Assembly (NCBI GenBank): GCA_902601785.1
Contig: CACKOH010000008.1
Coordinates: 1-47,140, forward strand
DNA length: 47,140 nucleotides
Reading direction: 5' to 3'
DNA from: an uncultured Pelagibacteraceae bacterium
Lineage (GTDB): Bacteria > Pseudomonadota > Alphaproteobacteria > Pelagibacterales > Pelagibacteraceae
In this document: positions 1 to 47,140 of the stretch, one piece after another
Layout: each line of letters begins with the position of its first letter
Numbering within the stretch: position 1 is the first letter of the stretch
Translations under genes and position numbers: made by a program
The notes under the pieces: generated by a model
Told to the model about the DNA's origin: nothing
The model's database searches: none
Seen by the model: the letters and a program-made list of their open reading frames with translations, nothing else

Positions 1-1
1 A

Positions 2-76
2 AAAAAAGTATTACTTACTGGTATTAGTGGGTTTATAGCAAAATATGTTAGCGTAAAATTACTAAATTTAGCGTGA
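2..76 (+). pseudogene. N-terminal remnant of an NAD-dependent epimerase/reductase
   Basis: Reading from base 2, the plus strand encodes about 24 residues (KKVLLTGISGFIAKYV then SVKLLNLA) followed by TGA at 74-76. This matches the start of extended SDR/dihydroflavonol-reductase-like epimerases: first beta strand, the glycine-rich TGxxGxxA nucleotide-binding turn, and the first helix. A real enzyme of this family runs on for about 300 residues; here it stops after the first beta-alpha unit. The stop overlaps the tail of the convergent TIP30-like gene by nine bases. The start codon probably lies just outside the window. I infer a truncated, non-functional remnant left by a rearrangement or deletion. 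A chance match cannot be excluded because only 25 codons are visible. Confidence 0.5.
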
Positions 77-724
77 AGTTATTTCAACTATTTCATCAGA
101 CTCAAAAATAGTTTTTCCTAAATTTTCATTTGCAATTTTTATCATAGCTTTTGAAACAGTTTCTGAATTAATTGGTTTCATTTTTTTAAGTGGGCCAAGT
201 AATAAAGGTGATAATAATCTAAAAGTAAGAACACCTATTTTTTCACCTACTCTATTCTCTTTTCTGTCTCCCATTAAAAAAGAAGGTCTTAATATACCTA
301 AATTAGGGAAGTTTAATTTTTTTAATTCTTCTTCAACTAAGCCTTTGAATTTTACATAATCTCCTGAACTTTTTGGATTGGCATATATTGAAGATACAAA
401 AATAAATGAATTTACTGAATTGGATCTTGCAATTTGCGCTATTTTTTTTGGTATTTCTAGCTCTACTCTTTGGTATTCATTTTTATCGGGAGAGTTTTGT
501 TTTGTAGTTCCAATGCAAAAAAAACAATCATCTCCTTTAATATCTTCTTTATAATTTTCTAAATAATTGAAATCAGTTTTAATAATTTCAATTTTTGGTT
601 CATTAATAGATGTTTCTAAACGTACAAATAATTTTATTTTATTATAATTATCATTTTTATTTAATTGACGAAGAAGATGCCCACCAATTAAGCCTGATGA
701 ACCAAATACTAGTGCTGTTTTCAT
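68..724 (-). CDS. NAD(P)-binding oxidoreductase, TIP30/HTATIP2-like
   Basis: This is a 218-residue Rossmann-fold protein of the atypical SDR group that includes TIP30/HTATIP2. The N-terminus has the nucleotide-binding loop VFGSSGLIGGHLL (residues 6-18). FCIGTTKQNSPDKNEY (69-84) resembles the family's C(L/I)GTT block. A VSSIYA strand and a YVKFKG (YxxxK) pair supply the likely catalytic Tyr and Lys, and ILRPSFLMGDR is the family's RPSxLxGxR motif. The substrate is unknown; bacterial relatives are only annotated as oxidoreductases. The start codon overlaps the stop of the upstream aspartate aminotransferase by one base (TAATG), so the two are probably translated from one message. Family assignment is good; function is open. 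Confidence 0.8.
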   Translation of the reverse strand: MKTALVFGSSGLIGGHLLRQLNKNDNYNKIKLFVRLETSINEPKIEIIKTDFNYLENYKEDIKGDDCFFCIGTTKQNSPDKNEYQRVELEIPKKIAQIARSNSVNSFIFVSSIYANPKSSGDYVKFKGLVEEELKKLNFPNLGILRPSFLMGDRKENRVGEKIGVLTFRLLSPLLLGPLKKMKPINSETVSKAMIKIANENLGKTIFESDEIVEITSR

Positions 725-1923
725 TAACTCAAGCTTTTACAAAAAGAAGAAATTTTTTCTAAAGCTTTTTTGAGATTATCCATAGAGGTTGCATAAGAAA
801 TTCTAAAAAATCCCTCTAGTCCAAAAGCAGAACCTTGAACAACAGCGATACCACTATTCTCTAAAAGAGATTGAACAAAATCTGTGTCTGACATAATTTC
901 TTTTCCATTTGTATCTTTTTTTCCCATTAAACCTTTACAACTAGGAAAGACATAAAAGGCACCATCAGGATTTAAGCACTCAAGTCCATCAATATCATTT
1001 AACGCTTTAACGACAAAATCTCTTCTTTCTTGAAATGAATCTGATCTTTTTTTTATAAAATCTTGTGTTCCACTTAATGCCTCTACTGATGCGGCTTGAC
1101 TAATTGATGAAGGATTGGTTGTTGATTGTGACTGAATTTTTGCAATGGCTTTAATAATTTCTTTTGGACCTGCGGCATAGCCTATTCTCCAACCAGTCAT
1201 TGAGTAAGCTTTACTTACACCATTCATAGTAAGCACTCTTTCTTTTAAACTTTCAATTTGAGCAATAGTAAAAAATTTAAACCCTTCATAAGTTACATGT
1301 TCATAGATATCATCACTTAAAATATATACGTGAGAATGTTTATCGAGAACTTTTGCAATTTCTCTAATTTCTTTTTCTGTATAACACGCTCCAGTAGGAT
1401 TAGATGGAGAATTTAAAATAATCCATTTTGTTTTTGGAGTTATAAATTTTTCTAAATCTGACGGGTTTATTTTAAAGCCCTGTTTTTCATCACATTCCAT
1501 TACAACTGGCTTGCCCCCTGCTAATAAAATAATATCTGGATAAGAAACCCAATAAGGGGCTGGAACTATAACTTCATCACCTTCGTTTAATGTAGCCATC
1601 ATCGCATTATAAATCACGTGCTTTCCACCCGCTCCAACAGTAACTTGGTCTGCTGTATATTCTAGGTTATTTTCCTTTTTAAATTTTTCTACTATTGCTT
1701 TTTTTAAGGCTTGTGTACCATCAACAGCAGTATATTTTGTATCTCCATCATTTATCGCTTTAATAGCTGCTTGCTTAATATTATCTGGTGTATCAAAATC
1801 TGGTTCACCTGCACCTAAACCAATAACATCTTTTCCTGCTGCCTTTAATTCTCTTGCTTTTTGGGTTACAGCAATTGTAGGTGAAGGTTTAATTTTCTTT
1901 AAACTGTCTGATATTATGCTCAT
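724..1923 (-). CDS. aatA: Aspartate aminotransferase (class I/II PLP enzyme)
   Basis: The 399-residue fold-type I aminotransferase interconverts aspartate/2-oxoglutarate and oxaloacetate/glutamate in the cytoplasm; alphaproteobacterial members may also accept prephenate. Visible motifs are GLGAGEPDFDTP near the N-terminus, the SPSNPTGA substrate/PLP region, the YILSDDIYEHV strand that contacts PLP, and the NGVSKAYSMTGWRIGY block with the Schiff-base lysine. A longer reading frame extends upstream to 1977, but the family begins at MSIISDSLKKIKPSP, so I place the start at 1923. That leaves 36 bases to the divergent uvrB start. The gene is followed with a one-base overlap by the TIP30-like oxidoreductase. 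Confidence 0.93.
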   Translation of the reverse strand: MSIISDSLKKIKPSPTIAVTQKARELKAAGKDVIGLGAGEPDFDTPDNIKQAAIKAINDGDTKYTAVDGTQALKKAIVEKFKKENNLEYTADQVTVGAGGKHVIYNAMMATLNEGDEVIVPAPYWVSYPDIILLAGGKPVVMECDEKQGFKINPSDLEKFITPKTKWIILNSPSNPTGACYTEKEIREIAKVLDKHSHVYILSDDIYEHVTYEGFKFFTIAQIESLKERVLTMNGVSKAYSMTGWRIGYAAGPKEIIKAIAKIQSQSTTNPSSISQAASVEALSGTQDFIKKRSDSFQERRDFVVKALNDIDGLECLNPDGAFYVFPSCKGLMGKKDTNGKEIMSDTDFVQSLLENSGIAVVQGSAFGLEGFFRISYATSMDNLKKALEKISSFCKSLS

Positions 1924-1959
1924 TGAAATAAAAATAAATTCTAATACCTTGTTTAATAT
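1924..1959. promoter_or_regulatory. Divergent aatA/uvrB intergenic region
   Basis: Only 36 AT-rich bases separate the two divergent start codons. Both promoters must lie here or reach into the opposite coding region. I see no clear -35/-10 pair, no SOS (LexA) box in front of uvrB and no strong Shine-Dalgarno sequence for either gene. Confidence 0.4.
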
Positions 1960-4134
1960 ATGGAAAATACATATCAAGATTTAATTACAGATATCCAAAG
2001 TAAAAATCCTCAAATAGGTGGAAAACTTGAAGGAGGAAAAAAATTCAAAATTAAATCTGATTTTAAACCTGCCGGTGATCAACCTGAGGCAATAAAAAAA
2101 TTAGTTAATGGTGCAAACAAAGACCAATTTAATCAAGTTTTGCTTGGTGTTACAGGCTCAGGTAAAACTTTCACGATGGCAAAAGTTATTGAGGCAACTA
2201 ATAGGCCGGCACTAATTCTTGCTCCAAATAAAACACTTGCAGCTCAACTTTACGGGGAAATGAAAACTTTTTTTCCAGACAATGCAGTTGAATATTTTGT
2301 TTCTTATTATGATTATTACACTCCAGAGGCATATGTTCCAAGATCAGACACTTACATAGAAAAAGAAGCCTCAATAAACGAACAAATAGATCGAATGAGA
2401 CATTCGGCAACACGTTCTCTGCTTGAAAGAGATGACGTTCTTATAGTTGCAAGTGTTTCTTGTATTTACGGATTAGGTTCTGTTGAAGCATATAGCAAAA
2501 TGACTTTAACTCTTCAAAAAAACAATGATTATAACCGAGAAGAGTTAATAAAATCTTTAGTAGCTCTTCAATACAAACGAAATGATCAAAACTTTTATAG
2601 AGGGACCTTCAGAGCAAGAGGAGAATATTTAGAAATTTTTCCATCTCACTTGGAAGATAGAGCATGGAGATTAAGTTTATTTGGAGATAAACTTGAACAA
2701 ATTGAGGAATTTGATCCTTTAACTGGTGACCAGGTAAGAGAATTAAGTTTGGTCAAGGTTTATGCAAATAGTCATTATATCACTCCTAAACCAACAATAG
2801 AACAAGCTGTGATCAATATTAAAAAAGAATTAGAAATCACCTTAAAAAAACATAAAGCTGAAAATAAATTATTAGAAGCTCAAAGATTAGAGGAAAGAAC
2901 TAAATTTGATCTAGAAATGATTGAAGCAACCGGATCTTGTGCTGGAATCGAAAATTATTCTAGATTTTTGTCTGGAAGAAAACCAGGTGAACCACCTCCC
3001 ACTCTTTTTGAATATTTTCCAGATAATACTCTTATTTTTGTTGATGAGTGCCATGTAACTGTTCCACAGCTTAATGGAATGTACAAAGGCGACAGATCGA
3101 GAAAAAGCACCTTAGCTGAATATGGATTTAGACTTCCATCCTGCATGGATAATAGACCATTAAAGTTTGAAGAATGGGATCTAATGAGAACTCAAACAGT
3201 ATTTGTATCTGCAACTCCTGGTCCATGGGAATTAGAACAAACTAAAGGTAAATTTATAGATCAAGTAATTAGGCCAACAGGTTTAATTGATCCACCAGTA
3301 GAAATTAGACCTGCTAAAAATCAAGTCGATGATTTAATGCATGAATGCAAGAGAGTTATTGAAAATAATCACAGAGTGCTTGTTACAACTTTAACAAAAA
3401 AGATGGCAGAGGATCTCACTGAATATCTTCACGAAAATGGAATTAAAGTTAGGTATCTTCACTCTGACATAGATACTTTAGAAAGAATTGAAATTATGCG
3501 TGATCTTAGAATGGGTGTTTTTGATGTTCTTGTTGGAATTAACCTTTTAAGGGAGGGTTTAGATATTCCAGAATGTGCACTCGTTGGCATTTTAGATGCT
3601 GACAAAGAAGGATTTCTAAGATCTGAAACCTCTTTAATTCAAACAATAGGGAGAGCTGCAAGAAATGTTGATGGTAAAGTTATTTTGTATGCTGATAAAG
3701 AGACAAAAAGTATAAAAAAAGCAATTGCAGAGACTGACCGAAGAAGACAGATTCAACTAACATATAATAAGAAACATAAAATTGATGCTAAGTCTGTGAA
3801 AAAAGAAATTAGCGACATATTAGAAAGTGTTTATGAAAAAGATTACGTAAAAATTAGTGATGGTTCAAATATTGGGGGGAACTTAAAGAAACACTTAAAA
3901 GGTCTGGATAAGAAAATGAAAGAGTCTGCTGCAAACCTTGAGTTTGAAGAGGCCGCTAAGATAAGAGATGAAATTAGAAAATTAGAAAGCACAGAGCTGG
4001 AAATTACACTTAACCCAAAAATTAGACAATATGACGTAAAAAATAAACTTTATCCAAAAGGTAGATCAACAATGGGAATGCCGGGAACTAAGGTCACAAA
4101 AAAAAGAGATAAAAAATGGAAGCACGGAAAATAA
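1960..4134 (+). CDS. uvrB: Excinuclease ABC subunit B
   Basis: UvrB is the damage-verifying helicase-like subunit of nucleotide excision repair: it is loaded by UvrA and then recruits UvrC. The 724-residue protein is close to the usual 670-720. It shows Walker [13 protein letters not shown], the damage-probing beta-hairpin [17 protein letters not shown], the DECH box ([13 protein letters not shown]), helicase motifs including QTIGRAARN, and a C-terminal UVR domain ([17 protein letters not shown]) that binds UvrC. An N-terminal extension of about 30 residues precedes the usual [11 protein letters not shown] start; the ATG at 1960 is the only good start. Its 3' end overlaps the next SDR gene by 19 bases. 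uvrC lies 2 kb downstream on the same strand. Confidence 0.97.
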
Positions 4135-4871
4135 TTATTACTGGTGGAGCAACCAGAATCGGTGCTGCAATTGCAAAGAAATTATCTGGCACAAATAAAG
4201 AAATATTAATTCATTTCAATAAATCAAAATTAAAAGCTAAAAAACTCAAAAAAGAATTAGAGACAAATGGTACTAAAGTTTACCTTGTGAAAGGTGATTT
4301 AAGCAAAGAAAATGATGTAAGTAAAATTATTAAATATGCTAAATCAAAATTAAAATTTTTTGATTGCTTAATAAACAATGCTTCCTTATTTGAAAACGAT
4401 AAGCTTGAAAGTTTTACAACAGACAGTTGGGGTAAACACTTAAAAACGAATCTAAGAACTCCAGCCTTATTATCGAAAGAATTTGCTAAAAATATTAAGG
4501 GTAAAAATAATAATATAATTAATATAATTGATCAGAGAGTTTTTAAACTTACTCCGTATTTTTTTTCGTACACCATAAGTAAAACTGGCCTGTATACTCT
4601 TACAAAAACAAGTGCTATGAGTTTGGCACCTAATATAAGGGTAAACGGTATAGCTCCAGGACCCACAATCAAAAATAAGAGACAGTCTGAAAAACATTTT
4701 AAAAAACAGTATTTAGCAACCCCTTTAAAAAGACAAGTTGATGTAAAACAAATATGTAATGCAGTTGACTTTTTTATAAAGAATGTATCTATTACTGGCC
4801 AAGTTTTAGCTATTGATAGTGGTCAAAATCTAAACTGGCAAACGCCAGATATAATGGGAGGAAAAGAATGA
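4116..4871 (+). CDS. Pteridine reductase-type short-chain dehydrogenase (FolM/PTR1-like)
   Basis: This is a 251-residue classical SDR. The cofactor loop is [12 protein letters not shown] (residues 9-20), and NNAS occurs at 87-90. The usual catalytic Ser is replaced by Asp139, followed by Tyr152 and Lys156. The Asp-13-Tyr-4-Lys spacing is that of pteridine reductase PTR1 (Asp181, Tyr194, Lys198), and the general pattern suits FolM dihydromonapterin/dihydrofolate reductases. Expected reaction: NADPH-dependent reduction of dihydropterins or dihydrofolate. Context supports this, since folB (pterin aldolase) lies one gene downstream. It overlaps uvrB upstream by 19 bases and the hydrolase gene downstream by 4 bases. 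The SDR call is firm; the pterin substrate is inferred. Confidence 0.82.
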
Positions 4872-5818
4872 GAAAATTTTTAGTAATTATAATGCTTAGT
4901 TTAATATTAAGTGGTAGTGCCTATGCAAATCCAGAAAGTATAAAAAAAGATGGTTTTGTAATACCCACAAATAAATGGAAAGATAAAATTAAAATCGATG
5001 AAAATTTTCAAGTAAATAATCCTAAAGACAAGATAATCATAATCTACAACCATGGTTCAGATGGAAACGATGTAAAACTGAAAGATTGCTTCTGGAGGTC
5101 AGAGCTTAGAAATATGGCTCAGCTAGCTGGTGATAAAATAAATGGTAAAGAAATTATGGTTTATATTCACTGCCAAGGTCAACTCGAAGGTGATTTAGGT
5201 GCTAAGTTAGGAAAAATAGGAATGTGGATGAAAAAATGGGAAGGACCATACCCAGGAACTTCAAAAATGGATCGAAGAGTTGAGGGTAATTTAGATGTTA
5301 TTAAAAAATTTGTTAACATGGGCGTACCAAAGAAACAAATTTTTATGTCAGGTCACTCTTGTGGAGGATGGGCAACATTAAGGCTAACAGCAAAATATAT
5401 GGAAGAAGTAGGTGGAGGGATATCGTTAATGCCTGCATGTTTTTGGAATCTATCAAAAAAATATAAAGTAAAAAAAGTTGGATATGATGAAGCAATGAAA
5501 AAATTTCATAAAAAATATCCTGGTATGGCCCAATGGAGACAAGAACAGATTGATTTAATAAAAGAGGGAAATGCTCCAGTTTTAATTTTTACCCATCCTA
5601 TGGATCCATTTGAAGGCCTAACATCTGATTGGATGGACAAAGTTCCAAATTTTAAAAGAATAGTTGTCTCTGAAAAGAAAAAAATTAATGGTAAAAAATG
5701 TAAATTGGCAGGATCAAATTGGGAAGAACCAGTAAAAAATGCTCATACAATAGATTGGGCTGATTGTTTTATGCATTACCACCCAGTTATCAAAGAATAT
5801 ATTGCATCAAGACTTTAA
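4868..5818 (+). CDS. Secreted alpha/beta hydrolase, dienelactone hydrolase-like
   Basis: The 316-residue protein begins with a clear Sec signal peptide ([20 protein letters not shown], cleavage likely after residue 20), so it is probably periplasmic. The nucleophile elbow is GHSCGG with Ser164. A later THPMDPF segment and the C-terminal HYHPV stretch offer candidate Asp and His for the triad. Four or more cysteines (for example in KDCFWR and IHCQGQ) could form disulfides. Its ATG overlaps the pterin-reductase stop by 4 bases, and folB follows 3 bases after its own stop, so it is embedded in a folate-type gene run. I do not recognise a specific substrate; esterase, lipase and cutinase-like roles are all possible. 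Confidence 0.75.
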   Translation: MRKFLVIIMLSLILSGSAYANPESIKKDGFVIPTNKWKDKIKIDENFQVNNPKDKIIIIYNHGSDGNDVKLKDCFWRSELRNMAQLAGDKINGKEIMVYIHCQGQLEGDLGAKLGKIGMWMKKWEGPYPGTSKMDRRVEGNLDVIKKFVNMGVPKKQIFMSGHSCGGWATLRLTAKYMEEVGGGISLMPACFWNLSKKYKVKKVGYDEAMKKFHKKYPGMAQWRQEQIDLIKEGNAPVLIFTHPMDPFEGLTSDWMDKVPNFKRIVVSEKKKINGKKCKLAGSNWEEPVKNAHTIDWADCFMHYHPVIKEYIASRL

Positions 5819-5821
5819 AAG

Positions 5822-6247
5822 ATGAAAAAAAGTAATTTAAATATAGTTAAAATTAGTAGTACCAAAAGTCTATTTAATTATGAGAAAAAAGTTTTGATAA
5901 AAGAATTAATTTTAGATCTAAAGCTAGGGTATTTTGATTTTGAAAAAGAGAAATCTCAAAAAGTTAAATTTAATTTGGATGTAAATTATGAAGATAAAAA
6001 ACCATCAAATGATAGAGATATTAAATCAATTGTTAATTATGCAAAAATTGTAAGGTTAATAAAAAAACTTGTTAAAAATAAACATTATAATTTTCTTGAA
6101 ACATTAGCAGAGGATGTATTCGATGAATTATTCAAAGATAAGAGAATTGATAAGATAAGTCTTCAAATTGAGAAATTAGAAATCATGAAAGATTGCTCTT
6201 CTGTTGGTATTCAAATTTCAAAAAAAAGAAGCCATGATAAGCTCTGA
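5822..6247 (+). CDS. folB: Dihydroneopterin aldolase
   Basis: FolB converts 7,8-dihydroneopterin to 6-hydroxymethyl-dihydropterin plus glycolaldehyde in folate synthesis. The 141-residue protein carries the family core: [20 protein letters not shown] near residues 23-42 (compare the usual L.G..G...WE), the [14 protein letters not shown] segment (compare D.I.DTVDYA), the [10 protein letters not shown] block with the conserved Glu of the active site, and a C-terminal QIEKLEI strand. The protein has an N-terminal extension of about 20 residues. It follows the secreted hydrolase by 3 bases and its end overlaps the start of uvrC by 14 bases. Divergence is high, as is usual for this AT-rich lineage. 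Confidence 0.85.
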
Positions 6248-8069
6248 TTTAGGTAAAGAAGTAATTAAAAAAGAACTACCTTTAGTTCCTAAGCTACCAG
6301 GTGTTTATAGAATGCTGAATTCTAAAGATGAAATTCTTTATGTAGGAAAAGCTAAAAATTTACCCAATAGATTGAAAAGTTATGTTTCTGAGAAAAATCA
6401 CATCATCAGAACTGAGAGAATGTTGTCTCAAACAAGAAAATTAGAGATAACCACTACTTCTAACGAAAGCGAGGCCTTACTACTTGAAGCAAATTTAATT
6501 AAAAAATTTAAACCAAAATTTAATATTCTTCTTAGAGATGATAAATCGTTCCCTTTCATATTTATTGGCAACCAAGATAAATGGCCTCAGATAAAAAGAC
6601 ATAGAGGTAAAAAAACTAAAGAGGGCTTTTATTTTGGCCCATTTGCATCAGCTGGATCTGCCAATTGGACGATAAAAATGATTCAAAAAATTTTCCACTT
6701 AAGAGTTTGTGATGACACGGTATTTAAAAATAGAGAAAGACCTTGTATATTGTATCAGATCAAACGGTGTTCAGGTCCATGTGTTGGTTATGTCACGAAG
6801 GATGATTATCAACAAACAGTAGATGATGCTATAGAATTTGTATCTGGAAAATCAAGAAGAATTCAAAAAAATCTTTCTAATCAAATGGAAAAAGCAAGTG
6901 AGGAGCTTAACTTTGAAAAAGCGGTAATTTTAAGAGATAGAATAAAAGCATTAAATATAATTCAATCATCTCAAAGAATAAATGAAGCAAATTTGGTCGA
7001 AGCAGATGTTATTGCAGGGTATAAAGAATCTGGAAAAGCCTGTATTCAAGTTTTTTTTTACAGATCAAAACAAAATTGGGGTAATCAAGCTTTCTTTCCT
7101 AAACATGATCCAGATGAAAAACTTGAGGAAATTATAAATTCATTCGTTTCACAATTTTATGAGAATAAAAGTGTTCCCTCATCAATAATTTTATCTGAGG
7201 AAATTAAAGAAAAAGTTCTAATTGAAAAAACTCTTTCAGATAAAGAAGGTAAACAAATTACTATTTCAGTTGCCAAAAAAGGTTCAAAATTAAAAGTAAT
7301 CAATCAAGCAATTAAAAACGCAAAAGATAGTTTGAATAGAAAACTTTATGAAAGTCAAAATAATAGAGAGTTATTTGATGCTGTTGCTAGTAAATTCAAT
7401 TTAGAAACAAATATAAATTTAATTGAGGTTTATGATAATAGTCACATACAAGGAACTAATAGTGTTGGCGCTTTGATTGCTTATGGCGACGAAGGTTTTA
7501 TCAAAAAAAGGTATAGAAAGTTTAATATTAAGCACAAAAAAAATGAGCAAGATGATTATGGTATGATGCGAGAGGTTTTAAATAGAAGATTTAAAAGAGC
7601 TGTTCAAGAAAAGGATAATTACTTAACTTTTCCTGATTTAGTTTTGGTTGATGGTGGAAAAGGCCAATATTCAGTTGCTAGAGAAAGTTTAAATGAACTT
7701 GGTCTTCACGATATTCCTATTGTAGCGATTGCTAAAGGCAAATTAAGAAACAGTGGCAACGAAACCTTTTTTCATAATGGGAAAGAGTTTAAGTTTTTAA
7801 GAAATGATCCAACTCTATTTTTTCTTCAGAGAATAAGAGATGAGTCACATCGATTTGCAATAAGCGCCCATAGAGCAAAAAGAAAGAAAGGAATAAGTAA
7901 ATCTTTACTTGACCAAATTGATGGTATTGGATCGATAAGAAAAAGGGCATTATTAAACCATTTTGGATCTGCAAGATCGGTGGAGTCTGCTAGCTTAGAT
8001 GAAATTAAGTCAGTTGAAGGTGTTGAGGAAAAAGTAGCAAAAAAGATATATAACTTCTTTCACGAATAA
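6234..8069 (+). CDS. uvrC: Excinuclease ABC subunit C
   Basis: UvrC makes both incisions around a DNA lesion. The 611-residue protein shows the N-terminal GIY-YIG nuclease ([20 protein letters not shown]) and a UVR domain ([17 protein letters not shown]) for UvrB contact. The RNase H-like C-terminal nuclease follows ([21 protein letters not shown] and a HRFAISAHR block), then a tandem helix-hairpin-helix tail ([18 protein letters not shown] and the [13 protein letters not shown] segment). An upstream in-frame TTG at 6204 exists, but the ATG at 6234 overlaps the folB stop and gives a family-typical N-terminus, so I use that. pgsA follows after 2 bases. Confidence 0.96.
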
Positions 8070-8071
8070 TT

Positions 8072-8656
8072 ATGCTAAAAAAAATTCCTAATATACTTAC
8101 AATTGGAAGAATAATTATTGTTCCTTTTTTCGTTTTAGCTTTTTATTTGCCTGGATTTTATGGTGATTTAACTGCTTTAATATTATTTGTAGTAGCATCA
8201 TTTACTGATTTTCTTGATGGGATGTTAGCAAGAATGATGGGTGAAGAGTCCAAGTTGGGAGAATTATTAGATCCTATAGCTGATAAAATCATCGTTGCTA
8301 CAGCCCTAATTCTATTAGTGATGGATGGTACTATTAAAAATTATGAAGTAATTGCTGCAATTATTATTCTTACGAGAGAAATATTAATTTCAGGGCTAAG
8401 AGAATTTTTAGCAAAAGGAAAAATTAAACTTCCTGTTTCTAGTCTTGCTAAATTAAAAACAGTATTACAAATGGTTTCAATTGCTCTTCTTTTATCAGGA
8501 GATACAGGAAATAAAATTATTAACTTCCAAGATTATAATGCTCAAACTATCGGTATTATTCTTTTATGGCTATCTGCTGTTTTAACACTTTTTACTGGAT
8601 ACGATTATATGCGTAAAGGAATTGATCACGCTATGTCTGAAGACAATAAAGATTAG
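8072..8656 (+). CDS. pgsA: CDP-diacylglycerol--glycerol-3-phosphate 3-phosphatidyltransferase
   Basis: PgsA makes phosphatidylglycerol phosphate, the committed step to acidic phospholipids, in the inner membrane. The 194-residue protein has several hydrophobic segments. It also carries the full CDP-alcohol phosphatidyltransferase signature, DG(x)2AR(x)8G(x)3D(x)3D, seen as DGMLARMMGEESKLGELLD followed by PIAD. The N-terminal IPNILTIGRIIIVP is typical of PgsA rather than of phosphatidylserine synthase. uvrC-pgsA adjacency is common in bacteria. Its last four bases overlap the end of convergent ilvE. Confidence 0.94.
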   Translation: MLKKIPNILTIGRIIIVPFFVLAFYLPGFYGDLTALILFVVASFTDFLDGMLARMMGEESKLGELLDPIADKIIVATALILLVMDGTIKNYEVIAAIIILTREILISGLREFLAKGKIKLPVSSLAKLKTVLQMVSIALLLSGDTGNKIINFQDYNAQTIGIILLWLSAVLTLFTGYDYMRKGIDHAMSEDNKD

Positions 8657-9534
8657 GCTGCTTTTTTCTTTCTTACTAAAGTTTGATAGCTTTCATTTAA
8701 ATCAATTATAGTATCACAAACTTTAAAGTGATTTTCTGCAATGCATGAAACTGGAGTTACTTCTGCGGCGGTACCTGTTAAAAAACATCCAACAAAACTT
8801 GATAACTCCTCTGGTTTTATTTTTCTTTCATGAACTTTAATATTTTTTGACTTTGCAATACCGATTACTGTTCTTCTTGTAATTCCATCTAAAAAAGAGT
8901 CTGGGATTGGAGTATGAAGCTCTCCGTTTTTATCTTTGAAAAAAACATTAGCGCCAGTTGCTTCAGCTACATTTCCCTCATGATCTAACATTAACGAGTC
9001 TGTGTAACCTTGTTTTTCTGCCTCATGTTTTGACAATGTACAAATCATATAAAGGCCGGATGCTTTAGTGTCCCATGGTATTGTATTAGGTGCAGGTCTG
9101 CGCCAGTTTGAAATATTTAATCTTATACCCTCAACTTTTAATTTTGGATCAAAATATGAACCCCACTCCCAAGTTGCAATTGCAACATGAATTTTGGTTT
9201 GTTGTGCTGAGATAGCCATCATCTCAGTACCTCTCCATGCAACTGGTCTTACATATCCATTTTCAACTTTTTGTGTTGCAATAATTTTATTTGAAGCAAT
9301 GTTAATGTGTTCTTCTGAATACGGGATTTCAAAACCCATTCTCTTAGCTGAATGAAAAAATCTCGAAGTATGTTCCTCTAGTTTAAAAATTGATCCATCA
9401 TAAACTCTTTCTCCTTCAAAAACACAACTTGCATAATGCAAACCATGGCTTAAAACATGAAGTTTAACATCTCCCCAGTCTACAAGCTCATCGTTGTACC
9501 ATATTTTTCCAGATCTTTTATCGTAAGGTATCAT
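8653..9534 (-). CDS. ilvE: Branched-chain amino acid aminotransferase
   Basis: This 293-residue fold-type IV PLP aminotransferase makes leucine, isoleucine and valine from their 2-oxo acids. It shows the SHGLHYASCVFEGERVY N-terminal block, the WDTKASGLYMI segment with the PLP lysine, the LDHEGNVAEATGANVFF signature, and FLTGTAAEVTPV near the C-terminus. Length and motifs fit group I BCATs of alphaproteobacteria. The gene sits head to head with petP across 70 bases, an arrangement I recall from other alphaproteobacteria, and meets pgsA tail to tail with a 4-base overlap. Confidence 0.95.
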   Translation of the reverse strand: MIPYDKRSGKIWYNDELVDWGDVKLHVLSHGLHYASCVFEGERVYDGSIFKLEEHTSRFFHSAKRMGFEIPYSEEHINIASNKIIATQKVENGYVRPVAWRGTEMMAISAQQTKIHVAIATWEWGSYFDPKLKVEGIRLNISNWRRPAPNTIPWDTKASGLYMICTLSKHEAEKQGYTDSLMLDHEGNVAEATGANVFFKDKNGELHTPIPDSFLDGITRRTVIGIAKSKNIKVHERKIKPEELSSFVGCFLTGTAAEVTPVSCIAENHFKVCDTIIDLNESYQTLVRKKKAA

Positions 9535-9604
9535 GATTGAAATTATTTAATTATATCTGAAAAATAACTTTGTATCTTTAATATGTCAATATAACTTACC
9601 CATA
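9535..9604. promoter_or_regulatory. Divergent ilvE/petP promoter region
   Basis: The 70-base AT-rich spacer must hold both promoters. On the plus strand a TATAAC hexamer lies shortly before petP and a TTGTAT further upstream, but the spacing (about 14) is short, so this is weak. No leucine-type riboswitch, leader peptide or convincing palindrome was seen. Confidence 0.35.
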
Positions 9605-10042
9605 ATGAAAGAACTATTATATTTAAAAGATGAACAGCTTAAGGATTTGATAGAGAAACTTTTTGTGAGTTATAGAGAAACTTTCACTGACTCAAAAAAA
9701 ATATTAGACAAGTACTCTATTGGCTTAGCACACCATAAAGTGATCCATTTATTATCCATGTATAAGGGTATTTCGATATCAGAACTATTGAAAAGACTAA
9801 AAGTCACAAAGCAAAGTCTTAATAGAGTTTTGAAAGATTTAATAAAATTGGACATTATTACTTTTAAAAAAGATGAGCAAGACACCAGAGTTAAACATGT
9901 ATTTTTGAATGACAAAGGTGAAAAGATATTTAATGAAGTTTTTGACCAACAAAAAAAAAGAATTTACAACGCATTACTAAACTCTAGTTCAGAGGAAGTA
10001 ATAAATTTTGATAATGTATTAAGTAAAATTATAAATGGATAA
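9605..10042 (+). CDS. petP: MarR-family transcriptional regulator, PetP-like
   Basis: The 145-residue protein has the winged helix-turn-helix of MarR regulators: the recognition region ISISELLKRLKVTKQSLNRVLKDL (about residues 57-80) and the wing FKKDEQDTRVKHVFLNDKGEK with the conserved DxR. In Rhodobacter capsulatus the same pair, petP (MarR type) and petR (OmpR type), is required for cytochrome bc1 expression. Here the next gene is an OmpR-type regulator starting 8 bases before this stop, and petABC lies 8 kb away. The name is therefore by family plus context; target genes are unproven. Confidence 0.8.
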   Translation: MKELLYLKDEQLKDLIEKLFVSYRETFTDSKKILDKYSIGLAHHKVIHLLSMYKGISISELLKRLKVTKQSLNRVLKDLIKLDIITFKKDEQDTRVKHVFLNDKGEKIFNEVFDQQKKRIYNALLNSSSEEVINFDNVLSKIING

Positions 10043-10712
10043 ATTTCAAGCTCACATTTTACTGGTCGATGATGATGAGGGAATTAGATCATTAGTAAAA
10101 AAATATTTAAATGAAAATAAATTTTTAGTTACAACTTCAGATAGCGCTGAAAATGCATCAGAGAAAGTAAAAATTGTCAAATTTGATTTAATAATCCTAG
10201 ATATAATGATGTCAGGAAAAAGTGGTTTAGATTTTATCAATGACCATAAGAAAGATTTAGAAACCCCAATTATACTTTTAACAGCCAAAGGTGAGGCAAG
10301 TGAGAGGATTGAGGGGCTTGAGCTAGGAGCAGATGATTATTTGGCTAAACCATTCGAGCCAAAAGAGCTAATTTTGAGAATTAAAAATATTTTGGCGAAA
10401 ACAATTAAAACTGATCAAAAAAGAATAATTGAGTTTGAAAATATAAAAATCGATTTAAATAAATTACTAATTATTAAAAACAAAAAAGAATTCAAAATAA
10501 ATAATACGGAAAAGGTTATTTTAGAAAAAATGATTAATAATCCAGGGAGCACATTTTCAAGAGAGAGTATTGGTCAATTAATTAGTTTAGATAAAGAAAG
10601 GTCAATTGATGTAATCATAACCCGTTTAAGAAAAAAAATAGAAATTGATCCAAAAAACCCAAAATTTTTACAGACCATAAGAGGAGCAGGATATGTTCTA
10701 TGGATTGAATAG
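10035..10712 (+). CDS. petR: OmpR-type response regulator, PetR-like
   Basis: The 225-residue protein is a two-domain response regulator. The receiver has the acidic pocket LLVDDDEG, phospho-acceptor Asp56 (DLIILDIMM), a LLTAKGEA strand and the conserved lysine in LAKPFEP. The C-terminal winged helix shows FSRESIGQLI, the RSIDVIITRLRKKIE recognition helix and the TIRGAGYVL wing, all typical of OmpR/PhoB. It overlaps petP upstream by 8 bases and the histidine kinase downstream by 20 bases, so the three are translationally coupled. Assignment as PetR, a bc1 regulator, comes from the PetP neighbour and known alphaproteobacterial order. Confidence 0.88.
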   Translation: MDKFQAHILLVDDDEGIRSLVKKYLNENKFLVTTSDSAENASEKVKIVKFDLIILDIMMSGKSGLDFINDHKKDLETPIILLTAKGEASERIEGLELGADDYLAKPFEPKELILRIKNILAKTIKTDQKRIIEFENIKIDLNKLLIIKNKKEFKINNTEKVILEKMINNPGSTFSRESIGQLISLDKERSIDVIITRLRKKIEIDPKNPKFLQTIRGAGYVLWIE

Positions 10713-12012
10713 TTTATTAAGAAAAGTGTTGCCAAAAAGACTATTTTATAGAGCACTTTTAATTGTTGCAGTCCCTGTTATTGTTCTTCAGCTAATCATC
10801 ACAATTGTATTTTTTGATAGCCTATGGATTAAAACCAACAAAGGAATGACAAGAACATTAGTAAATGAAATAAGTGCGTTTATTGAAACTTATGAAAGTG
10901 AGAAAGTTGACAAGCAAGAGATAAATAACCTTTTTTCATTATTTTTAGATTTAAATATTGAACTTAAACTTAATGAAGAATTACAAAAGCAGCAAAATGA
11001 AAGATGGTTCAGTCCTATCGATCGAACGTTAAGAAGAGAATTAAAATCAAAATTTTCTGTAGCAGATTACTGGTTTGACTCAACAAACTACAAAGAGCTA
11101 ATTGATTTAAGAATTAAATACAAAGATGGGTATTTTAAATTTTTAGTACCTAAAGATCGTGTTGCGAGTTCATCTGCAAGAATTTTTGCGCTTTGGATAA
11201 CCGTTCCTGCAATAATCATGGTTATTATATCTCTCATATTTTTGAAGAATCAAACAAGACCAATTACAAATCTCGCACGTGCTGCTGAAAGATTTGGTAA
11301 GGGTGAGGAAATTGACGAATATAAGCCGTCCGGAGCTCTTGAAATAAGACAAGCTGGTCACGAATTTGATAAAATGAGAAAGAGAATTGAGAGACATCTA
11401 AATCAAAGAACTGAAATGTTATCAGGTATAAGTCATGATTTAAGAACACCTTTAACAAGAATGAAGTTACAACTTGCATTTATCAAAGACAAACACTCAG
11501 TAAATAAGTTAACAGAAGATATCAACGAAATGGAAAAAATGCTAAACGAATATCTCCAATTTACAAGCTCATCATATATTGAAAAAGATGAAATGTTTAA
11601 CTTGTCTGAATTAATTGATGAAGTAATTAAAAAATATAATAATGAAAATATTTCAAAAAATTTTTTACCCAGAATCTATATTAATGGTAGAAAAAACTTA
11701 ATCAGCAGATGTCTAAATAATCTAATTGATAATGCATTAAAATATGCAAATAAAGTAGAATTAAGCCTTAATAAAAAGAATACTAATCTATTTATTATGA
11801 TTGATGATGATGGTCCGGGTATCCCAAAGAATGAGTACAATAATGTATTTAAACCATTTTATAAAATAGACAAAGGGAGAGCAGACTCTAAATCCAGTGT
11901 TGGGCTTGGTTTGTCGATTGCATCAGATATTATTAAATCACATGGTGGAAATATTAAACTAGAGAAATCTAAAATGGATGGCCTAAGAGTTAAGATTTTT
12001 TTACCTGTTTAG
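10693..12012 (+). CDS. Membrane sensor histidine kinase, EnvZ-like
   Basis: The 439-residue kinase is the likely partner of the upstream response regulator. Two membrane helices (about residues 20-42 and 164-185) flank a periplasmic domain of about 120 residues. A HAMP linker follows (NQTRPITNLARAAERFGKG), then the H box ISHDLRTPLTRMKLQL with phospho-acceptor His248, the N box NNLIDNALKYA, the G1 box DDDGPGIP and the G2 box GLGLSIASDI. The layout matches EnvZ. The signal is unknown. The 3' end runs 23 bases into the convergent ubiK-like gene. Confidence 0.92.
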   Translation: MFYGLNSLLRKVLPKRLFYRALLIVAVPVIVLQLIITIVFFDSLWIKTNKGMTRTLVNEISAFIETYESEKVDKQEINNLFSLFLDLNIELKLNEELQKQQNERWFSPIDRTLRRELKSKFSVADYWFDSTNYKELIDLRIKYKDGYFKFLVPKDRVASSSARIFALWITVPAIIMVIISLIFLKNQTRPITNLARAAERFGKGEEIDEYKPSGALEIRQAGHEFDKMRKRIERHLNQRTEMLSGISHDLRTPLTRMKLQLAFIKDKHSVNKLTEDINEMEKMLNEYLQFTSSSYIEKDEMFNLSELIDEVIKKYNNENISKNFLPRIYINGRKNLISRCLNNLIDNALKYANKVELSLNKKNTNLFIMIDDDGPGIPKNEYNNVFKPFYKIDKGRADSKSSVGLGLSIASDIIKSHGGNIKLEKSKMDGLRVKIFLPV

Positions 12013-12241
12013 TTTTTGTTTTTTTTTTACCTTCAAGCTTTTTAATTTTGATTTCTAGGTTCTCAACTCTTTTAGAAAGAACATCAAATTCGTCCTTGCT
12101 TGTCAATTTCATTTTAAAAACAAATTCATCTCTTTTAGATTTAAAAATATTTAAGATTTCAGCTGATAAGTCTTTTGAAGAAACTATCCCTTGTTCTATC
12201 AATTTTGCAAACTTGTCAATTATAAATTTAGAATTTTTCAT
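11990..12241 (-). CDS. ubiK: UbiK-like accessory factor (BMFP/YqiC family)
   Basis: A small protein of about 83 residues with two helices: an N-terminal amphipathic part (FIIDKFAKLIEQGI), an SKRDEFVFKMKLTSKDEFDV core matching the family's LTREEFDV motif, a C-terminal coiled coil (VENLEIKIKKLEG) and a lysine-rich tail. In gammaproteobacteria UbiK helps aerobic ubiquinone synthesis; alphaproteobacterial homologues are called membrane fusogenic proteins. I choose the ATG at 12241 (MKNSKFII); a second ATG at 12256 would add 5 residues. Its end overlaps the histidine kinase by 23 bases. The start is 32 bases from the divergent lgt start. Confidence 0.75.
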   Translation of the reverse strand: MKNSKFIIDKFAKLIEQGIVSSKDLSAEILNIFKSKRDEFVFKMKLTSKDEFDVLSKRVENLEIKIKKLEGKKKTKTKQVKKS

Positions 12242-12273
12242 ATTTGAGATATACATTATAATTATAAATTAAA

Positions 12274-13056
12274 ATGTTCATCAATAATTTTGACCCAGTT
12301 GTAATTGAAATTTTTTCCTTAGAAATTAGATGGTATTCCTTAGCTTATATTGTTGGAATTTTGTTTGGGTGGCTTGTTGCAAAAAAAATATTCATTAAAA
12401 ATGATGGTATCAGTAAAAAATTTGACGATTACATCACTTATTTAATTATTGGAATTATTTTAGGTGGAAGAGTTGGATATATATTATTTTACAATCTTGA
12501 ATATTATTTAAATAATTTAACAGATATTTTTAAAATATGGGAAGGCGGAATGTCTTTTCATGGTGGATTGATCGGAATTATAATTGCAAGTATAATTTTT
12601 GGAAAAAGAAATAATCAAAACCCTTTTTTATATATGGATATTGTTGCTTTAGTTGCTCCAATTGGAATTTTTTTTGGGAGGCTATCGAATTTTATAAATT
12701 CAGAACTTTATGGAAAAGTAACTGATCTCCCATGGTCAGTAACTTTTATTCAAATAGACAACTTACCAAGACATCCTACGCAGATATATGAGGCGCTTCT
12801 AGAGGGAATAATTCTATTTGTTATTTTAATGAATTTTAAAAACAAAAATTTTTTGTTCAAGCCAGGTTTGATATCAAGTTTATTTTTAATTTTTTACTCA
12901 ATATTCAGATTTTCTATTGAGTTTTTAAGAGTTCCTGACCCACAGTTAGGTTACTTATTGTTTAATTTAACTATGGGGCAAATTTTAAGCGTAATTCTAA
13001 TGTTAACTGGATTGGTTCTATTTTATTTTAAAAATGAAAATAAACAAATCAACTAA
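12274..13056 (+). CDS. lgt: Prolipoprotein diacylglyceryl transferase
   Basis: Lgt transfers diacylglycerol from phosphatidylglycerol to the lipobox cysteine of prelipoproteins, in the inner membrane. The 260-residue protein has about seven membrane helices. It shows the RWYSLAYIVGILFG start, GGRVGYILFYN, the MSFHGGLIGI histidine motif, the Lgt signature GRLSNFINSELYGK, and HPTQIYEALLEG. Length is typical. It overlaps the next methyltransferase gene by 23 bases. lgt next to a MidA-type gene and pgeF is a standard alphaproteobacterial order. Confidence 0.95.
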   Translation: MFINNFDPVVIEIFSLEIRWYSLAYIVGILFGWLVAKKIFIKNDGISKKFDDYITYLIIGIILGGRVGYILFYNLEYYLNNLTDIFKIWEGGMSFHGGLIGIIIASIIFGKRNNQNPFLYMDIVALVAPIGIFFGRLSNFINSELYGKVTDLPWSVTFIQIDNLPRHPTQIYEALLEGIILFVILMNFKNKNFLFKPGLISSLFLIFYSIFRFSIEFLRVPDPQLGYLLFNLTMGQILSVILMLTGLVLFYFKNENKQIN

Positions 13057-14089
13057 CTTATCTTTAGACCAATTTATTAATTGGGCACTTTACGATGAAA
13101 ATTCTGGGTATTATATGAAGCAAAATCCCTTCGGTAAGGAAGGTGATTTCATAACAGCTCCAAATATCACAAGACTTTTTTCAGAGATTATAACTATATG
13201 GCTGATTACTTTTTTAAAGAGCTTAGGCTACCCGAAGAAGTTTAATTTAATTGAGTTGGGAGCTGGAAATGGTGAAATGATAAAAGTGATTTGTGAAACA
13301 TTAAAAAATTTTCCAGAACACTTTAGTTCTTGTAATTTTATGATTCATGAAAAAAGTCAATATCTAATAGAACAACAAAAAAAAAATCTTAAAAGTGAGA
13401 AGATCACTTGGATTAAACATTTAGAAAAAAATTATACAAGTCCAACTATTTTTCTAGCAAATGAATTTTTTGATGCTTTGCCTATTAAACAGTTTTTTAA
13501 AAGACAAGATGATTGGTATGAAAAATTTGTAGATCTTAGAAATCCTAAAGATGTAAAGTTTAACGAAGTTAAAACAAATATTAAAATAATTGAAGAAAAA
13601 TTAAATTTTGAAATTTCAAAAGATCAAAATGTAATTGAATATTCTCCTTATACTTTCAAATACTTAAAAGTTATAGCCGATATAATTGATGAAAATGAAG
13701 GTGGAATACTAATCATAGATTATGGTTACTTAAATCAAAAAATGCAGGATACTCTTCAAGCAGTAAATAATCATAAATATTCAAACATATTAGAAAATAT
13801 TGGTGAGTCTGATATTACTTACAATATTAACTTCAGCTTATTTCAAAAATTTATTAATCAATATAAAAACTTAGACACCCTTGTAACAACTCAAAAAAAA
13901 TTCTTGACAAGCATGGGAATTCTTCAAAGAGCTGAGATTTTGAGTAAGGATATAGACTTTTCAAAAAAAACTGACTTATTTTATAGAATAAGACGACTAA
14001 TAGATGAAAAGCAGATGGGTGAATTGTTCAAAGTTATGCTTATAAAAACCAAAAATAATAAATTCCAAACAGGATTTCAAAGTGATTAA
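13034..14089 (+). CDS. SAM-dependent methyltransferase, MidA/NDUFAF7 family
   Basis: The 351-residue protein belongs to COG1565. It has the family start (FINWALYDENSGYYM, then GDFITAPNITRLFSEI), SAM-binding motif I LIELGAGNGEMI, and LANEFFDALPIKQF, which is diagnostic of the family. Mitochondrial NDUFAF7/MidA methylates an arginine of the complex I 49-kDa subunit; the bacterial substrate is presumed similar but unproven. The gene overlaps lgt by 23 bases and pgeF by 8 bases, so translation is coupled. Confidence 0.88.
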   Translation: MKINKSTNLSLDQFINWALYDENSGYYMKQNPFGKEGDFITAPNITRLFSEIITIWLITFLKSLGYPKKFNLIELGAGNGEMIKVICETLKNFPEHFSSCNFMIHEKSQYLIEQQKKNLKSEKITWIKHLEKNYTSPTIFLANEFFDALPIKQFFKRQDDWYEKFVDLRNPKDVKFNEVKTNIKIIEEKLNFEISKDQNVIEYSPYTFKYLKVIADIIDENEGGILIIDYGYLNQKMQDTLQAVNNHKYSNILENIGESDITYNINFSLFQKFINQYKNLDTLVTTQKKFLTSMGILQRAEILSKDIDFSKKTDLFYRIRRLIDEKQMGELFKVMLIKTKNNKFQTGFQSD

Positions 14090-14840
14090 ATCTAAAAAAC
14101 TTTCTAAGATAAAAATTTTAAAACATGGTTTTTTTAATAGCGAGGGTGGCATATCAAAAAATATTTATAAAAGTCTTAATTGTGGACCAGGATCAAAAGA
14201 CAAACCAAGTAATGTCAGAAAAAATTTAGAACTAGTAAGAAAAAAAATAAAAAAATCTGCTAGAGATATTTTTCTACTTAATCAAATTCATAGCGATAAA
14301 TTTATTTATATTGATGAAAAATATCAATTTAAATCAAAGCCAAAAGTGGATGCGGTAATCACTAATCAAAAAAACTTACCAATTGCTGTTCTAACAGCAG
14401 ACTGCGTCCCCATTTTGATTTGTGATCAACAAAAAAAAATAATTGCTGCAATTCATGCTGGCTGGAAAGGTGCATACAAAGGAATTGTTGATAAAGTTAT
14501 CAAATTTATGATTAAAAAAGGATCTAAGCCAAAAAATATTACTGCCGTAATAGGCCCTTCTATTTCAATTAATAACTATGAAGTTCAAAATGACTTTAAA
14601 AAAAAGTTTTTAAAAAAAGACAGAAGAAACAAATTTTTTTTTAGAATAAAGCGTAAAAAGTTATATTTTGATTTATCAAACTACGTAAAATCTATGCTTT
14701 TAAAGAATAAGATAAAAAAAATAGAAAAGATTAAAATTGATACTTTTAATTTTAGTAATAAATTCTTCAGTGCAAGAAGAGCTTTAAGTTTAAAACATGC
14801 TGATTATGGTAGAAATATTTCAATAATTATGCTTAATTAG
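14082..14840 (+). CDS. pgeF: Peptidoglycan editing factor PgeF / purine nucleoside phosphorylase (YfiH family)
   Basis: The 252-residue protein belongs to the multicopper-polyphenol-oxidase-like YfiH family. Zinc-binding residues are visible in NQIHSDKF, in ADCVPILI and in [15 protein letters not shown], and the tail HADYGRN is typical. In E. coli the protein removes wrongly incorporated amino acids from muropeptides; relatives phosphorolyse purine nucleosides. Translation starts at GTG 14082, overlapping the MidA-type gene by 8 bases. An 11-base gap separates it from prs, whose phosphoribosyl chemistry would fit the nucleoside role. Confidence 0.9.
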
Positions 14841-14851
14841 GCTCTTTTCAA

Positions 14852-15784
14852 ATGAAATTATTATCTGGAACTAGCAATAAGCCTCTAAGTAAAGATATTG
14901 CGAAATTTTTAAAATCTAAACTAGTTAACTCAAGCATTAGAAATTTTTCAGACGGTGAAATTTATGTTGAATTAAATGAAAATATAAGAGGAAATAGTAT
15001 TTTTATAATTCAATCTGTTTCATCTCCTGCAAATGATAATTTGATGGAACTTTTATTGTGTATAGATGCACTGAAAAGATCGTCTGCTAAAAATATAACA
15101 GCAGTTATTCCATATTTTGGTTATGCTAGGCAAGATAGAAAAGTGGTCCCAAGAACATCTATTTCAGCGAAACTTGTTTCAAATTTAATTACAAAAGCTG
15201 GTGCAGACAGAGTTGTAACGGTTGATTTACATGCCGGACAAATTCAAGGATTTTTTGATATTCCAGTCGATAACTTATTTGCAACACCTATTTTTGCAAG
15301 ACATGTAAAAAAAAATATTAAAAGTAAAAATATTGTATGTGTTGCACCTGATGTAGGTGGTACCGAAAGAGCTAGAGCGCTTGGAAAAATTTTAAATGTT
15401 GGTCTTGCAATTGTTGATAAAAGAAGACCAAAACCTGGTCAATCTCAAGTAATGAATATCATTGGAGAAGTTAAAGGTAAAACTTGTATAATAGTGGACG
15501 ATATTATTGATTCAGGTGGAACTATAGTTAATGCAGCTAAAGCTTTAAAAGATCGAGGTGCAAAAGAAGTTTATGTTTATATAACTCACGGTGTTTTAAG
15601 TGGAGAAGCTGTTAAAAAAATTAAAAATTCAGTAATTAAAAATTTAGTAATCACAGATACAATTGTTAATAAAAACAAAACCAAGAGTGCTAAAAACATT
15701 GAAGTTCTATCTATTTCTGCCTTGATGGGAGAGGCTATTAAAAGAATATCAAACTCAACGTCAGTTTCTGATTTATTTAAATAA
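14852..15784 (+). CDS. prs: Ribose-phosphate pyrophosphokinase
   Basis: Prs makes PRPP from ribose 5-phosphate and ATP, feeding nucleotide, histidine and NAD synthesis. The 310-residue protein is full length. It begins [16 protein letters not shown] and has the [17 protein letters not shown] substrate block, [11 protein letters not shown], the metal-binding signature [18 protein letters not shown], the flexible-loop residues [10 protein letters not shown], and the PRPP-binding [11 protein letters not shown]. It stands 45 bases before rplY; prs-rplY-pth-ychF is a widespread bacterial order. Confidence 0.97.
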
Positions 15785-15829
15785 TTACCTTGAGTTATTA
15801 AGGATCTTGAGCTAAAAACCCATGATTTT

Positions 15830-16543
15830 ATGAATACAATAGAAGCCAATATTAGAGATACTAAAACTAAAGGTGAACTAAGCGCCCTAAGAGACAACGG
15901 GAATGTGCCTGCTATAATTTATGGTGGTGAGGCTCAAAATGAAAAAGTAGCAATTTCAAAAAAACTATTAAAATCATTAATTGAAAAAGAAAATTTTTTG
16001 TCAAACATTATTGCTTTAAATGTTGATGGTAAAATACAAAATGTTCTACCCAAAGAAATAAAATACGACATTATAACAGATGAACCTATTCATGTAGATT
16101 TCTTAAGAGTTGTTCCAGGTGTTAAAATTAAAATTGAAGTTCCAGTTAAGTTCATTAACCACGAAAGCTCACCAGGACTTAAAAGAGGTGGCGTGTTAAA
16201 CATTGTAAGAAGAAAAGTTGAATTAAAATGTCCAAGTGAGAAAATTCCTGAGAGTCTTGTAATAGATTTAGATGGAATTGATATTGGTGAAAGTTTCAAA
16301 ATTTCATCAGTAAGCTTAGATGAAGAAGTAACGCCTACTATTCAAGGAAGGGACTTTGTAATTGCAACTTTAGCGGCTCCAACTGTAATGAAAGAACCTG
16401 AAAAACCAGCAGAAGCAGAAGCAGCTGAGGGTGAAGAAGGAGCAGCAGGAGCAGAAGCTGCCCCTGCAGATGGTGATAAGCCTGCAGCTGAAGGTGATAA
16501 AAAAGAAGGTGAAGATAAAAAACCTGCAGAAGAAAAAAAATAA
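15830..16543 (+). CDS. rplY: 50S ribosomal protein L25 (Ctc/TL5 form)
   Basis: The 237-residue protein binds 5S rRNA. It has the L25 domain (REGxxPAIIYGG-like block: LRDNGNVPAIIYGGE) followed by the beta-rich TL5/Ctc domain (VDFLRV, VPVKFINHESSPGLKRGG). From about residue 185 there is a low-complexity tail of Ala, Glu, Gly, Asp, Pro and Lys that is much more GC-rich than the rest of the gene. A competing short ATG at 15822 gives only a three-codon reading frame, so the start is 15830. The upstream gap holds CTTGAG twice but no clear terminator. Confidence 0.95.
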   Translation: MNTIEANIRDTKTKGELSALRDNGNVPAIIYGGEAQNEKVAISKKLLKSLIEKENFLSNIIALNVDGKIQNVLPKEIKYDIITDEPIHVDFLRVVPGVKIKIEVPVKFINHESSPGLKRGGVLNIVRRKVELKCPSEKIPESLVIDLDGIDIGESFKISSVSLDEEVTPTIQGRDFVIATLAAPTVMKEPEKPAEAEAAEGEEGAAGAEAAPADGDKPAAEGDKKEGEDKKPAEEKK

Positions 16544-16584
16544 GTTATAAAAATTGAAATTTACTTCCCACTAAAATCCATTAT

Positions 16585-17145
16585 ATGCTTTTATTTGTAG
16601 GTTTAGGTAACCCAACTCCAGATAGTGAAAATAACAGACATAATGTCGGTTTCAAAATAATCGACTCTATTAATAAAAAATTTGGCTTATCAAAACAAAA
16701 ACCAAAATTTAAAGGACTACTTACCACTGGTAATGTTGCTGATCAGAAGGTTTATGCCATCAAGCCATTAACTTTTATGAACAATTCTGGAATATGTATT
16801 CGAGAACTCATTGAATATTTTAAAATTGAAGCTGAGGATGTAATTGTTTTCCACGATGACTTAGATGTTGAATTTGGAAAAATTAAAGCAAAGTTTGGAG
16901 GATCAAGTGCAGGACATAACGGTATAGCATCTATTGATAAATTTATTGGTAAAGATTATTCAAGAGTAAGAGTGGGAATTGGTAAACCAAAAGAAAATAT
17001 GGAAGTAAGCGATTATGTTTTACAAAATTTTGATGAGGATGAAATGATGGGGTTAGAAAAAATTACAAAAGATATTACAGACTCCATTTCGATATTAGTG
17101 AATAAAAAATTAGATTTATTTTCAAGCACAGTAAATAATAAATAA
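16585..17145 (+). CDS. pth: Peptidyl-tRNA hydrolase
   Basis: Pth releases tRNA from peptidyl-tRNAs dropped by ribosomes. The 186-residue protein has the standard start LFVGLGNPTPDSENNRHNVG with catalytic His19, the PLTFMNNSG block, the FHDDLDVEFGKIKAKFGGSS signature and HNGIASIDKFIG. Length and motifs are normal. The stop shares a base with the ychF start (TAATG), so the two are coupled. Confidence 0.97.
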   Translation: MLLFVGLGNPTPDSENNRHNVGFKIIDSINKKFGLSKQKPKFKGLLTTGNVADQKVYAIKPLTFMNNSGICIRELIEYFKIEAEDVIVFHDDLDVEFGKIKAKFGGSSAGHNGIASIDKFIGKDYSRVRVGIGKPKENMEVSDYVLQNFDEDEMMGLEKITKDITDSISILVNKKLDLFSSTVNNK

Positions 17146-18218
17146 TGAGTTTTAAATGTGGAATTGTTGGTTTACCCAATGTTGGTAAATCTACATTATT
17201 CAATGCACTCACAAATTCTAGTAAAGCTCAGGCTGCGAATTTCCCCTTCTGTACTATAGACCCTAATATAGGGGTAGTTCCTGTTCCAGACGAGCGACTT
17301 GAAAAATTATCCAAAGTTTCTAATTCAAAAAAAACAATTAATACGACAATTTCGTTTGTTGACATAGCTGGCCTTGTGAAAGGTGCCTCAAAAGGTGAAG
17401 GTTTGGGAAATAAATTCCTTTCTCATATAAGAGAGGTGGATGCTGTAATTCATATGATTAGATGCTTTGACTCTGATGATATTCAAAATGTTAACCCAAC
17501 TGTTGATCCCATTAGAGATTTAGAGATTATTGAAACAGAAATGATGCTTGCAGATTTAGAGTCTATACAAAGAAGATTAGAAAAAAATAATAAAAAAAAT
17601 GTAGAGGAGGAGCAACTCAAAATTTTAGAAATTGCATTAGATTGTATAAATAATGATAAAGATATATCTGTTCTCAAATCTCAATTTGAAACAAAACAAC
17701 TGAATCAAAGTGGATTATTATCTATTAAACCTAAGATATTTGTTTGTAATGTTGATGAACAAAGTGTGAAGGAAGGTAATAATTATACAAATGCTTTCAT
17801 TCAGAAATATGGATCAGAAAATACTTTAATAGTTTCAGCTGATATTGAAAATCAAATAAATGAATTAGAAAACGAAGAGAAAAAAAATTATATGGATATG
17901 ATAGGCTTAAAAGATACAGGATTAAGCATGCTAATCCAAAAAGGATATAAAATTTTAGAACTTGATACTTATTTTACATCTGGTCCAGAGGAAACTAGGG
18001 CTTGGACAATTCAAAAGAATTGCACAGCTCCTAGGGCTGCTGGAGAGATTCACACAGATTTTGAAAAAGGATTTATAAGAGCAGAAACGATTTCCTACGA
18101 AGATTTTGTTGAAAATGACGGTTGGGTGAATTCTAAAACTAATGGAAAAATGAGGTTAGAGGGTAAGGATTATATTGTAAAAGATGGGGATGTGTTAAAC
18201 TTCCGGTTTAACACGTGA
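17145..18218 (+). CDS. ychF: Redox-regulated ATPase YchF (Obg-like)
   Basis: YchF/Ola1 is a universally conserved ribosome-associated P-loop ATPase. The 357-residue protein has G1 GLPNVGKSTLFNALT, the FPFCTIDPNIGVVPVPD block, G3 DIAGLVKGASKGEGLGN, a central coiled coil (about 135-165) and the C-terminal TGS domain (CTAPRAAGEIHTDFEKGFI, with DVLNFRFN at the end). Its G4 motif NVDE (in KIFVCNVDEQ) is the ATP-preferring form. The last 24 bases overlap the convergent petC gene and contain a hairpin. Confidence 0.96.
   Translation: MSFKCGIVGLPNVGKSTLFNALTNSSKAQAANFPFCTIDPNIGVVPVPDERLEKLSKVSNSKKTINTTISFVDIAGLVKGASKGEGLGNKFLSHIREVDAVIHMIRCFDSDDIQNVNPTVDPIRDLEIIETEMMLADLESIQRRLEKNNKKNVEEEQLKILEIALDCINNDKDISVLKSQFETKQLNQSGLLSIKPKIFVCNVDEQSVKEGNNYTNAFIQKYGSENTLIVSADIENQINELENEEKKNYMDMIGLKDTGLSMLIQKGYKILELDTYFTSGPEETRAWTIQKNCTAPRAAGEIHTDFEKGFIRAETISYEDFVENDGWVNSKTNGKMRLEGKDYIVKDGDVLNFRFNT
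18192..18214. terminator. Hairpin in the overlapping 3' ends of ychF and petC
   Basis: A perfect 9-bp inverted repeat, GTGTTAAAC (18192-18200) and GTTTAACAC (18206-18214), with loop TTCCG lies across the convergent gene ends. It is symmetric, so it would form in both transcripts. Neither side has a good run of T after the stem, so it may be an mRNA-stabilising or factor-dependent 3' element rather than a classical intrinsic terminator. Confidence 0.6.
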
Positions 18219-18974
18219 CCAAATTCTTTTCATACTGAAATAAACAAGTATTGTTAAAATTATCAAATAAACAATAGCTTTAAAGCCCATTTGATGTCTG
18301 GCTTCTAAACTTGGTTCTGCCGCCCACATTAAGAAAGTAGTTACGTCTTTTGACATTTGCTCAACGCTTGGGTTTGTTCCGTCTGAATATTCAATAATTC
18401 CATCTGAGAGAGGTGCTGACATTTTAATTTTGTTACCATACATATATTTATTGTAATGAACACCGTCATCTAAAATCATTCCGCTTGGAGCTTCTTCATA
18501 ACCTTGCAATAAAGAATATATATAATCTACCCCACCTCCTCTTGCTTTCACCAATACCGACATATCTGGAGGGTATGCACCGCCATTGGCTGCTTCAGCT
18601 GCCTTAACATTTTCATAAGGCATAACAAATTTATCAGAGAGTTTTCCTGGTCTTTGAAACATTTCACCATCAGCATTTGGTCCATCTGTTACCTCAAATG
18701 AGGCAGCAATTGCTTTAGCTTGAGCTACTGAAAACTCTGGCCCACCCTTTTCAGATAAATTTCTGTAACTCAAATATTTCATTGAATGGCAAGCTGCACA
18801 GACCTCGGTATAAACTTGATATCCTCTTTGAAGTGATGCTCTATCAAATTTTCCAAATAAACCCTTGAATGTCCAGTCAGTTTTTAAAAACTCAACTTTT
18901 TCTGCAGAAATTACATTAACACTGGATACACTAAACAATATTATTACTGAAAATAGCTTAAGAATATTTTTCAC
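18195..18974 (-). CDS. petC: Cytochrome c1 of the bc1 complex
   Basis: This is the 259-residue membrane-anchored c-type cytochrome that passes electrons from the Rieske protein to soluble cytochrome c. A signal peptide (residues 1-24, ending VISA) precedes the heme-binding CAACH at 59-63. A methionine ligand candidate lies in GNKIKMSAPLSDG, and a C-terminal anchor helix (YLIILTILVYFSM) is followed by RIWSRVKPEV. Translation starts at GTG 18974, overlapping the petB stop by one base. The end overlaps ychF by 24 bases. Confidence 0.96.
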   Translation of the reverse strand: MKNILKLFSVIILFSVSSVNVISAEKVEFLKTDWTFKGLFGKFDRASLQRGYQVYTEVCAACHSMKYLSYRNLSEKGGPEFSVAQAKAIAASFEVTDGPNADGEMFQRPGKLSDKFVMPYENVKAAEAANGGAYPPDMSVLVKARGGGVDYIYSLLQGYEEAPSGMILDDGVHYNKYMYGNKIKMSAPLSDGIIEYSDGTNPSVEQMSKDVTTFLMWAAEPSLEARHQMGFKAIVYLIILTILVYFSMKRIWSRVKPEV

Positions 18975-20236
18975 TATTCTATTTTACTTTCCTTTTTTTT
19001 AGCCATTGCCATATTGGGCGATCCTCCGAGTACAGGTTCAGTAATACTTAATGGTAAAGGTATCGTCCTCTCTTTTAACCCTAGCACTGGTAAAATAACT
19101 AAAAAATGAAGGAAGTAGTAAGCTGTTGCAACTCTTGCAATCAATAAGTATAGACCCTCAGCAGGCATTGCGCCCACATAACCTAATATTAAAACGTCAG
19201 CTACTAATATCCAATAAAATTGCTTATAGAGTGGTCTAAATACTGCAGATCTTATTTTTGAAGTATCAAGCCAAGGTAAAACAGCTAAAATTAAAATTGC
19301 AGACAACATGGCTACAACTCCAAGCAACTTATCAGGCACTGATCTTAAAATTGCATAAAAAGGTAAGAGATACCATTCTGGCACAATGTGTGCTGGTGTT
19401 ACTAACGGATTAGCTTCTATATAATTATCAGCATGACCTAAAATATTAGGCGCATAGAATACAAAAAAAGCAAATACAATCATGAACATCAATAATGCAA
19501 ATCCATCTTTAATAACTATGTAAGGATGAAATGGAACGGTATCCTTTGATGGTTTTTTAACATCAATTCCAACAGGATTATTGTTACCAGGAACATGTAA
19601 TGCCCAAATGTGTAAAACTACTAATCCTAGAATTAGAAAAGGTATCAAATAGTGTAGAGTAAAAAATCTAGTTAAAGTTGGATTATCTACAGAATATCCT
19701 CCCCATAACCAAGTCACTACACCCTCTCCAACAAACGGGATCGCACTAAATAAATTTGTAATTACAGTCGCTCCCCAGAAACTCATTTGTCCCCACGGTA
19801 AAACATAACCCATGAAAGCTGCTGCCATCATCAATAAGTAAATAATTATTCCTATAATCCAAATTATTTCTCTTGGTGATTTATATGATCCATAAAACAA
19901 TGATCTAAAAATATGAATATAAACTGCTAGGAAAAACATAGATGCACCATTTGCGTGAATGTATCTAATTAACCAACCATAATTTACGTCTCTCATAATA
20001 TGTTCAACACTTTCAAATGCCATATCTGCATGAGCGATATAATGCATTGCCAAAACTAAGCCTGTAACAATTTGAGTAATTAGGCAAAATGTTAAAATTC
20101 CACCAAATGTCCACCAATAGTTCAAATTTTTTGGAGTCGGATAATCAGTTAAGTGATTAGCTAAAGTAAGTAACGGCAATCTATCATTGAACCATTTGCC
20201 TGCTTTTGATTTAGGTGTGTATTCGTGATCACTCAT
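18974..20236 (-). CDS. petB: Cytochrome b of the bc1 complex
   Basis: The 420-residue membrane protein carries hemes bL and bH. Heme-ligand histidines lie in the helices holding [21 protein letters not shown] and [12 protein letters not shown], and in FTLHYLIPF and [12 protein letters not shown]. The quinol-oxidation site motif PEWY is present ([17 protein letters not shown]). Eight hydrophobic helices and the length of about 420 fit alphaproteobacterial cytochrome b, not the split b6/subunit IV form. It lies between petA (5-base gap) and petC (1-base overlap). Confidence 0.97.
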
Positions 20237-20241
20237 ATGTT

Positions 20242-20751
20242 TTATCCAATTTTAATTGTGTTAGCATTTACAAATTCATACTTTGGAACTTCCATGTTCC
20301 ATGGCGCTGGGCCTTTTCTAATTCTTCCAGATGTATCATAATGCGAACCATGACAAGGACAAAACCATCCATCATAATCTCCTTTATCATTAAGGGGAAC
20401 ACATCCTAGGTGAGTACATACACCTAACATCACTAACCATTCAGGATTTTTTGCTCTATCTTCATCTTTTTCAGGGTGAATTAAATCTTCCATTTTTACA
20501 GATCTCGCTACATCTATTTCCTCTTGAGTTCGTCTTCTTATAAAAACTGGTTTTCCTCTCCATAAAACAGTAATTGTATTACCTGGTTTCAAAGAACTAA
20601 CATCAACCTCAGTGCTAGCTAGCGCCTTTACAGATGCATCGGGATTCATTTGATCTACTAAAGGCCAAACAACAGCAGCAGCTCCAACTGCTCCAACAGC
20701 GTAAGTGGCTGTAAATAAGAAATCTCTTCTTTCTGTTTTTTTGTCTGACAC
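20242..20751 (-). CDS. petA: Rieske iron-sulfur subunit of the bc1 complex
   Basis: The 169-residue Rieske protein has an N-terminal twin-arginine region ([12 protein letters not shown]) and a single uncleaved membrane helix ([15 protein letters not shown]), then the soluble [2Fe-2S] domain. Both cluster loops are intact: CTHLGC and [12 protein letters not shown], giving two Cys and two His ligands plus the disulfide pair. The start is GTG at 20751. It leads the petABC operon on the minus strand and stands 91 bases from divergent trmL. Confidence 0.97.
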
Positions 20752-20842
20752 GATTAGTAACTGTTTATATTGTCTGTTTTGATTTAAATTACTTAATATA
20801 TGAATTCATATAATATAAAATATTAATTTTACTACTGATAGA
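20752..20842. promoter_or_regulatory. Divergent petABC/trmL promoter region with palindrome
   Basis: One of the two longest non-coding stretches in the window (91 bases). It contains a 16-bp perfect palindrome, TATATGAATTCATATA at 20797-20812, placed centrally between the two starts. It is a candidate operator for a dimeric regulator controlling petABC. In such AT-rich DNA a few palindromes of this size are expected by chance per 50 kb, so this is only suggestive. Confidence 0.4.
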
Positions 20843-21316
20843 ATGACACAGAATTCAACCATTTCGGGGCTAAAAATTGCATTATATGAGCCGGATATTC
20901 CACAAAATACTGCAGCAATTATTAGAACTTGTGCCTGTTTAGGTGCAAAACTCGAAATTATTGAGCCATGCGGTTTTCTACTTTCAGACAAAAGGTTTAA
21001 GAGAGTTGTCATGGACTACATGGATCTTGAAAAGATCGAATTTTATCAAAGCTCTGAGAAATTTTTTGAAGAAAAACAGAATCAGAGAATTGTTTTAATG
21101 ACAACTAAGGGATCAATATCTTATACTAAATTTAAGTTTAAATCAGATGATACAATTTTATTTGGTCGTGAAAGTGCAGGTGTTCCTGAAAAGGTTCACA
21201 AGCTAATCAAAGATAGATTAAAAATCCCAATGAATGACAAAGTAAGATCACTAAATATTGCCTCATCTGTTGCTATAGTGTTGGCAGAAAGTTTAAGACA
21301 AATTAAATTAATTTAA
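20843..21316 (+). CDS. trmL: tRNA (cytidine/uridine-34 2'-O)-methyltransferase, SPOUT family
   Basis: TrmL 2'-O-methylates the wobble base of tRNA-Leu isoacceptors. The 157-residue protein is a minimal SPOUT knot: ALYEPDIPQNTAAIIRTCAC at the N-terminus, LFGRESAGVPEKVH as motif 2, and the knot-forming IPMNDKVRSLNIASSVAIVL. It starts a three-gene plus-strand run with hemF directly after it (no gap) and then greA. Confidence 0.93.
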   Translation: MTQNSTISGLKIALYEPDIPQNTAAIIRTCACLGAKLEIIEPCGFLLSDKRFKRVVMDYMDLEKIEFYQSSEKFFEEKQNQRIVLMTTKGSISYTKFKFKSDDTILFGRESAGVPEKVHKLIKDRLKIPMNDKVRSLNIASSVAIVLAESLRQIKLI

Positions 21317-22144
21317 ATGGATATAGATATTAAAAAAGATCTAGCAAGTAATTGGTTTAAACTATTACAAAATGCGATTTGTGATGACATCGTCAAGCTT
21401 GAGAGGAATAAATTTAAATTTAAATCTACTTCTTGGAAAAGAAATACTAAAAAAGATGAGGGAGGTGGAGAATACAGAATTCTTAGTAATGGAAAAATAT
21501 TTGAAAAAGTGGGTGTAAATTACTCAAAAGTATATGGAAAATTTCCAAAAAAATTTCAGAAAAATATTTTAGGTGCTGAAAAAGATCCAAGTTTTTGGGC
21601 ATCAGGGATATCAATTGTAATGCATATGCAAAATCCTCATATACCTGCAATGCATTTTAATACGAGGTTTATTTGTACAAAAAAAAATTGGTTTGGAGGT
21701 GGTATGGATGTAACGCCAGCTATCAAAGATGTAAATGAAAAAAATAATTTTCATAAAAAACTAAAACTTATGTGTGACCAACATGATAAAAAATATTATG
21801 CCAAATACAAAAAATGGTGTGATGAATATTTTTATTTACCACATAGAGATGAGGTAAGAGGAATAGGTGGTATTTTTTTTGATTATAAAAAAGACAACTT
21901 TGAAAAAGATTTTAAATTTGTAAGAGATGTGGGTGTAACATTTCAAATTTTATTTAATAATATTATAAGAAAAAAAATTTCAAAAAAATGGACTTTAAAA
22001 GAAAAGGAGAAGCAGTATATTAAGAGAGGACGTTATGCAGAATTTAACTTACTGTATGATAGAGGAACAAAATTTGGACTTCAAACAAGTGGTAATGTAG
22101 AGGGAATACTAATGTCCTTACCTCCAGTTGCAAAATGGAAATAA
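21317..22144 (+). CDS. hemF: Oxygen-dependent coproporphyrinogen III oxidase
   Basis: HemF decarboxylates coproporphyrinogen III to protoporphyrinogen IX using O2, in heme synthesis. The 275-residue protein shows the HMQNPHIPAMHFNTRFI histidine-rich block, WFGGGMDVTPA, YFYLPHRDEVRGIGGIFFDY, and the C-terminal RGRYAEFNLLYDRGTKFGLQ and SGNVEGILMSLPP. It is slightly shorter than the usual 300. The ATG follows the trmL stop directly. The closeness to petABC and cytochrome genes fits a heme supply role and an aerobic lifestyle. Confidence 0.97.
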   Translation: MDIDIKKDLASNWFKLLQNAICDDIVKLERNKFKFKSTSWKRNTKKDEGGGEYRILSNGKIFEKVGVNYSKVYGKFPKKFQKNILGAEKDPSFWASGISIVMHMQNPHIPAMHFNTRFICTKKNWFGGGMDVTPAIKDVNEKNNFHKKLKLMCDQHDKKYYAKYKKWCDEYFYLPHRDEVRGIGGIFFDYKKDNFEKDFKFVRDVGVTFQILFNNIIRKKISKKWTLKEKEKQYIKRGRYAEFNLLYDRGTKFGLQTSGNVEGILMSLPPVAKWK

Positions 22145-22147
22145 AAA

Positions 22148-22624
22148 ATGGATAAAGAACCAATTACACTGAATGGTCTCAACAAATTAAAAGAAGAATT
22201 AATATATTTAAAAGAAAAAAAAAGACCTCAAATAGTAGCTGCAATTGCTGAAGCTAGATCTCATGGAGATTTAAAAGAAAATGCTGAGTATCATGCTGCA
22301 AAAGAGGAACAATCGCATAGTGAAGGACGAATAACAGAAATTAATGACATAATTGCACGAGCAAATGTAATTGATGTAACTAAATTAAATAATGACGGTA
22401 AAGTAATTTTTGGTTCTACTGTTTATCTTGAAGATTTAGATACTGGAGAAAAAATAAATTATAAAATTGTTGGTAAAGATGAGGCTGATTTAAAACAAAA
22501 ATTAATTTTTTTTCAATCTCCTATCAGTAAGGGTTTAATTGGAAAAAATAAAAAAGATTTAGTTGAAATTACTACTCCATCAGGAGTGAAAAATTTTGAG
22601 ATTAAAGACGTAAAATATATTTAA
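22148..22624 (+). CDS. greA: Transcription elongation factor GreA
   Basis: GreA stimulates RNA cleavage by backtracked RNA polymerase. The 158-residue protein has the N-terminal coiled coil (KLKEELIYLKEKKRPQIV; ARSHGDLKENAEYHAAKEEQ with the catalytic acidic tip) and the C-terminal FKBP-like domain (VIFGSTVYLEDLDTGE, QSPISKGLIGK). All expected motifs are present. It follows hemF by 3 bases and ends in a 4-base convergent overlap with cca. Confidence 0.97.
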   Translation: MDKEPITLNGLNKLKEELIYLKEKKRPQIVAAIAEARSHGDLKENAEYHAAKEEQSHSEGRITEINDIIARANVIDVTKLNNDGKVIFGSTVYLEDLDTGEKINYKIVGKDEADLKQKLIFFQSPISKGLIGKNKKDLVEITTPSGVKNFEIKDVKYI

Positions 22625-23895
22625 CCTTTAGCAATTTTTTGAACTTGTTTATCTGAGATTTGAAAACCGTTTTGAACCCAAATTTCTTCTATCATTTTCA
22701 ACTTATTTCCTAAAACTTTGCCTTCAGGGATATTGTACATTGACATAAGAATATTTGCTCCAACAGGTAAGGTCGGCAAAGTTTTGTTATTATAATAATC
22801 AAGTAATTTAAATAGTTTTTTTTCTAATTTTTTGGAAATAAACAACTTAAAACTAATAATATCAGTTACAGCTTGCCTTCCATTAAAATAAAAAATTTTA
22901 TTTAAATTTTTTTCTGTAAAATAATTGATATTTATTTTTTGCTTATAAAAATTATCAACAAATTTTATTCTTTTTTGATCTTTGTTAGAAATTTTAAATT
23001 TATATAAAAAATAATCTGCATTATCAGTTCCATCAATAATTAATAATGAAATCAATAAAATAAAATCAATTTTAGATAAATTTTTCTTTGCATATACATT
23101 TAACTTTTTAAAATTTTGAAGATTTTTTAATTGAGGGAAAATTATCTCTATTAATTCGAGGCTTTCTTTATCCTTAAATAATTTAATAAACCCATCTGAT
23201 TTTGTTAATTTTTTAAATTCCTCTAATAGTCTTTCAGAAGAGAGTTTTGAAATTCCTTTTATATTTCTTTTAATAGTTTTAACAATTTCAAGCTCATGTT
23301 TGTGATTAGAATAATTCAGAAAGAAACGTAGATATCTTAATATCCTTAAGTAGTCCTCTTGAATTCTCTCCTCTGGGTTTCCTATAAATTTTACGGTTCC
23401 ACTTTCTAGGTCTTTTTTACCATTATGTGGATCAAACAAATTTCCATCTTTATCGGAATAAATTGCATTAATAGAAAAATCTCTACGATTCGAGTCATCC
23501 TTCCAGTCTAACGAAAATTCAACTTTAGCATGCCTTCCATCGGTTGAAACATCTTTTCTAAGAGTGGTTATTTCATATTTTTGATCACTTATAATTGCAG
23601 TGATTGTCCCATGGTCAATTCCTGTTTCATAAAAGTTAATATTATTTTTTTTGAATGCATTACAAACTTCTGTAGGTGTTAAGTTTGTAGCTAAGTCAAT
23701 ATCATCAACTTCATCTTTTTTTATAATCTTTCGAATGCATCCACCAACATATCTAACTTCGCTAGTTTTGTTAAAATTATTTATTGCCTCAAATACTTTG
23801 TGGGCTGAAGTTTCTTGGGTAATTTTTTTTATGTTTTGACTTATGTAATCAAGATTTCTTGATCTGAAAAATATTTTGTCTAATAATTTATCCAT
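22621..23895 (-). CDS. cca: CCA-adding tRNA nucleotidyltransferase / poly(A) polymerase family
   Basis: The 424-residue class II nucleotidyltransferase has the RYVGGCIRK motif (48-56), the metal-binding pair Asp65/Asp67 in DDIDLAT, RRDFSINAIY, the DPHNGKKDLESG block, and ERIQEDYLRILRYLRF, as in bacterial CCA and poly(A) polymerases. Alphaproteobacterial proteins of this size are usually CCA-adding, though poly(A) activity cannot be excluded from sequence. The ATG lies only three bases after the encoded CCA end of tRNA-Gln, leaving no room for a Shine-Dalgarno of its own. The end overlaps greA by 4 bases. Confidence 0.92.
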   Translation of the reverse strand: MDKLLDKIFFRSRNLDYISQNIKKITQETSAHKVFEAINNFNKTSEVRYVGGCIRKIIKKDEVDDIDLATNLTPTEVCNAFKKNNINFYETGIDHGTITAIISDQKYEITTLRKDVSTDGRHAKVEFSLDWKDDSNRRDFSINAIYSDKDGNLFDPHNGKKDLESGTVKFIGNPEERIQEDYLRILRYLRFFLNYSNHKHELEIVKTIKRNIKGISKLSSERLLEEFKKLTKSDGFIKLFKDKESLELIEIIFPQLKNLQNFKKLNVYAKKNLSKIDFILLISLLIIDGTDNADYFLYKFKISNKDQKRIKFVDNFYKQKININYFTEKNLNKIFYFNGRQAVTDIISFKLFISKKLEKKLFKLLDYYNNKTLPTLPVGANILMSMYNIPEGKVLGNKLKMIEEIWVQNGFQISDKQVQKIAKG

Positions 23896-23898
23896 ATA

Positions 23899-23972
23899 TG
23901 GCTGGGGCGCTAGGATTCGAACCTAGGATGCCGGTACCAAAAACCAGTGCCTTACCGCTTGGCTACGCCCCA
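23899..23972 (-). tRNA. tRNA-Gln (anticodon UUG)
   Basis: The 74-base cloverleaf reads on the minus strand from 23972. The acceptor stem TGGGGCG/CGCCCCA is perfect, and the D arm is GCC...GGC. The anticodon stem CTGGT/ACCGG holds loop TTTTGGT with anticodon TTG. The T arm CTAGG-TTCGAAT-CCTAG is perfect, the discriminator is G, and CCA is encoded. It sits between ispE (33 bases upstream) and cca (3 bases downstream) on the same strand, so it is probably cut out of a longer transcript. Confidence 0.97.
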
Positions 23973-24005
23973 ATATTGTTTTCATATAGCACAAAAAATC
24001 AAAAT

Positions 24006-24851
24006 TTATATAGTTTTTGATACATTACACCAATAATTTTTAAATTTTCTTTTAAACTGTATCTTTGCCAACTTACAATCTTTTGAGTATTGATAATAAG
24101 CACAAATAACTGATCCTGAACCAGTCATCCTAACAAATAAGGGGCTATTAAGGTTTTTCAAAAATAACTTTATGTTTTTTAGTCGCGGGTATTTTAAAAA
24201 GGCTATTTCCTCAAGAGCATTAACTTGCTGCATTAAATAGTTTGAACTGAACATTTGTTTATTTGGAGAATTGAGGTTTGGTTTAGTGAACTTTTTAACT
24301 CCAGAGTATATTTTTTTTGTAGAACATCCAAAGTTAGGTTTAACCAACAAAGTATTATATTTAGTAGACTTTGTGAATTTTTTAATTTGGTTATTTGATT
24401 TCAAAATAGAACTAGAAAAATCTATTCCTAATATCACATCAGATCCGATTGAATTACATAGTTTTTCTATCTTTTTTTTTGTGAGTTTTATAATTTTTTT
24501 TTTTATAAAAAAATTTAATATCGCTGCTGCATTCATGGACCCACCACCAAGCCCAGCCTCTTGTGGGATATTTTTTTTAATACTTATTTTAAATTTTTTA
24601 TTTTTTAATAAATAGGATCTATCGAGTAAATCTAGTAACTTTTGAACTGTGTTTTCTCTTTTTATATTCTTTGAAAATTTTCCATAAAAAGAAATTTTGT
24701 GATTATTGGACTTTATATTTTGAATAGAGATCAAATCGTGTAAGTCAATAAATGAAATAATGCTCTCAATTTTATGCATTGAGTTTCTTTTTCCTGTTAC
24801 ATTTAGTGCTAAATTAATTTTAGCGTAAGATTTAAGATAATTATTCCTCAT
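24006..24851 (-). CDS. ispE: 4-diphosphocytidyl-2-C-methyl-D-erythritol kinase
   Basis: IspE is the ATP-dependent GHMP kinase of the MEP isoprenoid pathway. The 281-residue protein begins SYAKINLALNVTGKR, the IspE active-site lysine/asparagine block. It has the GHMP glycine-rich loop IPQEAGLGGGSMNAAAIL, a GSDVILGI segment, and the C-terminal MTGSGSVICAYY motif. It directly abuts the stop of the upstream TPR gene and precedes tRNA-Gln. Together with ispH at 41.5 kb it supplies precursors for the carotenoid cluster, ubiquinone and undecaprenol. Confidence 0.95.
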   Translation of the reverse strand: MRNNYLKSYAKINLALNVTGKRNSMHKIESIISFIDLHDLISIQNIKSNNHKISFYGKFSKNIKRENTVQKLLDLLDRSYLLKNKKFKISIKKNIPQEAGLGGGSMNAAAILNFFIKKKIIKLTKKKIEKLCNSIGSDVILGIDFSSSILKSNNQIKKFTKSTKYNTLLVKPNFGCSTKKIYSGVKKFTKPNLNSPNKQMFSSNYLMQQVNALEEIAFLKYPRLKNIKLFLKNLNSPLFVRMTGSGSVICAYYQYSKDCKLAKIQFKRKFKNYWCNVSKTI

Positions 24852-26537
24852 TTAGGAATTTTTAAGGCCTTCAATTACTTTTATATTTATTTTATTCCTC
24901 ATACTGTCTTCAGTATCATCAAACTTTAAAACATTTTTCCAAAAATATCGTGCTTGTATTTTGCGATTTAATTTCCACAATATATCTCCGTAATGATCGT
25001 TCACTATTGGATCCTCAGGCATCAACTCCACCGCCCTTTTAAGATATTTTTCAGCCTCAATGTAATCGTCTATAAGATAATAAGCCCATCCAATTGAGTC
25101 GATGATATAAGGATCATTACTTTTTGACTCGTATGCCCTTTTCAACATTCCCATTGATTCATCAATTTTATAATCACGTTCTAGCCACGAATATGCCAAA
25201 TAATTAAGAACATAAGCATCATCAGGATTTATTTTTAGAGAATTAAGTAAATCTTCGTCTGCTTTTTTGTAATCTCCTAACCTCTCATAACTTCCCCCTC
25301 TTCGGTAAAATAAATCTGCTCTAAGTTCAGATTGATCATCTAACGTTTGAATAATTTGAGAGTAATATTCAATTGCTTTTTCATAATTTTTTGAATTTTT
25401 ATAAAAATTTGCAATATCAAATTGCATTTTTAAGTTTGGATTATCTATTTGATTAAACTTTGCGGTAATAAACTTTATTGCATTGTCATAATCCTGTTCT
25501 TCTACTATTATTTGTGCCTCTTTCTTTAACCTATACCAATAATAAAACTCATCTTTTTTATTAAATTTTGTAATAATTTTTTTAACTTTATTAAATTCTT
25601 CATTTAAATAATAGTTTTCTGCAACCAAAGATAAATTAAACTCAAACTTTGGATTTAAATAATTTGATAAATTTAAATAAAAATTAGATTTCTCAAAATT
25701 ATCTTGGGATGAATAAAGATTGGATACCAAAAATAAAAATTCGGAAACAACATCTTTGTGATTTTGACATGAAAAAATTTTATTAAATTCTTTAAATTTT
25801 TTATTCTCTACCCAACTTTTACTTTGGGATAGTAAAATGGTTGAGTTCATATAGTCAAATTGACTAACCACATTTTCTGCTACATTTATTTTATTTTTAT
25901 CAATTAAATAATTGAGATAAAAAAAGATATATCTAGAATAATCTCCTTCTTGACTATTAATTAAATTAAGAAAATAAGCTCCAGTCTTTTCATCGTTTAA
26001 ATAACATTTTTGAAAAGTTTCCGCTATTAAAGACAAATTTCCAAAATTTTTTTTATTATTTAAAATTTTTTTATTTTTAAAAGTGTAGATATATTGTTTT
26101 AAAGTCTCAAAAATTACCAAGTTTATTCTATTTTGGTCTTGAAATTTTAAACTTTGAGTTAAATATTCATCTGCCTCATCAAAATTATTTTTTTTTAGAC
26201 TATCAATAATTAAAATTAAATAGGCGTCATAAAAATCTGCATTATCTTTATTACCATTATTTTTGATCACATTAATTGCTTGTGGAATTTTATTGTCTAA
26301 AATTAATGAATTTACATATCTTTTTAAATACAAGTCATGTTTGTTAAGTAAAACTTTTGAAAGATTGAAAAATTTTAATGCTTTAGAATTGTTTTGATTT
26401 TCATATGCAATAATCCCTGAAAAATAATTTGATAAATCTCTAGAATTAAAGTCATCAAAACTAGTACTTTTAGAATATATGGGTGTCTGATAGAATAAAC
26501 TAAAAATGAATAATAGTTTTATTAATTTTTTTAACAT
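24852..26537 (-). CDS. Secreted tetratricopeptide-repeat protein
   Basis: The 561-residue protein has an N-terminal signal sequence (MLKKLIKLLFIFSLF, then YQTPIYS). This is followed by a long helical, Asn/Lys/Phe-rich region and clear TPR units in the C-terminal third (for example YEKAIEYYSQIIQ, YKKADEDLLNSLKINPDDA, IEAEKYLKRAVELMPEDPI). Such proteins act as periplasmic or outer-membrane-associated scaffolds. A TPR protein upstream of ispE and next to a uracil-glycosylase gene is a known alphaproteobacterial order. No enzymatic motif is visible. The start is only 11 bases from the divergent uracil-glycosylase start. Confidence 0.82.
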   Translation of the reverse strand: MLKKLIKLLFIFSLFYQTPIYSKSTSFDDFNSRDLSNYFSGIIAYENQNNSKALKFFNLSKVLLNKHDLYLKRYVNSLILDNKIPQAINVIKNNGNKDNADFYDAYLILIIDSLKKNNFDEADEYLTQSLKFQDQNRINLVIFETLKQYIYTFKNKKILNNKKNFGNLSLIAETFQKCYLNDEKTGAYFLNLINSQEGDYSRYIFFYLNYLIDKNKINVAENVVSQFDYMNSTILLSQSKSWVENKKFKEFNKIFSCQNHKDVVSEFLFLVSNLYSSQDNFEKSNFYLNLSNYLNPKFEFNLSLVAENYYLNEEFNKVKKIITKFNKKDEFYYWYRLKKEAQIIVEEQDYDNAIKFITAKFNQIDNPNLKMQFDIANFYKNSKNYEKAIEYYSQIIQTLDDQSELRADLFYRRGGSYERLGDYKKADEDLLNSLKINPDDAYVLNYLAYSWLERDYKIDESMGMLKRAYESKSNDPYIIDSIGWAYYLIDDYIEAEKYLKRAVELMPEDPIVNDHYGDILWKLNRKIQARYFWKNVLKFDDTEDSMRNKINIKVIEGLKNS

Positions 26538-26548
26538 TTAGACATTGT

Positions 26549-27271
26549 ATGACTAAAAAAGTAATAAATCAAAATGACAAATTTAGAGAAGAATTGATAA
26601 ATACAATTGAACCAAACTTTGTTTTTACTGATAAACCTATAAACAGATTTATTAACAATGATGCAAAACTTGATGATAATCAGACAAAAAATAAGAATGA
26701 GTTACTACTAAAACTAAAAAAACAAATCAATTCAATTGAAAATTGTAAATTGAAAGAAAATTCAAGAAATTTAATTCTAGGAGATGGAAACATAAACAGT
26801 CCTATAATGTTAATTGGTGAAGCCCCAGGCTTAGAAGAAGACAGTAATGCTAATACTTTTATGGGCGAAGTTGGAGAGCTCCTTGATAAAATGCTGCTGG
26901 CTATCGAGATAAAAAGAAAAAATATTTATTGTAGTTATTCGATAAATTTTAGGCCTCCAGAAGACAGAAAACCAACGTCAGTAGAGATCAAAAGGTACTC
27001 TGTATTTTTAAAGGAACATATATCAATAATAGATCCCAAAATTGTCATTTTAATGGGGAGTACTGCTATGGAGGCTGTTACAGGAATAAGTGATAAAATT
27101 TCAACTAAAAGAGGAAAATGGGAAGAGGTTATACTAAATGGTCGAACCTTTCCTTTAATGATAACTTTTAATCCTTCATATTTGATAAGATTCCCAGACA
27201 ATAAGAAATACTCATGGGAAGATTTAAAAAAAATAAGACAAAAGATAAAAGACTTAAATTTAAAAGTTTAA
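26549..27271 (+). CDS. Uracil-DNA glycosylase, family 4-like, with Fe-S cysteines mostly lost
   Basis: The 240-residue protein has the family 4 fold signature: GDGNINSPIMLIGEAPGLEED (about 78-98) with the GExPGxxED active site, FMGEVGELLDKML, FRPPEDRKPT, and the C-terminal FNPSYLIR. It would remove uracil from deaminated DNA. Classical members ligate a 4Fe-4S cluster with four Cys; only Cys66 of the first CxxC pair remains. Position 63 is Ile, the position before RPP is Phe134, and the last ligand position is Tyr150. Other alphaproteobacterial relatives also depart from the full set, so this may be a lineage variant. The stop overlaps rnhB by one base. Confidence 0.85.
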   Translation: MTKKVINQNDKFREELINTIEPNFVFTDKPINRFINNDAKLDDNQTKNKNELLLKLKKQINSIENCKLKENSRNLILGDGNINSPIMLIGEAPGLEEDSNANTFMGEVGELLDKMLLAIEIKRKNIYCSYSINFRPPEDRKPTSVEIKRYSVFLKEHISIIDPKIVILMGSTAMEAVTGISDKISTKRGKWEEVILNGRTFPLMITFNPSYLIRFPDNKKYSWEDLKKIRQKIKDLNLKV

Positions 27272-27843
27272 TGAAAACAATCGCAGGTGTAGATGAAGTT
27301 GGTAGAGGAAGTTTAATTGGACCAGTTTATGCGGCTGCTGTTATTTTGAATAAATCAGTTAATTCTAAAATAATCAAAGACTCTAAAACACTGACTAAAG
27401 GAAAAAGGGAAATTTTATTTAATTATATCAAAAAAAATTCTATTTGGGCTACTGGTAAAGCATCTGTTAAAGAAATAGATAAAATAAATATTCTTCAAGC
27501 AAGTTTGCTCGCTATGAAAAGAGCAATAAAAAAACTAAAAAGAAAACCCTCACAAGTTTTAATTGATGGAAATAAAATACCTGATTTAAAAAATTACAAC
27601 TTAAGGGCAATAGTAAAAGGTGACCGAAAAATAGCTTCTATTTCAGCAGCATCCATTATTGCTAAAGTAACTAGAGATAATTTTATAAAAACATTAGCAA
27701 AGAAGAACAAAGGATATTATTGGGATCAAAATTTTGGTTATGGAACTAAGCAGCATTTAAAGGCAATAAAAAAGCTTGGTGTTAACAAACATCATAGAAA
27801 AACATTCTCACCAATGTCAAAACTTAATAAACACAATATCTAG
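27271..27843 (+). CDS. rnhB: Ribonuclease HII
   Basis: RNase HII removes single ribonucleotides and RNA from RNA/DNA hybrids. The 190-residue protein starts MKTIAGVDEVGRGSLIGPVY with catalytic Asp8 and Glu9. It also has DSKTLTKGKRE, the VLIDGNK strand with a third acidic residue, and the ASIIAKVTRDNFI motif. A longer frame starts at 27214 inside the previous gene, but the ATG at 27271, overlapping the uracil-glycosylase TAA, gives the family start. rnhB followed by ccrM is a common alphaproteobacterial order. Confidence 0.96.
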   Translation: MKTIAGVDEVGRGSLIGPVYAAAVILNKSVNSKIIKDSKTLTKGKREILFNYIKKNSIWATGKASVKEIDKINILQASLLAMKRAIKKLKRKPSQVLIDGNKIPDLKNYNLRAIVKGDRKIASISAASIIAKVTRDNFIKTLAKKNKGYYWDQNFGYGTKQHLKAIKKLGVNKHHRKTFSPMSKLNKHNI

Positions 27844-27870
27844 TTATCTTAAAGTTTAACCACACAAATC

Positions 27871-27884
27871 GAGTCTAAATATTT
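27871..27884 (+). repeat. GAGTC-headed direct repeat, copy 1
   Basis: GAGTCTAAATATTT matches a second copy 44 bases downstream at 13 of 14 positions. It starts with a CcrM recognition site. Confidence 0.65.
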
Positions 27885-27914
27885 CAATCTCAGGTTGACC
27901 GTAGAATTCATTTG

Positions 27915-27928
27915 GAGTCTAATTATTT
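27915..27928 (+). repeat. GAGTC-headed direct repeat, copy 2
   Basis: GAGTCTAATTATTT is the second copy. It ends 7 bases before the ccrM ATG, so it occupies the place of a ribosome binding site. The 44-base offset is close to four helical turns, so both copies face the same side of the DNA. Confidence 0.65.
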
Positions 27929-27935
27929 TTTAAAA

Positions 27936-29006
27936 ATGAAAACTGATTTTAAAAATAAAATTATTAACGGAGATAGTCTTGAAGAGTTAAAAAAAATTCC
28001 ACGTGAAACTTTTGATTTAATTTTTGCAGATCCTCCATACAATCTTCAATTAAAAAGCGAATTAGTCAGACCGGACAGATCTAAAGTAGATGCTGTAAAT
28101 GATAAATGGGATCAGTTCGAAAATTTTAAAAAATACGATGAGTTTACATATAAGTGGTTATCAGAATGTAAAAGAATTTTAAAAAGAGATGGAGCAATTT
28201 GGGTTATTGGGAGTTATCACAACATTTTTAGAGTAGGAGCTGCAATTCAAAATTTAGGATTTTGGATTTTAAACGATGTTATTTGGAATAAAAATAATCC
28301 AATGCCTAATTTTAGAGGAACACGATTTACCAATGCACATGAAACTTTGATTTGGGCATCTAAAAGTGAAAAATCAAAATATACATTTAATTATCAATCA
28401 CTAAAATGTTTGAATGATGATTTACAAATGAGATCAAACTGGGATCTTCCAATTTGCAGCGGTGCAGAAAGATTGAAGAAAAACGGCAAAAAAGTGCATT
28501 CAACTCAAAAACCAGAGGCTTTGCTTCATAGAGTTTTATTAGCGTCTACAAATAAAAATGACATGATTTTAGATCCTTTTTTAGGTTCAGGAACAACAGC
28601 AACTGTCGCGAAAAAACTTGGTAGAAATTATTTTGGTATAGAAAAAGAAAAAAATTATTTCAAAGCTGCAGAAAAAAGAATTAAAAATACAAAAACTATT
28701 GAAGATGATTTACTTGATACTCTTAAAAATAATAGATCAAAACCTAGAATACCATTTGGATCATTAGTTGAACTTGGGATAATTAAGCCAGGCACTAACA
28801 TTTTTGACAATAAGAAAAAAATTACTGCAAAAATTTTAGCAGATGGAAGTATAAAGCATAACCAATCTGAAGGCTCTATTCATAAAGTTGCAGCTACTAT
28901 TTTAGGTGCTGAAAGTTGCAATGGATGGACATATTGGCATTGTGATATTGATGGCAGAATATATCCAATAGACTACTTAAGACAAAGATTAATCTCAAAA
29001 AATTAA
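27936..29006 (+). CDS. ccrM: Cell-cycle DNA adenine methyltransferase CcrM (GANTC)
   Basis: CcrM methylates adenine in GANTC and helps time the alphaproteobacterial cell cycle. The 356-residue protein (Caulobacter about 358) has the beta-class order: DPPY at residues 32-35 (FADPPYNLQ), then FLGSGT at 215-220 (LDPFLGSGTTATVA). HSTQKPEALLHRV lies between them. The C-terminal RAMA domain (GSLVELGIIKPGTNI, WTYWHCDIDGRIYPID) marks CcrM rather than ordinary restriction-associated enzymes. A TTG eight codons upstream is in frame, but the ATG at 27936 is preferred. No cognate restriction gene is nearby. The end overlaps the convergent monooxygenase by 4 bases. Confidence 0.95.
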   Translation: MKTDFKNKIINGDSLEELKKIPRETFDLIFADPPYNLQLKSELVRPDRSKVDAVNDKWDQFENFKKYDEFTYKWLSECKRILKRDGAIWVIGSYHNIFRVGAAIQNLGFWILNDVIWNKNNPMPNFRGTRFTNAHETLIWASKSEKSKYTFNYQSLKCLNDDLQMRSNWDLPICSGAERLKKNGKKVHSTQKPEALLHRVLLASTNKNDMILDPFLGSGTTATVAKKLGRNYFGIEKEKNYFKAAEKRIKNTKTIEDDLLDTLKNNRSKPRIPFGSLVELGIIKPGTNIFDNKKKITAKILADGSIKHNQSEGSIHKVAATILGAESCNGWTYWHCDIDGRIYPIDYLRQRLISKN

Positions 29007-30154
29007 TTGTTGTAAATTTTTCCTAAATAATTTTCTAAAAATTTTTTGTTCTTGGTTAATATTTTCAATCCCATATTTCTAAAAAACACTATAATTGGAT
29101 TTGATACATGAAAAGCAAATTGATTTAGTTTTGATCTATTATTAATCATTTTTACCCTTGAAACTCTATTACTATAATAATTAGATTTGTTATTTGTGAT
29201 ACTCTCAAATAATTCTGATGCGCCTTCAATGGACTGTGAGGCTCCTTGTGCAAAAGAAGGTGGAAAGGCAAAAAAGGCATCTCCAACAAGATGAATATTT
29301 TCAACTGATTTATGAAAATCTTTACTAACAAAAACTGGGAAGCACTTGATATTATTTAGGTTATTTAAAATTGAAGAAGAAATTTTATTTTGTAATTTAT
29401 TTTTAATTCCCTCGATAAAAGCTTTTTCTTCAAAAAAGCTATAATTTTTAAGCTCATTTGCAGTTAATTGATGCTTTAAAACACCAATAAAATTGTATTC
29501 TCCAGCACTGTTATCAATTGGGTAGATAACATAATGAAAATCAGGACCTACAAATAAAGAAATGTTCATTTCATTTAAATTAATTAAGTTAGCCCGTAGG
29601 ATTTTACCTCTAATTGCAATACAATTATTATAAGTTGGTTGAATTTGATTATTAGAAATTAAGGATTTTCCTTTAGAAAAAATACCATCAGATATAATTA
29701 GATATTCACAAATAAAATTTTGATTATTTTTAAAAGTTAAGTTTATTTGATCATTTTTTTTTTCGATTTTCTCAATATTATGTTCATATTTTATAACCTG
29801 CTCATCCAATCTATTTTTTAAAAATTCAACTAATGTAGATCTTTTCATTGTGGTATATTTACATTCTTTAGAATTGTATTCAGAAATATTCAAATCAGAT
29901 ATTTTTTTTTGATTTTCAATCTCATAAAAATCAATTTTTTCAGGATTAAATTTTTCTTTCTTTTCTATTTCATTGAATCCGATTTTGTTTAAAAGCTTGA
30001 TACTATTGGTTGAAAGTTGAATCCCATACCCCTCTTCTAACTCTATAGAGTGCTTTTTTTCAAATATTATAACTTGATAATTGGGATTATCTTTAAATAA
30101 ATTTGCAATAAATAAACCTGAAATTCCTGCTCCTATAATTCCAATTTTTTTCAT
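29003..30154 (-). CDS. FAD-dependent aromatic-ring monooxygenase (UbiH/salicylate hydroxylase type)
   Basis: The 383-residue flavoprotein belongs to the PHBH-fold group A hydroxylases. It has the FAD ADP-binding loop GIIGAGISGLFIANLF, a DG motif (LIISDGIFSKG), and the GD motif block VHLVGDAFFAFPPSFAQGAS. Possible roles are ubiquinone ring hydroxylation or oxidation of an aromatic substrate. No other ubiquinone ring gene is beside it, and the sequence does not decide. It overlaps the mutY stop by 4 bases on the same strand, an unusual neighbour for mutY. Confidence 0.82.
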   Translation of the reverse strand: MKKIGIIGAGISGLFIANLFKDNPNYQVIIFEKKHSIELEEGYGIQLSTNSIKLLNKIGFNEIEKKEKFNPEKIDFYEIENQKKISDLNISEYNSKECKYTTMKRSTLVEFLKNRLDEQVIKYEHNIEKIEKKNDQINLTFKNNQNFICEYLIISDGIFSKGKSLISNNQIQPTYNNCIAIRGKILRANLINLNEMNISLFVGPDFHYVIYPIDNSAGEYNFIGVLKHQLTANELKNYSFFEEKAFIEGIKNKLQNKISSSILNNLNNIKCFPVFVSKDFHKSVENIHLVGDAFFAFPPSFAQGASQSIEGASELFESITNNKSNYYSNRVSRVKMINNRSKLNQFAFHVSNPIIVFFRNMGLKILTKNKKFLENYLGKIYNN

Positions 30155-31134
30155 TTATTACTTTCTAGGTATCTAACAATTCTTTTTGTAAAAGTTGGTA
30201 ATGTGTATTTTTTTAACTTCTTAGGATCGATCCAGTGGGAAGTAGGCAATGAACCTACTTTATTCTTATGTTCAATTTTTATATTCATATTCATATTTGA
30301 CATCTTGAAATTAACTATATCTGTTGAACTTGTAGGCTTTGATAATTCTTGCATGGGAAAAATACTGAAATTTTTCAAAAAATTAAATCTAGTATTTTTA
30401 ATCAAAAGATATTTATTTTTATCTTTATAAACTTTTAGTAAATAATATTTATTGTTATTCTTTTTTTTGATTTTAGTAAGTAGGAAATCTTTTTTTTTTA
30501 AAGCAATACATTTACTTGAAATTGGACATTGTTCACAATGAGGATTACTCGGTTTGCAAATTAAAGCTCCTAGTTCCATTAAAGCCTGAGCATAATCACT
30601 TGCCCTGCTTGAATACCCAAAAATTTCTTTTTTCTTGATTAAGTTCTCTTTATTAATTTGATTTTCTTTTTTTAAATATAAATATCTTTTAAGAACTCTT
30701 TCAATGTTTCCATCTAAAGGAATAATGCTTTTATTAAAAACTATAGCTGATATTGCACTCGCAGTGTAATCACCAATACCTGGAAGAGATTTTAAATCTG
30801 AATAGTTTCTTGGAAGTTTTTTATCAAATTTTTTAATAACTAATAGAGCAGTTTTTTTTAAGTTTCTTACCCTAGAATAGTAGCCAAGCCCCTCCCAAAG
30901 CTTAATCAGTTTTTGATCTTCGAAATTTGCTAAAGTCTCTAAGTCAGGAATATTTTTTATAAATCTATTAAAGTAAGGGATTACTGTTGCTACCTGAGTT
31001 TGCTGTAACATAAATTCACTAACTAATGTGTAATATTGCTTTTTTTTATGAGAGACATTTTTTCTCCAAGGTAAAACTCGCTTATTAATGTCATACCAAT
31101 TAAGAATTTTATTTGTTATTATTGTTTCTTTCAT
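30151..31134 (-). CDS. mutY: A/G-specific adenine glycosylase
   Basis: MutY removes adenine mispaired with 8-oxoguanine. Numbered from the ATG at 31134 the protein has 327 residues. It carries catalytic Glu40 (EFMLQQTQVATVIP), the helix-hairpin-helix LPGIGDYTASAI, catalytic Asp141 (IPLDGNIERVL), a complete 4Fe-4S site (Cys193, 200, 203, 209), and a diverged NUDIX-like 8-oxoG-reading domain at the C-terminus. A longer frame to 31179 would run into the divergent neighbour and is not supported by the family. The start codon directly abuts the start codon of the DUF721 gene. Confidence 0.95.
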   Translation of the reverse strand: MKETIITNKILNWYDINKRVLPWRKNVSHKKKQYYTLVSEFMLQQTQVATVIPYFNRFIKNIPDLETLANFEDQKLIKLWEGLGYYSRVRNLKKTALLVIKKFDKKLPRNYSDLKSLPGIGDYTASAISAIVFNKSIIPLDGNIERVLKRYLYLKKENQINKENLIKKKEIFGYSSRASDYAQALMELGALICKPSNPHCEQCPISSKCIALKKKDFLLTKIKKKNNNKYYLLKVYKDKNKYLLIKNTRFNFLKNFSIFPMQELSKPTSSTDIVNFKMSNMNMNIKIEHKNKVGSLPTSHWIDPKKLKKYTLPTFTKRIVRYLESNK

Positions 31135-31623
31135 ATGCAATTTAAAAATAATACTAAGCAGAGAAATGTCTCCATTCAAGGCTTAAGATCTTTTAAAGAC
31201 ACTTTGCCAAAAAGCGTAAAAAAAATTATTAATAAAAAAGGTCACATTTATTCAGAAACCCTGAGTAATTGGAAATACCTTGTGGGTGATGAGTTTTTCA
31301 AGTGCTGTTATCCAAAAAAATTTAAAAGTTCAAATAAATTTGGTGTAAGCACATTGGTGATAATGGTCAAAAGAGGTCACGAAGTTGACATGGAGTATTC
31401 TAAAAAAGATATTTTAAATAAGATGAATGCCTATTTTGGTTATTCAGTTGTTGAGAAACTTAAATTCATTAGTTTTGATGATGAACAAAAAATTTCTTCT
31501 AAACTAAAAATTAATGAGAAAAATGTGACAATAAACAAATATAAAGATAAAATTAGTAATGTTAAAAATGAAAAAATTAAACAATCATTATTAGAGTTAA
31601 CTAAAGTGTTTAAACAAAAATGA
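31135..31623 (+). CDS. DUF721 protein, DciA-like
   Basis: The 162-residue protein resembles the DUF721/DciA family, whose better-studied members help load the replicative helicase DnaB. An N-terminal helix-rich part ends in YSETLSNWKYLVGDEFFKCCYP, the family's W..(I/L)VG..(L/F)...(C/T).P signature. A VMVKRGHEVDMEYSK-like strand segment and a charged C-terminal tail follow. The order mutY/DUF721/DsbA/smc is conserved in alphaproteobacteria, which supports the call. It starts at 31135, immediately beside the mutY start, and overlaps the next gene by 4 bases. Confidence 0.75.
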   Translation: MQFKNNTKQRNVSIQGLRSFKDTLPKSVKKIINKKGHIYSETLSNWKYLVGDEFFKCCYPKKFKSSNKFGVSTLVIMVKRGHEVDMEYSKKDILNKMNAYFGYSVVEKLKFISFDDEQKISSKLKINEKNVTINKYKDKISNVKNEKIKQSLLELTKVFKQK

Positions 31624-32198
31624 AAAAAATCTTAATAATTTCCATATTTTTTTTCTTCAGTACTTTAAGTACTCAAGCAGATGAAATAAAAAGAATTCTT
31701 GTAGGAAATAAGAGTGCAAAAATATCGATTATTGCTTTTGAATCTTTGACTTGTAGCCACTGTGCTAACTTTCATAAAGATGTTTATCCTTTATTAAAAA
31801 AAGAATATTTAGATACAGGTTTAGCTAAGATTGAGTTTAGACATTTTCCTCTAGATAATGCTGCTTTTAATGCTTCAAAAGTTGCTCAATGTAAAAATGA
31901 TGGGAATGTAGAGATATTGGAAAGTTTGTATGCTAATCAACAAAAGTGGGTAAAAGGAAGTTCAGTTGAGGAAGCGAATATTAATCTTAAAAAATTTTTA
32001 TCAACAGAAGGTTTCAATATTGATTTTGAAAGTTGCATTAACGACAAGCAAATTGAAGACTTTGTATTAAATGACCGAATCGATGGAGCAAAAAACTTCA
32101 AAGTAAATGCTACCCCTACGATAATAATTAATAACGAAAAGTTTGATAAAACCTTAAATTACAAAAATTTAAAAAAAGCTCTTGAAAAACTGATATAA
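31620..32198 (+). CDS. DsbA-family thioredoxin-fold disulfide oxidoreductase
   Basis: The 192-residue protein has a signal peptide (cleavage near residue 20, TQA/DE), a CSHC redox motif (Cys45-Cys48 in ESLTCSHCANFH), and a cis-proline region (VNATPTIIIN). It resembles the DsbA/BdbD-type thiol oxidases that introduce disulfides into periplasmic proteins. In alphaproteobacteria such a gene commonly lies between DUF721 and smc, as here (4-base overlap upstream, smc ATG 8 bases downstream). Confidence 0.9.
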   Translation: MKKILIISIFFFFSTLSTQADEIKRILVGNKSAKISIIAFESLTCSHCANFHKDVYPLLKKEYLDTGLAKIEFRHFPLDNAAFNASKVAQCKNDGNVEILESLYANQQKWVKGSSVEEANINLKKFLSTEGFNIDFESCINDKQIEDFVLNDRIDGAKNFKVNATPTIIINNEKFDKTLNYKNLKKALEKLI

Positions 32199-32206
32199 GT
32201 TTGTGC

Positions 32207-34780
32207 ATGGAGTTTAAAAAAATCCAGTTAAACGGATTTAAATCTTTTGCAGAAAAAGCAGATTTTTTAATCGAAGATGGTTTAACTGGTATTGTTGGAC
32301 CTAACGGGTGTGGAAAATCCAATATAGTTGAATCTCTAAGATGGGCAATGGGTGAAACATCTGCAAAAAGCATGCGTGGATCTGGAATGGAGGATGTAAT
32401 TTTTTCAGGTACTTCAAATAAAGCTTCGAAGAATATTGCTGAAGTTACTATAGAAGTTGAAAATAAAGATAAAGAAGGTCCAATTCAGTATCGAGAGCAT
32501 GATCAAGTTCAAATTAAAAGAAAAATAGAAAGAGATAAAGGTTCTAAATTTTACATAAACGGTAAAGAAGTACGAGCTAGAGATGCTCAAATGTTTTTTG
32601 CTGATCTATCTACTGGTGCACATTCTCCATCTATGATTAGTCAAGGAAGAATTGGAGCTTTAGTAACTGCAAAACCTACAGATCGAAGAGCAATATTAGA
32701 GGAAGCTGCAGGTATTTCTGGGCTGCATGTGAGAAGACATGAAGCAGAATTAAGATTGGGTGCTGCAGAAAATAATCTTAAAAGAGCTGATGAGCTTAGA
32801 AGACAACAGGAAAAGCAATTAGCAAATCTTCAAAAACAGGCAGAGGAAGCTTCAAAATATAAACTTATTTCTGAAGAAATAAAAAAAATTGAGGCTGGTT
32901 TATATTATTTAAAATTAATTGAGATAGACAAAGAAATCAGGATAGAAAATGAAATAAATAATGAAGCTGAAGGTGAAGTTGTTGGATTTAATACTAAAAT
33001 ATCAGAGCTGGAAAGTTTAATAAAACTCTCAACTGATAAAGTTTCACCACTTAGAGAAAAAAATATAGAAAATTTGTCAAGAATTCAAAGACTTAATCTA
33101 GAGCTTCAAAGTTTAGATGAAGAAAACACAAGAACTCAAGATGAAATCGAAACTATTAAAAAATCAATTCAAACTCTTGATGACGATATCGCAAGAGAAA
33201 AAGGGATAATTATTGACGCTAATTCTAATGAAAAAAGACTAAAAGAGGAAAAATTGGATTTAATAGAGACAGACTCTAAATATTTTGAAACAGAAAAGCT
33301 TTCTAACGAAGAGCTAGAAGTAGAAAAAAATAGATTAATAGAGGAACAAAAAGCTGTTGATGATGTTATAAACAGCTTTGCTGAGCAGACAATCAATATT
33401 AGCTTGGGCCCAATTAAAAATGTCCAAAGTTCAATCCTAAGGGTTAAAGAATTAATTGATAGTAATGAAATTAATCAGGCAGTTACTTTACTAGACAGAT
33501 GTAACATGCAGCTTAATAATTTTTTAAATGACCTTAAAGATGACAAATCTAGAAATGAATTATTAAGTGTTAATGAAAAATCTAAAAATATAAAATTACT
33601 TCAAGAAAAATATGCTGATGCTTATAGTAAAAATCAATCTATCAAAAATGAGTCTATAAAAAGAAATGAAAGAATTAAAACCATTGAAACAGAAATTGAA
33701 AGTTGGAAAAATTTATTATTAAATTCAGAGAAAATGGTTTTAGAACTTACTGAAAGAAAAAATAAATTGTCATCTCAATTGAATGATTTAGAAAATCAGC
33801 CAAGAGTTCAGGCTGAACGGAAAGGTCAAATTTCAGAAAATTTGAGAATTTCCGATAAGGAAAAAATTGATAACGAACTAATTATTGATGAAACTGATAA
33901 AAAAATTGAAACTTTAAGACGTGAATTAAATAAAATTCAAGAGCAATCAATACAAATCAGAGAAAGAAAAGCTAGTTCAGGAGCAACTATTGAAGGTCTT
34001 CAAAAAAGGAAAGGAGATTTATTAGACCGTATAAGTTCTGAACTGAATCTTAATGAAGAAAATATTTTAGAGAATTCAAATTTAAATGGTGTTGATGAGC
34101 TCCCCAACGCTGTTGATCAAGAAGATGCATTGGATAAAAAGAAGCAAGAAAGAGAAAGGTTTGGCTCTGTAAATTTAAAAGCAGACGAAGAAACTAATAA
34201 ATATGAGGAAGAGATTAAAAAAATGGAGCAAGATCGAGCGGATTTAGTAACAGCTATTGTAAAATTAAAAGATAGCATAAATGAACTTAATCAAAAAGGA
34301 CGTGAAAGATTAATAGAGGCTTTCGAGAAAGTGAATAGAAAGTTTAATGAGGTCTATACAAAATTGTTCAATGGAGGGAATGCAAAATTAGAATTAGTTG
34401 ACTCTGATGATCCTCTGGAAGCTGGATTAGAGATGTTGGTAAGCCCTCCTGGAAAAAGATTACAATCAATAACCTTATTATCTGGGGGAGAACAAGCACT
34501 AACGGCACTTTCATTGATCTTCGCAGTATTTTTAACTAACCCATCTCCAATTTGTGTTTTGGATGAGGTTGATGCTCCGCTGGATGACGCAAATGTAACA
34601 AGATTTTGCAGTTTACTTGAAGAGTTGACTAAAATAACAAATACTAAATTTATCATTGTAACTCATCATGCTTTAACCATGTCTAAAATGAATAGATTAT
34701 ATGGGGTAACTATGCCTCAAAAAGGTATCAGTCAGTTAGTTGCAGTTGATTTACAAAAAGCAGAGAGTATGGTTGCCTAA
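32207..34780 (+). CDS. smc: Chromosome segregation protein SMC, short form without a recognisable hinge
   Basis: The ATP-binding cassette of a structural-maintenance-of-chromosomes protein is complete. Walker A is GPNGCGKSN (about residue 31), the N-lobe block is SPSMISQGRIGALVTAKP, the signature is LLSGGEQALTALSL, Walker B is ICVLDEVDAPLDD, and the H-loop is VTHHALTMSKM. Between the heads lie two coiled-coil stretches (about 170-385 and 450-690). At 857 residues it is about 300 shorter than usual bacterial SMC. The middle (about 385-450) has no glycine-rich hinge dimerisation domain, only a short helical region (around GPIKNVQSSILRVKELID). I chose ATG 32207 over an in-frame TTG at 32201. Confidence 0.93.
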   Translation: MEFKKIQLNGFKSFAEKADFLIEDGLTGIVGPNGCGKSNIVESLRWAMGETSAKSMRGSGMEDVIFSGTSNKASKNIAEVTIEVENKDKEGPIQYREHDQVQIKRKIERDKGSKFYINGKEVRARDAQMFFADLSTGAHSPSMISQGRIGALVTAKPTDRRAILEEAAGISGLHVRRHEAELRLGAAENNLKRADELRRQQEKQLANLQKQAEEASKYKLISEEIKKIEAGLYYLKLIEIDKEIRIENEINNEAEGEVVGFNTKISELESLIKLSTDKVSPLREKNIENLSRIQRLNLELQSLDEENTRTQDEIETIKKSIQTLDDDIAREKGIIIDANSNEKRLKEEKLDLIETDSKYFETEKLSNEELEVEKNRLIEEQKAVDDVINSFAEQTINISLGPIKNVQSSILRVKELIDSNEINQAVTLLDRCNMQLNNFLNDLKDDKSRNELLSVNEKSKNIKLLQEKYADAYSKNQSIKNESIKRNERIKTIETEIESWKNLLLNSEKMVLELTERKNKLSSQLNDLENQPRVQAERKGQISENLRISDKEKIDNELIIDETDKKIETLRRELNKIQEQSIQIRERKASSGATIEGLQKRKGDLLDRISSELNLNEENILENSNLNGVDELPNAVDQEDALDKKKQERERFGSVNLKADEETNKYEEEIKKMEQDRADLVTAIVKLKDSINELNQKGRERLIEAFEKVNRKFNEVYTKLFNGGNAKLELVDSDDPLEAGLEMLVSPPGKRLQSITLLSGGEQALTALSLIFAVFLTNPSPICVLDEVDAPLDDANVTRFCSLLEELTKITNTKFIIVTHHALTMSKMNRLYGVTMPQKGISQLVAVDLQKAESMVA

Positions 34781-34789
34781 ACTATACAA

Positions 34790-35065
34790 ATGCCAAAAGA
34801 TCCGTTAAAAACTCGCCTAGAGATTGCAAAAAACAAAGTTTCTAAGAAAAATCTTTTTGATAAAAAAAGTAATCCCTCACCTATTGGAACAGCCTTTAAA
34901 TTAAGCACTGAACTGGTCGCTGCAGTTGCTGTAGGGACAATTATTGGGTTTATTTTTGATAAGACCTTTGGTACTAAACCCTGGTTTATATTAATATTTT
35001 TTTTTGTGGGAGTAGTTGCCGGAATAACGAACGTAATTAGATCTGCAAAAAATATGCAAAAATAA
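34790..35065 (+). CDS. atpI: ATP synthase accessory protein AtpI/AtpZ
   Basis: The 91-residue protein has a charged N-terminus and two membrane helices (about 38-58 and 64-82). The family pattern TELVAAVAVGTIIGFIFDKT, PWFILIFFFVG and AGITNVIR is as in the alphaproteobacterial AtpI/AtpZ proteins that precede atpB. It assists c-ring assembly or magnesium supply in other bacteria. It begins 9 bases after smc and 6 bases before atpB. Confidence 0.88.
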   Translation: MPKDPLKTRLEIAKNKVSKKNLFDKKSNPSPIGTAFKLSTELVAAVAVGTIIGFIFDKTFGTKPWFILIFFFVGVVAGITNVIRSAKNMQK

Positions 35066-35071
35066 ATACTT

Positions 35072-35806
35072 ATGGCAGCAAATCCTATGTCACAATTTGA
35101 TGTATATCGAATTGGACCTGAAATAAAAGTTGGAGCATTTGATATATCTTTTACTAACGCCAGTTTGTTTATGATTATTAGTACAGTTTCGATTTTACTT
35201 GTGTTTAACTTAGGCTCAAAAAGAAATTCCGTATTACCAAATAAAATACAACTACTAGCAGAGCTTAGTTATACATTTGTTGCAAAAATGATAAGTGATA
35301 CAGCTGGATCAAAAGCAAAACCCTATTTTGCGTTTATATTTTCTTTATTCATGTTTGTTCTCTTTTGTAACATGTTTGGTATGATTCCTTACACATTTAC
35401 TGTAACAAGTCATATAATCGTTACATTTATTTTGGCAGCATTTATTTTTATTGGGGTAACTCTCATTGGCTTTATTAAGCATGGTTTTGGTTACCTAAAA
35501 TTATTTGTCCCTAGCGGGGTACCAGCTGTGCTACTACCCTTAATAGTAGTCATAGAAATTATATCTTATTTAAGTAGACCAATTAGTTTATCAGTTCGAT
35601 TATTTGCGAATATGATGGCTGGTCACACAATGATGAAAGTTTTCGGAGGCTTTGTGATAAGTCTTGGATTAGTCGGTGGTTGGCTTCCACTGAGTTTTTC
35701 GGTTGCATTAACAGGTTTAGAGATCTTAGTTGCTTTTCTTCAAGCTTATGTTTTTGCAATCTTAACCTGCATCTATTTAAATGATGCATTAAATTTACAC
35801 CATTAA
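35072..35806 (+). CDS. atpB: ATP synthase F0 subunit a
   Basis: Subunit a forms the proton half-channels against the c-ring. The 244-residue membrane protein has the conserved helix SRPISLSVRLFANMMAGH with the essential Arg176, the NMFGMIPYTFT block and a C-terminal LEILVAFLQAYVFAIL helix. Length is typical of alphaproteobacteria. Only F0 genes are present in this window; the F1 genes (atpHAGDC) are not here, which matches the split F0/F1 operons of alphaproteobacteria. Confidence 0.97.
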   Translation: MAANPMSQFDVYRIGPEIKVGAFDISFTNASLFMIISTVSILLVFNLGSKRNSVLPNKIQLLAELSYTFVAKMISDTAGSKAKPYFAFIFSLFMFVLFCNMFGMIPYTFTVTSHIIVTFILAAFIFIGVTLIGFIKHGFGYLKLFVPSGVPAVLLPLIVVIEIISYLSRPISLSVRLFANMMAGHTMMKVFGGFVISLGLVGGWLPLSFSVALTGLEILVAFLQAYVFAILTCIYLNDALNLHH

Positions 35807-35813
35807 TTAACCA

Positions 35814-35819
35814 AGGAGG
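35814..35819 (+). promoter_or_regulatory. Strong Shine-Dalgarno site of atpE
   Basis: A perfect AGGAGG stands 5 bases before the atpE ATG. Most genes in this window lack a clear ribosome binding site, so this one stands out. It fits the need for many c subunits per ATP synthase from a shared operon mRNA. Confidence 0.85.
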
Positions 35820-35824
35820 AAATA

Positions 35825-36052
35825 ATGGAATTAGAAGCGGCAAAAATGATCGGAGCTGGTTTAGCAGCAATTGCTTTAGCAGGTGCCGGTGTAGGTATCG
35901 GAATAATTTTTGGAAATTATTTGTCTGGAGCGATGAGAAATCCATCTGCAGCACAAAAACAGTTTCCTAATTTGCTTTTAGGTTTCGCTCTAGCGGAAGC
36001 TACGGGATTATTTGGATTAGTAGTTGCATTAATCATTTTATTTGCGTTTTAA
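35825..36052 (+). CDS. atpE: ATP synthase F0 subunit c
   Basis: The 75-residue hairpin has two membrane helices joined by the polar loop MRNPSAA. The first helix contains the GAGVGIGIIFG packing pattern; the second carries the proton-binding Glu58 (GFALAEATGLFGLV). The residue after the Glu is Ala rather than the Ser/Thr expected of sodium-binding c-rings, which points to proton coupling. It has the strongest ribosome binding site of the operon. The b' ATG follows 4 bases after the stop. Confidence 0.97.
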   Translation: MELEAAKMIGAGLAAIALAGAGVGIGIIFGNYLSGAMRNPSAAQKQFPNLLLGFALAEATGLFGLVVALIILFAF

Positions 36053-36056
36053 ATTA

Positions 36057-36647
36057 ATGATTAAAAAAATATATTTTCAGTCGATATTTTTTAGCTTCTT
36101 ATTTTTTAAAGGAGCTTTTGCAGCTGAAAGCGGAGGTATGCCTCAATTAAATCCTGAGTTTTGGATCTCTCAAATTTTTTGGTTAATACTTACTTTTGGA
36201 ACTATGTATGTTGTTTTGTCAAAATTCATACTGCCAAAAATTAGTAATAATTTAGAGTCGAGAAAATCTCAAATTTTAGAAAATATTGAGGCCGCAGAAA
36301 AACAAAGAGAAGATAGTGAGGCTAAGCGTAAGGAATATGATGAAATTATATTAAAGACCAAGAGTGAGGCTAAAACTATGTTTAATCAAACAAGAGAAAA
36401 GGCGCTAAAAGATATAATGGCTAAAAAAGAAGTTTTAGATCAGCAAATTGATGATGAAATTAATAAAGCTGAAAAAGAAATAGAAGCTTTAAGAGCTAGC
36501 GCTCCAGATAAAATAAATAAAATAGCAATTGAAACTTCTTCAGAGCTTTTAGAAAAGTTAATTGGTTTTGGCGTAAACAGTAGTAGCATATCTGCAATTG
36601 TTGATGATCTATCAAAAAGAAATGGGGATAAATATTATGGCAATTGA
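36057..36647 (+). CDS. atpF': ATP synthase F0 subunit b'
   Basis: The 196-residue b' stator subunit has a signal-peptide-like N-terminus (MIKKIYFQSIFFSFLFFKGA, ending FAAE), then the membrane anchor ISQIFWLILTFGTMYVVLSK with the family's PQLNPEFW lead-in. A long charged helix follows that binds F1 and pairs with subunit b. A TTG at 36042 is in frame but lies inside atpE, so ATG 36057 is taken. Paired b and b' genes are typical of photosynthetic bacteria and alphaproteobacteria. It overlaps atpF by 11 bases. Confidence 0.92.
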   Translation: MIKKIYFQSIFFSFLFFKGAFAAESGGMPQLNPEFWISQIFWLILTFGTMYVVLSKFILPKISNNLESRKSQILENIEAAEKQREDSEAKRKEYDEIILKTKSEAKTMFNQTREKALKDIMAKKEVLDQQIDDEINKAEKEIEALRASAPDKINKIAIETSSELLEKLIGFGVNSSSISAIVDDLSKRNGDKYYGN

Positions 36648-37134
36648 TGCAACATTTTGGGTAGCAGTATCATTTGTAATCTTTTTTGGTGCTTTAATTT
36701 ATTTAAAGATTCCACAAAAAGTTTCTCAAATCTTAGATAAGATGATCTCTGATATTAAAAATGAAATTAATGAGAGTGAAAAATTAAGAACTGAAGCAAA
36801 AAATTTGCTAGATAATGCGCAAAAAAAATTAGATACCGCTCAAACGGTTAGTAATGACATTTTAGATCGCGCAAAAAAAGATTCAGATAGATTAGTAATA
36901 GAATTGAACGATAAATTCCATAAATCTTCTGAGATCAAAAAAAATCTTGCTGAAAATAAAATAAGTCAAATGAAAGAAGCAGCTATAAAGGAGATAAAAG
37001 ATGCTTCAATTAAAATAGCAGTAGACTCAGTTAAAAAAATAATATCCACATCAGTAGATAAATCAAAACTCGATGCAGTATTTCAAAAAAATTTGGATGA
37101 GACTAAAGAGCAGCTAAAAAAAATTAGCTCATAA
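36637..37134 (+). CDS. atpF: ATP synthase F0 subunit b
   Basis: The 165-residue stator subunit starts MAIDATFWVAVSFVIFFGAL, a single N-terminal membrane helix. A long alternating-charge helix follows (EINESEKLRTEAKNLLDNAQ and beyond) that dimerises with b'. A longer frame begins at 36598, inside b', but the ATG at 36637 gives the standard N-terminus. It is the last gene of the F0 group; crtI follows after 39 bases on the same strand. Confidence 0.93.
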   Translation: MAIDATFWVAVSFVIFFGALIYLKIPQKVSQILDKMISDIKNEINESEKLRTEAKNLLDNAQKKLDTAQTVSNDILDRAKKDSDRLVIELNDKFHKSSEIKKNLAENKISQMKEAAIKEIKDASIKIAVDSVKKIISTSVDKSKLDAVFQKNLDETKEQLKKISS

Positions 37135-37173
37135 TACACTTACATTTTCCCAAAAAAACTATAAATTATTAAT
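37135..37173 (+). promoter_or_regulatory. atpF-crtI spacer
   Basis: These 39 bases are the widest gap in the 12.7-kb plus-strand run from DUF721 to rnhA. No terminator hairpin is visible. A TATAAA hexamer (37160-37165) with TTACAT 14 bases upstream is a weak promoter candidate for the retinal genes. Read-through from the ATP synthase genes is equally possible. Confidence 0.3.
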
Positions 37174-38634
37174 ATGAATTCTATAGTGATTGGATCTGGA
37201 TTTGGAGGAATAGCTGCAGCTTTACGCCTAAAGGCAAAAGGACATCAAGTTAAATTAATTGAAAAACATCCTGATCTAGGTGGTAGAGCCAGAGTATTTA
37301 AGAAAAATGGTTTTATATTTGATGGTGGCCCGACTGTAATTACTGCACCTTACTTAATTAACGAGTTGTTTGAATTATTTAAAAAGGACCCAAAAAACTA
37401 CATTGAGTTATCTCCACTTAAAATTTGGTACCAATTTATTTTTGAGGATAAATCTAAATTTAATTATTCTGGTGATGAAGCTAATATGGTTAAACAAATA
37501 GAGGATATAAGCAAAGATGATGTTGAAGGATATCAAAAATTAGTAAGTTTTACCAAAAAGATTTTTGATAAAGGGTTTACAGAGTTAGCAGATGTTCCTT
37601 TTGACAAACCTTTTGTAATGATGAAACAACTTCCAGCGCTACTTAAACTTAAAAGCTATAAATCAGTTTATTCGTTGGTATCCTCATTTATAAAAAATGA
37701 AAAATTAAGAAGAGTGCTCAGTATGCATCCACTATTGGTAGGAGGTAATCCATTCACCACTACTTCAATTTATGGACTAATACTTTACTTAGAGAAAAAA
37801 TGGGGAATCCATTATTCTATGGGGGGCACAGGAAATATTATTAAAGGTCTAGAAAAACTTATGCTTGAAGAGGGAATTGATGTAATCAAAAATAGAGAAG
37901 TTACTGAAATCATTTCAAAAAGTAATAAAATTACTGGTATTAAATTAAATAACCAAGAAATCATTAAGGCTGAAAACGTTGTTTGTAACGCAGATCCACC
38001 AGCTTTTTATGAAAAAATGTTAAAAAAAAATAGTCAAGGCTCTTTTATTTTTAATTGGAAAAAGAAAAGAATGGAATATTCAATGGGTCTTTTCGTTTAC
38101 TATTTTGGAACAAAAAAGATTTATGAAGATGTTGAGCATCATACAATTAAGTTTGGAAATAAATACAAAGAACATCTGGAAGATATTTTTAATAATAAAA
38201 AATTAAATAACGATATTAGCTATTATCTCCACAGACCCTCGGCAACTGACAAGTCAATGGCACCGGAGGGAAATGACTGTTTTTATGTTCTAGTACCAGT
38301 TCCAAATAATCAATCTAAAATTGATTGGCAAACTGAAGGTGAAAACATGAAAAATTTAGTAATTGATAAAATGGAAAAAGATTTAATGCCAAATCTTAGA
38401 GAAAATATTGTGGCTGATTTTTATTTAACCCCAGATTATTTTGAAAAAGAGTTAAACACAAAATTTGGATCTGGATTTTCAATTCAGCCTAAATTCACTC
38501 AATCTGCATATTTTAGATTCCATAATAAATCTGAAATTTATGATGGACTTTATTTTGTTGGAGCTGGAACGCACCCAGGAGCTGGGGTGCCTGGAGTGTT
38601 ATCATCAGCAAAAGTCTTGGATAAACTGCTTTAA
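37174..38634 (+). CDS. crtI: Phytoene desaturase
   Basis: CrtI converts phytoene to lycopene by successive desaturations. The 486-residue flavoprotein has the dinucleotide-binding start VIGSGFGGIAAALRLKAKGH followed by IEKHPDLGGRARVF and the FDGGPTVITAPY block. The C-terminal bacterial-type carotenoid oxidoreductase signature is present (YFVGAGTHPGAGVPGVLSSA). Order crtI-crtB-crtY-blh with 1- and 14-base overlaps marks a retinal operon. crtE (geranylgeranyl diphosphate synthase) is not in the window. Confidence 0.96.
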   Translation: MNSIVIGSGFGGIAAALRLKAKGHQVKLIEKHPDLGGRARVFKKNGFIFDGGPTVITAPYLINELFELFKKDPKNYIELSPLKIWYQFIFEDKSKFNYSGDEANMVKQIEDISKDDVEGYQKLVSFTKKIFDKGFTELADVPFDKPFVMMKQLPALLKLKSYKSVYSLVSSFIKNEKLRRVLSMHPLLVGGNPFTTTSIYGLILYLEKKWGIHYSMGGTGNIIKGLEKLMLEEGIDVIKNREVTEIISKSNKITGIKLNNQEIIKAENVVCNADPPAFYEKMLKKNSQGSFIFNWKKKRMEYSMGLFVYYFGTKKIYEDVEHHTIKFGNKYKEHLEDIFNNKKLNNDISYYLHRPSATDKSMAPEGNDCFYVLVPVPNNQSKIDWQTEGENMKNLVIDKMEKDLMPNLRENIVADFYLTPDYFEKELNTKFGSGFSIQPKFTQSAYFRFHNKSEIYDGLYFVGAGTHPGAGVPGVLSSAKVLDKLL

Positions 38635-39485
38635 TGTCTGCTAAAAATTATCTAGCAACATATGCAAAATCTTTTAATTGGGCTGGTTTTTTTCTACCAA
38701 AAAATACTTACAAAAAATGTTCAGCCCTTTACGATTTTTGCAGAGTAGCTGATAACATTGCAGATGATGAAAATACTATTACAGTTAAAAAAGAGAAATT
38801 TAAAAAATTTAAAGATAATTTTGAAAATAAAAATTTCAACGATCCAATAATTAAAAATATTTGGGATCTTATTTCTGAATATAATATTTCAATTACAATT
38901 ATTCATGATTTACTTGATGGTATCAATTCAGATATCAAAGAACAGGTAAAGTTAACTACAGAAAAAGAATTATTAATATACTCTTATCGTGTAGCAGGTA
39001 CTGTAGGACTAATGATGGCCAAAATACTAAAAGTAAATAAAAAAAATTCTTTAAAGTCTGCAATTGATCTTGGTATCGCTATGCAACTAACAAATATTTC
39101 AAGAGACGTAATTGAAGATTTTAATAATAACAGGGTCTACATTGATCAAAATTTTGAAAATATAAAATCTACAATTGAATTATCAGAAAAATTTTATGAA
39201 AATTCTTTTTACTCAATTAAAGAAATACCCTTAAGTTTTAGATTTTCTATTTTAGTTGCAAGAAGAGTTTATAGAAAAATTGGTTATAAAATTTTAAACA
39301 AAAAAAACTTTGAAAATTATAAAAAATCAGGAAAAATTTATGTCAATAATGTAGAAAAAATAGTTGAGACACTACTCTCAATAATTGATTTACTTAAACT
39401 TGTATTAACCAATAATAATGATGATAATATTGATCATGACCATTATTTAATTAATGAAGAAATTAAATTAGATGAGAGAATTTGA
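38634..39485 (+). CDS. crtB: Phytoene synthase
   Basis: CrtB condenses two geranylgeranyl diphosphates to phytoene. The 283-residue protein has both Asp-rich magnesium motifs: Asp40-Asp44 in CRVADNIADDE and Asp158-Asp162 in QLTNISRDVIEDFNNNRVYI. The first sits after the YAKSFNWAGFFLP start typical of squalene/phytoene synthases. The second motif's QLTNIxRD(V)xED wording is typical for phytoene rather than squalene synthase. The ATG shares a base with the crtI stop. Confidence 0.95.
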   Translation: MSAKNYLATYAKSFNWAGFFLPKNTYKKCSALYDFCRVADNIADDENTITVKKEKFKKFKDNFENKNFNDPIIKNIWDLISEYNISITIIHDLLDGINSDIKEQVKLTTEKELLIYSYRVAGTVGLMMAKILKVNKKNSLKSAIDLGIAMQLTNISRDVIEDFNNNRVYIDQNFENIKSTIELSEKFYENSFYSIKEIPLSFRFSILVARRVYRKIGYKILNKKNFENYKKSGKIYVNNVEKIVETLLSIIDLLKLVLTNNNDDNIDHDHYLINEEIKLDERI

Positions 39486-40536
39486 CTATATAATTATTGG
39501 CGGCGGTTGCGCTGGGTTATCTTTGGCATATGAATTAGAAATTCATGAAAAATTCAAAAATAAAACATTAGCAATTATTGAACCTAGAAACGATTATATT
39601 AGAGATAAAACCTGGTCTTTTTGGAAAGTTGCATCTCATAATTTTGAAGATTGTGTAAAGCACAGCTGGAGTAATTTTTCTGTAAATATACCTGATCAAA
39701 CTAAATACATAAAATGTAATAACTCTCCTTATCAAGCTATTGATAGCGGGCTATTTTACCAGAAGATAATCAATACCTTAAAAAAAAATACCAACATTCA
39801 TTTTTTTAAGAATATAAATGAAATCAGTAATGAAAATTCATTTGTGTTCAACAGTGTCAGTGATGTTTCTGATAGTAAAAATGACTTATGGCAACATTTT
39901 TCAGGTATTGAGATTGAAACAAATAAAGATGTTTTTGACGATCAGATATTTAACCTAATGGATTTTGATTGTGAGCAAAGAGACAGTGTACACTTTTTTT
40001 ATACTTTACCATTTTCAAAAAAAAATGCACTTATTGAGACAACATGGATCTCCGATTTAAATCATAAATCAAATCAAGATTATTCAATACAGCTAAAAGA
40101 TTATATTAAAAATAAATTAAAAATTAAAAATTATGAGATTAAATTCAAAGAAACTGGTGCTATCCCATTGTTTCATCCACAAAATATAAAAAAAATAAAT
40201 CAGATGGAAATTGGTACAGCAGGAGGTATGACCAGATTAAGCACTGGATATACTTTCATGAATATTCAGAGCCAAAGCAAATATATTAGAGAAAATTTTG
40301 AAAATATTCAAAAAGTAAATAATTTTACCGTAAATTCAAAATATAATTTTTTAGATAATATATTTTTAAAAGTATTAAAAAAAAATTCAGAAAAAATGCC
40401 AGAGATATTCTTTAAAATGTTTAATTGTTCTCCAAGCACAGTTATCAATTTTTTATCAAATAAAAGTAATATCTATGAGGACTTCTCTATTATTTTAAAG
40501 ATGCCAAAACTGGTTTTTTTGAGGGAATTGCTCTGA
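39472..40536 (+). CDS. crtY: Lycopene beta-cyclase
   Basis: CrtY closes both ends of lycopene to give beta-carotene. The 354-residue flavoprotein has the DYIIIGGGCAGLSLAYEL nucleotide loop, RDKTWSFW (the CrtY-type W.FW motif), the internal FSGIEIETNKDVFD segment, a FYTLPFSKKNALIETTW block, and GTAGGMTRLSTGYTFMNIQ near the C-terminus. It is slightly shorter than the usual 380. It overlaps crtB by 14 bases, and blh follows 1 base after its stop. Confidence 0.94.
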   Translation: MREFDYIIIGGGCAGLSLAYELEIHEKFKNKTLAIIEPRNDYIRDKTWSFWKVASHNFEDCVKHSWSNFSVNIPDQTKYIKCNNSPYQAIDSGLFYQKIINTLKKNTNIHFFKNINEISNENSFVFNSVSDVSDSKNDLWQHFSGIEIETNKDVFDDQIFNLMDFDCEQRDSVHFFYTLPFSKKNALIETTWISDLNHKSNQDYSIQLKDYIKNKLKIKNYEIKFKETGAIPLFHPQNIKKINQMEIGTAGGMTRLSTGYTFMNIQSQSKYIRENFENIQKVNNFTVNSKYNFLDNIFLKVLKKNSEKMPEIFFKMFNCSPSTVINFLSNKSNIYEDFSIILKMPKLVFLRELL

Positions 40537-40537
40537 A

Positions 40538-41473
40538 ATGAAATCTCAAATAAAAAAAATAAATCTAAATCACTCTTTTATTTTTTTTTTATTTTGTAAT
40601 ATATTTTCAGTAATAGTCTTTAAATTTAGTGATTTAAATATATCAAGCTTATTTTGTTTGCTACTTATATTAACCATAGGTGTTTCTCATGGAGCCCTAG
40701 ATCATTTAAAAGGTAAAAAACTTATTTCAATTTTAAATATTAAAAAATTTTATATTTTTTATTTAATTTACTCACTTATGGCTCTCTCAGTTATATTCAT
40801 ATGGACTATTGTGCCAGCTATTACTTTAATAATTTTTTTGGCTGTTGCTTCTTTTCATTTTGGTAAAGAAGATACGCAATTTTTAATTAACAAAAACACA
40901 AACTTAACTTCAATACTTTATTTTTTTAGAGGCTTGTTAGTTATTGTTATTCCTTTGTACTTCAATTTTGATGAGACAGTTACAATATTTAAAATGTTAC
41001 TAATCGATAATGAACAATTTTACTCAGGTTTAAGTTTTATTGAAAAGTATAAAATAATTGAAATAGCTATTAGTTTAAGTGTGCTATCAAGCATCATTTT
41101 ATTTTTAAGCGAATTTAATATCAAAAAATTTGCAATTTTTTTAGATTTTTTCTCAATTATAATTTTGAATTATTACCTATCACCCCTAGTTGCGTTTACT
41201 ATTTACTTTTGTTTTTTACACTCTATTAGGCATACTATTTCACTTGCTATAGAAATGGATAATTCCAATCTAAAAAATGGTTTAAAATTATTTGCTCTAA
41301 AAGCTTTTCCGTTAACAGTTTTGACTGTTATTTTCTCTTTGATTGGTCTTTATTTCCTTAATAATGTCTATGAATTAAATAGCGCAATATTAAAAATAAT
41401 TTTTATAGGTTTGGCGTCTTTAACCTTTCCACATATATTGCTGGAATATTTTTTAGAAAAAAATGAAAAATAA
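40538..41473 (+). CDS. blh: Beta-carotene 15,15'-dioxygenase, Brp/Blh family
   Basis: Blh cleaves beta-carotene into two retinals, the chromophore of proteorhodopsin. The 311-residue membrane protein has about eight hydrophobic segments. The iron-ligand histidines are conserved: His51/His56 in VSHGALDHLK, His107 in ASFHFGKED, and His228/His232 in FLHSIRHT. It completes the crtIBY-blh set. No rhodopsin gene lies in the window, so the opsin must be encoded elsewhere if present. Its end overlaps ispH by 11 bases. Confidence 0.93.
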   Translation: MKSQIKKINLNHSFIFFLFCNIFSVIVFKFSDLNISSLFCLLLILTIGVSHGALDHLKGKKLISILNIKKFYIFYLIYSLMALSVIFIWTIVPAITLIIFLAVASFHFGKEDTQFLINKNTNLTSILYFFRGLLVIVIPLYFNFDETVTIFKMLLIDNEQFYSGLSFIEKYKIIEIAISLSVLSSIILFLSEFNIKKFAIFLDFFSIIILNYYLSPLVAFTIYFCFLHSIRHTISLAIEMDNSNLKNGLKLFALKAFPLTVLTVIFSLIGLYFLNNVYELNSAILKIIFIGLASLTFPHILLEYFLEKNEK

Positions 41474-42407
41474 AGAATTAAAAATCTTGTTATCTGCACC
41501 ACGTGGATTTTGTGCAGGTGTTGAAAGAGCGATTGAAATTGTTGAAAAATCAATTCAGAAATTTGGCGCTCCAGTTTACGTTCGACATGAAATTGTTCAT
41601 AACAAACATGTTGTTGACGATCTAAAAAATAAAGGAGCTATATTTGTTGAAGAACTTGAAGAAATAAAAGACAAAACAAGACCAGTTATTTTTTCAGCTC
41701 ATGGTGTACCAAAGAAAATACCAGAGGATGCAAAAAACTATAAAATGACTTATGTTGATGCAACATGTCCCTTGGTCTCAAAAGTTCACAGAGAGGCGGA
41801 AAATCTTAATAAAGCAGGCTACCAAATTATTTTAATTGGACACGAAAACCATCCAGAAGTAATTGGAACTATGGGGCAACTTCCAGATAGTACGGTTACG
41901 TTAATACAAAATGAAGATGAAGCTCAAAATTACCATGCTGAAAGAATTGATAAAATTGCTTATATAACTCAGACGACATTATCAGTTGATGACACCAAGG
42001 AAATAATAAAAATCTTAAAAAATAAATATCCAAAAATAAAAGAACCGATGAAGGAAGATATTTGTTATGCCACAACCAATAGGCAGGCTGCAGTTAAGAA
42101 AATTGCAAAACAATGTGAAATGTTTTTTGTAATTGGAAGCAGAAATTCTTCAAACTCAGTAAGGCTGGTAGAAGTTGCAAAAAAATCTGGATGTGAAAAC
42201 TCACACTTAATTCATTCGGAAAGTGAAATTCCATATAATGAAATAGAAAAATTTAATACCATAGGTATTTCGTCAGGTGCGTCAGCTCCAGAAGTTTTAG
42301 TTGAAAATTTCATAAATTCTTTAAAAAATAAATTCACTTTAAAAATAAATGAAGTTGAAATAATAAAAGAAAACGTAGTTTTTAAAGTCCCAAATAAATT
42401 AAATTAG
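41463..42407 (+). CDS. ispH: 4-hydroxy-3-methylbut-2-enyl diphosphate reductase
   Basis: IspH (LytB) makes IPP and DMAPP in the last MEP-pathway step, using a 4Fe-4S cluster. The 314-residue protein has all three cluster cysteines, Cys17 (APRGFCAGVERAI), Cys102 (VDATCPLVSKVH) and Cys201 (ICYATTNRQ). The active-site Glu/His are in GHENHPEVIGTMGQ and the late SSNSVRL/GASAPE motifs are present. It overlaps blh by 11 bases, coupling isoprenoid supply to the carotenoid genes, and abuts thrB without a gap. Confidence 0.97.
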   Translation: MKNKELKILLSAPRGFCAGVERAIEIVEKSIQKFGAPVYVRHEIVHNKHVVDDLKNKGAIFVEELEEIKDKTRPVIFSAHGVPKKIPEDAKNYKMTYVDATCPLVSKVHREAENLNKAGYQIILIGHENHPEVIGTMGQLPDSTVTLIQNEDEAQNYHAERIDKIAYITQTTLSVDDTKEIIKILKNKYPKIKEPMKEDICYATTNRQAAVKKIAKQCEMFFVIGSRNSSNSVRLVEVAKKSGCENSHLIHSESEIPYNEIEKFNTIGISSGASAPEVLVENFINSLKNKFTLKINEVEIIKENVVFKVPNKLN

Positions 42408-43376
42408 ATGGCTGTTTATACAAGAATAGATAAGAATGATATTAAACTTATAAATAATAAGTTTGAAATTGAAAAAATTATTAGCTTTCAAGGTATTAAG
42501 CAAGGAATTGAAAATACTAATTATTTATTAAAATCAAAAAATAAAAAATTTATCTTAACAATTTTTGAAAAAAGAGTTTCCAACAAAGAAGTCCCTTTTT
42601 TTATGAAACTAATGGACAAATTAAATAGTTCTAAAATAAATTGTCCTAAACCTTTAAGAACCAAAGGTGATAACTATCTAATAAAATTAAAAAAAAAGAC
42701 TGCCTGTATCGTATCTTTTTTAGAGGGAAAAGATAAAAAAAAACTCAATATCAAGGATTGTTACACAGTTGGTAAAACTACCGCACAAATGCATTTGGTT
42801 ACTGAAAAACTAAAACTTTATAGAAAAAATTCAATGGGCATTAAAAATCTTAACCCTTTATTAAAAAGTATTAAGTTTAAATATAATAAATTCTCAAAAA
42901 TAGACTTTTTTTTGAAAAATAATTTAAAGAATATTAGTAAGTATTGGCCAAAAAAATTACCAAATGGAATTATTCATGGAGATTTATTTATTGATAATAT
43001 CTTTTTTAAAAAAAATAAACTCTCAGGGATTATAGATTTTTACTTTGCTGGAAATGATTTTTTTATGTATGAAATTGCAATTTGCATTAATGCCTTATGT
43101 TTTGACTTAAAAGGTAAAAAATTTTCAATGAATAAACAGAAAATTAAAGGGTTAATTAAAGGTTATGAGAGTGTAAAGAAAATTTCTTCTAGAGAAAAAA
43201 AAGCTATAAATGTCCTGTGTAGAGGAGCGGCTTTGCGTTACTTGTTAACTAGACTATATGATTATTCTAATACTCCTAAAACAGCTTTGATAAAAATAAA
43301 AAATCCTAACGAGTATTATCAAAAACTACTTACTCATAATAGCTTAAATTCTTATAAAGATTATTTACCCAGATGA
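42408..43376 (+). CDS. thrB: Homoserine kinase (ThrB2, aminoglycoside phosphotransferase fold)
   Basis: The 322-residue kinase phosphorylates homoserine for threonine synthesis. It is the alphaproteobacterial form with a choline-kinase-like fold rather than the GHMP type. It begins MAVYTRIDKNDI and has a FQGIKQGIENTNYLL nucleotide loop, Brenner motif IIHGDLFIDNIFF, and the metal-binding GIIDFYFAGNDFFMYEIAI. It starts right after the ispH stop and overlaps rnhA by 4 bases. thrC lies nearby on the other strand. Confidence 0.93.
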   Translation: MAVYTRIDKNDIKLINNKFEIEKIISFQGIKQGIENTNYLLKSKNKKFILTIFEKRVSNKEVPFFMKLMDKLNSSKINCPKPLRTKGDNYLIKLKKKTACIVSFLEGKDKKKLNIKDCYTVGKTTAQMHLVTEKLKLYRKNSMGIKNLNPLLKSIKFKYNKFSKIDFFLKNNLKNISKYWPKKLPNGIIHGDLFIDNIFFKKNKLSGIIDFYFAGNDFFMYEIAICINALCFDLKGKKFSMNKQKIKGLIKGYESVKKISSREKKAINVLCRGAALRYLLTRLYDYSNTPKTALIKIKNPNEYYQKLLTHNSLNSYKDYLPR

Positions 43377-43798
43377 TAAAAATTTATACAGATGGTTCTT
43401 GCATGTCAAATCCTGGAAATGGTGGATGGGCTGCAATAATTAATACTAATGGAAAAATTAAAAAAATTAGTGGTAATGAAAAAAATACGACAAATAACAG
43501 AATGGAACTTATGGCTCCAATTAATGCCTTAAAAAATATAAACTCAAAAGATCCAATAGAGATATTTACAGATTCAAAGTATGTAAAAAATGGAATAACT
43601 GAGTGGATTAATACTTGGGTATTAAATAACTGGAAAACATCAAAAAAAGAGGATGTTAAAAACAAAGATTTATGGCTTGAATTACATAAATTAAACCAAT
43701 CCTTAAGTGTAAAATGGAATTGGGTTAAAGCACATGCGGGAGACCCTTTAAATGAAGAAGTGGATATGTTGGCTAAAAAAGCAGCTAATTTAAATTGA
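43373..43798 (+). CDS. rnhA: Ribonuclease HI
   Basis: RNase HI degrades RNA in RNA/DNA hybrids. The 141-residue protein has the four catalytic acids, Asp7 (IYTDGSCMSNPGNGG), Glu45 (NNRMELMAPINAL), Asp67 (IFTDSKYVKNGI) and Asp131 (NEEVDMLAKKAA). The KAHAGDP loop with the conserved His is present. Length is normal. It overlaps thrB by 4 bases and the convergent peroxiredoxin gene by 9 bases. With rnhB at 27.3 kb the window holds both RNase H types. Confidence 0.97.
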   Translation: MIKIYTDGSCMSNPGNGGWAAIINTNGKIKKISGNEKNTTNNRMELMAPINALKNINSKDPIEIFTDSKYVKNGITEWINTWVLNNWKTSKKEDVKNKDLWLELHKLNQSLSVKWNWVKAHAGDPLNEEVDMLAKKAANLN

Positions 43799-44278
43799 AT
43801 CTAAAAAATTTTCTGCAGCTGATATCTCACAGGTCGCTGTATCTTCCTCAGCTTTTATCTTAGTTGCGATATTATTTTCAACTAGCATAGTATATCTTGC
43901 TGATCTAGTTCCTTGACCTCTGTCAAATCTATCAATATCTGCACCAATTGATTTGGTAAATTCACAGTATGGATCTGCTGCCATAAAAATCTTGTCCTCT
44001 ACCTTTTGACTATCGCCCCAAGCTTTCATTACATTTGGATCATTTACTGAAACGCAAATAATTTTGGTAATCCCCTTTTTTTTGGCAGTATCAAAATTGT
44101 TAACATAACCTGGTAAGTGTTTTGCAGAACAAACTTTGGTAAAAGCTCCAGGAACCCCTATAACAATAGTTTTATTGTTGTCAAATAACTCGGAAGAGGA
44201 TATTTTTTTTGGCGCACCAGTTTCGTCTAAATGGTAAAATTCTGAATTTGGAATTTTATCTCCCTCTTTAATTTTCAT
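43790..44278 (-). CDS. Peroxiredoxin, Prx5-type
   Basis: The 162-residue thiol peroxidase reduces hydrogen peroxide and alkyl hydroperoxides. The peroxidatic Cys50 lies in VPGAFTKVCSAKHLPGY, the Prx5 signature. A second cysteine, Cys150 (TCEISAAENFL), is placed like the resolving cysteine of Prx5 proteins. RSARYTMLVEN supplies the conserved Arg region. The electron donor is probably thioredoxin or glutaredoxin/glutathione. It overlaps thrC by 4 bases and rnhA by 9 bases. Confidence 0.94.
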   Translation of the reverse strand: MKIKEGDKIPNSEFYHLDETGAPKKISSSELFDNNKTIVIGVPGAFTKVCSAKHLPGYVNNFDTAKKKGITKIICVSVNDPNVMKAWGDSQKVEDKIFMAADPYCEFTKSIGADIDRFDRGQGTRSARYTMLVENNIATKIKAEEDTATCEISAAENFLDSI

Positions 44279-45657
44279 TTAATTTTTCCTAAAATATATT
44301 GTTTAATTTTTTTGAAGCTATTTTCAATTATACCATAATTTTCTTCCTCATCCAAAATAAACTTTAATTCGTCTGGTAAATCAGATTTCAAATTTATAGC
44401 CTTTAAAATTGCATCTGGAAATTTGCATGGATGTGCTGTTGCAAGAACAATATTGTTCCCTTTTAAATTATGTTTATCAAAAGCTCCATATCCTATGGCT
44501 GTGTGTGGATCTAAAACCATATTAAATTTTTCATAGATATTTTTTATCACATCTAGTGTTTCCTGCTCACTCATTCTTGCCGATAGAAAATCTTGATTAA
44601 TTTTTTTTAATTTCTCATCGTCGATTGTATATTTACCATTCTGTTTGATATTTTTCATATCATCTAAAGTTTGTGAACTATCATGACTATTTAAATCATA
44701 AATTAGTCGCTCAAAATTACTTGCAATTTGAATGTCCATACTTGGAGAAATAGTTTCAGAGACATGTTCAGCCTCATATTTACCTTTTGAAATAGCTCTA
44801 TGTAAAATGTCGTTTTGATTTGTGGCTACTATTAATTTATTAATTGGAAGACCCAACTTCTTTGCCAAATAACCTGCATATACATCTCCAAAATTTCCAG
44901 TTGGTACTGAAAAATTTATTGGCTGATTGTCCTCCTCAGCTAAAAAATAACAATAAAAATAATATACACTTTGCGCAATAATTCGAGCCCAATTAATTGA
45001 ATTAACACCAGACATGTTTATCTGATTAGAAAATTCTTTATCTGAAAACATGGATTTAACTAAATTTTGACAATCATCGAAGTTACCTTTTACAGCAATA
45101 TTGAATACATTCTCATCTTTTCCAGTTGTCATTAATTTTCTTTGGACTGGTGAAATACGATTATGTGGGTGAAGAACAAAGATATTTAAATTCTTTTTCC
45201 CTTTAATTGCATCAATGGCAGCAGCGCCAGTGTCTCCTGATGTGGCAACTACAATATTAATCTTTTCATTTTCGTTATTCAAATAATATTCATAAAAATT
45301 ACCCAAGAGTTGCATTGCTACATCTTTAAAAGCTAAGGTTGGACCATGAAACAATTCAAGCACATAGCGGTCACCTACTTTAATAAGATCAATAACATTA
45401 TCTTTTCTGAAAACTGAGTAGGATTTTTCTATTATTTTACTTAACTCACCCTCTGAAGTAAAACTACCTATAAATGGATGAATAATTTTTTTTGCTAAAT
45501 CTGAATAACTTAGTTTTTTAAAATCACTTATTTCAGACTCTGAATATTTGTGTAAAGTCTCTGGTATAAAAAGACCACCATCATCAGCAAGACCTTTAAT
45601 AAAAACATCTTTAAATTCAAAGTTTTTTGATTTATCTCTTGTGCTTATATACTTCAT
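44275..45657 (-). CDS. thrC: Threonine synthase
   Basis: ThrC converts O-phosphohomoserine to threonine. The 460-residue PLP enzyme begins MKYISTRDKSKNFEFKDVFI and has PLP Lys111 in FHGPTLAFKDVAMQL, the TSGDTGAAAIDA phosphate/PLP loop, and VPTGNFGDVYAGYLAKKLG. The length fits the long (E. coli/fungal-like) form. Its start directly follows the surf1 stop and its end overlaps peroxiredoxin by 4 bases. Its partner thrB is about 1 kb away on the opposite strand. Confidence 0.96.
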   Translation of the reverse strand: MKYISTRDKSKNFEFKDVFIKGLADDGGLFIPETLHKYSESEISDFKKLSYSDLAKKIIHPFIGSFTSEGELSKIIEKSYSVFRKDNVIDLIKVGDRYVLELFHGPTLAFKDVAMQLLGNFYEYYLNNENEKINIVVATSGDTGAAAIDAIKGKKNLNIFVLHPHNRISPVQRKLMTTGKDENVFNIAVKGNFDDCQNLVKSMFSDKEFSNQINMSGVNSINWARIIAQSVYYFYCYFLAEEDNQPINFSVPTGNFGDVYAGYLAKKLGLPINKLIVATNQNDILHRAISKGKYEAEHVSETISPSMDIQIASNFERLIYDLNSHDSSQTLDDMKNIKQNGKYTIDDEKLKKINQDFLSARMSEQETLDVIKNIYEKFNMVLDPHTAIGYGAFDKHNLKGNNIVLATAHPCKFPDAILKAINLKSDLPDELKFILDEEENYGIIENSFKKIKQYILGKIK

Positions 45658-46311
45658 CTAATAATTTTTTTTTCTAAAATATAGATATATTAAAAGGATT
45701 GAAATCGCCATTGAAAACCAAGTAATTGCATACTTTTTATGATTGTTTGAAATTTTTGCATTGATCACTCTTGGTTTTGGAATTTTATAGTTTCCATTTA
45801 AATAAATAATATAATTAGAAAATTTTCTTCCAGTCTGATTAAAAATGTCATCTCTATCAAGGGTGAACCAATAATTTTTTTTAATTTCATTTTGGGGCTT
45901 AAACATACTTGACTTAGATTGTAACATCAAAGTTCCAATTATTTCATTTTGATTTATTTGATTGATTTCTGGTAGATCTTTTTTATCAAAAGGTATCCAG
46001 CCTCTGTTAATTAAAAAGTTTTCATTTTCAATCAATATTGGGTTTACTACTTCAAACCCAGGTTTTCCTTTTTCATTTAAATTATATAAGTAAATTTGAT
46101 TATCAAAATCAATTTGACCTGACGTTTTTATTCTTAAATAATTTTTTTTATTAGTTTGAGTTAATTCTACAGGATCATTTTTTAAAGAATTTTCAATTTG
46201 ATTTATTAAATCTAGCTTCCAATTTAGTCTATAAATTTGCCAAAAACCTAATGAAAGAAGAACAAGAATTACAAACCAAACAAATACTGAAAATAAAAAT
46301 TTATTCTTCAA
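45658..46311 (-). CDS. surf1: SURF1 family cytochrome oxidase assembly protein
   Basis: SURF1 helps insert heme a into cytochrome c oxidase subunit I. The protein has an N-terminal membrane helix (FVWFVILVLLSLGFWQIYRL) with the family's G.WQ..R motif, and a periplasmic domain with FLINRGWIPFDKKDLP (SURF1 signature NRGW). A C-terminal membrane helix (HKKYAITWFSMAISILLIYL) includes the YA.TWF motif. No ATG fits the start. I choose TTG at 46311, which gives a family-like N-terminus 10 bases after ctaE; another TTG at 46350 would overlap ctaE. It abuts thrC. Confidence 0.88.
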   Translation of the reverse strand: MKNKFLFSVFVWFVILVLLSLGFWQIYRLNWKLDLINQIENSLKNDPVELTQTNKKNYLRIKTSGQIDFDNQIYLYNLNEKGKPGFEVVNPILIENENFLINRGWIPFDKKDLPEINQINQNEIIGTLMLQSKSSMFKPQNEIKKNYWFTLDRDDIFNQTGRKFSNYIIYLNGNYKIPKPRVINAKISNNHKKYAITWFSMAISILLIYLYFRKKNY

Positions 46312-46321
46312 GAGTTGTAAA

Positions 46322-47110
46322 TTAACTTCCCCAAATATAAATGGCAGCAAATAAGAATAACCAAACTACATCAACAAAATGCCAATACCAAGCTGCTGCT
46401 TCAAATCCAAAATGATGGTCTTTAGTAAAGTGACCTAATTTACCTCGCCATAAACAAACAGCTAAAAATATTGTTCCAACTATTACGTGAAATCCGTGGA
46501 AACCCGTAGCCATATAAAAAACTGCTCCATAAATGTGACCTGAATAATCAAAAGTAGCGTGGTGATATTCGTATGCTTGTAATAAGGTGAAAAAGAAACC
46601 AAGAACAACTGTTGCTGTTAACCCTTGAATAAATCCTTTTCTATCACCTTCTAACAATGAATGATGGGACCAAGTAACTGTAGTTCCAGATAACAATAGT
46701 ACTAAAGTATTAATTAGAGGGATATCCCATGGATCAAATGTTTCAATATCTTTAGGAGGCCAAACATTTCCAACAAACTCATTTGGAAATAAACTGATAT
46801 CAAAGTAAGCCCAGAACCAAGCAACAAAGAACATTACTTCTGATGCAATAAATAATGTCATTCCATAACGGTGATGAATTTGTACAACGGGGGTATGATG
46901 TCCTTGATGTTCTGCTTCAATCACAACGTCTCTGAACCACATGAAGGCTCCATAAATAACTAATGCTAGTCCAAGATACATTCCCCATGAAACATCATTG
47001 TGCATATAAAAAATTGTACCTATGGCTAATACTAAACATGAAAAAGATACATATATAGGCCATGGACTTGGGTCTACTAAATGATAATCGTGTTTTTTTT
47101 CGGCTGACAT
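46322..47110 (-). CDS. ctaE: Cytochrome c oxidase subunit III
   Basis: This is the 262-residue membrane subunit III of the aa3-type oxidase. It starts KKHDYHLVDPSPWPIYVS and has seven hydrophobic helices. It shows RYGMTLFIASEVMFFVAWFWAYF with the conserved Glu, the TTVTWSHHSLLEG block, and GFHGFHVIVGT, and it ends in HFVDVVWLFLFAAIYIWGS. Subunits I and II would lie upstream, outside the window. surf1 follows on the same strand, an order common in alphaproteobacteria. Confidence 0.97.
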   Translation of the reverse strand: MSAEKKHDYHLVDPSPWPIYVSFSCLVLAIGTIFYMHNDVSWGMYLGLALVIYGAFMWFRDVVIEAEHQGHHTPVVQIHHRYGMTLFIASEVMFFVAWFWAYFDISLFPNEFVGNVWPPKDIETFDPWDIPLINTLVLLLSGTTVTWSHHSLLEGDRKGFIQGLTATVVLGFFFTLLQAYEYHHATFDYSGHIYGAVFYMATGFHGFHVIVGTIFLAVCLWRGKLGHFTKDHHFGFEAAAWYWHFVDVVWLFLFAAIYIWGS

Positions 47111-47140
47111 TTTTTGTGATTATGATTGTTTATAGTAATC
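47111..47140 (-). promoter_or_regulatory. Leader of ctaE at the window edge
   Basis: The last 30 bases lie upstream of ctaE on the minus strand. They are AT-rich with no clear promoter or ribosome binding site, and are too short to interpret. Confidence 0.25.

Follow-up and report, generated by a model that had tools for sequence, protein, structure and literature searches.

A shortened Smc protein without a hinge in Pelagibacterales

The smc gene and its surroundings

We have analyzed the smc gene in a 47,140 nucleotide stretch of DNA (hereafter the window; contig CACKOH010000008.1 of GenBank assembly GCA_902601785.1) from an uncultured Pelagibacteraceae bacterium. The gene occupies positions 32207 to 34780 of the forward strand, stop codon included, and all parts of it described here are read from that strand. 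Its translation is a protein of 857 amino acids that matches the Smc family profile TIGR02168 and is negative with a hinge profile made for its class. An alternative start in the ORF listing, two codons upstream, is TTG. The N-terminal head half (residues 1-170; 32207-32716) was delimited by alignment to solved Smc heads and carries the Walker A motif GPNGCGKS at residue 31 (32297-32320). It is followed by an ascending arm (residues 171-392; 32717-33382), modeled by AlphaFold2 as one long helix, by a tip at the position of the hinge (residues 393-445; 33383-33541), where two short helices are predicted, and by a descending arm (residues 446-655; 33542-34171) bounded by the AlphaFold2 model and by alignment. 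The C-terminal head half (residues 656-857; 34172-34777), also placed by alignment to solved heads, contains the signature LSGGE at residue 758 (34478-34492), Walker B, VLDEVDA, at residue 784 (34556-34576), and the TH of the H-loop at residues 819-820 (34658-34666). The initial annotation had described an SMC of 857 residues with complete ATPase motifs, and both the translation and the motif positions bear this out. The interval to which it drew attention, 33356-33550, corresponds to residues 384-448 and is the tip of the rod.

The match to TIGR02168 scores 658.1 bits against a curated cut-off of 567.35 and is split in two, its first part spanning positions 2-391 of the 1181 in the profile; the heads align with the solved Smc heads 3zgx, 5xg3 and 5h68. 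The best 80 of 528 relatives are all Pelagibacteraceae, Pelagibacterales or Candidatus Pelagibacter records, with 81-99% identity. Over 300 pairs of sequences the dN/dS ratio is 0.023 and 0.012 for the two head halves, 0.042 and 0.056 for the arms, and 0.106 for the tip. The tip is the least conserved section of the protein by this measure, and, judging from these ratios, the whole gene is under purifying selection, tip included.

The neighbors of the gene are those usual for smc. Immediately upstream lies a gene for a thioredoxin-fold (DsbA-like) protein (31620-32198, forward strand; Pfam Thioredoxin_4) and immediately downstream an atpI-like gene (ATPase_gene1, PF09527; 34790-35065, forward strand). 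Within 1.5-kb flanks, a thioredoxin-fold gene adjoins 28 and atpI 21 of 30 full-length smc genes of the class. Further upstream, in the segment 30151-32198, a DciA-like gene (PF05258, forward strand) begins inside a gene for a MutY-like glycosylase (HhH-GPD, reverse strand) and is followed by the thioredoxin-fold gene and then smc. About 3 kb upstream of smc, the segment 27912-29006 encodes a DNA methyltransferase that has a RAMA domain at its C terminus and that we take to resemble CcrM. The segment 37174-42407 holds a carotenoid/retinal gene run, in the order FAD oxidoreductase (presumably phytoene desaturase-like), phytoene synthase, lycopene cyclase, beta-carotene dioxygenase and LytB.

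The hinge region and the tip

The initial annotation had proposed that the protein has no recognizable hinge and had named a match to the Pfam SMC_hinge model, PF06470, as evidence to the contrary. Searched with Pfam, the window Smc has no match to PF06470 even at E<=10. This model is insensitive here: it is detected in 64 of 192 genomes of the class, misses the Caulobacter control, and fails on two relatives (L093 and L094) that are hinge-bearing by a class-specific profile. Since PF06470 misses real hinges of relatives, the Pfam negative alone is weak evidence. Thirty full-length alphaproteobacterial Smcs supplied the hinge regions for the class profile, which was run on 183 Smc sequences, namely the 30 builders and 153 others. 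Twelve of the 153 are hinge-bearing (worst E value 2.8e-21); they come from nine genomes of the families f27, f122, f41, f151 and f112 (these, and f137 below, are number labels of families in the class). The other 141, comprising 137 sequences from Pelagibacterales and four from f137, are negative, with a best E value of 8.1, and the window Smc gives no hit. No score lies between the two groups, and five further profiles, each made from 8 randomly chosen builders, recover the same 42 positives and nothing further.

The block missing from the window Smc is the one that ends in an invariant RWDG in hinge-bearing relatives, and hinges in the class are about 115-125 residues long. Between the heads there are 426 residues in the shortest form (798 amino acids), 492-493 in the f27 proteins with a hinge, and 773-791 in the usual form; the arms of the window Smc measure about 222 and 210 residues versus about 333 and 323 in the usual Smc of the class. 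By profile and alignment, the window Smc is without a hinge, and its arms are each about a third shorter than usual.

We assign an almost negligible probability to the reading that divergence has made an existing hinge unrecognizable or that the gene is broken or misassembled. The insensitivity of the Pfam model in this class, including its failure on the L093 and L094 hinges, would leave room for a hidden hinge; however, the class profile detects those same divergent hinges readily and finds nothing in the window Smc. In hinge-bearing relatives of comparable size (864-881 amino acids) the hinge is plain to see, at E values of 3e-21 or better, and the shortest form has 426 residues between its heads as against 492 in f27. 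A broken gene or an assembly error is rejected by the open reading frame, the low dN/dS and the occurrence of the same design across the order (114 of 118 genomes), also in genomes made up of a single contig. As for a hinge encoded elsewhere, Pfam finds no hinge-like sequence in the rest of the bacterium's own genome. A query made from an alignment of 21 hinges (A2; threshold E<=0.001) finds none anywhere in 24 Pelagibacterales genomes or in four f137 genomes; its one weak match, in G446, has an E value of 0.18, which is chance level. The same query found the hinge in 6 of 6 hinge-bearing genomes, a control that is not independent, five of the six having contributed rows to the query. With none found by Pfam or, in the 24 genomes of the order, by the class profile, a hinge encoded elsewhere is also rejected.

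AlphaFold2 predicts a long helix at residues 171-392, short helices at 401-418 and from 422 to 441 or 443, and a return helix from 446; residues 331-519 are modeled as helices and turns alone, with no strands. The best model of the tip by itself has a mean pLDDT of 85.9, the five models ranging down to 62.6, and the full-length model, which is poor in the heads, has a mean pLDDT of 63.4 and a pTM of 0.29. The coiled coil is predicted to form a hairpin whose end is capped by short helices. Foldseek returned no match between the tip model and the PDB at E<=0.001 (0 of 603); the weak best matches include Smc coiled-coil fragments, as expected of any coil. A zinc hook at the tip was considered and is rejected, since the CxxC motif is absent from residues 201-620 in all 141 hingeless sequences.

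The span from head to head varies between 426 and 511 residues in the alignment, both between genera and inside the genus. With its length so variable, the tip seems unlike one conserved mini-hinge fold. In the head tree, forms of 857 and 798 residues interleave within the genus, so that repeated changes in tip length are probable. Invariant positions of the tip among 48 Pelagibacter sequences include Q424, A425, L428, L429, D430 and R431. Such a conserved patch could bind a partner, so that another protein might supply the function of the hinge by joining the tips. We consider this highly improbable, given that no hinge-like sequence was found by Pfam in the bacterium's own genome or by the class profile in the 24 genomes of its order, though an unrelated partner is conceivable.

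Distribution among relatives and condensin partners

A match to the window Smc is found in 114 of 118 Pelagibacterales genomes that are at least 80% complete, the four misses being multi-contig drafts, and in nine of the nine genera of the order examined. Among the matches listed, frames that cover both heads have about 799-891 residues; shorter ones (such as 533 or 746) are partial proteins. The hinge is missing from each of the two sampled families of the order, which form one clade in the head tree with a support of 100. The suggestion that a shortened Smc without a hinge characterizes the lineage is therefore upheld by the class profile and by the genomes of the order. In the class as a whole, 271 of 385 genomes have some match to the window Smc.

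A comparison at similar length is provided by f27 and f122 (L093-L096, L272), which form a clade in the head tree (support 100). Their Smcs have 864-881 amino acids and arms of about 200 and 181 residues, and they keep the hinge, in a divergent form that Pfam misses; the dsbA-like/atpI pair also flanks smc in these families. The idea that short arms mean loss of the hinge is rejected by this combination, and short arms are, on the alignment, a trait separate from hinge loss. Hinge-bearing Smcs of 935 (G332; L271), 960 (G272; L270) and 1099 amino acids (G099 and G205; L266, L267) also occur, and in the alignment arm length changes in steps across the small-genome families of the class.

A hingeless Smc is also found outside Pelagibacterales. 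The family f137, known here from four draft genomes of 0.8-1.1 Mb (L227, L228, L229 and L233), has Smcs of 803-817 amino acids without a hinge, flanked by a thioredoxin-fold gene in four of four genomes and by atpI in three of four. These proteins surfaced among 27 hand-picked, mostly small genomes of the class, which is not a random survey. The head trees are compatible with either one or two losses of the hinge. In a tree of 51 taxa, f137 is separate from Pelagibacterales. Its partner there, with a support of 92, is f112, whose branch is long, and long-branch attraction may account for the pairing; in a tree of 23 taxa without f112, it groups with f27 and f122 (support 58). Neither a constraint that unites f137 with Pelagibacterales (p-AU 0.44) nor one that unites Pelagibacterales with f27 and f122 (p-AU 0.32) is rejected.

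The initial annotation had suggested a search of the genome for scpA and scpB. Both are there, side by side (247 and 233 amino acids), with family matches of nearly full length. Across the order, ScpA was found in 107 and ScpB in 106 of the 118 genomes. In eleven of the 118, all drafts, neither was found although Smc is present, and joint misses of this kind are expected of neighboring genes in drafts; 9 of the 104 genomes with at least 90% completeness have no ScpA match. ParB was found in 33 of 41 relatives, the bacterium's own genome included. ScpB is present in three of four f137 genomes and in none of four genomes without a match to the window Smc.

Homology establishes the window protein as the bacterium's Smc by descent, the predicted ATPase subunit of Smc-ScpAB, with the hinge and about a third of each arm lost. 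We infer that Smc-ScpAB may still be a working complex with such a subunit. The protein could instead have taken on a narrower or different role, such as RecN-like DNA repair, and no longer be part of a loop-extruding condensin. This is improbable in our judgment, as ScpA, ScpB and ParB are retained, the family score lies above the curated cut-off, and smc-type neighbors flank the gene.

Pairing of the hingeless Smc and comparison with known systems

The most likely reading, which we hold with some though far from complete confidence, is that this Smc works with ScpAB and is paired by arm or tip contacts together with head engagement and the kleisin. The protein would still load with ParB and ScpAB and cycle ATP. 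Contacts between arms or between tips would take over from the hinge, ATP-driven engagement of the heads would help to join two Smc molecules, and the kleisin ScpA would hold them together at the heads. The absence of the hinge, the intact motor, the retained partners, the smc gene context and purifying selection are all in favor of pairing through contacts of arms or tips. A strict tip-tip interface is not favored, since the tip is the least conserved section and variable in length. Arm-arm contacts have been described as probably contributing to dimerization of hinge-less Smc (PMC5526789, citing Minnen 2016). Counting against this reading are the eleven of 118 genomes of the order in which ScpA and ScpB are missing, and the need for the hinge in Bacillus subtilis, where Smc is described as non-functional once hinge dimerization is lost (PMC5344682).

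The two Smc molecules might, on the other hand, have no distal contact at all, meeting solely through ATP-dependent head engagement and the kleisin bridge and never forming a closed ring. We think this unlikely, though it deserves serious consideration. It would fit the lack of both hinge and zinc hook and the variable length of the tip, as well as the report that hinge-less yeast Smc5/Smc6 sub-complexes (EQ mutants) were co-isolated with ATP and showed no detectable interaction without it (PMC8327961). However, the tip is still under purifying selection, arm length is conserved within each form, and the B. subtilis protein is reported to require hinge dimerization (PMC5344682).

The hinge has been described as the SMC dimerization domain (PMC5344682). 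No report of a natural hingeless Smc was found in the parts of the open-access literature covered. A 2017 survey of natural SMC arm lengths, with 3,337 prokaryotic sequences, is described as having been seeded with hinge alignments (PMC5344682), and hingeless Smcs therefore could not have entered it. That the order folds and segregates its chromosomes by Smc-ScpAB without a hinge or any substitute dimerization domain is a tentative proposition, for which we would give somewhat less than an even chance. If it is true, a natural condensin would be able to work without the hinge that B. subtilis needs, and the hinge would have been lost once or twice in marine lineages with small genomes, beside relatives whose arms were merely shortened. 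Nature may thus already have run the hinge-removal experiment in Pelagibacter and its relatives. The question it opens is whether closure at the tip is needed for chromosome loading and loop extrusion, and this can be asked directly of a hingeless Smc that occurs throughout an order and has kept ScpA, ScpB and ParB. Three states can be compared: usual arms with a hinge, short arms with a hinge (f27 and f122), and short arms without one (Pelagibacterales and f137).

The window Smc shares with the bacterial Smc of TIGR02168 (about 1150 amino acids in alphaproteobacteria) its head motifs, family score, gene context and the partners ScpA and ScpB, and differs from it in having no hinge and shorter arms. 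As far as its sequence goes, it is a variant Smc and not a canonical member, the hinge being the defining part that it lacks. The f27/f122 proteins resemble it in total length and arm length, and keep the hinge. RecN is an SMC-like ATPase without the usual hinge, and its likeness to the window Smc would be confined to a coil bearing apical helices, the seat of the RecN dimer interface; those of the window Smc are predicted. The RecN coil is short, with roughly one quarter of the length usual for SMC proteins, and RecN is described as having no known accessory proteins (PMC4255302), whereas the genome of the window encodes kleisin and KITE partners. Rad50 and the archaeal ASRP proteins share the overall layout of heads and coil, likewise have no SMC hinge, and dimerize by a zinc hook, which the vast majority of ASRP proteins possess (PMC10586767, PMC9389158). 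The CxxC of the Rad50/SbcC/ASRP hook is absent from the hingeless Smcs, and the ASRP model NF045487 scores 47 bits against a cut-off of 300; identity with Rad50 or ASRP is rejected for want of the hook. In B. subtilis, Smc has been engineered to have shortened arms (mini-Smc) or a zinc hook for a hinge, but these man-made proteins, unlike the window Smc, retain a dedicated dimerization domain; cells whose Smc has the Rad50 zinc hook instead of the hinge grow normally on rich medium (PMC5344682). Functional short arms in B. subtilis have 253-267 amino acids (PMC5344682); those of the window Smc are shorter, with the boundaries defined differently in the two cases. Arm lengths in nature have their main modes at 238, 341 and 515 amino acids and minor ones at 163 and 423 (PMC5344682), and the arms described here, measured by our own boundaries, are nearest to the mode at 238.
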